This document shows positions 1-59,585 of a DNA stretch of 59,585 nucleotides, piece by piece (within the stretch, counting starts at the first letter, position 1; each line of letters starts with the position of its first letter). The DNA lies in NCBI GenBank assembly GCA_022925895.1, contig JAKSYS010000375.1, positions 1 through 59,585 on the forward strand, read 5' to 3'. The notes under the pieces were generated by a model. It was given only the letters and a program-made list of their open reading frames with translations. It was not told the DNA's origin and ran no database searches. Position numbers and translations under genes: made by a program. The DNA comes from Fragilaria crotonensis (Eukaryota > Bacillariophyta > Fragilariophyceae > Fragilariales > Fragilariaceae).

Positions 1-278
1 AATTGCTCTACATCGTTGGGGTGGCGTATACGTCAAGATTTTAAGACTTGCTGAGTGCGCTGAGTACGCGAAGAATAAGATTTAGACTTCAGACCCTTGT
101 AAAGGCATTCTCTATGTTATCGAGTAGCTCTGCACTTCATGACTACTACGAGTACAAGTACAGCAATGTCACTCATCAGTTCTTCGTTCTGCCGGCCAAT
201 AAGCTAAGGACGCTACAGAGGTCATACAAATGATACAATGTGCTATTTGCTTCATGGTTCCAGGTGGTGACGATGAAA

Positions 279-3200
279 CTATATCCTCAAGTTCACACTG
301 CCACAGACATCTGAGTCGCTGCAACAGCCACAAGCGATATCACAGCCGAGGTCACTTGACTGCAACGCCAGATCGCTAAGCCCACAGAGTCCTTGTGGAA
401 TTTCCCCAGTTATACCGTTGCCTCGCAACACCATGTTTTCCAGATCTACCCAGGACACAAGCTCCTGAGGGAGCGTGCCGGTCATACCGTTGTCGTCAAG
501 CTGAAAGGATCGCATGGCCGTGAGCCTGCCTAGCTCCGTCGGGACAGTACCCAACAACTTGTTTTGACTTAACCACATCTCTTTGAGCTTCACCAGGGAA
601 CCCATTACAGTCGGAAGCGTGCCTGTCAGAGAGTTGTTTTTCAGATGCAGCATTTCGAGATCCACCAATTGTCTCAACGAGAATGGCAAGGAGCCAGCGA
701 GGAGGTCATTGTTAAGTTGTAGGCCGCGAAGCCTAAGTAGATTACCGAGACAAGACGGGATCGTTGACTCAAGTTGGTTGTCACTCAAGTCGAGAAATTC
801 CAACATAGCGTACCCGCACAGTTCTTCGGGGATGCCAGAGCTGAACTGGTTGTTGCTAAAATCAAGGTGGGCTGAGGGCGGGTGACGGCGGTTAGTGCAA
901 GCTTCGGGATGTAATCCACCACAAAACGGGCAAGAACACTTACTTAGAGTCGGATACCCAATCGGAACGGTGCCAGTTAGCTTGTTCGCCGCAGCGGCCA
1001 AATGTTCGATGCCATCCCAGCCTACACTGCTCGGGAAAGTCCCGACAAAATTATTCCCCGAAAGGTCGAAGTATCGCATAGAGGGAATGAAGCCAAATAT
1101 CGAACTGACAGATCCGGCAAGCTCGTTATATGAAATGTCGATATATTGTAGTCGGAAATCATCGACGGATACGTTCGAAGCGAGAAGGTTGGGAGATAAT
1201 TGCAGGTTCCCTGAGAACTTGTTGTGCGATAGTGATATAACTTGAAATAGAGCCAATTTTGCTGACAGGTAGGGCAACAAGCCAGTCATTTGATTGTGAT
1301 CCAAGTAAAGAGTGTCAAGCGAAGGAATTGAATCCAAACTCAAAGGCAATGTTCCGGTCAACTGATTGTATTGTAAGTTGAGTGTCGCGAGTGACGGTAA
1401 CTCTTGCAATTCCTCAGCAAGCGAGCCAGTCAAATTGTTTGAGGCGAGGACCAGTAAAGTTAGACTCTTCAATGAAAACAGCTCCGTTGGAAGGGTCGAG
1501 TTCAGTCTGTTGTCCGTGAAGTCTATAGAGACGAGTCGAGACGCTTAGCCGATCGTCGTCGGAATGGGACCTTCAATCTCGTTGGAACTGCAATCTATTG
1601 ATGACAGAGACGTCATCTTCCCGATCGTCGATGGAATCGTACCGCTGACCTTGTTCTTTGGAATGCGAAAGGTTTGTAATGATGTCAATAACCCGATTTC
1701 TGCTGGGATGCTACCTTGCAGATTATTGCGGGTGGCATCGAAGCTTGTCACCACTCTTGACTCTGAGGTATCGTTATCGCAAACGATGCCAGCACTCCAA
1801 TCGCACTCATGCAGAGTAGGGTCCAGCCATTTCTCGCCATTGATCCATTCCTCCCCCTGCAAGCTGAAGTACGTTACGACCATGGCATACCTTTGTTCGA
1901 AAACCGCACCAAACCCGAAAGTGTCAATTGTATCATACGTTGAAATCCAACCGACCGCCCGGAACTGAGGCGAGGACGGGTCTGCAAGGGGCCCGCGACC
2001 TGAAAGTATGTATGCGGCCAACATGACGTCATCTTGAATAAGGGTGGGAGAGCTGGATGGGGCCATGGATGGGGCACTCGTCTCTATACCAGGAACTCCT
2101 TTGGGTGACGTAACATAGACAATGATTCCTACAACGCCTCCAAGGACCAGCAAAATTGCTATGACGATGATGAGTTTGATGGGACGTTGTTTGACCAAGT
2201 CCTTCAAGCCAATCTTGGTTGGCTCAGCGTAGATAACTGACCTTTCATCCTCGTCATCCTCAATTTCTACTGCCTCAACCACACGCGGAGGCTCTGGCGG
2301 ACGTCTTGCAGTCTCCTCATCGAATTCATCCGAGCGCGTTCCGAGGATTATCCTCTTGTCTTGTTGACGGTCGTGCTCATAACTGGGATAGGTGATCTGA
2401 GCGCGCAGCGCTGCCCGTTTGTCTGCAGTAGTTGCAGCAGCAGGGAACATAGCGTTTTCCTCGTCGTCAGCTCGTTTCACAGCCCAATCATCCGCGCTTT
2501 CCAATGTGAAGCGCGCCGCGATGCCCCCTTTGTTGCTAGACCGCACAACATGAAATCCATAACTTGTGTCGCCGCAAGACTCCGTTCCGCTCATTGATCG
2601 AGAGAGGGGCACAGAAGCCGAGATTTTGCGGTCCAACGCCACACTTGACAATTCCCGGTCACAAGCTGTTACGTATGAATCGTTGTACGAAGCGGCGAGC
2701 CCATTGCCTGCACATTTGTTGCCGGGGCTACGTCCCCATGTTGACGACGATCTGAGATTGTCCTTGGAAGTCTGCGCAACATTAAACTCACTGTCGATGT
2801 CAACGTGACGATAACTTTTCGATTGAGGTGAAGTAGGAGAAGGCGCGATCTTTGTTGGCGAAGCCTTTTTTGCATGACTCCAAAATTCTTCAAATTCGCA
2901 CCAATCCACTGTCGATTCGTAGAGAGAGCTTCGAGAAGCTTCGTTCAAGAACCTGTGGTTCTTGGAATTAGCTGATTTGTTGCTTTGCACTCGCGCCTCG
3001 GAGTTTCCTTCCCAACTTTGCTCTCCAGAGGTTGACTCAGCGAGCTTAGTGTTGTAAGGATGTACCAGTTTCAATCTACCTTCTGATAAGTCTTTGGACG
3101 AAGTGCTGTTCATAGATGGAGAAACAGGTGAAGAAGTCGAGAATTGCACGTCCGAAGTCACATTAACCCGTTGCAAGGCATCAGATGTCACCCACCAATT

Positions 3201-3491
3201 ATTCGCTGATTGCACGAGGCCTTGGCTCTCGGAGGCGAACAAGTCTTCCTTGGACTTCTTGGCCTTCTTCGACTTCTCTTCCTTGTTGGCGTGTTTCTTC
3301 TTTTTCTTTTCCTTTCCCTTTTTATGACTTTTGCGGGCTTTGGCAGTAGCCTGCGAATGGAGCTTCACCTGGAAAGAGTCGCTAGGATCACTTCCAAAAT
3401 CGGTTGTCGCCGTGTACGAACTGCAGTGTTGGGACCCCGCAAGCGGCGCTTTTCGGCGTCCATGACCACGGCTGGTTCGATTACACAACAC
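279..3491 (-). pseudogene. LRR transmembrane protein, copy 1, broken by an in-frame stop
   Basis: One minus-strand frame runs from 3491 to 279 with a single TAA at 1545-1547. The tandem paralogue at 9998-12920 has CAA (Gln) at this codon, so a C-to-T change explains the break. Upstream of the stop are a Lys-rich tail, a Ser-rich region and one membrane segment (about 2110-2190, ending in the motif YVTSPKGVPGIE). These are followed by a W-C-x-WxGIxC LRR cap and the first LRRs; about a dozen plant-type LRRs (LxLxxNxLxGxIP) continue after it. A 72-nt GT-AG intron at 872-943 matches the intron of copy 2; it keeps the frame, and removing it restores an LTHLDFSNN repeat. No in-frame ATG exists before 3113; the frame opens at GTG 3491, so the true first exon is lost or unseen. 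The intact form should be a surface protein with extracellular LRRs. Stop-codon readthrough or a base-call error are alternatives. Confidence 0.75.
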
Positions 3492-4572
3492 GACTCAAGG
3501 TCTCTCATCGCAGGTTGGTTGAGGTTCGTTGAGGTTGGTTGAGAAGATGATGAGAGAGGCGGCCGCGTCGTGTACGGCTTCTTGACCTTAAGAATGCGAG
3601 GTTGCGCGTTGCAACGTCCGGCAGCTTGATCACTACTACGGGAGAGATTAATTTATCCTTGTTGTGAGGTGAGGTGGTAGACCCTGCACTAACCTGATAT
3701 TACGTCTCGGTATCGATATTCCTTTCGTCGAATCCCAAATCATTTATACGACGATGACCCGTGATAAGTCGCAAGAATGTTCGGAAGCGTATGAGACATA
3801 ATAACATCGTGGCACTGAACCTACTTAAGTACTGGAATTCTGTGGTACTGAAGGACAAAGGACGACCTGTACTAAGGCTGGTTAAATGTTAACTTCAACT
3901 CTCATATGTGGGACGACCAAACGACACGCAACCTCCGATGCAGATTTCATCGTGTTATTTTACAAGCACGTACTTCCAGACTTATTCGACATCCCTGGGA
4001 CTTAATTCTTAATTCCAGTATCATCCTTAGAGAGCAGATTAATTTAGCTATCATTCCTGTGCTTCTAATGCTGCTGCTGTGCTACGAGGAGTACTACTCT
4101 ACTACTCTCTAGTAGAGTGTGGTACTCCAGTTCTGGCGAACTACTCGGAGTATTCGTTTACTACTACTCCCTAACAGCGGTGTGGTTTTGTTAAGTCATT
4201 TTGCCAATAGCAGACTTGCAGTACTCCTATATGCATGTGTAATTAGAGACTTGTCGTTGTCGAACTCCAAGACCGTTTTTAATCCCGAGTAAAGATTTTC
4301 CGGGATAGAGACATATTCGTGTGACGTATGACCATCGAAAAATTTCCCTATGGCATAGTCACATATTCAGTACTACAGTATTGAGTATTCCGAGATTCCG
4401 AGTAGCTCCAAGTACAAGGTACAGCGACTACACCAGTGCAAGTATAGGTATCCAAGAACAGCTACCGGTAGTAGTACTACGTACTACATGTACTTCAGCA
4501 TTTATAACAGGGAAATTACAAGATCATTCAATAGTTTGCCCATTGTCAATTTAACCATATCATCCATTTCAA

Positions 4573-4939
4573 AATGTTGGTTTCTAAATCATATGCAAAG
4601 GGTTGTCATTGTTGTTGGGAAGGTCTTGGACAAGTCACATCTGCCATCATCCACATTGAAAAATGTGTCATCCATAGCAGTCTACTACTAGAGAGTATAG
4701 ACATCATCTTCATCATCAAAACAATTGTGATGAACATGTTCCTTGCCCTTAAGGACATCTGCACCTTCATTCTCCATGATGAATCTGATTGTTAATGAAC
4801 TTTATGAGTTTTTGCTACGAGTCTGTTTCGAATGACAAAGAAGCTCACTGTACTAGTATGTTCGACACAATGAAAAATCACGACACACACGCACAATGAT
4901 GCTTCCAATGAGAAGGCATTTAGGATCCATACAAGCCTA
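4573..4939 (+). repeat. 367-bp direct repeat, copy A
   Basis: The segment recurs at 5776-6142 (offset 1203 bp) and differs at one base (G versus C about 30 bp in). Flanks diverge at once on both sides. It codes for no recognisable protein and shows no terminal inverted repeats. Confidence 0.9.
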
Positions 4940-5312
4940 ATTGAAAAATATGACTGGCGTCAGCAAACCCGATGGTGTATGTGACGTTTCAAATACACGA
5001 TGCAGCTTTAACGCCACAACAGAAAAACAACAATGATGATATAATACTTGTTCATGACAATGTGATGCCTCATGTTCATGTTGGTGCAATGTACACCACA
5101 GAGAATGGCAAGTGCTGTTGATGACAAAGATGACAGGGGTGAAATCTGGCATGGGTGATGTAATGCAGAAGTGCAAACAAAATGGATGATTTTGTAGCAT
5201 TGGTTGCTTGTACAAATGTTGCTTATGATTTGAAAAACTACATTTTGAAATGTATGATAGAGAAAAAATGACAAAACGATGATATCGTAAGTCATTGTAT
5301 GTTTTTAATAGG

Positions 5313-5682
5313 GCAAACTTTTGAATGATATTGTAATAACCCTCAATAAATAATAATAGGAAGATCTTTCAGGGAATACTATTCCAATGAAGATGCTGTC
5401 TGAATGGTGATGGTGATTTTCTTAATAAGTATTGATAACAAATCCTTGAAAGGAACTTATCAACTACTTTGTTACAAATTTGTGTCCTAAAATAATTGCA
5501 AACTTTTGAATGATATTGTAATAACCCTCAATAAATAATAATAGGAAGATCTTTCAAGGAATACTATTCCAATGAAGATGCTGTCTGAATGGTGATGGTG
5601 ATTTTCTTAATAAGTATTGATAACAAATCCTTGAAAGGAACTTTTCAACTACTTTGTTACAAATTTGTGTCCTAAAATAATT
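5313..5682 (+). repeat. 185-bp tandem duplication
   Basis: Two head-to-tail copies lie at 5313-5497 and 5498-5682 and differ at about two positions (TTTCAGGG versus TTTCAAGG, CTTATCAA versus CTTTTCAA). The unit is AT-rich and non-coding. Confidence 0.9.
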
Positions 5683-5775
5683 ACTTCTCAGGTTGTCAGT
5701 CACAAAAAGCTTTCACTCCATCAAGCAGCCACTGTGGGATCATGATGATGTTACAGTTCATATGCTTCAGAGCAC

Positions 5776-6142
5776 AATGTTGGTTTCTAAATCATATGCA
5801 AAGCGTTGTCATTGTTGTTGGGAAGGTCTTGGACAAGTCACATCTGCCATCATCCACATTGAAAAATGTGTCATCCATAGCAGTCTACTACTAGAGAGTA
5901 TAGACATCATCTTCATCATCAAAACAATTGTGATGAACATGTTCCTTGCCCTTAAGGACATCTGCACCTTCATTCTCCATGATGAATCTGATTGTTAATG
6001 AACTTTATGAGTTTTTGCTACGAGTCTGTTTCGAATGACAAAGAAGCTCACTGTACTAGTATGTTCGACACAATGAAAAATCACGACACACACGCACAAT
6101 GATGCTTCCAATGAGAAGGCATTTAGGATCCATACAAGCCTA
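5776..6142 (+). repeat. 367-bp direct repeat, copy B
   Basis: This is the partner of 4573-4939 with one mismatch. The two copies bracket the 185-bp tandem duplication, so the 4.5-6.2 kb stretch has undergone more than one local duplication. Confidence 0.9.
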
Positions 6143-8079
6143 CTTTGTCAAATTTTGCATTCATGTGAGTAACAAGCAAGCAAGAAGAGGTACTTCTCAG
6201 AGGGCAAGTAGACAAGGAAGAACATGGCATGATCATTACTTTAATCCTTGTCCTTGACAATTTTGAAGGATCCAGCATCAGTACTTCAGCAGGAGCAACA
6301 ACAGATGATCCCAGTCCTCCCTTGACAGAGGCATAGTTGTTTTCTTGTGGTGGTGACTCTACCAGCCTGCAGCAGTACATGCTGCACAATCCTTTTGGAG
6401 AAGGACCAAGGATACCACTTCTGAAAGTTGTTGGGATGCCACCGCCCCAAAGTTGTCCAATTTATGATAAAGCTAAACATGTTCAAATCACTCTGAAAAA
6501 TGCCATTATCACATGCATCATCTTCACAATTGTCATTAATGTCTCAAGTGTTTTCATAAACAAGGCTTGGAGTCATCAATATTGTGAATAAGAGACTGTC
6601 AGCATACTATTGAGTATAAAATTCTTGGTAAACTTTCATTAACTCAAGACATCTTTGTGACTGTTCATTCTTTGCCAACATTCCTTTCAATATAATGATG
6701 TAGAATGTTTTAATCTTTCACAGTTCTCAAGGACAAGTTCTTGACAAGAATTTCTGTTTTTCAGGTTGATAAAATGGTCCATTCTTCATTCATGCTGTTA
6801 TGAAATACTCCAACGATTGCCCTTCAAGAGAACAGGAGCAATTGTATTCATATAACACTCCCACTTTAATGAGAATAGATTTGTTGATGGACATTGGTGC
6901 CACACGCAACACTGAAAACGACATACCGCCTTGTTCCCCAAAAGTGCTGTACGTTGATTTTTGGTTAGAGTCCTCATCGAAGTCTTATTGGTTCTTCACA
7001 TTATCAATACTTGCATTCTTCCAAAGATCATTTTTTGCAAAGGACGTTCTGCCTATGTTGCACGTTATACCTGTCTGTTGAAGGGCATTCACGTTATATA
7101 TACGAAAGAAATGAAACTGCATGAATCCTTATAAATGGCTGTACTGATATATTTTTTAGAATACAACATCTTGGCTACAACCTGATCTGGCAAACCGTCA
7201 GAAATGTATGGATCCACAAAATTCTCCATGTATCTACCCACAAAACTCTCCTACCAAAGGGTGGTGGACACACATGCATATCCTGCATTTCAAGCAAGAG
7301 GTTTTGCTACCAGATGAATCTTTTATCTTTCTCTTGAGCTCCATCCGGAGTTTTGAAATAACGTTAAGACTTATCTTGCAATTGAGTCTGCTCTTTGTCC
7401 TTGTCGACTGCAAACGTAGCTGGGGCACCGGGGTACTCCCACCTATTGCAAGATATCCTGAAAAACTACATGACGGACAATTATGACGCAAAAACCTCGA
7501 TATTGCTAATTCAACCTAAGGTCCATGTATAATGAATGAAAAGCTGTCGTACCAAGGAATTCGCATGACATAATTCTGTGGCGAAATTTACTTCATGTTT
7601 TATACTTGAATTATACTCCAAGTGCATATATGAGTAATAATCTGGCATTTCTAATCAGTGAGGGAGAATCCTAACTCTGCCCCTGTACCGTTTCACTCTT
7701 GTAGCACTTGGCCCAGTGAACTGACGTTGCCTTCAAAGTGAAGTCACAGAGTGTGCCAGTGAATCTGCTTCACTTGACAGAAGCAAAGAACGCTCATTTC
7801 GGAATAGCGTGTGCACATTAAATCGAGAGCCGACGATGAGAAGGCAGTTCCATATGATCGACTGACATTGGTCAATCTATCGGACAGTCCACAACATGGA
7901 ACGCAGGCTTTAGCCAAGTATCCTCATTCGCACTGGGTTTCTTCGCAATGTTAGCGGAAGGACGCCTTTGTTCGGTGAGAAAGCACGCATGACGTATTTC
8001 AAATTGCAGCCTGTCGGTCACGTGCTGGAATCAACATCAACAACCTTACATGTCTCGCGTCATATATTAGTGTTCATTC

Positions 8080-9456
8080 CTAATCAAGCTTTACAGCCGC
8101 CATGGGAGGCAGGAAGGTTGGCTTGTTGTCAGCAGGTTTGGAATAGCCAGGAGTCACCACACCAGTCCAGTTGCATGGTAGGATAGGATGCCTGTCTTTT
8201 CCATGTCGGACGGCGCAGCTGGCATACCGAGACATCCAAAGGCCCCACTCGCCAAATCCGCCAATGTTGTACGTAACGCACCTTGACAATGCAATCAGGT
8301 AAAGATCAACAAAAACGTCGTAGTATTCCGAAGCATTTCGATCCGACCAGTTTGATGCCTTGTCAAGGTGGAGTGGTTCGTAGTCTCTTGCCAATGCAAC
8401 GATTCTGGTAGATTTCTGTGGGGCAACCTTTTCCATCACATGATCAACGACACGTTTTGAATCGGATGCGAAATAAATGGGGCCTGCAGGTCTTAGGTTA
8501 CTGGCGCAGTTGATAGCATTTTCTGTCACCCCAAATAGAACTTTATCAGGCCATACCCTTTTGCCATAACGACCTCGCACATGGGCAGCAGCATATTCAC
8601 CAGGTCTTAGGTTGAACCTTTCCAGGTGTTGTTGAATTATATGCTGTATCGGTATGGTCGGCGTGAACATGGTTCGCCACATGTCATGAAAGATATTCTC
8701 AAAGCGCGGCCCTTCGACGTTTTCATTGTAAAACAGTGATCCGCCGTTGTAGGATTGAACTTTTGTGCTTATAGCCAAGGTATTTATGCCATCATGGAAT
8801 AATTCCGGTAAATTGTCGACGTTACCTACAGCCCGACCGTGCACGACGCCTTTAACCATCCATTTTGGCACTCTCCAGTCGATACCTCCTTCCGGTGGGA
8901 GAAGAAAGGCCTCTAAAGCGGCAGGGCGACTCCAATATAGCATGAGAATACGTTTCGACCTAGCGGCCCAATAGAGCATCAACGGAACGGTTTTGATCCG
9001 GTCGGCAGCACCACCACATCGACTGTCTGTATCCAAGCATCTCATTACGCAATATCGATATTCTTTCCAGTTATCCGGCGTGATTTGAGATCTGTGGTGT
9101 CGATGCCATGCAAAATAATGCTTCATCCATTGTGGAAGAACGGCGGAGTCATCCCAAAGGTTCGACAGATCCGATGTGAAATTCAAGTCGAATGACGGAG
9201 TCGGTAATTTTGGGCGAACGGTACTATTTTGTTGAATGGGCGCATCTTCTTTTCCGTTTTGCGTCATGGGTGCATCGTCTCTCCTTTTGACACTGACGAA
9301 ATGCTCTCGTATCGGAGCACTGACATTCGTCGACCTTGCAACCTGATTCTCATTTGTCGAATTTAAAACCCCAACAATGACTACCTGTATTGCTAGAATA
9401 ATTATAATGAGGAATTCACACTTCTGGAGTGAGGTGGGAAGTGTAATGCCCGCCAT
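8080..9456 (-). CDS. Fucosyltransferase-like type II Golgi membrane protein
   Basis: The product is 458 aa from the ATG at 9456, which has a good context (AAG before ATG, G after). The same frame stays open upstream to 9636, but without a better start. A short cytosolic tail precedes one membrane anchor (residues about 14-31, mostly Ile, Leu and Val), then a Ser/Thr/Asn-rich stem and a lumenal domain. Family-type motifs include CGGAADRI (about 147-154), AHVRGRYGK (about 291-299), FASDSKRVVD, and a C-terminal block with VDLYLIALSRC and GGFGEWG. These resemble the GDP-fucose-binding fold of FUT8, NodZ and O-fucosyltransferases. I infer transfer of a sugar, probably fucose, to glycoproteins or polysaccharide in the Golgi. 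Donor and acceptor cannot be read from sequence. It is a single exon and lies between the two LRR copies. Confidence 0.7.
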   Translation of the reverse strand: MAGITLPTSLQKCEFLIIIILAIQVVIVGVLNSTNENQVARSTNVSAPIREHFVSVKRRDDAPMTQNGKEDAPIQQNSTVRPKLPTPSFDLNFTSDLSNLWDDSAVLPQWMKHYFAWHRHHRSQITPDNWKEYRYCVMRCLDTDSRCGGAADRIKTVPLMLYWAARSKRILMLYWSRPAALEAFLLPPEGGIDWRVPKWMVKGVVHGRAVGNVDNLPELFHDGINTLAISTKVQSYNGGSLFYNENVEGPRFENIFHDMWRTMFTPTIPIQHIIQQHLERFNLRPGEYAAAHVRGRYGKRVWPDKVLFGVTENAINCASNLRPAGPIYFASDSKRVVDHVMEKVAPQKSTRIVALARDYEPLHLDKASNWSDRNASEYYDVFVDLYLIALSRCVTYNIGGFGEWGLWMSRYASCAVRHGKDRHPILPCNWTGVVTPGYSKPADNKPTFLPPMAAVKLD

Positions 9457-9997
9457 CTTGCGTCGAACGGTGAAGCCACAAAGCGCTTTCACTGGTTCAC
9501 ATCGTGCTTGTGCTGAGCACGCCGTACTCGAGTACACCCAGTACTGTACATAAGGTACTGTCCAGGTAGAAGAGTAGTAAAGGTGACTTTCTCCAGTACT
9601 AGTAGCCCAGGTACCTGAGTCCTGAGTACACAGCACAATAATACCAGAGATCCATTTCCTGACTAACGTCCCTGCGCCAGAAGCAATAAGTATTTAGAGG
9701 TTAGAGGACGATCTCTATACACAATTCTCGGGGACAACATTGCAGAGAGATAGGTGATAGGTGGTATCCAGAGAGGAACAACAGTGAAACTCCCTTGGCC
9801 CTCTAGTGAAGGAGCCTGAAAAAAGGTCGGGGCAAAGGGGCAGTGGCCAGGCTCGACCAGAGGTGTGCTTAAGTGTGCCAGGATAAGTCGCATTGGACAC
9901 TGAAGGGCGAGAATCAAGAAGACGCCACTGGCAATCTCAAAGCCCAATGCCAGGGAGTCCTTACTTGATTCTTACGAATCGATCCATAGGCGCTTAA

Positions 9998-12920
9998 TCA
10001 ACAAAGATCTGAGTCTGTGCAACAGCCACAAGCGATATCACAGCCTAGGTCACCTGACTGCAACGTCAAATCGCTACGCCCACAAAGCCCTTGCGGAATT
10101 TCCCCAGTTATACCGTTGCCTCGTAGCACCATGTTTTCCAGATCCACCCACGACGCAAGCTCCTGTGGGAGTGTGCCGGTCATACCGTTGTCGTCAAGCT
10201 GAAAGGATCGCATGGCCGTGAGCCTGCCTAGCTCCGTCGGGACAGTACCCAACAACTTGTTCTGACTTAACCACATCTCTTTGAGGTTCACCAGGGAACC
10301 CATAACAGTCGGAAGCGTGCCTGTCAGAGAGTTGTTTCTCAGACGCAGCACTTCGAGCTCCACCAGTAGGCCCAACGATGATGGCAGGGGGCCAACGAGG
10401 AGGTTATTGCTGATTTCTAGGCCACGCAGCTGAGGTAGGTTGCCCAGACAGGGTAGAACTGTCGACCCTAGTCGGTTGCCACTCAAGGCGAGAAACTGCA
10501 ACTTGTCGTATTCGCACAGCTCCTCAGGGATACCCATGCTGAACTGGTTGTTGCTGAAGTCGAGGTGGGCTGCGGAGAAAGGATTGCGATAAGTGCACCT
10601 TATAGGGAAGAAATGGCAAAAGGTAAGAGATACTTACTAAGTGTTGGATATCCAATCGGAATTGTGCCTGTCAGAGCGTTTGCGGCACCAGCCAGATGTT
10701 CAATTCCTTCCCAACCAATGCTGGTCGGAAACGTACCCCAGAAGTTGTTTCCCGACAAATCGAAGTATCGCATAGTGGGTAGAAAGCCAAATATGCTGCT
10801 TATCGGCCCGCTTAACTCGTTGTAAGAAATATCGATGTACTGTAGGCGAAAATCATCAAGAGAGATATTTGCTGGAAAGGACGGAGACAATGCTAGATTC
10901 CCGCTGAAGTGGTTATACGCCAATGAAATCACTTGCATTCCAACCAACGACTTTGTTATGTATGGTAACAAGCCTGTCAGTTGATTGTTATCCAAGTAAA
11001 GAATGTCAAGCGAAGGTATTGAATCCAAACTCAAAGGCAATGTTCCAGTCAACTGATTGTGTTGCAAGTTGAGTGTCACAAGTGACTGTAACTCTTGCAA
11101 TTCCTCAGCTAGCGAGCCAGTCAAATTATTGGAGGCGAGAACCAGTGAACGTAGAATCGTCAACGAAAAGAGCTCCGTTGGAAGGGTCGAGTTCAGTCTG
11201 TTGTCCGTGAAGTCTATAGAGACGAGTCGAGACGCTTGGCCGATCGTCGTCGGAATGGGACCTTCAATCTCGTTGGAACTGCAATCGATTGATGACAGGG
11301 ACGTCATCTTCCCGATCGTCGATGGAATCGTACCGCTGACCTTGTTCTTTGGAATGCGAAAGGCTTGCAATGATGTCAATAACCCGATTTCTGCTGGGAT
11401 GCTACCTTGCAGATTATTGCGAGTGGCATCGAAGCTTGTCACCAGTCTTAACTCTGAGGTATCGTCATCGCAAACGATACCAGCACTCCAATCGCACTCA
11501 TGCAGGGCAGGGTCTAGCCATTTCTCGTCATCGATCCATTCCTCCCCCTGCAAGCTGAAGTACATTACGACCATGGCATACCTTTGTGCGAAGGCGACAT
11601 CAAATCCAAACGTGTCGAATCGATCATACGTTGAAATCCAACCGACCGCCCGGAACTGTGGCGAGGACGGGTCTGCAAGGGGTTCGCGACCCGAAAGTAT
11701 GTATGCAGCCAACATGACGTCGTCTTGAATAAAAGTGGGAGAACTGGATGGGGCCATGGAAGGGGTCATCGTCTCTATACCAGGAACTCCTTTGGGTGAG
11801 GTAACAAAGACAATGATTCCTACAACGCCTCCAAGAACCAGCAAGATTGCTATGCAGAGGATGAGCTTGATGGGTCGTTGTTTGACCAAATCCCTCAAGC
11901 CGACTTTCCTAGTCTCAGCGTAGATAACTGAGATTTCATTCTCAGAATCCTGGATTTCAACGGCGGTACCCACTGGTAATGGCCCAGGGGACGGTCCTGT
12001 GATGTTTTCATCCTGAATTTCGTAGTCTCGACCCAATAGATCGCTTGATACCGGTTTACGTTTGCTGGTTGCGTAGGCAGTTGGTTTGCGAATTGAACGC
12101 TGCTGACTCTTTGGCTTTTTCGGCTTCCCACCACTGTTGGTTCCCTGTTGTGCCATGAAGCTTAAAGCAAGATCCTCTGCCGTCCGTACATCAGCTCCCA
12201 TTGAGAGCATGTAGTCAACCAGCAGACCATGAGTTGCACTCTCGTCATCGTACGTTTCAGAAGGTGCTCTCGAGAGATCGACGGAGAGCGTCTCGCTCAT
12301 GTCATCATAGATTGCGGACAGCGCTCCGATGTATTCAATCGGTGGGCTGTCTGAAAGGCTACTTTGGGTGAGAGGGGAGTGCTGCAGCGCCATTTCATAA
12401 TCTGCTGAGCGTGACGCAAAAGGAGTGCCTTCGTTGTAGCCCAACGGAGGGTCGACGGAAAGGTCGGTTTGGGCGAGTGAGGCTTTCATTTCGTTATCCA
12501 CAGAAGTCGAAACAAGGGGCATGGCCGCCGGCTTTGCGTCAAGTTCGTGCCATACAGAGGCTGACACTGAAACCTCCTTGGTGGACGGCTGAACAAGTGG
12601 AGGACCACCATGTGTGCCTATTGTTGGTCGAGGAACTTGCTGAGACGCTGGAGTTTTGGCGTCCGAAGGCATGAATGCAGTTTCGGACTCATTGGCAGCA
12701 ACGTTCGAAGGACGGAGGGGACTACCCGGGGATCGTTGGCAGCAGACTTATGTTTCTTGGCCTTCTTGACTTTCTTTTCACTATCGTTGTGCTTCTTCTT
12801 ATCCTTCTTTTTCTTAGATTTCTTGAGGGCTTTGCTGTTTGAGTCAATTCCGAGTTGGCTTCCTTGGGAAGGATCGTTGAGAATTTCATCAACAACGGTG
12901 GATGCAATGTTTGTCGACAT
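9998..12920 (-). CDS. LRR transmembrane protein, copy 2, with a frame problem near the 5' end
   Basis: The main frame starts at ATG 12672 and joins across a 68-nt GT-AG intron (10570-10637, GTAAGT...CGCAG) to an exon ending at 9998, giving 868 aa. Domains in order are a Ser/Thr-rich cytosolic part, a basic DLVKQRPIKL stretch, one membrane segment (about 11810-11880), the VTSPKGVPGIE linker, a cysteine-containing LRR cap and about 14 plant-type LRRs, then a CDIACGCC tail. A better start is probably ATG 12920. Its first 65 codons match the Lys-rich N terminus of copy 1, but that frame must shift around 12720-12760 to join the rest. I found no convincing intron there. It is likely a surface receptor or adhesion-type protein; no kinase domain is present, so signalling partners are unknown. 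Confidence 0.7.
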
Positions 12921-15028
12921 TGCCGAAACTTTTGAGCTTCTATTCTACTTGGACTCGAACAGACAGTCTTCCTTTGAGATGCAAGATGCAAATGGTATAT
13001 GTTAGGTCCAGTTGCACGTAAATACCTGGAACAATCACTTGTACTATACCGTGGAGGAGCTAAAAGTCGAGCGTCCTACTATACGTCGTACTGTACAAGT
13101 ACATCGCATCGATGTCAATTTTCAATTTCGTACTTGCGTTCGCTCGTGGAGCGTTAGGTTCACCAACTGGTATACTGGTGGTTCCGTAGGTGAGACAAAT
13201 TATGACACGCCCTTGAGGCTTGATTTGTAGTGACGTTTTTCTGATCAAAAGGGAGGCATGATGACAATTTTGAAGTTGTCGCCTCACACTATAATGTACT
13301 GCGGCTGTGCTAGTACAGTAGCAGGTATGTCACGGATCGAATGTCATAGGATTCACTAAGTGTTCAGACAGATCAAGATAAGTGCAGCTCAGTACGGTCA
13401 TGAATAAAACTATCATCGTTTATCGGACCTTTTAGTGGAGACAGAAGGCATATTCAGATGTACGCAACGTTCAACGTGTCTGAAGCGTTTTCATACATTG
13501 ATGTGAATGTGGCTACCACATCACGAAACTCCTAAGTCCGACCAAGTAGAGTGAATACCGCAGCCCACGAAACATAAACCCGGATTGCGTCAGTCACCTT
13601 ATGGCTCAATCAACAGCAAGTGGTATGACGGTATGACATATGCATGTACATGAAATTTGGAACACATACATAGCCGAGGAGGGCAAGGGGCAAGTACTAC
13701 CGGTAGTACCTTACGCCTACTTGAAGGTTGGGCGCAGAGTGGCAAGTTTTAATGAGAAATTGTTATGTTGCGACGTCACGACTCACGACAATTTATATGT
13801 GTTGCAATCTTGAGGGCAATTGTCCAGTAACGGCAAAATATGCATACGACTTTGGACTCATAAACTAACAGCATGCTCCACGTTTTACCACTTTGGTCAT
13901 TTCGTCTTGTAACGAAGCGCAAGCAAACATGAATCAATCACCCAAGAAGGACGTTCGCACCCGAAGATTGTCACTTAATAAATACAACTGATTACAAACA
14001 GTTAGGGCTCGGTCTGGTTTGATGGCCTTGTAATCGCAATTCGCATTGAAAGGCAGAAACTGTAGCGGACTGCGCGATGGCGAAATCGAACAGTGCCGAT
14101 ATGTACATGAAAACTGAAGTTCGAGGGAGACTTTGCGCATCAAAATTTAACATAGCTTGCGAGACCAGGACAGTAAGTTGACGTGACTGGTGCAGTCGCA
14201 GAAGTCCAAGCCCTTTGCTCTCTGGACCCAGGCAAACACATGTGACGTCGATGGAATCGAATGAATTCCCGTGTAATCATCACCCAAGCTTCCTCACCGG
14301 CATTATAAGGGAAGCGTGTGGTAGTCCGAAGTGTCCTGGAACAAAATTGTTCGCAGCGTAATCCAGTTCAGGGTGACTATGGGGCGATCATGCGAATATC
14401 CATGGCTACCAGAGATCTCACGGGAGTCACAGGCTTATAACTTGAGAAGCCTTGTGCTTTAGTCATGTTTGCTAGCCAGAGCGGCAACGCTTCCAATTCG
14501 CGTCCCAACCAACGGGTCACCCAGTAGCGATCTAGACAAGAGTAGTCTTCCCGTGCAATCAAATGTGATTCTTTACAGTTCAGGAAGTCGTACAATCAAA
14601 CAGGGGGACGACCTCCCAGCCGTTGAAAGTGACGTCGTCCACTTCGCCACGTTCCTTCTTAAGGTTCCTCGCCCAAACCGATTCAGCCTCATTCCAATGA
14701 ACAGGCTATCAACATGCCGCAGGATGACGTGAAATCAAGCGTCCTGTTCCAGAAGTCGGGCCGGCAACTAAGATAGTTTGGTCCTCTCTAATCACAAAAG
14801 CAAGATCTGTTCACAGCCTCAACGACCCTTCTTAACTCTGCATGACGAAACTCACAAGGAAAAGTGTGGGTCAGAGTGTGCTGGCAGAGTCAAAGAAACA
14901 CAACTCGGCGTGAGGTCCGCGTATTCGCGTTGGTCATGTCGTCGTCGACCGTTGCAAACCTTCAACAGGGGAGGGGCGCAAGCAGCGACTCCGTGAAAGA
15001 CTCGAATAAGACACCTGATTAAATCTTG
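12921..15028. other. Intergenic region, no gene recognised
   Basis: Only short ORFs without family features occur. I see no tRNA or rRNA pattern and no long repeat. AGTAC/GTACT words are scattered from about 13060 to 13340. Confidence 0.5.
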
Positions 15029-15955
15029 TCAGCCCACTGCATCCATGACGTTGACGCCACAGTCGTTGCTGTAATGGGACATAATTTCGCTCGCAATTTC
15101 CGTTCGGAATTGTGACAGCCCCTTGTCACCACTGTCGGGCCAAAGGAGCATGGTTTGAGGATCAAAATGTACAACTAGAAATGGCTTTCGCAATTGTCGC
15201 TTGGTGCAAAAATCTGAAGGCCACGGTCTCGGGACCATCAATAAACTTGCTGGCATGACCAGCCGGTGAGTCTTGACGTGTACGGTGCTGTTGCGAAGCA
15301 GCGAGTACACGCCCAACGTATCAGTCCAATGATTGCGCTGATTCTGATTTTTGTTGACATGTTGTTTGGCGTCGTCGAGCAGCGCTCTGAGGGTAGCTTC
15401 CCAATTATCTGCATCAGCCACTGCGAGAGTGGCAGAAACAATGTTGTAGAGAGCGAACTTGCCCTCATAGGGCAGGGCCCCAAGACCTTGGCTCCGAAAA
15501 TCTCGAAGGGGGAAAGCATCATACTCACACATCCAACCTCCAGTCGTGGCCATGGCAAGGTAGCGCCTAAAGGTTATCATTGCAAAGTGATCAAGTCGCA
15601 AAGAATTCAGATCAAGCTCGTATTGATCATAGCGAGGATGGCGTTTCGCGTCGTCAAGTCCCAATACGACAGGCTCCCAACCAGCTGCTTGCCAAGAAGC
15701 TTTCCAGAACTCTAGCAGCTCATTATCGTTCTCATCGGACATGCTTGTGAATCGCTGCTCCGCAGGAATCCTTTCAAAGTAGGTGTGCATAATGGGTCGA
15801 AGCCCATCGTTCCCGATGTGGTGTTCATGATACGTGGTTGCGTTCCTATGGGAGGTGGTACCATACACACTTGAAACCAAAAGGAACAGACGACGATGCA
15901 GCTGCAAACTTGATTTTCCGTTTCGTTTCCTCGGATGATTCGAGGCGGTTGCCAT
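15029..15955 (-). CDS. Putative DXD glycosyltransferase, family member 1
   Basis: This is an intronless 308-aa ORF from ATG 15955. A basic N terminus and a short hydrophobic stretch (LFLLVSSVYG, weak as an anchor) precede a conserved core that opens with PIMHTYFE, continues with FWKASWQAAGWEPVVL and DAKRHP, and reaches TGGWMCEYDAFPL. The paralogues at 24463, 27339 and 52928 have a DYD at the place of EYD here, the likely metal and nucleotide-sugar DXD site. The aligned Asp becomes Glu in this copy, which may affect activity. The fold resembles GT-A glycosyltransferases with a DXD sugar-binding motif. Sugar and acceptor are unknown. It lies about 0.5 kb from retroelement E1 and is the only one of the four with this substitution. 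Confidence 0.6.
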   Translation of the reverse strand: MATASNHPRKRNGKSSLQLHRRLFLLVSSVYGTTSHRNATTYHEHHIGNDGLRPIMHTYFERIPAEQRFTSMSDENDNELLEFWKASWQAAGWEPVVLGLDDAKRHPRYDQYELDLNSLRLDHFAMITFRRYLAMATTGGWMCEYDAFPLRDFRSQGLGALPYEGKFALYNIVSATLAVADADNWEATLRALLDDAKQHVNKNQNQRNHWTDTLGVYSLLRNSTVHVKTHRLVMPASLLMVPRPWPSDFCTKRQLRKPFLVVHFDPQTMLLWPDSGDKGLSQFRTEIASEIMSHYSNDCGVNVMDAVG

Positions 15956-16225
15956 CGTACATGTGTCAAAGACCGAACGGCCGTGTTACAAATTGCGAGA
16001 ACAATTGAAACCTATAGCTGGTTGCATCATGATGATGATTTTAGTAGGATGCGTAGACCCTCGTATAGATCTATTTGACATTTAACTATTCTACGTACTG
16101 AGCCATACTAAACTTCTCGTTCTTAATTTTTTGGACAGCATGGCGCGTGAGACCCTCGTATGGCATTTCGACGATGAGCGCAGCGGCGTGTTCATCGATG
16201 TTGCCATAATTTTGTGAATTTCATT

Positions 16226-16302
16226 GCTGCCGTATTTCCATGAAAGGTTTTCATTAATGGACTTGAACACAAGTCTATAACCTCTCGTGGAAATACGGCA
16301 GC
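16226..16302. repeat. 15-bp perfect inverted repeat
   Basis: GCTGCCGTATTTCCA at 16226-16240 pairs exactly with its reverse complement at 16288-16302 across a 47-bp loop. It sits about 270 bp upstream of the glycosyltransferase start at 15955. It could be a hairpin or a small foldback element. Confidence 0.7.
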
Positions 16303-16448
16303 TCAAGAAACAACGGAGATCTTGAGAGATCTTTGAGCGCCAGTGTGAGACGATCGAAGCACGTAATTTGTCGTGATAACTTTAGGTCGACAGGGTTAAT
16401 ACTATTCTTTTGTACTAGGGTCTACGTGGGCTACTATAAGTTTTCCTT

Positions 16449-16767
16449 TATTGCAACCAGCCGTACGCTGCACTAGACTGCGATTCCATCGTTGTACTGT
16501 GCTACTGTGAGATCATCCATCGAAATGTGAAACATGATACGCTGTACTGTCCGGTCTCTAACTAATTTCGTACGAACTACCCGAAATGTCAAATGCCATT
16601 TGACACGTTCGACGAGTTTGTCGTTCATACGATCGAGTGCCGAATTTTACTGTAGCTTATAATTTCTCAGAACGTACTTTGTGTGAAACCTTCCTACAGT
16701 AATTTTCCTACGGTACTACGTACTATTTTCTACGATTAGAGTATCATCTCCGGTGATAGTCTCAAGT
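16449..16767 (+). repeat. E1 5' LTR
   Basis: The block 16464-16767 matches 23273-23576 with three substitutions. The outer 15 bp align only with a gap (AGCCG extra here). The end at 16767 is set by divergence after CTCAAGT and by the conserved primer-binding-like sequence that follows. Confidence 0.85.
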
Positions 16768-16784
16768 GGTTATTTTGCCCAATC
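16768..16784 (+). other. E1 putative primer-binding site
   Basis: GGTTATTTTGCCCAATC directly follows the 5' LTR. E2 has nearly the same sequence (one extra A) at the same place, although the two LTRs are unrelated. This conservation marks it as the likely minus-strand primer site. The priming tRNA is not identified. Confidence 0.65.
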
Positions 16785-17076
16785 TATAGGCTAACCCCCT
16801 CACGCTTCCTTCCAGGCAAGCCAATTCCTCTCTAAAGAATTCATTGTTTCCTTTCCAAGGACACTCAGGTTGATCCTTTCCAAGGATCTACTTCCGTGCT
16901 CCGCAATCGCCTACGCTGCAGCTCTAAGTCAACTCCGTTGACTACTCTACGGTTTCCAACCTACAAGCAAGTCTCTCCGAGCGCCTAAGTTACCAACTAG
17001 GCTACCTATTTTATCTAAAGCACGCCGTGCTTTCCTATTCAAGACCTCCAAGTTCGCTCTTCCTGATCTCTCCGAG

Positions 17077-17870
17077 ATGGCGTCTCCGACTCCAACTTCT
17101 GACCCCGTCACCGCGTCCCCGACGCCACCTGTCTCCGACCCTATCGTCGCCTCTGATAGGCCCGATAAGCCCATTATGGGCAACATTGTCTCCTTTCTAG
17201 GGATGATTGGTCCGCTTGGACTGGCGGTAAGCCAGCTCCTGGTTGGGTCGGCCTCGATCCGAGCGCCGCCGACGACATCACGTCACCAAACCAACTCCGC
17301 CCTGTCCATGCCTCCGCCTCACAAAAGGGGTACAACTTTCGTCGTACCGGCATGACGACCCTCTTTACCCAAGCGAGCAGTCTCGTCGACTTCCAGAACG
17401 CCGTTTGGGACCATCTCGTCGATTGTGGGATGGACACCATCGCTTACCTCCCGATCCAGCTCCTCCGTGATGACGAACGTCGTCAGGAGCCACTCTTACA
17501 CCGTCGCGACAGCAAAGACTCTCAGCTCCCAGCAGATTCTTCGTTACGACAAGTATGACAAGTCGAACGACCTCGCCGCCACCAAGTTCCTTCTTCTCTC
17601 TCGATCCCGCTCTCATGAGCAAGATCAAAGAGAAAATGGACGACGACGACTCGTTTCATGTCGTCTGACTCCAGCTCATCAAGACGATCCAGTCGACGTC
17701 GATCGAGCGCTTCGAAGACCTGAAGGCCGCGATCAAGGCTCGCCACCCGTCCCAGTACGCCGGCGAAAACCTTGAAGCCCTCGCCGCCGATTATCGCAAG
17801 GACGCACGTGAGCTCACGACGGCAGGTCAGTACGACCACAACCTCACGCTCACGATGCTCAAGACCTTTT
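17077..17870 (+). pseudogene. E1 gag capsid region, frameshifted
   Basis: The frame starts at ATG 17077 and resembles E2 gag from DDWSAWTGGKP onward. The homologous blocks SPNQLRPV, GYNFRRTG, FQNAVWDHL, RYDKYDKSNDLAA, STSIERFEDLKA and LTTAGQYDHNLTL fall in different frames, with breaks near 17200, 17480 and 17600. A TGA at 17666-17668 replaces the Trp of VVWLQ, and a minus-one shift occurs at 17867-17870. The usual role is to form the virus-like particle. The region cannot be translated as one protein as given. Confidence 0.8.
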
Positions 17871-19530
17871 GGCCGGAGGAGCCGGAAACGAAGACTTCCG
17901 CTTTCCTCTCCGTTCGACGAAGCAGCGACTTGATCAGGCGCTCCTTGACATTGGGTACAAGGAAAAGTCAGGCGCCCATGCTCACATGGTCGCCGAGAAA
18001 TTGACGTTCCAAGATATTTGTCGCCAAGCTGAAGACGCGTACCGTACGCAATTTGACAGAAAGGAATGGCCTCCAGCGAGTCATGCACCTGATGTCCGAG
18101 CTCCGTCTGCGACGTTTGGCAATGTCGCAACTGCCCCCGCAGGTATCTCCCGAGCCGAGGTACTTACGTTGATTCAGTCCCAGGCATCCGGGACCGAAAC
18201 GACAACGAAGAAGGGCAATTGCCACAAGTGTGGAAAACCCGGTCATTGGGCGAACAAGTGTCCGGAGCTCAATCGTAAGTCCGGATCGTCCTCCTCCTCT
18301 GGGTCCCGCCAGGATCGCACAAACAAACATAAATCCTGGCGCACAATTCCACCACTTCCCGGAACTAGCAATTCCAAGAAAGTGAAGGATAAAACCTTCA
18401 ACTGGTGCGAGAAGTGTCGTCGTTGGACCGTCACGCACACGACCGCCACTCACACCGGTGGAGAACGTCGTCCTCCCGCTCCGGCACCGTCGCCAAGGGC
18501 AAATCTCAGCATGTTGGCGCCGGATCCCTCCGTTTGGTTGCTTGACTTCCCAGTCAAACCAAACGTCACGTCTCCTCCTCGTTCGCTCTTAAACCTCATC
18601 CGAGGTGCGAACCCATGGCTACTTCTTGCTCTTTCCTTTGCCATTTGTGCAATGGTTCCTATTTTGGTTAACCTTGCTATCTATTTGGCATCCGCGATCC
18701 CATGGTCGACCATTTTGGCTTGGGTCGCCAACAATCTTCATCAAGTTGTTCTTCGTCACCCAACGCTCGCGTTCGCTCCTACCGTTTGGGTCATCCTTCT
18801 CTTTCTCTCGGTCTTCCCTTCAACGCTCCTAAAGCAACCTCCCGTCGCTTCGACGGCTCCCTCCTCGCCTCCGCTCACTCGTCTTCAACGTCGTCGCTTC
18901 TCGCGACTCCTCAAGAAGTCGTTCGCTCCGCCACGCTTCAATTCAGGCATTCGCCTCAACAAGCTACACCGTTCGTACCCCCTCCGTCTCCGACAACAGG
19001 GATATGTCGCTTCGCGACCTCCTACGGTTGCTGAGCGCGACGACTTTCGTCACTTCGCGACTCTCAAGGAACGCGCACTCCGTCTCCAACGTCGTGCCGA
19101 CTCGCTTCGCAATTCTCGTCGCCCTGCACCGTTGCCGCCTACCACAGGCCAAAAGGGAGAGGGATACACCAAAACCAAGCGTTCGTGTCCTTCCTGGTGC
19201 TCCAAACGCCCACGTTCGTCGCCACGAACCGCGAAGTATTGCCCTGTGGCACCCGCCAACTCGCCCGACCCGTTCGCAATCGCTCCGCTCACGTTCCACC
19301 AACGTGCCGCCGCCAACAAAATCCTCTCGCACGTTCATCTGGCATGCCATTCGACGCCGCTTCGCATGGCTCTCAGGCTCCGCTCGTATGCGAGAAGCCC
19401 TCGGACCCAAAGCAAACACGAGCCCCATCATTTGGGACTCGGGCGCAAGCATTTCGATCACGCCCGACATCTCCGATTTCGAAGGCCCCGTCACGTCGCC
19501 CGGAACGATCACGCAGCTAAAGGCATCGCC
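17871..19530 (+). pseudogene. E1 nucleocapsid, hydrophobic insert and protease region
   Basis: A frame open to 19713 carries a CCHC zinc knuckle (CHKCGKPGHWANKC, 18220-18262) and a second Cys/His cluster (WC..C.RW..TH...THTG, about 18400-18460). Two strongly hydrophobic stretches follow, at about 18613-18710 and 18772-18828. The protease active site IIWDSGASISITPD lies in another frame near 19424-19470, so at least one shift separates the nucleocapsid frame from the protease. E2 has the same order, so the hydrophobic pair belongs to the element and is not a chance ORF. Confidence 0.75.
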
Positions 19531-19709
19531 AAGGTCTACAAATTAAAGGCCAAGGCGAAGTCACTTGGGCTGTCCACGATCAGCTTGGAAACCTTCGACT
19601 CCTCAAGGTCCCCGCGTTTCATGTTCCCAACATCAAAGTCCGACTCCTCTCGACGTCCAGTCTCCTCCAGACTTACCCTGACGAAACGATCACCATCGAA
19701 CCGAATCGT

Positions 19710-22439
19710 TTGACGCTCAGTGGCGTCCCGAACGACGTCAACCGAGGACCCGTCACTGCAAACGTCAACCCGCAGAACAATCTCCCAACGTCGGAAGCGT
19801 ACAACGCAACCGATCCTTTCAAGGCCGCCGACGCTCTCGTTTCGATTGTGAATACCGTTCACGAACGAAACCTCAACCTCAATGAAGCAGAGAAAGAATT
19901 GCTTCGTTGGCACTATCGTTTGGGTCACGTCGGCTTCAAGAAGGTCCAGTTCATCCTGCGTTCCGGCGTCGTCAGCAAAACGGAAGAAAGTCGCCGATTA
20001 CAAACCGCCGCATGTCGACTTACCTCGTTCCCAAAATGCGCCGCCTGCCAATATGGCAAACAACATCGACGTCCAATTCCTGGCACGACGCCTTCGTCTG
20101 TTGTCAAAGATAGAGCGCACGCTCTTAAAACAGACAATCTCCTCCCAGGCCAACGCATTTCGGTCGATCATTTTATTTGCAGCACTCGTGGACGTCTACT
20201 TACCTCCGCTGGAAAAACGAAACTCGACGACATGTATACCGGTGGTTGTATCTTCGTTGACCACGCCTCCGGGTTTATTTTTGTGGAGCATCAAGTAAGT
20301 TTGAACTCCCACGAAACGCTCAAGGCAAAAGAGAGTTTTGAGCGAATGTGTCGCAACACAGGAGTGACGCCGCAAGAGTATCTCGCCGACAACTCAAAAA
20401 CGTTCACGTCCGCTGAGTTCTCTCGCAACCTCGCCGAGTTCCAACAAGTCATCCGATTCGCCGGCGTCGGTGCTCACCATCACAATGGGATCGCCGAACG
20501 CAACATCCGAACCATCATGGCGATCGCACGAACCATGATGCTGCATTCGGCCATCCATTGGCCGGATGTCGCCGACCCCACACTTTGGCCCCTCGCCGTC
20601 AAGCATGCTGTGTTCCTAGTGAATCACATGCCTGACCCACGAACTGGCCTTTCCCCGCACGACGTCTTCACAAAGACTCGTTGGGAGCAAAAGAAATTGA
20701 TGGATGTCCACGTTTGGGGATGTCCAGTTTATGTCCTCGACAAAATGATCTCGGACGGCAAGAAATTGCCACGTTGGACTCCTCGCTCAACTCGCACCGT
20801 CAACCTCGGATTCTCCGACAAACACGCCAGCTCGGTCCCTCTTGTCTTGAATCCTCAAACGGGGTACATCACTCCGCAGTTTCACATCGTCTTTGACGAT
20901 TGGTTCGCAACTGTTCCCGCTTCCGCCGACGACCTTCCGAACTTCAACGATGATTGTTGGCAACGAATGTTCCGAGACTCGACGTTCCAATACGTCCTCG
21001 ACGACGAAGACGAAGAAAGGTTGATTGCTGGCTCCACCGACTACGAGCAAGCGAACGAACTGCTCTCCCAGATGCAACGCGTCGCAACCGCTCTCGACAA
21101 CGCGACTCCTCCGCAGGTTCTCCCAGTCGCTCCGCCTCCGCTGTCAACTCCGTTGCCGCCTCCAAGGGAGCAAATCGCGACGCCACCACCAGTCGTTGTG
21201 CCTCCTCCTCCCGCCACTCCGTTGCTGACTCCAAGGGAGGCGACTCCGCAACCGCCTACGCCAATTGCGCCTCAACTCCCAACTCCAACTCCAGTCAAAC
21301 TCTTCCCATCGTCGCCGACTTTAATTCGTCCTGCGAACGAAAGCGATAAGAAAGTGAGCGAGCAACCAATCGCTCCAAAGGCAACAAAAGCAAAGAGCAC
21401 ACCCGTTAAACACGAACCTCGTCGCTCCACTCGCAATCGTTCGGCACCTGTCCGCCTCGGATACGACGGACAGCAAGGACACGGTTACATTGCCGAATTC
21501 GATGGAACCTCCCTCGAATGGCTGTACAACGAAGTCGCCGAGTGTCTTTCGCCACCTCCCTCGTCGTATAAGGCAAGTGTCAGCGATCCTGACACTCTGA
21601 GCTTCAACGAAGCGATGGCGGATCGCGACAACATCGAAAAATGGCTGAAGGCTGCAAACGACGAAATTCAAAGTTTGCAGAAAAACGGTACATGGATCGA
21701 AGTGCCGATCACGGAAGCCAAGACTCGAATTTTGCCCGGTACTTGGGTGTTTCGTCGCAAACGTACTCCCGATGGTACTATCAGTAAGTACAAGGCACGC
21801 TACTGTGTAAGAGGCGATCTCCAAGAAAACGTTCAGGAGACTTTTGCCCCAGTCGTGGCTTGGAGTACTGTACGGTTGTTCCTAGTTCTTTCACTAACTT
21901 TGAACTGGAAAACTTGCACCATCGACTTCAGCAGCGCGTTCGTTCAAGCCCCGCTTTCGGATCCAGTCTGGATCCATTTGCCACGTGGATTCCACTCTCC
22001 GAGAGGCCACGCCACGTGCCTGCGACTTTTGAAAAGCCTCTACGGCTTGAGTGTGGCGCCACGACTTTGGTACCAACACTTGTCGGAGGCCTTGCGCGAG
22101 GAAGGCTTTAAAGCCTGCGCGAACGACCCGTGCCTACTCTACAAAGACACAATTATGGTTGTTCTCTACGTTGACGACTTAGGTATTGCCTATCGCGACC
22201 AAAGCGACCTCGACAAGCTCTTCGCCAACCTGGAAGCGAAGAATTTAAGTTTACTCGCGAGGGCACGTTTACTGACTTCCTCGGCATCAATTTCACTCGC
22301 GACGCTACGAATGGCACGCTCGTTGACTCAGAAGGCCTCATCCAGAAAATCAAGGAAGCGACTGGCATGTCCGACAGCAATTACAACTGGACGCCAGCCG
22401 CTCAGGCCGCACGGAATCGACCCGATGGACCTCCCATGA
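19710..22439 (+). CDS. E1 integrase and reverse transcriptase (partial pol ORF)
   Basis: An uninterrupted pol segment of about 900 codons; the frame begins inside pol, so it is not an independent gene. It holds a GAG-pre-integrase zinc motif (H...H in WHYRLGH, then CAACQYGKQ). The integrase core has Asp in ISVDHFIC, Asp in YLADNSKTF and Glu in HHNGIAERN. A Pro/Thr-rich linker leads to copia-type reverse transcriptase with GTWVFRRK, DFSSAFVQA, SLYGLSVAPRLWYQ and the catalytic LYVDDLG. The frame leaves RT homology just after YVDD, near 22240. E2 has DNGG where E1 has DNSK. Confidence 0.85.
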   Translation: MTLSGVPNDVNRGPVTANVNPQNNLPTSEAYNATDPFKAADALVSIVNTVHERNLNLNEAEKELLRWHYRLGHVGFKKVQFILRSGVVSKTEESRRLQTAACRLTSFPKCAACQYGKQHRRPIPGTTPSSVVKDRAHALKTDNLLPGQRISVDHFICSTRGRLLTSAGKTKLDDMYTGGCIFVDHASGFIFVEHQVSLNSHETLKAKESFERMCRNTGVTPQEYLADNSKTFTSAEFSRNLAEFQQVIRFAGVGAHHHNGIAERNIRTIMAIARTMMLHSAIHWPDVADPTLWPLAVKHAVFLVNHMPDPRTGLSPHDVFTKTRWEQKKLMDVHVWGCPVYVLDKMISDGKKLPRWTPRSTRTVNLGFSDKHASSVPLVLNPQTGYITPQFHIVFDDWFATVPASADDLPNFNDDCWQRMFRDSTFQYVLDDEDEERLIAGSTDYEQANELLSQMQRVATALDNATPPQVLPVAPPPLSTPLPPPREQIATPPPVVVPPPPATPLLTPREATPQPPTPIAPQLPTPTPVKLFPSSPTLIRPANESDKKVSEQPIAPKATKAKSTPVKHEPRRSTRNRSAPVRLGYDGQQGHGYIAEFDGTSLEWLYNEVAECLSPPPSSYKASVSDPDTLSFNEAMADRDNIEKWLKAANDEIQSLQKNGTWIEVPITEAKTRILPGTWVFRRKRTPDGTISKYKARYCVRGDLQENVQETFAPVVAWSTVRLFLVLSLTLNWKTCTIDFSSAFVQAPLSDPVWIHLPRGFHSPRGHATCLRLLKSLYGLSVAPRLWYQHLSEALREEGFKACANDPCLLYKDTIMVVLYVDDLGIAYRDQSDLDKLFANLEAKNLSLLARARLLTSSASISLATLRMARSLTQKASSRKSRKRLACPTAITTGRQPLRPHGIDPMDLP

Positions 22440-23152
22440 CGGAAACGTGGAGCTACCGTTCCATCGTCGGCATGCTCCTCTATTTGTCCACAAACACTCG
22501 CCCCGACATCGCGTTTGCCGTCAGCCAGGTCGCCAGGTTCTGCCACAACCCGAAACGAAGCCACGCGTCCGCCGTCAAGACTCTCGTTCGATACTTGCAT
22601 CGCACGAGCGACATGGGCATGATTGTCAAGCCCACCGGCACCTGGATCTCGACTGTTACGTCGACGCCGACTTCGCAGGCCTTCATGGCCGCGATCCCGA
22701 TCGTTCTCCGACCTCCGCGAAGTCTCGAACTGGGTACATCATCACGCTCGGCGGATGTCCCATTTTGTGGTCTCACCTCCAAAGTGAGATTTCCTTGTCC
22801 ACGCTCGAAGCCGAATACTCCGCTCTCAGCTCCGCGATGCGTACGCTCTTGCCTCTCCGTTCCATGCTCCAGGAAGTCGCCTCCGGCATCAAACTTCCTC
22901 GCACGTTCACGTCGACGATCAAGTGTCAAGTCTTCGAGACACAATAACGCGCTTCTTCTCGCCGTAAACCAACGCATCACCAACCGCACGAAGTACTTCC
23001 AGGTGAAGTGGCACTTCTTCTGGCAGCACGTGCGTGATGGCACGGTCGCCATCGTGAAGGTCGACACTCAGGAGCAGTGGGCAGATTTTCTTACGAAAGG
23101 ACTAAATCGTGAGAGTTTCGAACGCGTCCGCAAACTGGTCCAAGGATGGTAA
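22240..23152 (+). pseudogene. E1 end of RT plus RNase H, frameshifted
   Basis: Two frames alternate. 22367 onward encodes SYRSIVGMLLYLSTNTRPDI and KTLVRYLHRTSD. Another frame encodes CYVDADFAG, SRTGYIITLGGCPI and STLEAEYSALS, the copia RNase H core with catalytic Asp and Glu. The first frame resumes with ITNRTKYFQVKWHFFW and ends at 23152. At least three shifts are needed to read it through. Confidence 0.8.
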
Positions 23153-23250
23153 CGGCCACCCAAACCCTTGTGTCTCTTGTTCAAACTGTAACCCTCGTTT
23201 GACTCGTATATATTTTAACTGACGTTTTGTGTTTTGTTTCAGCATTCATG

Positions 23251-23262
23251 GATGAAAGGGAG
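23251..23262 (+). other. E1 polypurine tract
   Basis: GATGAAAGGGAG is all purine except one T and lies immediately before the 3' LTR. It matches the position of GAATGAGAGGGAG in E2. It is the expected plus-strand primer. Confidence 0.65.
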
Positions 23263-23576
23263 AATTGAAACCTACGCTGCACTGGACTGCGATGCCATCG
23301 TTGTACTGTGCTACTGTGAGGTCATCCATCGAAATGTGAAACATGATACGCTGTACTGTCCGGTCTCTAACTAATTTCGTACGAACTACCCGAAATGTCA
23401 AATGCCATTTGACACGTTCGACGAGTTTGTCGTTCATACGATCGAGTGCCGAATTTTACTGTAGCTTATAATTTCTCAGAACGTACTTTGTGTGAAACCT
23501 TCCTACAGTAATTTTCCTACGGTACTACGTACTATTTTCTACGATTAGAGTATCATCTCCGGTGATAGTCTCAAGT
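23263..23576 (+). repeat. E1 3' LTR
   Basis: It pairs with 16449-16767. It starts AATTGA after the purine tract and ends CTCAAGT, an imperfect inverted pair. No 5-bp duplication joins its right flank (AGAAC) to the left flank of the 5' LTR (TCCTT). Confidence 0.8.
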
Positions 23577-23817
23577 AGAACCAACGTTTCAGCATGAACG
23601 CGATAGTATCTTGTGTGTACAGTAGGTCTACTACTCCTACACGCAGACGCAGGCACGCAACAGATGTGACGGCGTTTGGGCGCACCGCGATAAACCCTTA
23701 TGGTCCGTCCGTCTCACCCCAAAAAATCCAAAATGATACGAAAATAGATCCTTGAACACAGTGCGAATACATAAAAAATTAAAAAATATTAATCATGTAG
23801 GAGTATCTCACAAGACA

Positions 23818-24130
23818 ATGGCAGTGAATGCCAAAAATGGCCATGGCGAGACTGCCCTGCATTGCGCTTGTCGTTATGGCCATACAGGTATTGTCGCTGA
23901 ATTGCTGCGCCGAAAGGGTGTGGATGTGAATGCCACTTGCGCTGATGGCGAGGTAGCACTTCTCTGGGCGAGCCCTTGCGATCGTGTGGATGTTGCATGC
24001 ATATTCTAGTAAGGAGTACTGTTTAAGCACGAGCCGATTGATGCCAATGCCAAGGGGGTTGATAGTGAGACAGTACGATTGTGCGCCAGTAAAAATGGAT
24101 CTTTGGACTGGTTCAAGCATTGTCAAAACA
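23818..24130 (+). pseudogene. Ankyrin-repeat gene relic
   Basis: One frame encodes GHGETALHCACRYGHTGIVA and DVNATCADGEVALLWAS, matching about two ankyrin repeats, then stops at 24007. A second frame 30 bp on continues with PIDANAKGVDSETVRLCASK, a decayed further repeat. There is no proper start or 3' part, so this is a fragment, perhaps brought in with nearby repeats. Confidence 0.6.
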
Positions 24131-24462
24131 CAACAGGACTAATATGAATACCGAAAGTGCCACCGGTATTCTGTGAAGGAAACCAATCGGACATCCCTGA
24201 GGCCTAGCTAGCAAGGGCCAGAGCTCCGCCTTGTGATATCTTTTCATGACGGTGTGTTTTAGTGCAGGTTGTGGATCAAGGCGAAACCATCGCTTTCCGA
24301 TTGAAGTTGTTGAGGCTGTGTCAGGCTATGAGAGAAACCTCACGAGATGCTCGTTGGCAAGCCAGTGCAGGAGCTCGCGTACGACATACTCAACCGATAA
24401 ATCCAATACATACCACGCTCAGGACTTCACACAACTCCGTGGTATCGCTTCTTCTTCATGAG

Positions 24463-26301
24463 TCACGGATTGGGTTGGTCGTCAGCTACGGGAGTGTAGT
24501 TACATGCCTTGTGCCACGTATTGAGGAACTGGCGAGCGACTGTCCCGCGATGGATTGCGCCTCGATAGGCTTGCTTCCCCATGTCCATCGCCTTGTGACT
24601 AAAGTGGACTGCTCGCATTCCGTTGGTCATCGAACAGTGTGCGCTCGTCCATTCTTCAACTTGAAGGATGTCGATACCGTTCACGACGTCGTACCTCTTG
24701 ATGTACATGTCTTCGCTTGTCTTATAGATTTCTGCAAGAGCCAGCATGTCAGACCAAGGAAGATGATTACGAAAGGCGTCCTTGGGACCATGTAGATTGA
24801 TGTGCTTTTGCTCCAGCGCATGCTTCTGGATGGACTGTCCAATCCTTTTTGCTATCCGAAAATACTCTGATGCGCTCCCGGACACGAGAGCCGGAACGTG
24901 CCCAGCCCAAACAGTGAGCTCGCCATCAAAAGGAAGTTTGCGACCGTGGCGAAGGAAATGATTGAGAGGAAATGTATCATAATCTGCCATGAAGCCACCA
25001 CCAACCGCTGCCATGGCGATCCAGCGAATATAACCTGCAAACATCAACCGTGTGAGGAATTCACGCTGCAGGGGGTGCTATCAGTAAAATTCTAACCTGC
25101 CCGTTTACTTACATGCCATGTTGTATGTACCAATGTGTTTGGGATCGACCACCAGCTCGACAAGTGCATCAAACTCGGGTAGACCGCGTGCATCAGACTC
25201 GTTCAGGACAAATGGTTCCCAGCCAGCATCGAACCAAGCCTTTTTCCAGTTTTCGAGTAAACTTGCATCTGCATCATCGGTCATATCTGTCACGGCCTTT
25301 TCATAATAGGTGTACATGATTGGTCTCTCAACATCACCTTGATCTTTCGTCGCACGCCGTTCTAAGGTAGGCAATTGTGGTGCGATCTTTTGGTGAGGAA
25401 GTCCACTAGAGGACTGTAGCCCCTGATCGACAGTTTCAGAATGTATCAGTGCATGCTGGTTACTCTCTTGAAGTTGGTTTGATCCTGCAGAGCGAAATTG
25501 AGTGGGAGCTACAACCTCCTGGTTCCTGCTTTCCTGAAAAATCTGCTGTGGTAGCGGTCGACTTGCTGACCCGACCAGGTGTTGTTGTTGCGACGACAGT
25601 GGTTGGCTGTCTCCTTGCGGAGGCAATACGACTTCAGTATCGTCCGCAGTTTCAGAATGTATCAGTGCATGCTGGAAACTCTCTTGAACTTGGTGCGATC
25701 CTGCAGAGCGAAATTGAGTGGGAGCTACAAGCCCCTGGTTCCTGTTTTCTTGAGACATCAGCTGTGGTAGCGGTCGACTTGCTGACCCTACTAGGTGTTG
25801 TTGTTGCGACGACAGTACGACTTCAATATCTTCCGGCGACGATACTTGCTGATGAGGTGTCTGCCAGGATGGAGTCAATTCTTGAAACGAAGCGTCCTTT
25901 GCAACTGTCCTTCCCTGACTGTCCCAACCACGTGCATATTGTTCTTCATCCGAAAGTCGTCGGTGCGTCCTTCTCGTTCGAAGACCATCCCCTTGTGGAT
26001 ATGACTCCTGCAATCTACGATAGGTTGCATGTTCGAGAGCTACCCGCACATTCACATCATCATTCATCAACGGGATTTCACTAGCTTGATATCTGAATCT
26101 TGCGAATCCACACCAGACGACACAGCTGATACATAATAGCAAGCCCACTAAAGAAGTAGAGTATCGTCTCCGTCGCGTCGTTGCGTCGCGAAGGGTGACT
26201 GCAACTATCATGGCCGACAATCGATCGGAATGTTTCATGTCATGGTTATTACTCGTCCATGCTGTAACGTTATTAGTCGAGTCTGGAGGTCGAGAGGTCA
26301 T
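24463..26301 (-). CDS. Putative DXD glycosyltransferase, family member 2
   Basis: Exon 1 (26301-25113) and exon 2 (25034-24463) flank a 78-nt intron (25035-25112, GTAAGT...TTGCAG) that splits the Cys codon in NMACYIRW. The product is 586 aa from ATG 26301; ATG 26238 is a later alternative. One membrane anchor (residues about 50-70) makes it type II. A Gln/Ser-rich stem of about 300 residues contains a 72-residue tandem duplication. The catalytic part has PIMYTYYEKA, WFDAGWEPFVL, DARGLPEF and VGGGFMADYDTFPL, with DYD as the likely metal-binding site. C-terminal MRAVHFSHKAM matches the paralogues. A Golgi enzyme is likely; the substrate is unknown. Confidence 0.65.
25434..25816 (-). repeat. 216-bp-period duplication inside the glycosyltransferase stem
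   Basis: The blocks 25434-25600 and 25650-25816 align with a 216-bp offset and a few substitutions. The offset equals 72 codons, so the frame is kept. Each unit encodes a Gln-rich stretch with QQQHLVGSASRPLPQ, APTQFRSAGS and QHALIHSET. Confidence 0.85.
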
Positions 26302-27338
26302 TATAAAGAGAGGGCAAGGGATTGAATTGCGAAGCACGTATTGGTTACAATGGTTTTGGTATGAATACAAATATGTATGCATATATATGTAGCTCAAAAT
26401 ATTCTCTTAGCTTGTGTGACAGTGACTTGTGCCATGTCACTCGTAACCGTATGATTTGAGTACAGCTTGTATGTAGAGTACTACGGTAGTTCCTGATATG
26501 GTTCGGGTTAACGGAACCTAGCGACGCGCAAGTCGGCATAGGGTTCGGGTTAAGAACCAGGACGTAACCGTTACGGGGTACGCCCCCAGTAGGTAAGTGT
26601 CTAGTACGACACTGACTACTGCATAGTTCATCTATAAACGGTACAGCTACGCAGTGCTGTCTACCGCTACAGATGACGATACATGTACTATCTGTCGTTC
26701 TATCGCTACACGTATGTGCGAGAGACTGACTAGTATAAATATCGTGTGTCGTATAGTTGGCACTGTCTATTAGTTTATCGTTATGTACAGTAACGGTAAA
26801 CTCAGACGTGCGCGTACTATCGACGGGCAGAGGAAGTTGTGTGCGAAAGGTACTGTTGTACCGGTCGCCGTGTTGTGTTGTGTTGTCGTTATCGTTGTAG
26901 TGAGTACCGTCGTACTCACTACGTATATTTGTACAGCACGGTATATATGATGTCATGACGACGGCGGGTAAAAACTCGTCATGGTCGATCATCATCATCG
27001 TGCGAAAAATATGTGCAGTAAGTAAAAAGGGTGAGTGACACTAAATATGAAAAATTGACAATTGTGGGAAGAAATGAAGGGCGACCGAAATGAGAGGTCT
27101 GATTGAAGGGGAACTGTACTCCGGACTCCGGAGTATGCTCGTACATTTCTCGGAGCTCCGCAATCGTTGCTGGGAATCATCAGTCCAATCAATCCCCTGC
27201 ATGGGTTTGATGATTTAGTATAGCTATTAAGTGGTCCGAAACCATCTCTCTACGGTACACCGAAATTGAGTACTCGAAGATCGAACTTCGCCGTGCTATT
27301 CATTAATAGTTTTATACTTGAACATTGAACTGCATTCG

Positions 27339-28512
27339 TCAGTTCGAGTTCCCCACGCTCGAAGGAGCGATCAATGTATGTATTTTCTGCTCCACAACTC
27401 CTCTCACAGCCATGTCATTGACGGTTGTGGACACAGGACTTTGAGGGATGTCATGTGCAATCGGCTTGTTAAGAGACACCGGCTCGTCGACCACTATGCC
27501 GCGGCTTCTCAAGAGTAATCTGGCGTCCCTGACAAAAGGCTTGCGGTTTCCGCAACTGCTCATCCATTGCTCCATAAACTGAGATGCAACCTCTGCCCGG
27601 TTTCGAACAGACCACCCCTTCGGCAATCTTCCTTCTTTTAACGCTCGTTTCACTGGAGTGTGGGCAAAGTGCACTGCTCGCATGCTTTGCGGTGTATGTT
27701 CACCACAATCAATGTCATTCCAACTTGACGCATTAAAGACAGTTTGAGTTACAGACCAGTCTTGCATAAAGGCATCGGGCTTCTCGTGAGCCAAGGCGGC
27801 CAGGGCCTTTTGGTCTGAGTTTATCTCGTGTTCTGATGCGTATTCAATCATCTCACGCCCTACTCTCAACCATTCATCACGTGATCCAGATACGAGACTT
27901 GGGCACAGCCTATTGTGAAGCGTCAAGTTCCCATTGTTCGGAAGAGTGCGACCATCGTCACGAAAATCATGAAGTGGAAAGACATCATAATCACTCATCC
28001 ATCCACCCCCGACATACGCAAGTGCCAACCATCTCAAGAAACAAAGTTGCTGATGGGTGTAGCACGTGAGTCAGTGATGAAAACATTTCGGGAAAGCAAC
28101 ACATTCAACTTCGTACAACACTTACATTGTAAGCGCCAGCTCCTGTCTTTTCCACCAACGGCGCCAACTTGGCATAATCAGGGTGCTGCTGAGCGTGCGT
28201 TTCGTTCAAGACCACTGCACGCCATCCTGCCTGCGTCCACGATCGCACCCAGAATTGCAACAATCTCGAATGATCCATATGTGCCATGCCAGCAGGCATG
28301 GGCACATCCGAAATTTCAGAGTAAAAGGTGTACATAATGGGGCCTTTCTCTTGGTCTGACGACAAGGCCAATCTTCGTTGCAGAAACGAGATGTTGCAAA
28401 GGATTGCCATGGACACTAGCGTCACAAGGATCAGTGGACGCTCAAGACGCCGCCTTCTCGTGGTGGCCTTCTTATCTGCTGTCTGTACCGGAATCTGGTA
28501 TGGACGCAACAT
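27339..28512 (-). CDS. Putative DXD glycosyltransferase, family member 3
   Basis: Exon 1 (28512-28126) and exon 2 (28049-27339) are separated by a 76-nt intron (28050-28125, GTAAGT...CATCAG) in phase 0 between AYN and QLCFLRW. The product is 365 aa. A basic N terminus (TTRRRRLERP) precedes one membrane anchor (PLILVTLVSMAILCNISFL). The core has PIMYTFYSEI, WTQAGWRAVVL, HAQQHPDY and VGGGWMSDYDVFPL with an intact DYD, and C-terminal MRAVHFAHTPVKR. The stem is very short compared with member 2. It is on the same strand as members 1 and 2, with E1 between, and probably arose by local duplication. Confidence 0.7.
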
Positions 28513-29320
28513 GCTACTGTAGTATAAGGCAATCCAATACTCTCAATAGAACGAAGGCTCGATTGTTGGTGTGGTTGTTGTTATGTAAGCATCCCGCTGG
28601 GAACCTGTTTGAATTGAGAATGACCGAAAAATCGGGCATAGACATACTGACATAGATTTTGGGTATGTCAGCATGTCAGCTTCCATTCTGAGAGGACACT
28701 ATGCCAGGTGACAGCAAGAAAATCTGGACCTGAGAGTAAGTTTGCGTGTCTCAGTCACTACTGTGACATACTGTAGTACAATGCGAATGTGCATTGCGAC
28801 GTTCGACTTTTGATTATATCTTACTGCGATTGGATGACCCTGACAGCAGTCACGAGTCACGACTGTGTGCGTGTACCTGTGACACGAGATGAGAACTATC
28901 CCGTTCGTGAAATCGATCTTCGGACAGAATGACAGGCAATCGTGTGTAGCATGTACTGTACAGTATACTCGCTATCATACGTGTGCTACATGCACCTGCT
29001 ACAACGATGCATAATGTACCAAACACCACGTAGAAACACCTTGTAGCACTATCGACGTATATCTTGTTCGGAGTTCAGATCCATCATCCGAGCATCATGT
29101 TGCGATTTGTGGTCTGGAGTTAATCGATCGAATATCTCAAATCTCAAGACTTCGCGTCTGCTTCTCATTGCACGAAGCAAACGAGAACACCTCCACTCCC
29201 TATTCTTATGGTTCGCATCGTGACCTCCCTTCTGGTTTCGTTGCTTTGGCCATTGCCAGTCGATCATACGCCTTTGTCGCACCAAGTCGATCCAAGGTTA
29301 TATCCACGTCCTATCTCAGT
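28513..29320. other. Intergenic region between a glycosyltransferase and the DJ-1 gene
   Basis: No gene is recognised up to about 29200. The last 110 bp, in frame with DJ-1 but without an ATG, encode ALAIASRSYAFVAPSRSK, which looks like the cleavage region of a diatom plastid presequence (see findings). Confidence 0.45.
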
Positions 29321-29941
29321 ATGTCTACCAAGCGTGTCCTAGTTCCCATTGCTGATGGAAGCGAAGAGATCGAAACAACCTGCATCACCGACACTTTAGC
29401 TCGATTCGGGGCGAGTGTCGTTGTAGCGTCAGTTATGCCGGACCTAGTATGCACCATGAGCAGAGGAATCAAGGTAAGGTAGGAGCTATTGACACAACAT
29501 ACTATTGGCATTGATTTTTCTGATGACGTATGCTAGATCATGGCGGATGTCTCCATTGATGACGCAGCGAAGGAAGAATGGGATTTGGTGGCCCTTCCAG
29601 GAGGCATGCCTGGAGCAGAACACTTGCGAGATTCAGCCCCATTGATTCAGCTCCTGGAAAAGCAGAACAAGGCTGGGAAGATGTACGGAGCTGTTTGCGC
29701 ATCCCCAGCCGTCGTCTTGGCATCCAATGGTTTGGTCACTGATGGTGCCACATGCTACCCTGCGCCAGTATTTCGCGATGCTTTGACTAGTCCTGTTGAT
29801 GACGACGTTGTTGTCAAGGATAACTTAACGACGTCGAAAGGACCAGGAACGAGCTTGAAGTTTGCGTTGATGCTTGGAGAGCAGATGTATGGAAAGGAAA
29901 AGGCTGACGAGATTGCAAAAGCCATGTTGGTAGAACGCTAG
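29321..29941 (+). CDS. DJ-1/PfpI family protein
   Basis: Exon 1 (29321-29473) and exon 2 (29537-29941) flank a 63-nt GT-AG intron (29474-29536). The product is 185 aa, close to the 189 aa of human DJ-1. It has the conserved Glu in DGSEEIET, the VALPGGMPGAE loop, and the nucleophile elbow YGAVCASPAVVLA with the redox-sensitive cysteine (Cys106 in human DJ-1). The family protects against oxidative stress; glyoxalase or deglycase activity is reported for members. The start was chosen as the first in-frame ATG next to the conserved core. A longer, organelle-targeted form is possible. It converges on the lipase gene with 125 bp between stops. Confidence 0.88.
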
Positions 29942-30066
29942 AAGTGTATGCAATTTCACCGTCATGGAAGTAGGAGTAGATTGATGATCCCACACTCTCA
30001 ACCCTTCACGCTTGCGTTGATGGTTAGTGAGCAGATAGTAGTAGACATCGATTGATAATCCCACTT

Positions 30067-31387
30067 TTAATTGCCTGTCAACGCTGAAAATCTTCGTTGA
30101 GCAAGTTGACCATATACTTCATCGAGACGAATCCTTCGAAGAGCGCTCTCGTTGAGGTGAAGCCGAGCACAATACTCCATGCAGCTGTGGTTTACAGCTA
30201 AGTTCTCCCCACATAAAAGTCTTATCAGCGATTGCCCTCCGGTTTGAGCCTTGTTGAACCAATCCCGAAAGAAAAGTTGAACTGGATGCTGGTAGTGCTC
30301 AGGAAAGGATATGTCGTAGTCGCCACCTCGAAGCAGGGTCAGTGAAACACCAACATTACGGTACGTTAGGTCACCAAAGCAGACAATTCCGCAAGGATTT
30401 TTGGTGCCGGTGCGAGGTATTTCGGGGGAAAATATCCTTCTCATTGGCAACTCGGAGGCATCGAATCTTCCTTGTGCGCTCCAGGGACTGAAAGGCGATT
30501 GCAAATGCAAGATTCCCAACGCGTGGGGAGGCAAACGAGATGCAAGTAATTGGTCCGTGGATTCGATGGTCGCCTCTTGCCGCTAGGTCGAACGCTAGAA
30601 GCGTCGCGAGTGCTCCTCCAAGGGAGTGACCAGTAATAGCGATGCAATAGTGGGGGTATTGATCAAGTATCTCGAACAAGTGATCGCAAATACAATCGAT
30701 TTTTCGCCTCTCCGATACCTGACCATATCGAGCAGGTTTTCCGTACATGTAGTCTCTGAAGCCGCAATGAATTCCAACAGTGGTTTCAGGGTCAGCAGGG
30801 TTGGGGATCTGAACTAGAACCGCCATGGAATCGGTAGCGAGATCGTGGAGGGTTACCGAGCCTCGGAAGGATACCGTGATTCTCCTCTCCTTCGGATTCA
30901 CCTCAATACTGAACACTAACTCTCGGTCCGAGCGTTCATCATCGAAAACCATGAGGACTGCGTCTTCTTCGTCCTTGATTCGCGGTTTGAGAAGCTTGTC
31001 GACAACCAAGTTTGCTCCTGCAATGTACACATCAAACGATGCTGGCGGTACTTCGCGTTTTACATCATCTAGGTGAAGTGCCAAGAGGTGTGCAGCTTCG
31101 GACAGCGTAATTGGTAGTCCGAAATTTCCGCCTTTGGGCGTGATTTTTCCGTCGCGAATGAGCTTTCGAAAGTCGGCAAGCCCATAGGTCAAGATTGATA
31201 CCGCCAAAAAGTCGGATACTTCGTCAAAAATATTGGGCGAAAGGCGCCTTGCACTGGCCATGTCGGTATGGGTAGTGTCCGTCGGAACTGCATCTGCTAG
31301 TGATGAGTCCTCAACTGCATCGTCCAACGTACTGATTCCTGCGACTTTCCCTCCATCGTTATCTGTGATGAGACTTTTGTCCTCCAT
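30067..31387 (-). CDS. Class-3 (fungal-type) lipase with a one-base frameshift
   Basis: The frame from ATG 31387 covers a Lipase_3 domain with VSFRGSVTLHDLATD (substrate-side loop), GIHCGFRDYM, the nucleophile elbow AITGHSLGGALAT (Ser about 255) and FASPRVGNLAF, then NEKDIFP with the likely catalytic Asp. At 30424-30428 (CCCCC on the minus strand) the frame goes out of register. With one C fewer, reading continues as IPRTGTKNPCG to the stop at 30067, giving 439 aa, a normal size. The enzyme should hydrolyse acylglycerols or galactolipids; no clear signal peptide is seen. The break is either a homopolymer base-call error or a recent null mutation. Confidence 0.8.
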
Positions 31388-31696
31388 CAGTTGTGTAAGG
31401 TTCAGAATAGTGTGAAGTACTCCAGCAACACTGATGGATGATCGACAACAGTGTTGAGCCAGTTCCTGAAAGATATGAAGATTTTACGAATGATCATCAC
31501 GCGAACTCCTACGATTCCGTCGGTAAAGTCTCTGCGTACTGTATAATGTGAAAGCAAAGTGCAATTCCTCTCTACGGTAGTAGGAGTACTTGTAATTAAT
31601 TTGTGTACATATTGTTTCTACGCAATTCTACTAGCTAATGGTACAGAACATGTAGCGGCATTCATAACTATGAATATGTCATACTGTAGACATGTA

Positions 31697-31701
31697 ACGC
31701 T
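31697..31701 (+). repeat. E2 target-site duplication, left copy
   Basis: ACGCT lies directly before the 5' LTR and recurs directly after the 3' LTR at 39771-39775. Five bases is the usual copia duplication length. It fixes the element ends at 31702 and 39770. Confidence 0.9.
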
Positions 31702-32288
31702 AGTCAAGCTACAGCAGCTGACAGCTGTTATTGTGCCGTTATTGACGTTGAAATTTCGTCCCCGCCAGCTGAGTCCCATCCGGCTTTGGATACGAAGATT
31801 CCCACGCCAACTGTATACGGCGAATCGCCAGTACGAAAACTACAGTTGTCCTGGACTGCTTTCCGCCCTCATAACCTCCTTTTCTACAACAACAATTTGT
31901 CCACATTGACCCAGTGTAATTCAACTGCAATTTCCCTTCATGTGCCAACTAATTTCCAACATGTGTCCCTCATCATGTTGGCTAAGTCTGGCCATGTTGC
32001 AACAGTTGTTGCGACCGTCAATTCGTTCGTGAAGGCGGAGTTGGTCCTGACATTTCAATGCCCTTATCAGTGGGATGAAGGCTTTGAATGTTCACTCCCA
32101 CAACCCTCTAACTTCGCGAAAGTAGATCGGCAAGATTCAATCGGACCTGGATTGAATTGGTTCCTTCAAAGTGAAACCTAGAAATAAGCTCATAAGTTAA
32201 ACAACACTAGAATTAAAACTCTACGTTTGACCGAACCCGGATTTCTACGAACTAGTACGCAGCCTTGATCACGCCGTGTACTTCGACT
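31702..32288 (+). repeat. E2 5' LTR
   Basis: It starts AGTCAAG and ends CTTCGACT, so the termini are the inverted tetranucleotides AGTC/GACT and not the usual TG/CA. It matches 39184-39770 at 582 of 587 positions. It contains an open frame of about 130 codons (31786-32181) that is also open in the 3' copy. Confidence 0.93.
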
Positions 32289-32305
32289 GGTTATTTTAGC
32301 CCAAT
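32289..32305 (+). other. E2 putative primer-binding site
   Basis: GGTTATTTTAGCCCAAT abuts the 5' LTR and matches the same position in E1 apart from one inserted A. The tRNA used is not identified. Confidence 0.65.
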
Positions 32306-32532
32306 AATAAGACTTACCCTCTAACGCACTTTCCTCTCCGGCAAGCTCGTTTCAAGTTCCTTTCCAAGGAAGCTACGCTCAGCGTCAAGGCAGGTCTCCT
32401 CCGGCGATCCTGCGACAGCCCCACGTCTTCCCAAGACTAGGCTGATTCATTGCTCTCTGCCAACTCGAGTACGCAGTCAGCAATCTGTTGAGTGGTTGAA
32501 GATCTGCTTTCCAAGCCAAGACTCCAATCATC

Positions 32533-34230
32533 ATGTCGGTTCCACCATCTGAAGGCTCTACGTCCCCGACGAATCTTCCAGACGAACCTGTTGTTGGAAT
32601 CCTCGGGACTGCTGTCGAAGGCCGCGGCAATCCAGAAGGATTCGAGATCTCCGATCCTGTCGACGTTCGCCTCACCGAGGCAATCGCTCAAGCCAGGACT
32701 CTTGCTACTGATGAAGAGTCTGTCTTGGAGTTCCCAACTCCAATGACTGCCCCAGTGGAGCTCCCAGCTCCTTCAAGCTCCAAGCCTCTTGTTCCCCTCA
32801 TTGGGGGAATCACTTTGGTGACCAAGGATGAATGGTCTGCTTGGACAGGTGGAAAGCCCAACCACACCTGGACAGGTTTGGATGGCTCCATTGCTCTCCT
32901 AGAGCACACCTCTCCCAACCAGCTCCGCCCTGTCTATGTTTCTGCAGCCCAGAAGGGCTACAACTTCAGGAGAACTGGGCACAAGATCTCCTTCAAGCCA
33001 AGTGATGATTTGATCAGCTTCCAGAATGTTGTCTGGGATCATCTCAAGGACACTGGCATGGACTCCATTGCTTACCTCAGGGACCCAACTGACGACGCCA
33101 AGATGACTAACGTTATCAAGGCTCACGCCAGGTACACGGTCCAGTCGGCAAAGTTGTTGGCGGAAGCTCAAGTTCAACGCTACGACAAGTATGACCGGAC
33201 CAACGATATGGCAGCCAGGACCTATTTGCTTGCTTCACTCTCTACTGAGCTAAGCAATAAGGTGACTGAGAAGTTGGATGATTCTGATTCCTTCCCAGTT
33301 GTTTGGCTCCAGTTCCTCAAGTCCATCCAGTCCACCTCCATTGAGAGGTTTGAAGATCTCAAGGCCATCATCAAGGCCAGGCTCCCAAGTCAGTACTCTG
33401 GAGAGAACCTTGAACAATTGGCAGCTCACTTTCGCAAGGATGCAAATGAGTTGACAACTGCTGGCCAGTATGACCACAACCTCACTCTGGCCATGCTCAA
33501 GATCTTTCTTTGGCTGGTGGTTCTGGCAATGAGGACTTCCGCTTCCCCTGAGATCTGTCAAGCAGAACTTGGAGCAAGCTCTTTTGGACATTGGATTCAA
33601 GGACAAGGAAGCTGCCAACCTTCACATGCAAGTCAACAAGCTGACCTACAAGGACATCTGCGCTCACGCAGAGGATGCCTACAGGACGCTCTTTGACAGG
33701 AAGGAGTGGCCACCTGCACGTCACACTCGCGACTCCAAGGCTCCACCAGCTGCATTCGGAAACATGGCGACTCAATCACCAGAGCTGAGGTACTCAACCT
33801 CATCCAGTCCAAGGCCTCCAACAATGGTGCTGGACTTGCCAAGAAAGGAGTCTGTCACAAGTGCAACAAGCCTGGACACTGGTCGCGCGAATGCCCAGAG
33901 AACAACAAGGGCAAGGGCAGGAATGGGAATGGCAATGAAAGACCAAAGGATGTCAAGTCCTGGAAGTCTACTCCTCCTCCATCTGGAGCACCCAAGTCAA
34001 GCAAGCCAATGGAAAGGCTTTCAACTGGTGCGCAAGCTGCAAGCGTTGGACTACTACCCACGCAACGGCAACGCACACTGGAGTCAAGAAGAGCTCTGAG
34101 GGCCCTCAAGGTGTTGGTTCTGCAATCAACAATGTCTCTTGCCTTCGATCCATCGGTGTGGACCACGGAAATTGAGGTCGTCCCAAGTGTGACTGACGCG
34201 CTCTTTATCCTGCGCACCATGGTGACCCGG
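32533..34230 (+). pseudogene. E2 gag: capsid and nucleocapsid, frameshifted
   Basis: The capsid frame is intact from ATG 32533 to about 33510 (blocks DEWSAWTGGKPNHTW, YNFRRTGHK, QRYDKYDRTNDMAA, TSIERFEDLKAI). It then needs a minus-one shift, and another shift at a C run near 33550 (expected five C, four present), to continue as LEQALLDIGFK and FDRKEWPP. The CCHC knuckle CHKCNKPGHWSREC is at 33850-33891. A second Cys/His cluster (NWCASCKRWT, then TATHTG) is near 34022-34085 in yet another frame. Confidence 0.85.
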
Positions 34231-34510
34231 ATCCTCCCGTACTCGTTCTACTGCTCACCTACGTGATGGCAATATTTTCAGTCCCGTTTGCAAAAACTAT
34301 GTGGACCTCCACGCTGGAAATTATTCAACTCGCCATGGCGCATTTTAACGCCGTCGATTGGAGCCAAGTCATGGCAATCCTTCGAGCGCATGTCATGGTC
34401 GTTCGCCCGCACGTCTCGCAATTTTGGAGGCTCACCAGGAGGCGCTCATTGCTCCATTGCTTTGGGCCTTACTGGCCATGGTCGTACTGTTCTGGCTTCC
34501 TAAGCCCAGC
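34231..34510 (+). other. E2 paired hydrophobic segments between nucleocapsid and protease
   Basis: One frame encodes VLVLLLTYVMAIFSVPF (34239-34290), then a polar spacer with DWSQVMAILRAH. A neighbouring frame encodes APLLWALLAMVVLFWLP (about 34453-34503). E1 has two hydrophobic stretches at the same place in a single open frame. This is the core of the membrane-insert finding. Confidence 0.7.
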
Positions 34511-34662
34511 TCAACATCGCCTGAGCCTGATCCTAAGGAGCTACCTTCTCGCCGCCATCGTCGTGCTCTCAAGCAACACAATCGCAAGGTCACACGACGC
34601 GCGAATGTTCCCAAGCCGGAAGTATTCGCTCCCATGGACTGCATCGCAGGTACCCCATTAAC

Positions 34663-36687
34663 TTGCGATCCATGGGACGCTACATTCGGAGGAATGCACC
34701 AACGTTGGTTGAACAACAGCAGCAAGTGCAGTTGAACGACCTTCACTCCAAGGTTGCAACTCTCCTTCAGCGTGTCGACTCGCTCAAGCGCTCCATTCCG
34801 CGATCAACTCACTGGACCTGCCGCCACTGCAACGATACAATCGTCCATGGGCCAACTGAACCTTGCCCCAAGCTCCGTAACACATCCCGCTCGCCATCGG
34901 ATTTGTCGACGCAAGAGGAAGGGCCAAGGATCAACCACTGCGATGTCAACGACGCCTACCTCGACGCTCCGCTTCGCCAGCAGCGACGCCGCGCTCGCAG
35001 GCTTCCCAAGTCCAACGGCGTCTATCGCCCCGTCTCTCCCATTGGCTTCCAAGGCCTAGGGAACCATCAGTGGACCTCCAAGCAACTTCAAGCTGCTCGC
35101 AAGATGGCAATGCAAGTGAACATGGCTAAGTTTCCAAACGGCAACTACTCCACAATCCTTCGCATGGCTCTCCAGTCAACCGACCGCTTCCGCGAATCCC
35201 TTCCCAAGGCTTCAACGTTTCCTGTCATTTGGGACTCTGGTGCAAGCATCTCGATCACTCCTGACCGCAAGGACTTTGTTGGACCCATCAACACCCCTGG
35301 CCCTATCACTCAACTGCAGGGCATTGCAAAGGGACTCAGGATTGAAGGCCAAGGTCATGTTCTGTGGGCAATGCAAGATACTCTGGGCAACCTAAGGATG
35401 CTCAAGGTCCCAGCATACTTGGTGTCTTGCATCAAGGTCAGGCTCCTATCCACCACAAGCTTGCTCCAAGCTTACCCTGGAGAGACCATCACCATTGAAG
35501 CTCATCAACTGACCTTGAGTGGCACCTCTGATGAAGCCAGAGGGCAACTCATTGCAAGAGTCAACCCTGACAACAACTTGCCTACCTCTGATGCACACCG
35601 CAGCTCAGATACTCCCAAGGCAGTTGCAGCTCTCAACATTACTCTCAACACTGTTCATGAGAGCAACCTCAACTTGACTGAAGCTGAGAAGGAGTTATTA
35701 AGGTGGCACCACCGCCTTGGACACCTTTCCTTTCGCAAGATCCAATTCATCATGCGAACTGGAGTCCTGAGTCGGAGTGAGTCGCATCGATCACTCCATA
35801 CTGCTGCTTGCCGAATTGTCAACCCTCCCAAGTGTGCCGCATGCCAATATGGGAAGCAACATCAGCGACCAGCTCCTGCCAAGATCACAACTGTTATCAA
35901 GGATCGAGCTGGAGTTCTCAAGGCAGACAACTTGCTCCCTGGACAACAAGTCTCCATTGATCACTTCATTTGTGGAACAAAGGGAAGGCTCTTCTCTTCA
36001 GCTGGAAGGAGCTTGAACTCAGACATGTTTGCTGGTGGCTGCCTCTTCATTGATCATGCTTCCAACTTTGTGCATGTTGAGTTTCAGAAGCATCTGAACA
36101 CTCATGAGACTCTGAAGGCCAAGCAGAACTTTGAGTTGATGGCAAGGGACAGTGGAGTCATTCCACAATCCTATCTCTCTGACAATGGTGGGAGCTTCAC
36201 CTCAGCTAAGTTCACTGAGCACCTTGGAACTCTGAAGCAAGTCGTCAAGTTTGCTGGAGTTGGAGCTCACCATCACAATGGCCATGCTGAGAGGGCAATC
36301 CAAACGATCATGTCGATCGCTCGGACAATGATGCTCCATTCAGCGGTACATTGGCCAGATGTGGCTGATGCAACACTTTGGCCAATGGCAGTCTCCCATG
36401 CTATCTTTCTCCACAACCATGTTCCTGATTTGGCAACAGGTCTCTGTCCAAGTGATGTCTTCACTAAGTCCAGATGGGAGCAAAGGAAGTATCATGATCT
36501 GCATGTGTGGGGATGTCCTGTGTATGCTCTTGAGAAACCATTGCAGATGGAAAGAAGCTGCCTCGCTGGAAGCCTCGGTCCATCCGCTGCGTCAACATGG
36601 GGCTCTCAAGAAGCATGCAAGCACAGTCCCCTTGGTTTTGAATCCAGAGACAGGGTACATCACTCCCCAATATCACATTGTGTTTGA
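34663..36687 (+). CDS. E2 protease and integrase (partial pol ORF)
   Basis: This open frame covers the aspartic protease (VIWDSGASISITPD) and the pre-integrase zinc motif (WHHRLGHLSF, then CAACQYGKQ). The integrase catalytic residues are in SIDHFIC, YLSDNGGSF and HHNGHAERA, followed by RWEQRKYHDLHVWGCPVY. Homology leaves this frame after VYALEKP near 36540 and continues in a neighbouring frame (STVPLVLNPETGYITPQYH). It is a pol segment and does not look like an independent gene. Confidence 0.85.
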   Translation: MRSMGRYIRRNAPTLVEQQQQVQLNDLHSKVATLLQRVDSLKRSIPRSTHWTCRHCNDTIVHGPTEPCPKLRNTSRSPSDLSTQEEGPRINHCDVNDAYLDAPLRQQRRRARRLPKSNGVYRPVSPIGFQGLGNHQWTSKQLQAARKMAMQVNMAKFPNGNYSTILRMALQSTDRFRESLPKASTFPVIWDSGASISITPDRKDFVGPINTPGPITQLQGIAKGLRIEGQGHVLWAMQDTLGNLRMLKVPAYLVSCIKVRLLSTTSLLQAYPGETITIEAHQLTLSGTSDEARGQLIARVNPDNNLPTSDAHRSSDTPKAVAALNITLNTVHESNLNLTEAEKELLRWHHRLGHLSFRKIQFIMRTGVLSRSESHRSLHTAACRIVNPPKCAACQYGKQHQRPAPAKITTVIKDRAGVLKADNLLPGQQVSIDHFICGTKGRLFSSAGRSLNSDMFAGGCLFIDHASNFVHVEFQKHLNTHETLKAKQNFELMARDSGVIPQSYLSDNGGSFTSAKFTEHLGTLKQVVKFAGVGAHHHNGHAERAIQTIMSIARTMMLHSAVHWPDVADATLWPMAVSHAIFLHNHVPDLATGLCPSDVFTKSRWEQRKYHDLHVWGCPVYALEKPLQMERSCLAGSLGPSAASTWGSQEACKHSPLGFESRDRVHHSPISHCV

Positions 36688-37772
36688 CGATTGGTTTGCA
36701 ACGGTGGCTACTAATGTGGATGCCCTCGGATTTTAATACAACGCGTTGGGCCCGTTTGTTTGGCGACTCAAGATATCAGTTCCCATTCGATGACGACGAC
36801 GACAATGATGCTACAGAGGAAGCGCGAATGGACTCCCAAGCTACAGAAGCCATCAATGAGAACCAAACAAGAGTTGCTGCCTCCATGGATGAAGCTGTTG
36901 CAATTGAACAACTCCCAGTTCCTCCCTTGGCTGAGGCTCCACCCAGGACACCAACTGTTCCACAGCCATTGCCAAGCTCTCCATTGCTCACTCCAAGGCC
37001 TCCAACTCCCATGATGTCTCAAACGAGGGAGCAGTCTATCGATCCTCGGTCTCTCCAGTCTCCTCCAACGCCAGACATCAGAACTTCACCTCTGCAACGC
37101 CGTCCACACTCCAGCTCACAAGCCAAGGAAGAGACGCCACGCAAGGTCCCAGCTACCCCGATCTCCCCAGTTCATCAGCCAATCTTCTCCCCAGTTCGGG
37201 AGCAGACCCCAATGTCTGAAACGAGGGAGAGTCCTGTTCCAGACAATGCATTCGCCCTTGACTCACCACGTGACGAGCAACCAGTCAAGTCGCCTCCGCC
37301 ACCAACGTCTCCGCGCCGGTCCAACCGCATTCGCGCAGCACCACAACGCCTTGGATACGATAACACTCAAGGCCATGGATACTTTGCTTCTCCAAGTGCT
37401 TGGATCTTTGAGGAAAATGGAATCATCCTTTCCCCAACTGCCTTCAAGGCAGCTGCATCTGATCCTGACACTCTGAGCTTTGACCAAGCTATGGCTGACA
37501 TTGAGCATGTGACCAAGTGGATGGAGGCAGCTGCTAAGGAAGTGGCAAGCCTTGAGAAGAATGGGACTTGGAAGGAAGTCAGTATCCTTGAAGCCAAGAC
37601 CAAGATTCTCCCAGGGACTTGGGTATTTCGCGCAAGCGATCCCCAGATGGAGAAGTCACCAAGTACAAAGCGCGCTACTGTGTTCGAGGCGACCTTGAAG
37701 AAGGAGAACCTGAAACCTATGCCCCAGTTGTTGCTTGGAGTTCAGTTCGATTGTTCCTTGTCTTGTCCCTAA
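36678..37772 (+). pseudogene. E2 pol linker and start of reverse transcriptase
   Basis: An acidic stretch and a Pro/Ser-rich linker precede SDPDTLSFDQAMAD, NGTWKEV and KILPGTWVFR, the start of copia RT. The frame then departs at about 37630. Confidence 0.75.
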
Positions 37773-38238
37773 CATTGGGATGGCAAACTTGCTCCATTGA
37801 CTTCAGCAGTGCCTTTGTTCAAGCCAACCTAACTGACCCAGTCTGGATCCACATGCCAAGAGGCTTCAAGTCTGATCAGCCAAGCGACCAAAGGACTTGC
37901 CTACGACTTGTTAAGAGCCTCTACGGTCTCTCGGTTGCTCCCGCCTTTGGTATCAACACATTCGTGAAGCACTCCTCCTCCAAGGATTGAAGCAGAGTGC
38001 CACAGACTCATGCCTCTTGTACAGCAAGACCATCATGATTGTTCTCTATGTTGATGATCTTGGGATTGCCTACTCCAACAAGAAGGATCTTGACAAACTG
38101 TTCCAGGATCTTACTGATTTGGGTTTGGAGTTCACTCGTGAAGGCACATTCACTGACTTTCTTGGAATCAAGTTTGTCAAGGATGAAGTTGCCAACACTG
38201 TCACCCTAACACAAAAGGGTTTGATCAGAAGATCATAA
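37619..38238 (+). pseudogene. E2 reverse transcriptase core, frameshifted
   Basis: Successive frames encode KYKARYCVRGDL, DFSSAFVQANLTDPVWIH and KSLYGLSVAP. After a shift near 37950 they continue with DSCLLY, the catalytic VLYVDDLG and TDFLGIKF. A further shift follows at about 38230. Confidence 0.82.
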
Positions 38239-38282
38239 AGGCAACAGGACTTCAAGACTGCAACCCCAACCACACTCCTGCT

Positions 38283-39079
38283 TTGCAAGCATGCCTTGGG
38301 ATTGACCCTGATGGAGAACCCATGGATGAGTTCTGGAACTACCGCTCTATTGTTGGAATGCTCTTGTACTTGTCAACAAACACAAGGCCAGACATCACAT
38401 TTGCAGTAAGTCAAGTTGCCAGGTTCAATCATTCTCCCAAGAAGAGCCATGCCATTGCAATCAAAACAATTGTCCGCTACTTGCATCGCACTGCTGACAA
38501 AGGAACTATTGTGACTCAACTGGAGACCTCTCTCTTGATTGCTATGTTGATGCTGACTTTGCTGGACTCCATGGCCGTGACCCTGATCATTCTGACACCA
38601 GCGCCAAGTCCCGCACCGGCTACATCATCACCCTTGGAGGTTGTCCAATTCTCTGGAAGTCTCAACTACAAACAGAGATCTCCCTGTCCACATTGGAATC
38701 TGAGTACTCTGCTCTCAGTGCAAGCATGAGGACTCTGTTGCCACTTCGTGATCTTCTTGGAGAAATCTGCAAGGAATTGACTCTGCCACCTGACTTCAAG
38801 TCTACCATTCGCTGCCGAGTCTTTGAAGACAACAACGGTGCTCTGCTGCTCGCTACCAAGCAACGCATTACTAATCGCACCAAGTACTTCCTGGTTAAGT
38901 GGCACTTCTTTTGGCACCACGTCCGCAACGGAGATGTTGAAGTGCTCAAGATTGCAACCACTGACCAGTTGGCTGACTACCTTACAAGGGCCTCAATCGA
39001 GAAGTTTTCGAACGCATTCGAAAGCTTGCTCAAGGTTGGTGACACGCGGCACCGCCGCACTTGTGTTGGGTGGATTTAA
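38283..39079 (+). pseudogene. E2 RNase H region, frameshifted
   Basis: One frame encodes YRSIVGMLLYLSTNTRPDI and VRYLHRTADKG. After a shift the Glu-bearing core STLESEYSALSASM is followed by VFEDNNGALLLATK and RTKYFLVKWHFFWHHVR, ending at 39079. Confidence 0.82.
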
Positions 39080-39170
39080 GAGTGTTCCCTCTTATCCTGC
39101 AAGCCCATATGTTTATTGTTCATGTCCTACATTTTCACCACACCATCACTAATCTATTTCTTGTTTCATT

Positions 39171-39183
39171 GAATGAGAGGGAG
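39171..39183 (+). other. E2 polypurine tract
   Basis: GAATGAGAGGGAG directly precedes the AGTC start of the 3' LTR, as expected for a plus-strand primer. Confidence 0.75.
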
Positions 39184-39770
39184 AGTCAAGGTACAGCAGC
39201 TGACAGCTGTTATTGTGCCGTTATTGACGTTGCAATTTCGTCCCCGCCAGCTGAGTCCCATCCGGCTTTGGATACGAAGATTCCCACGCCAACTGTATAC
39301 GGCGAATCGCCAGTACGAAAACTACAGTTGTCCTGGACTGCTTTCCGCCCTCATAACCTCCTTTTCTACAACAACAATTTGTCCACATTGACCCAGTGTA
39401 ATTCAACTGCAATTTCCCTTCATGTGCCAACTAATTTCCAACATGTGTCCCTCATCATGTTGGCTAAGTCTGGCCATGTTGCAACAGTTGTTGCGACCGA
39501 CAATTCGTTCGTGAAGGCGGAGTTGGTCCTGACATTTCAATGCCCTTATCAGTGGGATGAAGGCTTTGAATGTTCACTCCCACAACCCTCTAACTTCGCG
39601 AAAGTAGATCGGCAAGATTCAATCGGACCTGGATTGAATTGGTTCCTTCAAAGTGAAACCTAGAAATAAGCTTATAAGTTAAACAACTCTAGAATTAAAA
39701 CTCTACGTTTGACCGAACCCGGATTTCTACGAACTAGTACGCAGCCTTGATCACGCCGTGTACTTCGACT
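39184..39770 (+). repeat. E2 3' LTR
   Basis: It is identical to 31702-32288 except at five positions and is followed by the ACGCT duplication at 39771-39775. It ends 127 bp before the ATG of the methyltransferase gene and so is placed where it could drive or disturb that gene. Confidence 0.93.
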
Positions 39771-39775
39771 ACGCT
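39771..39775 (+). repeat. E2 target-site duplication, right copy
   Basis: ACGCT is identical to 31697-31701. Confidence 0.9.
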
Positions 39776-39897
39776 TTCGGTACTGCATAGGATTTTCGAG
39801 TACAAGTACTAGTACTTCACGATCCCATGGTTGGTTGAGCCATAAAATTGAAGCTGATGCCTTGGCAATTGGCTACCGGTAGTTGGCATCACTGACA

Positions 39898-41232
39898 ATG
39901 ACAGAGGCGACGATGGAGCGTCTCTCGGGACGGACCTTGGCGGTGTCAGTTCTCCGTACTTATGCGGATCGGGTTCGCGATAGGCTCCTTGGGATTGAGA
40001 GTGAATGGGTATACGTACCAGTCGTTGTTGTTGCCGATGACCAAAAGAACAACACCACCACTCGCAAACGCCCACTCAGGCCTTCATCGTGCAAGGTTAT
40101 CCCTACAAGGCTTGTCCAGGGAGGCCGCAAAAATCGGCGGGGATTCACCATGTTGATTCTTGAAGGGGCAGCGGTGTCCCCGGAAACCCTTTCTCCCTTT
40201 GTACGACAGAACATATCTACCACCATGGAACTGACTCATCGCGTCCTAAATGCAACACCTGCACAAATTGGCGCGACACTGTGGACCTTCGTTGCGGGGA
40301 ATGAATTCGATAATTTTAAACACGTGCTTCGAGTTGAGTGTTTCCCGAAGGAGGAGACAGAAGGTATTTGTTTGGGACTGCAGAAGGCAGCTGCAGGTGA
40401 CACTGCCGACGAGGTGAAACCGTTTGATGGTGTTGTATCCATGACTCCGTCAGCCTCGAAGTGCACGCACATTTTGCATGTTCTTCTTGACGGAGACGCG
40501 TACTGGGTTGGGTTTGTGAAATCGAACTCCGTCGTGACGAAACTCAACGACAATGCAGCAAAACAGGTGATCATTGAACCTACGGACCCCGCGACGGGGG
40601 AAGATTTATCTCCAGTTATGAACCCCAAGGCACCTGTTTCCAGAGCCTATTACAAACTTGATCAAGCGTGGAACGAGGTTCTAGCTCCGATCTTTGCGTG
40701 TACTGCTAGGTGTACTCGTGGGGCTGCCGTTGACCTCGGGGCTGCACCTGGTGGATGGACGCAGGTTCTGTCAGATCATTTCCCGCTCGTCGTTGCCGTG
40801 GATCAAGGTGTTTTGGCAAAGCGAGTTGCCGCACTAGAATGTGTGAAACAACTAGTGGCTGAACTATCTTCTGAAGCCGTGGCCGAAATGCTGAAAGCAG
40901 CAGCTCCTCTTTCTATCTTGGTCTGCGATGCGAGTACGGATTCTAATGAGATCCTAGACAAGATCATCACATTACTCAAACGACTTGGAAGGGGGTGCTG
41001 GACACTACCGTGTGCTTGGGTGGTGACACTCAAGCTTCCATACAAGACTTCGGGTAGTTTGGAACGCAATCTCGGCAAGGTTTTGGAAACGATACCTCGA
41101 CACCTCGAAGCTGCCGCTACCCATGCCTTTGACAGACCCGTGTCCATAAAGTTCAAAGTTGCGCACCTCATGGCCAACTCTGATAGCGAAAGGACAATAA
41201 TGGCAGTCTTTGATGACATTCATCTCAAATAA
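39898..41232 (+). CDS. FtsJ/RrmJ-type RNA 2'-O-methyltransferase-like protein
   Basis: This is a single-exon ORF of 444 aa from ATG 39898; a second ATG is at 39913. The C-terminal half is a SAM-dependent methyltransferase. The SAM-binding motif is AVDLGAAPGGWTQ (about 277-289). A likely K-D-K-E set has Lys in SRAYYKL (about 253), Asp in LVCDAS (about 344) and Lys in VTLKLPYK (about 379). The order, with an N-terminal half of about 240 residues before the catalytic part, resembles the RlmM group (23S rRNA ribose methylation), though I see no certain THUMP domain. It is probably an rRNA or tRNA ribose methyltransferase; the compartment is unclear. The E2 LTR ends 127 bp upstream, so its promoter may be displaced or LTR-derived. 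Its stop is 22 bp from the stop of the convergent PDI gene. Confidence 0.85.
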   Translation: MTEATMERLSGRTLAVSVLRTYADRVRDRLLGIESEWVYVPVVVVADDQKNNTTTRKRPLRPSSCKVIPTRLVQGGRKNRRGFTMLILEGAAVSPETLSPFVRQNISTTMELTHRVLNATPAQIGATLWTFVAGNEFDNFKHVLRVECFPKEETEGICLGLQKAAAGDTADEVKPFDGVVSMTPSASKCTHILHVLLDGDAYWVGFVKSNSVVTKLNDNAAKQVIIEPTDPATGEDLSPVMNPKAPVSRAYYKLDQAWNEVLAPIFACTARCTRGAAVDLGAAPGGWTQVLSDHFPLVVAVDQGVLAKRVAALECVKQLVAELSSEAVAEMLKAAAPLSILVCDASTDSNEILDKIITLLKRLGRGCWTLPCAWVVTLKLPYKTSGSLERNLGKVLETIPRHLEAAATHAFDRPVSIKFKVAHLMANSDSERTIMAVFDDIHLK

Positions 41233-41254
41233 CCTTACTCTATAGTCAACTTTT

Positions 41255-42811
41255 CTACAGCTTCTTCGGTTTAAAGACCTTGTACAGAGTGGCATCGATC
41301 AATCCAAGTGTGGTGAAGGTACCTCCAATAATGGCACATAGTGACGTGAGGTAATCGTACCACTTGCGCCCTTGCTTTTGGACCACAACGCTCATCGGAC
41401 TCAAGTCGTAGGAAAATCTGGCCTCCGGGACATTCTGTGGGTCATAAAACACAATCTGCGACTGTTCCAAGAATTGGTATGCCACCATTGAGTTTGATTC
41501 TGTGTTTCCCATGTTCAAATGAGTGGAGACGACTTTTATGTAGTGATGGTAGGCCTGATGGAAATCTACTGTGAGGTAGCTGGCGCCGTCCATAGGATTG
41601 AATTGCTGGTGCTCAGCTGGCGCTTGCTTCAATATCCGCTTGGTCTTTCGGCTGGCACTTTCAATGGGTTCTCCAAAACTCAAGTGATTGACAACGTGGC
41701 TGAGATTGGTCATGGCAGCATTCAAGTTGTGGTTCTTCGATTTAGCCTCAATGTGAAAGTTTCCAGGAACGCGATTGACGAACAAGTGTCCAGAGACTTG
41801 ACAAGCTGGATGCTCGGGACGGTTCTGTTGAAAGAGCTGACGCTTTGCGTCGCGTGCGTCCTCGGACGTGTGAACCTGCTTCTTGTCCCACTCCTTGAAC
41901 TTCTCATCCATCTCTAGCTTGCGCTTAGCGAACCCCAGCAGGGCTGGAACAGTACGATCCATCTTGTAATCAGGAGAGATGGGTTCGCCATGACTGAACC
42001 ATCGGAGAGTAGGAAAGGCCATGACCTTGAGTTTGCGGCACAAGTTTGCCTCCTTGACACAGTTGACTTCGCCGATACCGACAGGCATACCCTCCTCCAT
42101 GACCTCTTTCGCCAACTGCTCCCACGTAGGCCCCATCTTTTGACACCAAATGCACCACGGCGCAAACAAACCAACGAAAGCCATCTCGTGACGATTAATC
42201 CATTCGTCCCAGGATTCCTCATCCAAGTGCTCCACGGTCACTCCCTCCGACTCGTGCATTTCTGCCAATGTCAATTCGTGTTCGTCGTGCTTTACCTCTC
42301 GCGCTTCACGGTTGCGTCCAGAAAAGACACGGCGTTTGCCGTCGCTATCGAGCTGCCATTTTTCCACATTCTTGGTGACATTCTGACGGTTGGTTCCCAA
42401 GGCATCCCAGACGTCGACCGACACAAAGTCGCAGTGCAAATCTAGCATGGTAATGTTGAAATTTAAGCGAATCTGAGGCTGTGTGTTCTCATCAAGCGTA
42501 ATCGAAGTACTCATGGTGGTTCTAGCAAAGGCGGCTGTCTCCGAGAGAAAGAGTATGCCCATAACTCCCATGGCACAAATCGACATGATGGCCCCCAAAG
42601 CCGTTGCCTAAAACGAGAATCGTAGGGTAAGAAGTGAGAAATACAGTGGTGGTACTACGGTACGTAGGAGTTTACGTATGGATTTTCTTGGAGGGAGAAC
42701 AATGTTTCGTCACTTGCGTACCTCAGTCAAATCCTTGGGAACACGACGATAAAAGTCCACAGAAGACAATGCATTGCTTCTGCCACGTCCGCCGTTGATC
42801 TGGTTGCTCAT
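41255..42811 (-). CDS. PDI-ERGIC fusion protein (thioredoxin domain within an Erv41/Erv46-like protein)
   Basis: Exon 1 (42811-42722, 30 codons) and exon 2 (42607-41255) flank a 114-nt intron (42608-42721, GTACGC...TTTTAG). The product is 480 aa. The N terminus has the ERGIC signature DFYRRVPKDLTEAT and a first membrane segment. A lumenal thioredoxin domain follows with APWCIWCQKMGPTW (CxxC at about 182-185) and the cis-Pro loop AFPTLRW. The ERGIC/COPII-coat domain follows, then a second membrane segment. It ends KPKKL, which fits a KxKxx ER-retrieval signal. Plants have the same fusion (PDI-C, PDIL5-3/5-4), so this is a known type. It should cycle between ER and Golgi and act on disulfides of cargo. 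The start was fixed by the conserved ERGIC N terminus. Confidence 0.93.
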
Positions 42812-43215
42812 CGTCAAAGATTACCGTACGACGTTGCAACACAACAAGATGTATTCAAAAACTGTTCATATAGCTCAATCGGCGCAACGCGTGATGCAGA
42901 GGCGACCGTCTGCTATCTGCCAGCAGCCAGGACTCCACAGCGCAATAGAAAAGGGGACATTTTGCCATTCATTCATGTGTGTTAAAAAGTCTGAGTGATA
43001 TTTAAAGCTTAGTTCCCATTCACATTCGCACCTCCAGATTGTTTTGCATCTACAGCGTACAGTGCTAGTACGACACTACGCTAGTACTCCGTATACAGTT
43101 GACCTTTCATCCAACCGCATCGTCGATCCAAGCCGACATCCAACATCCGATGTTCACACACACCACAATGCCGACATAGCTTGTCATAGCCGCCACTGCC
43201 ACCAACACTACCACA

Positions 43216-44074
43216 ATGGAACAAGCTCTACATGCCTACCTTGATCCTCTCTTACAAAAGCACGCGGCTGGACAGCTGATAGTGTACGAAGATCTACTGT
43301 CATCGTGGGATTCGTGCCAAGCAGTGTTACAACAACATCTAGAAGGTGATGATGAGATAGCGGTATGTATCGCACGTAGATGTTGCTAGTAGTTCGCATT
43401 GGATCTGATCTGATCTGATCTTATCGTCGCTCACCAAACAGTATTGACGTCAAATCGCTCACTAAAATTCTTCCATCTTTCCTATTCTTTTTTCAATGTC
43501 GATATGACAGAGACGACTCAAGGAATTGCACGATTCACAGATCAAGGCTTACACTAGTGCTGCCCAGAAGGCCTTGTCGCATTTCGCCAAGACTATTTCA
43601 TTGCCTCAAGTCGAATCAGGCGTGGATGAATCAACGTACGTGGAGCGAGTATGTAGCACATTACAGATTCCACAATGGAAAGTCAATCCACAATTCGTTC
43701 GTATTATTGTCCAAAAGAGAGCTACCCAGTACCATCAACAGCAGGTTGCTGCCGCTACCGTCAACAACAATAACAACAGCAATGGTGACGATGAAAATGA
43801 AGCAGATTTAGAAGATGGTGAGGATGTAAGTGCCGTTGGAACGGATGATACGGAAGATGATGACGAAGAAGACGGCGAGCTAGTGGATGCAGACGACAAG
43901 TTGCCGGAAGCAAAGAAATTTGTCAGTAAGAGCGCTCGAAGCAACGCCAACAAACAAACTAAGAAAAAAGCACACCCTGCAAAGATTCTGCGGCCACCTT
44001 TACGAGGTAGAAAACCCAACAATCGAGGACGTGGGAGAGGCGGCGGCGCCCGAGGACAAGCTAGACCTGCGTAG
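43216..44074 (+). CDS. Unrecognised acidic protein with a Gly-Arg-rich tail
   Basis: Exon 1 (43216-43362, 49 codons) and exon 2 (43511-44074) flank a 148-nt intron (43363-43510, GTATGT...GACAG). The product is 236 aa. The N-terminal half (to about residue 125) is predicted mixed helical with no motif I know. A Gln/Asn run and a long Asp/Glu stretch (about 135-185) follow, then a Lys-rich part and a basic tail with RGRGRGGGARG, an RGG-type sequence that often binds RNA. I infer a nuclear or nucleolar protein, but no function can be named. The nearest upstream gene, on the other strand, is the PDI fusion at about 0.4 kb. Confidence 0.65.
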
Positions 44075-45639
44075 GTCTCACCCGTCACTATACTGCTAAA
44101 TGTAGCGATCAGAGTTGAAATCGTGCCTTCTTCTTTTTTTTTTGGTTTGAGGCCCCAGTAGACTGTAATCCAATGCTAAATGCTACGTTAACATTCCACG
44201 ACCATTACTAAGACACAAGACCCCAACATCATCCTTAGAAGTCTGCTCATTCCTGGTTATCCCTGTGGACCTCGCTGAGGCCCTTTGCCTCTGTCATGGC
44301 GATGGATTTGTTTTTTGAAAAGGAACAGCTTGAAGGCGACACTATTGCGCAGGCTCCCTTCTTGTTGGATGTTGAAGAAATACTGGAAGTCTTCCTTTGT
44401 AGTGTTGTAGTGTTATTGACCTGCCAAAGTCGCGGGAGTTGGAGCAGAATGTGGAGCTATTGCGGAACACTCATGTTTACGCCAATCGGAGCTCCTGGGT
44501 GATGGAGTTGCTGATCCCATGCCTCATATTCATCCTAGGTGGGTTGTGGTTTGAGTTTATTATAGTAGACTCATATCCAGTAGCCATTGAATGTACATTA
44601 TAATGACAATTTAGCACAAATAATGGAGTGGTCTATCAATAATTATGAGATGGAGATGGAGTACCAAGAAATACTGAGACACCTTCTGGAAACGCATAGA
44701 AGCAGGATGAATCAATTTGACAGCTGACAGTTTTGTCATGCTTCCTCCGGTACATACCCCGTAGAAACCCCTGTAGAACGTAATTATTTAATTACTTGTT
44801 CAATTTTGATTTTACAATAAAGACAAAGTTGGCTACGAATAGCTCTAAGCGCCCTCTATTCATTTCTGCAATAAAATTGAAGGCTTGGGTGTTGCGTGTC
44901 AACTGTCAGCGCAGTACGAGTACGAAGTACAACAACCCAAGTACTGCGTACGAGTACGGTGTAGACAGTAGTACTACTAGTTCTAACTAGAGACTGCTCC
45001 TACGTACTGCTACTACTAGTGGCTACGGTGGTCATGATCTCAGGGTGTCGTCTTTGAAATTGCTTATTTCTCCACAAGTTTGATCTTCTTGAACAATTTA
45101 TCCATTGCTTTGTTAGAGAGGAGGACCTGTTCTATCCAAAAATGCAATAATATACGAACATTAGTGCATAAGTTGATGTGATTGCAGCACAGTATACAGT
45201 ACCCTATTTTTACTAGTAAAATCGTCGCGGTACAATTGATTCAGCTTAGCCAATTTGGGCTTAAATGGGAGGATTTGCGGGAATTGAAATTCTGTGGAAT
45301 CTACGTATCAGATTTTTAAATATGAAACAGATTTGGAAAGGGCTAATCGAGATCTATCGAATGGCGTATTCATAATCTAAAATAAACGTCGAGGGGATGG
45401 ATAGGAATTTTCCGAAAAATCTTGGCCAAACCGTTCATCCTGCTTCTAGTAAACCTCTCTATCGTACGTTTTCGGACTGCAGAAATCCGTTGTAGTGAAC
45501 GCTACAGCACTGATATACTGTAGCATATTTGGCGCGCGAACTCGAGTGACACAACAGCAACAACATCATAACATAGTTGTCGTCGACCATATATGTGGCA
45601 ACATTGCAGGCTGTAGTCCGAGTAGACGATAAAACCAAC
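44075..45639. other. Intergenic region with a possible gene relic
   Basis: No intact gene is recognised. Around 44296-44740 short frames encode DLFFEKEQLEG, then RELEQNVELLRNTHVYANR with ELLIPCLIFIL. After a gap comes IMEWSINNYEMEMEYQEILR. Together these look like pieces of a helical membrane protein and may be a decayed gene. Near 44910-45030 the DNA is very dense in AGTAC/GTACT words. Confidence 0.3.
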
Positions 45640-47785
45640 ATGGCTCAACCTGTTGCTCAGATTTGGAATGGAAGAACCTCAAACATGCCTGAAAATGACT
45701 TGATGATTGACGTCAAGAAAGAAGATGCGGGGACGTCCCTTAAGGCAGGCGACGGTGGCTCTGGAGAGGAAGCAACATTTACATGGGATGACGACGGAGT
45801 ACTTAATACTCATGGCCTAATGGAACATCGGAGGCTTATAATGATTGAGAATGGAACAAAGACGAGCTTTCAAATTGGAGATGCAGTCCTATTGGAAGCA
45901 CCGAAAGGCTGCAATGAACCGTATGTCGCGAGAATCGATGGCATGTGGCAAGAAGCGGAACACCCCGAAAGAAATGGCGAATCCCTAATGATGATTCGTT
46001 GCCATTGGTATTATCGGGTCAGTATTAGAACGGCTATTCGTGTGCCGGTCGTTTTGACGATGTAACAAAACTCATTTACTTTTTCCTACAGAAAGATTCC
46101 GTTGTTCGTATGCTACCAAGTGCGAACTTTGTTGGAGAAATATCCAAAAAGATGCTTGTTAATTCCATGACAAAGAATGACTTGCTCCTTACAGACCATT
46201 GCGATGACAACGATGTGTGCTCAATTGTGGGCAAGTGCACAGTGATTGATCGACCGACAGAGGGCGCGCATCACAACAGTGTATACATATCAAGATTTAG
46301 TGCTAGCCTGACAAGAGACCAGATCCGTGTGACAACAAAGGATAAGGGGTTTCTTTGCGAAGGAAAAGTCATGAAACGTAAGGCCGTACACAAGAGTAAT
46401 ATCAAGCAGCAGAAGAAGTTGAAGTCCGATTCAATGAGTGGCGTCATGGCCGAGTCTGTGCAAGCTAAGGGTGAACGAAAAAACGCATCTCGTCACTCTT
46501 CAGAGTTGTGGGAGATGCATGGATTTTCATCACTTTCTCAAAAGAAGGCAGTCGCCAAAACCATCTCCAAACAATTGCCCGGTGACATGAGGCGATGTGC
46601 ATTTCAGGTAGGGTCTTTCTTTCTTTTTGTGAACGAACGCCAACGAATTTGGGAAAGGAGAAATAACGGTGACCCAGCGCCCTGGAGTCAGTGTATCGTT
46701 TTCAATGAATACTTCTTCTGCAATGTAAGTAAATTCTATGCAAAATATGTGGTATGGTCAAGAAGACTGCAATCCCTCATGTCTTGTAGAACTACCGTGA
46801 ATTGGACCGAGGAACCAACTACTTCCGCGACCAAATGTTGCAGCTACGGGAAAAGTACCCAACGGTAGGTCGCCAGGTCTGGCTGAGTAAAGTTCTATTC
46901 GCATCGATGTGCTATCGACTCCTTAACTTGATAGAAACGTTCGAAGCATTTGGCGGAATTCCTGAGCCGGGTGCCGTGTCCAAGTTTTTAACGTCAATCC
47001 GGGAGACGATGAAAGCAGGAAAGATTGCTTTCACGGGAGCACACCAGACTATGGGGTTCGACCGATACAACGACACCATGCACGATGTGGTCAAGTCTTT
47101 GAACAAGCTCGCGTCTGACATTTTCAACGCTGACCTGAGGAAAAGCCTAAGAGACTGTTACCATGAGGTGACCAGCATCTGCAATGTCGGTCCCTTCTTC
47201 GCATGGCAGATTACCTGCGATTTGATGGAGTGTGGCTGCTTGCCAAATTGCACGGAGAATGACTACGCGAAACTGGGAAATGGAGCTGTCAAGGGGATAC
47301 AATTGATTTTTGGGAAAGAGTGCAAGTCCGAGGTCCAGCAGGTACATGCAGCGATGCTCCTTGGCAAACTACAAAATCAAGTCTTTGCAGATCTTGGAGT
47401 TCACTTCCCCCGATTTCGTGGCAAGGAGCTGACTTTGAAAGACATCGAACACGCCTTGTGCGAGTTCAATAAGTACTACGCCATCCAACGCAGTCTGCGA
47501 ACAAGGTAAGTAGCACCGTTACAGGTTCGCTTGAGTGAGCAATTCTGTCTAACTTAAGATCTCTTTTGAGTGAACAGAAACAATGTCATGGGACAGCGTC
47601 TCATAAAGTCACGATCGTCCATGAATTTAGAGGTTTGCGGTTGTGGGGAGACGGAAGAGGTTACACGGTGTCGTAAATGTCTGAATGCTTACTGCTCTAT
47701 ATGTGATCTTCATAACGACAATTGGGCCAATCACTGGATTTGTTGGAAGTGCGTCGATTTTGATTGCATGCAATTTTCTGATTAA
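45640..47785 (+). CDS. BAH domain / DNA-base-hypermodification-like helical domain / Cys-His finger fusion protein
   Basis: Four exons (45640-46017, 46092-46724, 46790-47505, 47578-47785) with introns of 74, 65 and 72 nt, all GT-AG and frame-keeping, give 644 aa. Residues about 70-205 form a BAH domain (FQIGDAVLLEAP, ARIDGMWQ, CHWYYRKDSVVRML, RFSASL). A basic linker follows. Residues about 290-570 match the helical domain shared by 5-hmdU DNA kinases and alpha-glutamyl/putrescinyl-thymine pyrophosphorylases. Its motifs are FVNERQRIWERR, PWSQ, YFFCNNYRELDRGTNYF, CNVGPFFAWQITCDL and YAKLGNGAVKGIQ. The C terminus (about 595-640) has eight or more Cys plus two His in a PHD or treble-clef-like pattern. 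The Met at 45640 is the first in frame. In phages this group acts in thymine hypermodification. A nuclear role on modified DNA is inferred. Its stop is 65 bp from that of the convergent PGK gene. Confidence 0.8.
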
Positions 47786-47850
47786 TGTCCTACGACAGCT
47801 AAATAAGCCGGGCGCCGCAAGGATGGGGGCGTTTTTTAGTTCACGTTTCC

Positions 47851-49217
47851 TTATTGACTGCTGTCAATGTTCCCAATAGCCTCCACTCCAGGCAAGACGT
47901 CGCCTGCTAGCAACTCCAACGAGGCGCCACCCCCAGTTGAGACATAGGAGACGTCGTCGGTCTTCCCAAAGACGGCGAGCGCTGACACACTATCGCCGCC
48001 ACCAACAACTGTCACACATCCTCGAGATGTAAGATCAACAAGTAAATCGACTAATCCACGGGTACCTTCGTCAAAAGGAGGCACTTCAAAGACTCCCATC
48101 GGGCCTGTTGAACAGCATCAACGAGTGAGCCGGTTGCACGGAAGATTAATCAGGCCATCACGACGTTTTCCTTACCGTTGAAGATCACTTTCGACATTCC
48201 ATCGAGGGCGCCTGCGAATGCCGCGACAGTGTTCGGTCCAACATCAAGGCCCATGTATCCATCTTCGATTCCATGTGTTGGGACTAGATCAAACGTCCTT
48301 GTGTCTTCGACGTCCATGGGACCCTGCGGAAATGATTTTGCGCACACTGCGTCGATAGGGAGGACGAGATTCTTCCCAAGTCTTTTAGACTCCTCAATAA
48401 GCTGCAAAGCAGTTTCAAGCATACTTTCTTCGACCATGCTGTTACCAACTGGAATTCCTTGCGCCTTCAAGAAGGTGAAGGCAAGGCCACCACCAAGGAC
48501 CAGCGTATCCACCTGCCTCAACAGTCCTTGGATCACTGGAAGCTTCGTGGATACCTTTGATCCTCCAACAATAGCGGCGACGCGGTCGCCTTCTTTGAGG
48601 CGGCTGAAATCAAGAAAGTCAAGCTCTGAAGCAACCAGGCTTCCAATCCCACACAAGTGTGTGTCGAGAAGGCCAGGAACGCCTGCAGTGCTGGCATGAG
48701 CGCGGTGGCAGGTGCCGAACGCGTCGTTGATGTAGGCGTCGGCATACGATGCCAGCTTTTGCGCAAAGTCGACGTCGTTGCGCTCTTCTTGCTTGTAGAA
48801 TCTCAAATTCTCCAATAGAACAACCCCGCCGCCCTCAGCGGGCAACGAGGAGATGGCAGCATCGGCCTTTTCGCCCAAACAGTCTTCACCAAAGATCACA
48901 TTCAACTCCATGAGAGAACCAAGACGCTCTGCGGCGGGACGAAGGGAAAGTTTGGCACGTTGTTGTCCACCAACATCCTCTCCCTTCTGGACCAGCTTGG
49001 GTCGGCCCATGTGTGAGACGAGGATGGCGTTGCACTTGGAACGGAGAATTGCTTCGATGGTGGGAATTGCTCCGCGGATGCGAGAGTCGTCTGCGATATC
49101 ACCTCCGTTCATGGGAACATTGAAATCCACTCGGACAAGGATCTTGGGGGCAACGTCGCCCTTGCGGGCCTCGAGCGTCTCGAGGACGTCGAAAAGGTTT
49201 CTCTTTCGGACCAGCAT
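47851..49217 (-). CDS. PGK: Phosphoglycerate kinase
   Basis: Exon 1 (49217-48176) and exon 2 (48104-47851) flank a 71-nt intron (48105-48175) that splits the Gly codon of NGPMGVFE. The product is 431 aa, normal for PGK (about 400-420). All hallmark motifs are present: VRVDFNVP, DSRIRGAIPTI, LVSHMGRPK, INDAFGTCHRAHAS, VGGSKVSTK, GGGLAFTFL and, at the C terminus, VTVVGGGDSVSA with STGGGASLELL. It converts 1,3-bisphosphoglycerate and ADP to 3-phosphoglycerate and ATP. The N terminus (MLVRKRNLFDVL) has no signal or transit peptide, so I infer the cytosolic form; diatoms also have plastid and mitochondrial isoforms. It converges on the BAH gene. Its upstream region holds a palindromic TGACGTCA cluster. 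Confidence 0.95.
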
Positions 49218-49693
49218 GGTTTGATTGAGAATTTAGTTAAGGTTTTGCTTTGTGTTGTAATATGGTAGTGGCTTAACCTACTCAATGAGAGTGTTAAAAT
49301 CGTGGTGAGAAATGAGAATCACGATTGCCGATTGGATTTCGAAGAGAACACAAGAGAAGATCCAACTCATCATCGACATTCACTTACGAGAAATTGTGAG
49401 TGCTCTGCAATAGCCATCACTGCTTCATGTGATCGTCAACACGACCACTCCAAAAGTGAGAATCACTGACGTTAGTGTTCGCGTCCATCACGGTATGATT
49501 CATACGGTGTCTGATTCGGACAATTCTGTATCCTCTCTTGTTGATGCACTATGGAACAGCTGCCTTCAACGCATCGGGCGAAGAAATATCTTGTTCAGCA
49601 TCAAATTAGAGCGTCGATGTGCGATCATGTGTCATGTCGTCATAGCGTCACTATGGTGTGGTGCATCACACATCACGCCTCCCTAGTCACTAC

Positions 49694-49847
49694 CGATTAG
49701 AATGCAAGGAAATGACGTCAAGCCGTACCAATCAGCATGCTCTCAATATGTTACTGTCTTACTGGAGTACTGTATCACCGTAGGCAGCACGTGAAGGGGT
49801 CAGTACTGTGACGTCATGCTTGACGTCATTTCCTTGCATTCTAATCG
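49694..49847. repeat. 30-bp perfect inverted repeat carrying TGACGTCA sites
   Basis: The arms 49694-49723 and 49818-49847 are exact reverse complements with a 94-bp loop. Each arm contains TGACGTCA (49713-49720 and 49821-49828), and a third copy lies just inside the right arm at 49809-49816. The site is between the divergently transcribed PGK and ELP6-like genes. It may be a small foldback element or a bZIP-type regulatory site. No target duplication is evident. Confidence 0.8.
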
Positions 49848-50074
49848 AAACCGGTATGCATACAAGATGTACGTTGGAGCGTTAGGAGCAATGTACTATC
49901 TACTGGTCAAAAAGGCTACTGGACGATATAGTCGCGGACCAGCGTACAGTACCAGTACTGTAGTCCTGCTCGTCGATTCAAGGCAGTTAGGGAGCTGCAA
50001 TGCGAACCATTCTCTTAAAGGAGAGAGCAAGTGCCACTTGTCACTCAGTGAATCGCGCATCTTTCTTTCTAACA

Positions 50075-50893
50075 ATGGCTTTCAACACTGGCAATGTTCC
50101 TTTGACAGAAGTTCTACCATGGTCTACAGATGGTGAGGATTGCATCCTTGTCACTGACTCAGTCGCGACCGATGGTCGTTTCATGCTTCATACCATCGCA
50201 ATTCAGGCACTTGCGAACAAAGACAAAGTACTCTGGTTGTCATGTGGGCCCGTACCGGAGTCGCTGGTGGCAACAGCTCTGCGTAAGATGGGATGCGAAG
50301 CAGCAGCCTCGTATCTCAAGCGAACAACTCGAAGTACGGATTGGACGCATCCTCTCGCGATTCATTGCGTTATGGTGGACGACCTTCCGACCTCTCCACT
50401 TGACTCGGAACTTTATCTCAAAAATCTCTATCAACGTGTGCAAGAATGGTGCTTGAGTGACTCGAACAATACAACAATTATCGTGGATGACGCCTCAGTG
50501 TTGGGCAACCTGCTGGGTGATCGCACCGTCTACTTTTTTCTATCCTATCTGAGGGCTCTGAACTCCTCCAGGTTGGTTGTCCGATGTTCCAACGACATGG
50601 ATAGCATATCAAACCAAGACGACGACGCGTCCGTAAGGAATCCACACCAAAGCGCGGATTGGGTAGGAGCGGGTGGTCGACGTACGCATGCAGTGACGGT
50701 TATTCCTTGGGAGAGGAAACTGACTGAGTTCGCAAATTGGATTGTCGATGTTGTTCCCCTTGCTAGTGGATACTCGAGAGAAGCCCACGGTCGGCTGGTC
50801 TTCACCGCCAGAGCTGCCATCTCTGAGCCGGCGTTGGTGATGAACTATTGCTTGCAAGATACTGCCGTGTCGGCAATTCGATTGAGGAGCTAG
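50075..50893 (+). CDS. Elongator complex subunit 6-like protein
   Basis: This is a single-exon ORF. ATG 50075 (ACAATGGC) gives 272 aa, close to human ELP6 (266 aa). ATG 50000 in the same frame would add 25 residues and cannot be excluded. The sequence has a RecA-like pattern without a Walker A P-loop: CILVTDSVATDGRFMLHTI, then VLWLSCGPVPESLVATALRK, and a Walker-B-like TIIVDDASVLGNLLG. This is the ELP6/ELP4/ELP5 type. In the Elongator complex, Elp4-5-6 forms a ring that aids tRNA wobble-uridine modification. The assignment rests on these motifs and length. Its stop is 22 bp from that of the convergent transporter. Confidence 0.65.
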   Translation: MAFNTGNVPLTEVLPWSTDGEDCILVTDSVATDGRFMLHTIAIQALANKDKVLWLSCGPVPESLVATALRKMGCEAAASYLKRTTRSTDWTHPLAIHCVMVDDLPTSPLDSELYLKNLYQRVQEWCLSDSNNTTIIVDDASVLGNLLGDRTVYFFLSYLRALNSSRLVVRCSNDMDSISNQDDDASVRNPHQSADWVGAGGRRTHAVTVIPWERKLTEFANWIVDVVPLASGYSREAHGRLVFTARAAISEPALVMNYCLQDTAVSAIRLRS

Positions 50894-50915
50894 CAGCTGT
50901 TTTGAACGAACGCAG

Positions 50916-52280
50916 CTAAATTGTTTTCTTCTCATCCTTTGCCGCCGTCGGTTGTTTCAGCAAGAGAAATCCCATCGCCACAGCTGCTATAAACCAGTGC
51001 GCACCGGAAGATATGACCCACCTTATTGGTTCTGGGTCTCCCTGCATCGTACCACGGTGCTCCCCACCAAGCAAGGAAAAAAGAATTGTGCGATAGAAGG
51101 GCACTGTCACCGCTGATACGTTTTGTAGTACGTCAAGAGCCGCCAACACGGAGCCCAGAGATTCCTTGGGTGCAACGTGAGTTATTAGCGTGCTTAATGA
51201 AAGCGACATGACGGACATAGATAGAGAAACGGCAGGGGCCAGGAATAGCAAAAAGACGTATAGGTTGCCATTGGCCTCGAGAAACGTAACAATGGCCAGA
51301 ATCATGGCCGCGTAGGTAGCGGCTCGTCTTTCATCTCCACTCCATTTGATCATCGGTGCGACCAAGAAGGACTGTACCAAGAATGAAAGAGTCTGCTGAT
51401 AGGATGACAGATAACCTCGATGGTGGGCTTCCATGCCGAACATTTGTTCATAGTAACTTGCCATGGTTGCATAAGAGGTGGCTCGAGTGACCCACGTAAA
51501 GAGCAGCATCGATATGATTGCCGACGCAAGGACAGGCGAAGAAAAGCACTCTTTGAGATCAGAAGCAAAAGACGAAAACTTATTCGACGTCTTCGTGTTT
51601 CTCGTGACCTCGTCAGCTCCTAGTTCCTTGGAAGGCAAGAGCATGGCGGCCAAAATCATGTTGGTTACAAAGAGTGCAGCAGCCACAAGGACCGGAGCCC
51701 TGACGTCAACAGTCTTGTACAAGAGAGCGCCCACAGATGGTCCTACAATCCATGCCATAGTACTGCACGCATTTAATCTTCCCATATGTTTGGCACGGTT
51801 TTCAACTGTTGTGTATCTTGCCACCATTGTCGTACTGACTGTCATAGTTTGTTTGACAAGTCCCACCAGGATTCGACTTACGATAAGGGCAGCAATGTTT
51901 CCATAAACTATCAACGCATACGCCAACGCGGAGCCCCCAAAGGACAGGAACAGGATAGTGCGTCTGCGCAAAATCCTAGCATCTGCTAGCGCCCCCAGGA
52001 GCAATCCCCCAACAATTTGTGAGGAAGAAAAAATGGATGACAAAAGCTCCCTTTGACTGGCGCTGGTAACTCCTGCATCTGTATAGTACTGCATCAAAAG
52101 CGGTACCACCAAGGACACAGAAAACATGTCAATCATCACCAAGAGAGGCAATACAAATGTTGGATGCAACAGGAAAGGAGTTTCACCATTTCTGTCAACT
52201 TTGGCCGACGACTCCTGAGTCTCAATCGTCTGCTGTTCTTCATCGTCGGATTGGTGAGGCGGATGCGACTGGGGTGGCAT
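50916..52280 (-). CDS. Major facilitator superfamily transporter, MFSD9/TetA-like
   Basis: The product is 454 aa from ATG 52280; the frame is open further upstream but without an ATG. A hydrophilic acidic N terminus precedes about 12 hydrophobic segments starting with VLPLLVMIDMFSVSLVVPLL. The motif-A-like loop is LLGALADARILRRRT. SRILVGLVKQTMTVSTTMVA and GRLNACSTMAWIVGPSVGALLY match MFSD9 and tetracycline-exporter-like proteins. A central polar loop splits the two six-helix halves. The substrate is unknown and the membrane is not evident. Confidence 0.85.
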   Translation of the reverse strand: MPPQSHPPHQSDDEEQQTIETQESSAKVDRNGETPFLLHPTFVLPLLVMIDMFSVSLVVPLLMQYYTDAGVTSASQRELLSSIFSSSQIVGGLLLGALADARILRRRTILFLSFGGSALAYALIVYGNIAALIVSRILVGLVKQTMTVSTTMVARYTTVENRAKHMGRLNACSTMAWIVGPSVGALLYKTVDVRAPVLVAAALFVTNMILAAMLLPSKELGADEVTRNTKTSNKFSSFASDLKECFSSPVLASAIISMLLFTWVTRATSYATMASYYEQMFGMEAHHRGYLSSYQQTLSFLVQSFLVAPMIKWSGDERRAATYAAMILAIVTFLEANGNLYVFLLFLAPAVSLSMSVMSLSLSTLITHVAPKESLGSVLAALDVLQNVSAVTVPFYRTILFSLLGGEHRGTMQGDPEPIRWVISSGAHWFIAAVAMGFLLLKQPTAAKDEKKTI

Positions 52281-52927
52281 ACTGCATGTAACAGATTGAT
52301 GTAACGAGAGGGTCGACGTGTGCTGAGAGTGATGAAACACAAAGGTGCCTGCGGTAGTGCGTCGCTTCACAAAGTCAATCGAAAAAGGCCGTATCAGACT
52401 CTATTGCATCCGGAATTTTTTATTTAGTGATGACGTCCATGATGGATTGATAGATGGTGTCACTCGTGTAGCACGGATTGGTAGGTGTGACGTGGTTTGT
52501 TTTGCGTGAAGCACAAAGTACGAATTGCGCGAACTGCGACGGCTACCGGCAGTTTGCGTGTAATGGTCCACGACATTTCGAGTATGGACATGTACGCTCT
52601 AGTAGATGTACTCGTACTCAACAACACGAGTACTCTACCGTTGTACCTACTAGTAGTACTTTACAATTTACGGGGTACCTGGTAGTAGCTTCAGGTACTG
52701 CAACAGTCGAATTATTTGCTTCTTGGACTACTGGAATAATACTTAATCAGTTGTACCTTGTACTTGTACCCCTTTTTACAGAAATCTCGCTGTTTGGCAG
52801 TAACCCGGTAGTACTTCTAGTACCGGTACTCTAGCTAGTAGAGCCGTGATGTCGACGAAGCTATACAGATTCAACTATGAGACACGTCCACATCCTTGGA
52901 CTGAGGGCAAGTTGATGAGTGCCTTCG
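52281..52927. other. Intergenic region rich in AGTAC/GTACT words
   Basis: No gene is recognised. About 52590-52840 is crowded with AGTAC, GTACC and TACTAGTA words, several forming short palindromes. Confidence 0.5.
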
Positions 52928-53908
52928 TCACTGATTCATTTCTAGAGTGCCACAGCTCGATTTCCAAGAAGCCAACCACTCCTTGGCGATTGCAGCGCGA
53001 TTGTCCATAGTCTGACCCTCGTGTACAAGCTTGCTATCAATACCTCGCTTGACGGCATCGTGCGAGAAGTGAACCGCCACAATTCCGGGAGGCGTACGTT
53101 CTTGACACTTTTCGGAACTCCACGCCACACCCAATCCTTCGTCCGCCTTATCAAAAGGACGAAACATGACCATGGAATCGCTCTGAAACATGTTTGGTTG
53201 GCTTTGCGACCAAAGTTGAAGGGCAAACATGTCTGTCCATCGTGTGTAGGTGCGTCGCTTCTTTTTCCGGGCTGGATAGGATCGAGCCTCGATTTTCTTC
53301 TCAGCATCCTTCTCCAGTAAACCATTGACAATTTCTTTGGCAACCCGAATCCATTCATCCGATGATCCAGATACCAAATCTGGAATGAACCGATCATGAA
53401 CGGTAAGTGCACCGTTATTCGGCAATGGCTGGGTTGCAAATGATCGTAGTGGAAACACATCATAGTCAGTCATCCATCCACCGCCAACATTAGACATGGC
53501 GACCCATCGCCAAATGCACATTTTGTTGTAGCCATCTAACCAGGTATGCTCCATGGCGTAATCGATTGGAATGAACTGCGGATGTGTCCTGGCATCTTCC
53601 AAAGTCAAGACACGCGGTTCGAAGCCTGCTGCCGACCATGCTTGTTTCCATTCTTCGAGTAAGGCAGAATCCCCTGATTCCGACATTTCTGTGACGAAGG
53701 CGTCTTCGATGAGCGGATTGTAGAACGTGTATATGATCGGTTTTTCTGCTGTGGTGTCTTGAAGCCTCCGTTTCTTTATCGTTGACGACGCGCCGTTTTG
53801 ATTTTGTCCCGCGTCGGATATCAACGCTACCAGCCCAACCATTCCCACCAGGAAAACGAGTCCTCGTATCAGCCTCTTTGTCTTGGTCATCATGATTCTA
53901 ATGAGCAT
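52928..53908 (-). CDS. Putative DXD glycosyltransferase, family member 4
   Basis: This is an intronless 326-aa ORF from ATG 53908; the Met at 53890 is an alternative. A basic start (MTKTKRLIRG) precedes one membrane anchor (LVFLVGMVGLVALI), giving a type II protein. The catalytic region has PIIYTFYNPL, WKQAWSAAGFEPRVL, DARTHPQF, CIWRWVAMSNVGGGWM and DYDVFPL with an intact DYD, then GIVAVHFSHDAVKRG near the end. It is the full-length, ordered form against which the other members can be compared. It lies 24 kb from the other three, so the family is spread along the window. The acceptor is unknown. Confidence 0.72.
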   Translation of the reverse strand: MLIRIMMTKTKRLIRGLVFLVGMVGLVALISDAGQNQNGASSTIKKRRLQDTTAEKPIIYTFYNPLIEDAFVTEMSESGDSALLEEWKQAWSAAGFEPRVLTLEDARTHPQFIPIDYAMEHTWLDGYNKMCIWRWVAMSNVGGGWMTDYDVFPLRSFATQPLPNNGALTVHDRFIPDLVSGSSDEWIRVAKEIVNGLLEKDAEKKIEARSYPARKKKRRTYTRWTDMFALQLWSQSQPNMFQSDSMVMFRPFDKADEGLGVAWSSEKCQERTPPGIVAVHFSHDAVKRGIDSKLVHEGQTMDNRAAIAKEWLASWKSSCGTLEMNQ

Positions 53909-54758
53909 TGCATTGACAGCCTCAAGGTGTAGAGGATGTTGACTCTTTTCTTCTGCTCTTACAACATCTGATGAGGCAACAAGGTATAAACAGTCACAGT
54001 CACAGTCACGAGTGAGGGGTCACACGAAGACAGGAATCTGGCACTTATGTGGCTAAGGACATTCTACCGAAGGCGATCAATTGATTCCTCATTCCTTTCC
54101 GTCGCGCTTTGCGGAAGTTGCTGAAGAACCCGCCTCGGCGAATCGAGCATTTTTCCACCCGCCAATTTTCCATTAGTTAAATAACTTCATTTTGCACGAT
54201 CAAAAAATTATGAAAGCCTACATAGAGGTATAGATCATTTCATAACAGGAGTACTCACAGGATCGCAGGGAGATTCCCTAAGTCAGTTCATGGTTGCTTC
54301 GTTCTGCAATTAAAGCCATACAGTAACTTTGAACTTTAAAAAGAGGAAATTTCACGAGCCGGAGTCGGTTTACGTTGAACGGTTAACGAAGTAGTTCCCC
54401 AGTATGAGGATTGGTTTTGTGAAATGTTCTACCAGGCTATATGAGACTCAAGTCTTGTGTGTCATACGACAAGAGACGCTTACGTCATTCTATGTACGAC
54501 TTCGTATTGGACAACCGTAGACGATAGCTATATCCTATTGAGAATGTGCTTGTTTTAAGGAACCCCGGATGGCAATTCGGTCTGATGTTCTGATGGAAAC
54601 TAAAAATACACAAGTTTTCAACCTCCTACAGAATCGTCTGCTATTTGCCGCACTATAGTCGCCTACGATCAACAAATTTTTTGTTGATGGCCCGAGCGCC
54701 TCCAGCACTGAACTCCGTGATCCCCACCACAGTCCAACTTTGGCCCTGAGAGTGGACA
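53909..54758. other. Intergenic region
   Basis: No gene, RNA or long repeat is recognised. A short CAGTCA tandem (three copies, about 53991-54010) is present. Confidence 0.5.
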
Positions 54759-56385
54759 ATGGACGAGTTGCCTCCGCGGATGCCATCACCTGCGATTGCA
54801 ATGGTGACGAGTCCGTCAGAGGAACTGATGAAACTGTCCACTCCAAAGCTGACGTCTGGTGTCACCCGAACCCGAACGAGTCGGAGGAAGCTATCTCGAT
54901 CCCACTCGGCTCCCGTGGCTAACGCAGAAGGCGATAAGACACCGCCTCTCCTTTCTCCCAAAGCGCACTTGAAGGCGAACAAGAAGAGAAGTCCAACATC
55001 GACGTTTGAATTTTACCATGCTGAAGAAATGAAAGTAGCAGTTCCAGACGAGCATTACCAGGATTCGTTGGTAAGAATTTTGCAGCAGTTGATACCACAC
55101 CCTCTCGCGATAGATCCCAATGATCCGAACCGAAGTGATGGCTATGATGATCCTTCAGAAATCAAGGCAAAGCCGTCTACGAACCAAAAGCCTCCATTGA
55201 AACCGAGCCCTATGAGATTTCCCAGGTCCGACTCCGACCAGTCTGCCGGAGACGGACATCAAGGCGAACTGTCAACGCTGCGTTTGGCAGACGATTGTCT
55301 TGAGAATCATGATATCACAACAGCTCTCTCTCTTTACAAGTCTCTCCTTCAAGAACTTGATAGAGTGTACGGACGTAGCAATTATCGAACAGCCCAATGC
55401 GTCCATCAAATCGGTGAATGCTATTTGCTACTTGGGGATTTTGGCAAGGCAATTCGTTATCTTGAGACTGCAATCCATATTCGATCAGTGGTACTTGGTG
55501 TTCATCATTTGGATGTTGCCGCTTCCATGGAGAAACTCGCCGTGGCACAGCTGCACCTCAACGAAGTGGAGTTAGCCCATGATGTTTATCGACGTGCACT
55601 TCGAATCAAGCGCAGTCTTCTGGGTCTTTATCATGAAGATGTGGCCCATATTCAGACTCAGTTGGCGTGCATTTATTTTTATTCGGGTGAATTGCTGAGT
55701 GCACAGGCTGCCTTTGAAGAGGCGCTTGATGTGTACCGACATTTGGCTTCACTGTCGACCGGGAACCCAGGCTTGTGGTTGGCCAAATCTGCCGATACTC
55801 TTGGGAGCATTGGTTCAATCAAATTAAGTCAAAAACTGTACTCGGGTGCCGTGCGATTTTTTGCGGATGCCCTCAAGGTGAGTTTGAAAGCTCCTATCGA
55901 ACCTCTGCAACCCTTGCCTGATTGCTCACAATGCTGTCTTGTGGTTGCGACAGGCCCAGATACATGTCTACGGTCTCTACCATCCTTTGGTCATCATTAC
56001 TCTTGATAACCTGGGTTATGCGCACTCGAAAGACAAACGCTACACACAATCATCCGAGGTGAGTTCATGATATAAGGAACGCTGTGGCTCGTTGCAAAAT
56101 GAGAAGCTAACTCTGCTTTGACCGTGTCTGCAGATTTACGAAGAAATGCTGCACGCCCAGACAGCCTTTTTCCAAGGTTACAACCTTGATTGTTATGAAA
56201 CTTTGAAAAAACTATGCCTTGTCTACTGCAAGATGGATCAGCTTGATGCTGCCATTGACGCCACTCTCGAAGCGATTGCGGTACAGCGACGCGCGCTTTC
56301 AAGAGACAAGCAAGTTTTTGAAAAAACACAACGACTGTTGCAACGGCTTGAGAAGAAGAAGGAGCAGGCGGCGAATTCTTCTTGA
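54759..56385 (+). CDS. TPR protein, kinesin-light-chain-like
   Basis: Three exons (54759-55877, 55954-56058, 56134-56385) with introns of 76 and 75 nt, all in phase 0 with GTGAGT donors, give 491 aa. The first 170 residues are Ser/Pro/Lys-rich and likely disordered. From about residue 175 come tandem TPRs with the 42-residue kinesin-light-chain spacing (LGDFGKAIRYLETAIHIRSV, VYRRALRIKRSLLG, AAFEEALDVYRHLA, LDNLGYAHSKDKRY, KLCLVYCKMDQLDAAIDATL). The C terminus is a short basic helix (RLLQRLEKKKEQ). A scaffold role is inferred; the partner is unknown. It faces the RCC1-BTB gene tail-to-tail with 115 bp between. Confidence 0.82.
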
Positions 56386-56500
56386 TATCGACTTAACGTT
56401 ATCGTGTATATGTATAGTACACTCTAGTCATCCTTAACATTTTACTGTAAAAACCGCATTCCATCCCAAGAAAACAACTGAGCAAAGTTAGTGCTCGTCA

Positions 56501-58674
56501 TCATGGCCTCCTTGCCAGAATCTCTAGCAATGTCGGATGGCTAACTTGTTTGATGCCATCGGTCTTTGTCACAGTGTCGAAGTTGTCCACTATATACGCC
56601 ATGCATGCATCCTTGAGGACTTGACAATGCGCATCCGAGGCACTCTGAAGCAAAGGCCCAGCATTTTCAGCATTCAAGTTTCGCTTCACCACAGCACAAC
56701 ACATATCGCGGAGACGTTCGAGTTGGTAGAGATCGGATGCGATGTACAACTCGACAGCATTCTCCAATTCAATTTTGACCGAGTCCGTGTAAATATATTC
56801 TAACAAGAGCAAGAAGGCTTCGCGTGACGTATTGGGAATGGTCACGCTGTGTTCCGTGGTTTCTCGAAAGCCCGAGCGGAACATGGCGGCAAAGTGCTCG
56901 CAACGTTGTGCCAAAATGGCACGATGGGCATAAATAGGTTGGTCCTCGACAATAAAGGTAACATCAGAGAATTCGTCATCGTTCACAAGTGCACGCATCT
57001 GCGAGGAATAGGCTGTTGTGACTGGAATAGCATTGACGCCACCGCACAGACCTGTCGTATGATCAAATGCTTCCACTAATGCTGCTGTATGCTCGTTATA
57101 GGAAGCCACACGAACAACTCGGTGAAGCTTGAGCTTCTCTACCAATAATGGAACCGAAACCTTACGACCAGAACCATGGCCAAGTTTACCGTGATCGCCA
57201 TTACCCCACGTGTACACTTTTCCGGTTACTGTCAAGGCAACGGAGTGAGACCAACCACAGGTAATTTGTGAAATGAAGGTGCCCTCCAGCGCCTGGACCA
57301 GAGTCGGTTTCAGCTTATTGACGCGATCTCCGTGTCCGAGTTGACCATGCTCTCCGCCTCCAAAGGTATACATGCGGCCTTCTTCTGTCACTACAGCTGT
57401 ATGAAAGCCTCCGCATGCCACTTGCCGGGGCCGCTTTCCGAGGAGTACTTCGACAAGTCGAGGGACATGGCAATTCCGCTCCGCTCCATGTCCCAAACGA
57501 CCAAACTTTCCTTCACCCCAGGTATACAATTCTCCCGAGTCCGTCAAACAACCTGTATGAAATCCACAGGCACTCAATTGCACCACTCGTTTTCCTGCCA
57601 ACCTTTCCAATAATTTGGGTGTGTACTGATGTCCTTCAACATCTCCGTGGCCTGCGACGCCATTTTCCTTGTCGCCCCAGGTGTAGAGAGCGCCTGTGGA
57701 GGTGATGACTGCCGTGTGGCGGGATCCGCAGGCAATTTGGCTCACCACGAGGCCGGCTAATCCCTCGACGCGTTTGGGCGTGGAGTGGCCTGATTCGTTG
57801 CCATGTCCTAATTTTCCATACATGCCACCGCCCCAGGTATATAGATCTCCATTGCTGGTAACTGCGGCTGTGTGGTACTGAGGAACGAGAGTGATTGTGA
57901 GTGAAATTCGTGAAAGATGGGAAGGGGGCAAAAGGTCTGAGGTCATTCACGTACCGACCCACATGTGACTTGTACAACGACTTGACCAGCAAAGCAATGC
58001 GTAATTCTTGGAACATACTGTCAATGAAAGGAGCGTAAGATTCAAGTTCCAAAAAATGCAATGACGCGGCGATAACGACGTCATGACAGTCAAGTACATG
58101 TACGCACCTTCCAACCATTATCGCCGTGTCCTAACCGTCCATCGTCGCCACGCCCCCATGTGTAAACTTCTCCATCGATGGTGAGCACTACTGTATGACC
58201 GGAGCCACACGCAATTTGTCTCACGCCCACACCGCGCAGAGCATCGACGTAGGTTGGCTCGTCTTGATCACTGACAAATGAAAATTGAGGACACATGAGT
58301 AAGGCGACGGCAATCATTTAAGCGAGAAAAGCCGCCGTTGTGATGAGTGATGACTGACTTGGTAGAGGCACTTTCGCATCACATGTAAACACGCAATAAC
58401 AACAGCGACAGCAGACGCGCGCACAAGTATAAACAGAATGCAGCTTTGTCCTTACTGCAGAACAACAAGCAACACAGAAACGGTCATACCTCGTGTCGCC
58501 AATTCCCAATTGTCCATCTTCGCCACGGCCCCAGCTAAAGACGGCCAATCCGTCGTCACTGGGAGTAGGTGGAGGCTTTCGACGATGGCTAATCTCGCGG
58601 ACTCCACAGCCGGCGGCAACGGAAGCCGCATCTCCGCCGGACGATTGCGTTCGTTGACCTCCGGATCCGGACAT
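56501..58674 (-). CDS. RCC1-repeat / BTB (POZ) protein
   Basis: Four exons (58674-58490, 58270-58108, 58017-57955, 57877-56501) with introns of 219, 90 and 77 nt give 595 aa. Exon 3 is only 63 nt and supplies 21 residues ending VVVQVTCGS, which complete an RCC1 repeat. About seven RCC1 blades follow the pattern GxVYTWGxGxxGxLGHG...P..V..L.G..V.Q.ACG..HT.A.T. A BTB domain ([20 protein letters not shown]) and BACK-type helices come after them. The layout matches RCBTB1/RCBTB2. RCC1 propellers bind partners and BTB domains dimerise or recruit cullin-3, so a substrate-adaptor role is plausible. All splice sites keep the frame. Confidence 0.9.
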
Positions 58675-59585
58675 TCCATGTGCTGGGGGTTAAAAGAAAT
58701 GCTCGTCTCGTTTCGTCTCGTCTCTGTAGATGCTTGTTGCAGCTGGATGCCGCTAGGTTTTCAAGTGCTACTGCTTGTTCGTCGAATCGACCACAACAAC
58801 AACCCTCCACCTGTAGTCTCTAGTCTTCCCCGAGAGGCAACAGTTGCTATGTTGCTATCGTCAAGTTTATTGAGGACTCGTACTCCGAGTACGTTGTAGT
58901 TGTGGGTTTCACAACCAAGTGTATTTATTATAAGCTTACTCGTGGTACTGGTACATGAACCTTGTACTTGGTACGAAGCTGGTTCATGTTTTATCTACCA
59001 GGAATACGAATATACATCCAGACAACCCACAACATCCAGTCCGGCGAGCACCTATTCATCCATGTATTAATAGCCCTGTGGTGGACGTACAACTCAATAC
59101 TAAAATGTTCGTCGGCACGTACTGAAGTACCTGGTACGATCCTACAACTGTTGGTGATATTCCGAAGGCCCAAGGTCCAAGGTGGCTTGCTTTTTGCATG
59201 CATAACCGAATACCGAGTCCGATTTGGAGGAGAGGTGAGCAAACGTGGGATGTGGGATTACCGGTACGACCTGGTTGCAACCTGGTACTCGTCTACGAGT
59301 ACAGTACATGTAGTATTGATTGCAGATTTCCGGTAGATAACATCGTCACGGACTCTTTCGTACGAGTAGACGCTGTGAGTTTTATCTTTTATCTTCCCAT
59401 GGGCGTATGTGCACATGATACACGATACTGGAGTACATGCTCGCTCGCCATCGGTATGAACATAATGGCACTAGGTATCTAGGTATTCATGTATGAATAC
59501 AGGAGGACTCTGAGCTCTGAGTGCTATGACCTATGACACATGTATATCCATATATTCATAAAGCTATAGACTCCTTTTCGATTAA
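58675..59585. other. Intergenic region to the window end
   Basis: No gene is recognised. AGTAC/GTACC words are frequent at 58870-59000 and 59110-59320. Confidence 0.5.

Follow-up and report, generated by a model that had tools for sequence, protein, structure and literature searches.

The window analysed here is a 59,585-nucleotide stretch of Fragilaria crotonensis DNA (contig JAKSYS010000375.1, forward strand). At positions 45640-47785 of its + strand lies a gene of four exons, separated by three short GT...AG introns (74, 65 and 72 nt), whose spliced product comprises 644 amino acids. Its features are as follows.

45640..46017, +: exon 1 of the splice model, residues 1-126, comprising the N-terminus and the opening portion of the BAH domain
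45865..46256, +: BAH domain (Pfam PF01426), residues 76-181, split by intron 1
46092..46724, +: exon 2, residues 127-337, rest of the BAH domain, basic linker and start of the helical domain in a single open frame
46371..46424, +: basic, NLS-like stretch read from the sequence, residues 220-237, MKRKAVHKSNIKQQKKLK
46614..47479, +: HMUDK_hel / aGPT-Pplase clade 1 domain (Pfam PF18723), residues 301-567, split by intron 2
46790..47505, +: exon 3, residues 338-575 plus part of codon 576, carrying most of the helical domain
47578..47785, +: exon 4, remainder of codon 576 through residue 644 and the stop codon, with the Cys-rich finger
47636..47752, +: Cys-rich, PHD-like finger read from the sequence, residues 596-634

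The exon model was made independently, ahead of comparison with the deposited F. crotonensis protein MHU86_17604 ('hypothetical protein'), to which the product proved 100% identical over its full length; since MHU86_17604 annotates the same contig, this agreement is no independent proof of transcription. A six-frame search of the 62-Mb assembly placed the PF18723 family at one gene only (match 46793-47479). An earlier note on this DNA, made from its letters alone, had predicted a four-exon gene at these coordinates encoding BAH and HMUDK_hel domains, and both domains were recovered from the splice model above their Pfam cut-offs, with scores well beyond chance level. The note had allowed that the BAH and helical exons might belong to different genes. 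Both parts share exon 2, which is one open frame carrying the end of the former and the start of the latter; thus, unless an unseen intron divides this exon, two genes are not involved, and a fusion created by the gene model was rejected. A viral insertion was also thought unlikely because introns and reader domains are present. The next downstream frame (48150-49232 of the window, - strand) appeared phosphoglycerate kinase-like by eye.

The BAH domain, basic stretch and C-terminal finger

Pfam analysis assigned residues 76-181 to the BAH family (40.8 bits against a cut-off of 30.8; E 2.3e-10). The closest solved chains to the isolated BAH piece were those of BAHCC1, EBS and TNRC18 (6vil, 5z8n and 8ds8; E 2e-4 to 3e-4), the corresponding matches for the whole protein having E values of 0.008-0.016. 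Y95, W123 and Y125 of the Fragilaria domain align with EBS Y49, W70 and Y72, which we take to be methyl-lysine cage residues, and the aromatics of a methyl-lysine-type cage are thus kept. The basic stretch looks like a putative nuclear signal. In the structure model, the helical domain was well predicted and the BAH domain was left without a confident model.

The nuclear, chromatin-linked protein envisaged by the earlier note is supported by the methyl-lysine-type cage, the NLS-like stretch, and the reader modules of relatives and retained invariant residues described below. According to the accessible text of one study, H3K27me3 in a model diatom marks 1421 of 3493 transposable elements and only 700 genes (PMC4504042). 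This concentration of the mark on transposable elements suggests that the Fragilaria protein may be targeted to repressed chromatin.

The C-terminal region contains eight cysteines (C596, C598, C607, C610, C615, C618, C631 and C634), read from the sequence. Scanning of the full protein, and of the C-terminal 72 residues alone, produced no Pfam match for the finger, including none to PHD (C4HC3). Of the three families to be sought with Pfam, BAH and HMUDK_hel were therefore found and PHD was not; the proposed Cys/His finger survives as a Cys-rich stretch, at a place where some relatives carry a PHD.

The helical domain and its phage relatives

Residues 301-567 matched PF18723 (HMUDK_hel) at 144.4 bits (cut-off 25; E 5.8e-42) over profile positions 6-272 of 281, so that residues 290-570 were not placed in an unrelated family. 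The protein gave no Pfam match to the PF18748 P-loop kinase domain, and neither PF18724 (ADDT) nor PF00730 (HhH-GPD) was among its Pfam matches up to E 1. The PF18723 gene of phage PAC4, which is annotated aGPT-Pplase1, adjoins that of the PF18748 P-loop 5-hmdU DNA kinase, with the PF18724 amino acid:DNA transferase (aGPT-Pplase2) further on and three genes between. Kinase and helical domain are fused in phage Goe26, while in phage Koji the PF18723 neighbour belongs to another P-loop family, PF18751. A similar cassette is reported for the M6-like phage SN1 in the accessible text of PMC9476957. Since the phage cassettes separate the kinase, helical and transferase proteins or domains, the diatom has the helical partner and not the kinase or the named transferase. 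The likeness to phage 5-hmdU kinases and aGPT-Pplases drawn by the earlier note thus holds for the clade 1 helical partner domain only; its identity as a kinase was rejected, the P-loop sitting in a separate protein or domain.

Of 50,697 phage records, tblastn detected the domain in 141 at E <= 0.01 and in 281 at E <= 1, with approximately 20-30% identity among the matches listed. The PHROG family phrog_800 ('terminase small subunit') matches the fused kinase and helical protein of Goe26 end to end (L005:5056-6966), and the PF18723 protein of Klebsiella phage phi1_146029 (L007:3902-5122) is likewise annotated 'terminase small subunit'; the phrog_800 label is probably wrong. Two further loci that include a PF18723 gene contain viral-type genes encoding fusions of a class-II glutamine amidotransferase domain with an ADDT domain (L087:1909-3762 and L093:3268-5253), in a cluster also present in L086 and L050. 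An ammonia-fed amination of thymine by these genes is conceivable.

Conservation was assessed across 176 aligned rows (31 from the algal clade, 5 phage, 55 cellular loci and 18 viral loci, the remainder being database proteins). R309, N337, R340, D343, R380, D481 and E562 were invariant to the printed rounding, and E341, T346, G500, G502, C561 and K565 were conserved at 97-99%. All are kept in Fragilaria, and the two motifs quoted as preserved in the earlier note are present. In ADDT, the residues aligned with D481, E557 and C561 are conserved, and a lysine occupies the position of E562. Judged from the alignment, the invariant positions may form an active or ligand site; we know of no activity for PF18723 by itself.

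In a fold search, the predicted domain lay nearest the phage 5-PmdU glycinyltransferase (8z2m and 8z2n) and also near HhH DNA glycosylases: by title, 39 of the first 43 rows were DNA glycosylases, many of them MutY, and the best matches were the transferases. Profile comparison, using decoys from 21 families (one of which turned out to contain an ADDT domain and was excluded), matched the HhH hairpin to the HhH-GPD profile. Invariant D481 follows the hairpin glycine G471 by approximately 10 residues, against approximately 20 for the catalytic aspartate of HhH-GPD enzymes; this short spacing makes standard glycosylase chemistry doubtful. Action of the helical domain on modified bases is nonetheless plausible from the modelled fold.

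Relatives, neighbourhoods and pathway partners

All 29 of the closest proteins, including that of Fragilaria, carry PF18723 (one analysis, A2, used 7 of 15 domain pieces from 29 proteins). At E <= 0.01, 14 possess a PTM/DIR17 Tudor domain, six a PHD (below the cut-off in P0006 and P0013), one a chromodomain and one, the Fragilaria protein, a BAH domain. Among 1364 candidates, a word-based, length-limited search with residues 1-295 recovered no protein other than the query. These two results leave unsupported the idea that BAH is an old part of the PF18723 family. Residues 182-225 of P0006, a member of the algal clade, weakly matched the replication-foci domain of DNMT1 (E 0.0011, below the cut-off). 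Two relatives derive from transcript sets, P0008 (MMETSP) with a PHD and P0097 (from the diatom Corethron pennatum) with a Tudor domain, indicating that this style of fusion between reader and helical domain is expressed elsewhere.

Two trees were built: a quick tree of 139 of 172 domains, these being of sufficient length and drawn from 220 hits, and a careful tree of 67 hand-picked rows of the 139. Fragilaria fell within a single clade of algal-type proteins (support 98 in the quick tree; 100/99, 30 of 67 rows, in the careful tree), although the 'euk' label of the second tree was taken from the first and the single origin is therefore partly by construction. Twelve rows, five of them listed with Tudor, form the sister group of Fragilaria (98/91). 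All 12 tree rows with a chromatin domain lie inside the algal clade, according to the database's own Pfam column, which does not extend to fetched loci outside the clade. P0053, P0068 and P0091 belong to the clade and have no chromatin domain.

Outside the algae, a weak screen for a P-loop pattern (first 45 residues, within 2.5 kb, 49 of 79 loci) found a nearby P-loop ORF at 5 of 35 cellular loci and at 2 of 14 viral loci; by eye, one of the five cellular ORFs is an elongation-factor-like GTPase. Thymidylate-synthase-like ORFs accompany 23 of the 79 loci (13 of 19 viral and 10 of 60 cellular). A similarly weak Pfam scan covered 54 of 96 neighbouring ORFs, one being a PF18723 gene itself, and matched five to thymidylate synthase; 25 of the 72 neighbour ORF families were listed. 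Ten (alpha)proteobacterial loci have a common neighbourhood of housekeeping-looking genes. Cellular copies often lack a nearby kinase; taken with these neighbourhoods, this makes it probable that the domain functions apart from the kinase cassette. The PF18723 genes of L039, L043, L045, L047, L048, L051 and L054-L057 are stand-alone chromosomal genes of (alpha)proteobacteria; their shared clusters contain no phage cassette, and one of the shared neighbours is a lytic transglycosylase (Pfam SLT_2). Additionally, a TIR-like ORF was seen by eye near the PF18723 gene of three haloarchaea (L025, L029 and L032), possibly a defence setting. The accessible text of a 2026 Science paper counts a 5-hydroxymethyluracil kinase among its validated anti-phage defence domains and gives an aGPT-Pplase as predicted (PMC13092281).

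Six-frame profile searches of the Fragilaria assembly, in which introns lower sensitivity, found no partner of the kinase, amino acid:DNA transferase or TET/JBP types. PF18748 was absent from the results whilst positive in two of three control phages, as was PF18751, positive in one control genome. PF18724, PF18746, PF12851 and PF20515 likewise gave no match but were also silent in controls, so that absence is not implied. C5 DNA methylases, serving as a search control, were detected. That no source of modified thymine was found calls for great caution in proposing a complete pathway of the phage kind.

A candidate base-handling protein of diatom chromatin

We tentatively favour, at slightly less than even confidence, a nuclear protein whose chromatin-reading modules would guide a DNA-base-handling domain; that domain would act on modified thymine and be confined to repressed chromatin. 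It is likely that the protein handles bases and is addressed to chromatin; for catalysis on modified thymine, the odds are about even. The BAH domain would bind a methylated histone lysine of the H3K27me3 kind and the helical domain would flip a pyrimidine out of the helix. Chemistry may then occur at the 5-substituent of the modified thymine, a 5-hydroxymethyl or 5-phosphomethyl group either receiving or losing a moiety, and the reader would restrict this to repressed chromatin. A broader proposal, possible if on balance unlikely, is that a diatom or algal enzyme family, kin to the phage thymine-hypermodification proteins, writes, trims or erases an undiscovered modified thymine of nuclear DNA, interchangeable histone readers directing it to its sites (in Fragilaria, to chromatin of the H3K27me3 kind).

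We consider it rather unlikely that the protein is a non-catalytic double reader, its helical domain recognising modified or damaged thymine and its BAH domain a histone mark, with no base changed. Phage PF18723 accompanies a separate catalytic kinase, adjoining or fused, so substrate recognition may be its phage role, and the Fragilaria copy is joined only to reader-type modules; however, the seven invariant polar residues resemble a catalytic or ligand site more than a binding surface, and enzymes are the closest folds. We regard as improbable a repair role in which a relative of the HhH-type glycosylases would clear chromatin of oxidised thymine, for example 5-hmU: the predominance of glycosylases among the fold rows and the HhH-GPD-like hairpin suit such a repair function, but Pfam gave no HhH-GPD match, the short interval between G471 and D481 casts doubt on the usual chemistry, and the best fold matches are transferases.

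Similarly low is the probability that the protein is an accessory subunit presenting 5-hmU in chromatin to an unlinked DNA kinase. PAC4 and Goe26 offer a precedent in their genomic pairing, as does Koji with a different P-loop family; set against it are the lack of PF18748 and PF18751 matches in the assembly and the scarcity of nearby P-loop ORFs in the cellular loci examined. Very improbable indeed is an artefactual joining of a BAH gene to a helical-domain gene. The BAH domain accompanies PF18723 in none of the other 28 closest proteins, which favours such an error, but exon 2 spans both domains in one frame, and P0008 and P0097 unite reader and helical domain on one transcript-derived protein.

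Iyer and colleagues (2013) reportedly predicted such modification systems in stramenopile algae, and the class is thus not new. We found no paper characterising a eukaryotic PF18723 member among those listed in the literature searched, which mostly excluded subscription papers. New, as far as our searches go, are the BAH variant, the preserved reader cage and the picture of one clade with exchangeable readers, as is the apparent structural tie, drawn from the model, to 5-PmdU glycinyltransferase and glycosylase folds. The gene hints at a possible way of handling DNA bases in algal chromatin. Should the base chemistry be real, a thymine-based layer would be added to the epigenome of a major algal group, and histone marks and DNA base processing would be linked within one polypeptide. 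Whether hypermodified bases occur outside viruses, a long-standing question, is now directly testable, with one gene found in the Fragilaria genome and its central domain well predicted.

Among known systems, the phage PF18723 proteins of PAC4, SN1 and Goe26 share with the Fragilaria protein the whole-length Pfam domain and the invariant residues; the phage copies adjoin or are fused to a P-loop kinase, whereas the diatom copy has no kinase and carries BAH and a finger. The gp46/PUGT enzyme of phage PaMx11 (ADDT, PF18724; 8z2m and 8z2n) is approximately 10% identical and has a lysine in place of invariant E562. The HhH-GPD glycosylases (OGG, AlkA/Mag1 and MutY) differ in their set of invariant residues and in the PF00730 match that Fragilaria lacks. 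On the chromatin side, the BAH domains of BAHCC1, EBS and TNRC18 are the nearest solved sequences and have the cage aromatics also seen in the Fragilaria protein; to our knowledge, none of the three is known with a PF18723 domain. Among algal PF18723 relatives (29 scanned, together with the search using residues 1-295), only the Fragilaria protein possesses BAH, and those with Tudor, PHD or chromo share its clade and its plan of reader plus helical domain, with or without a finger.
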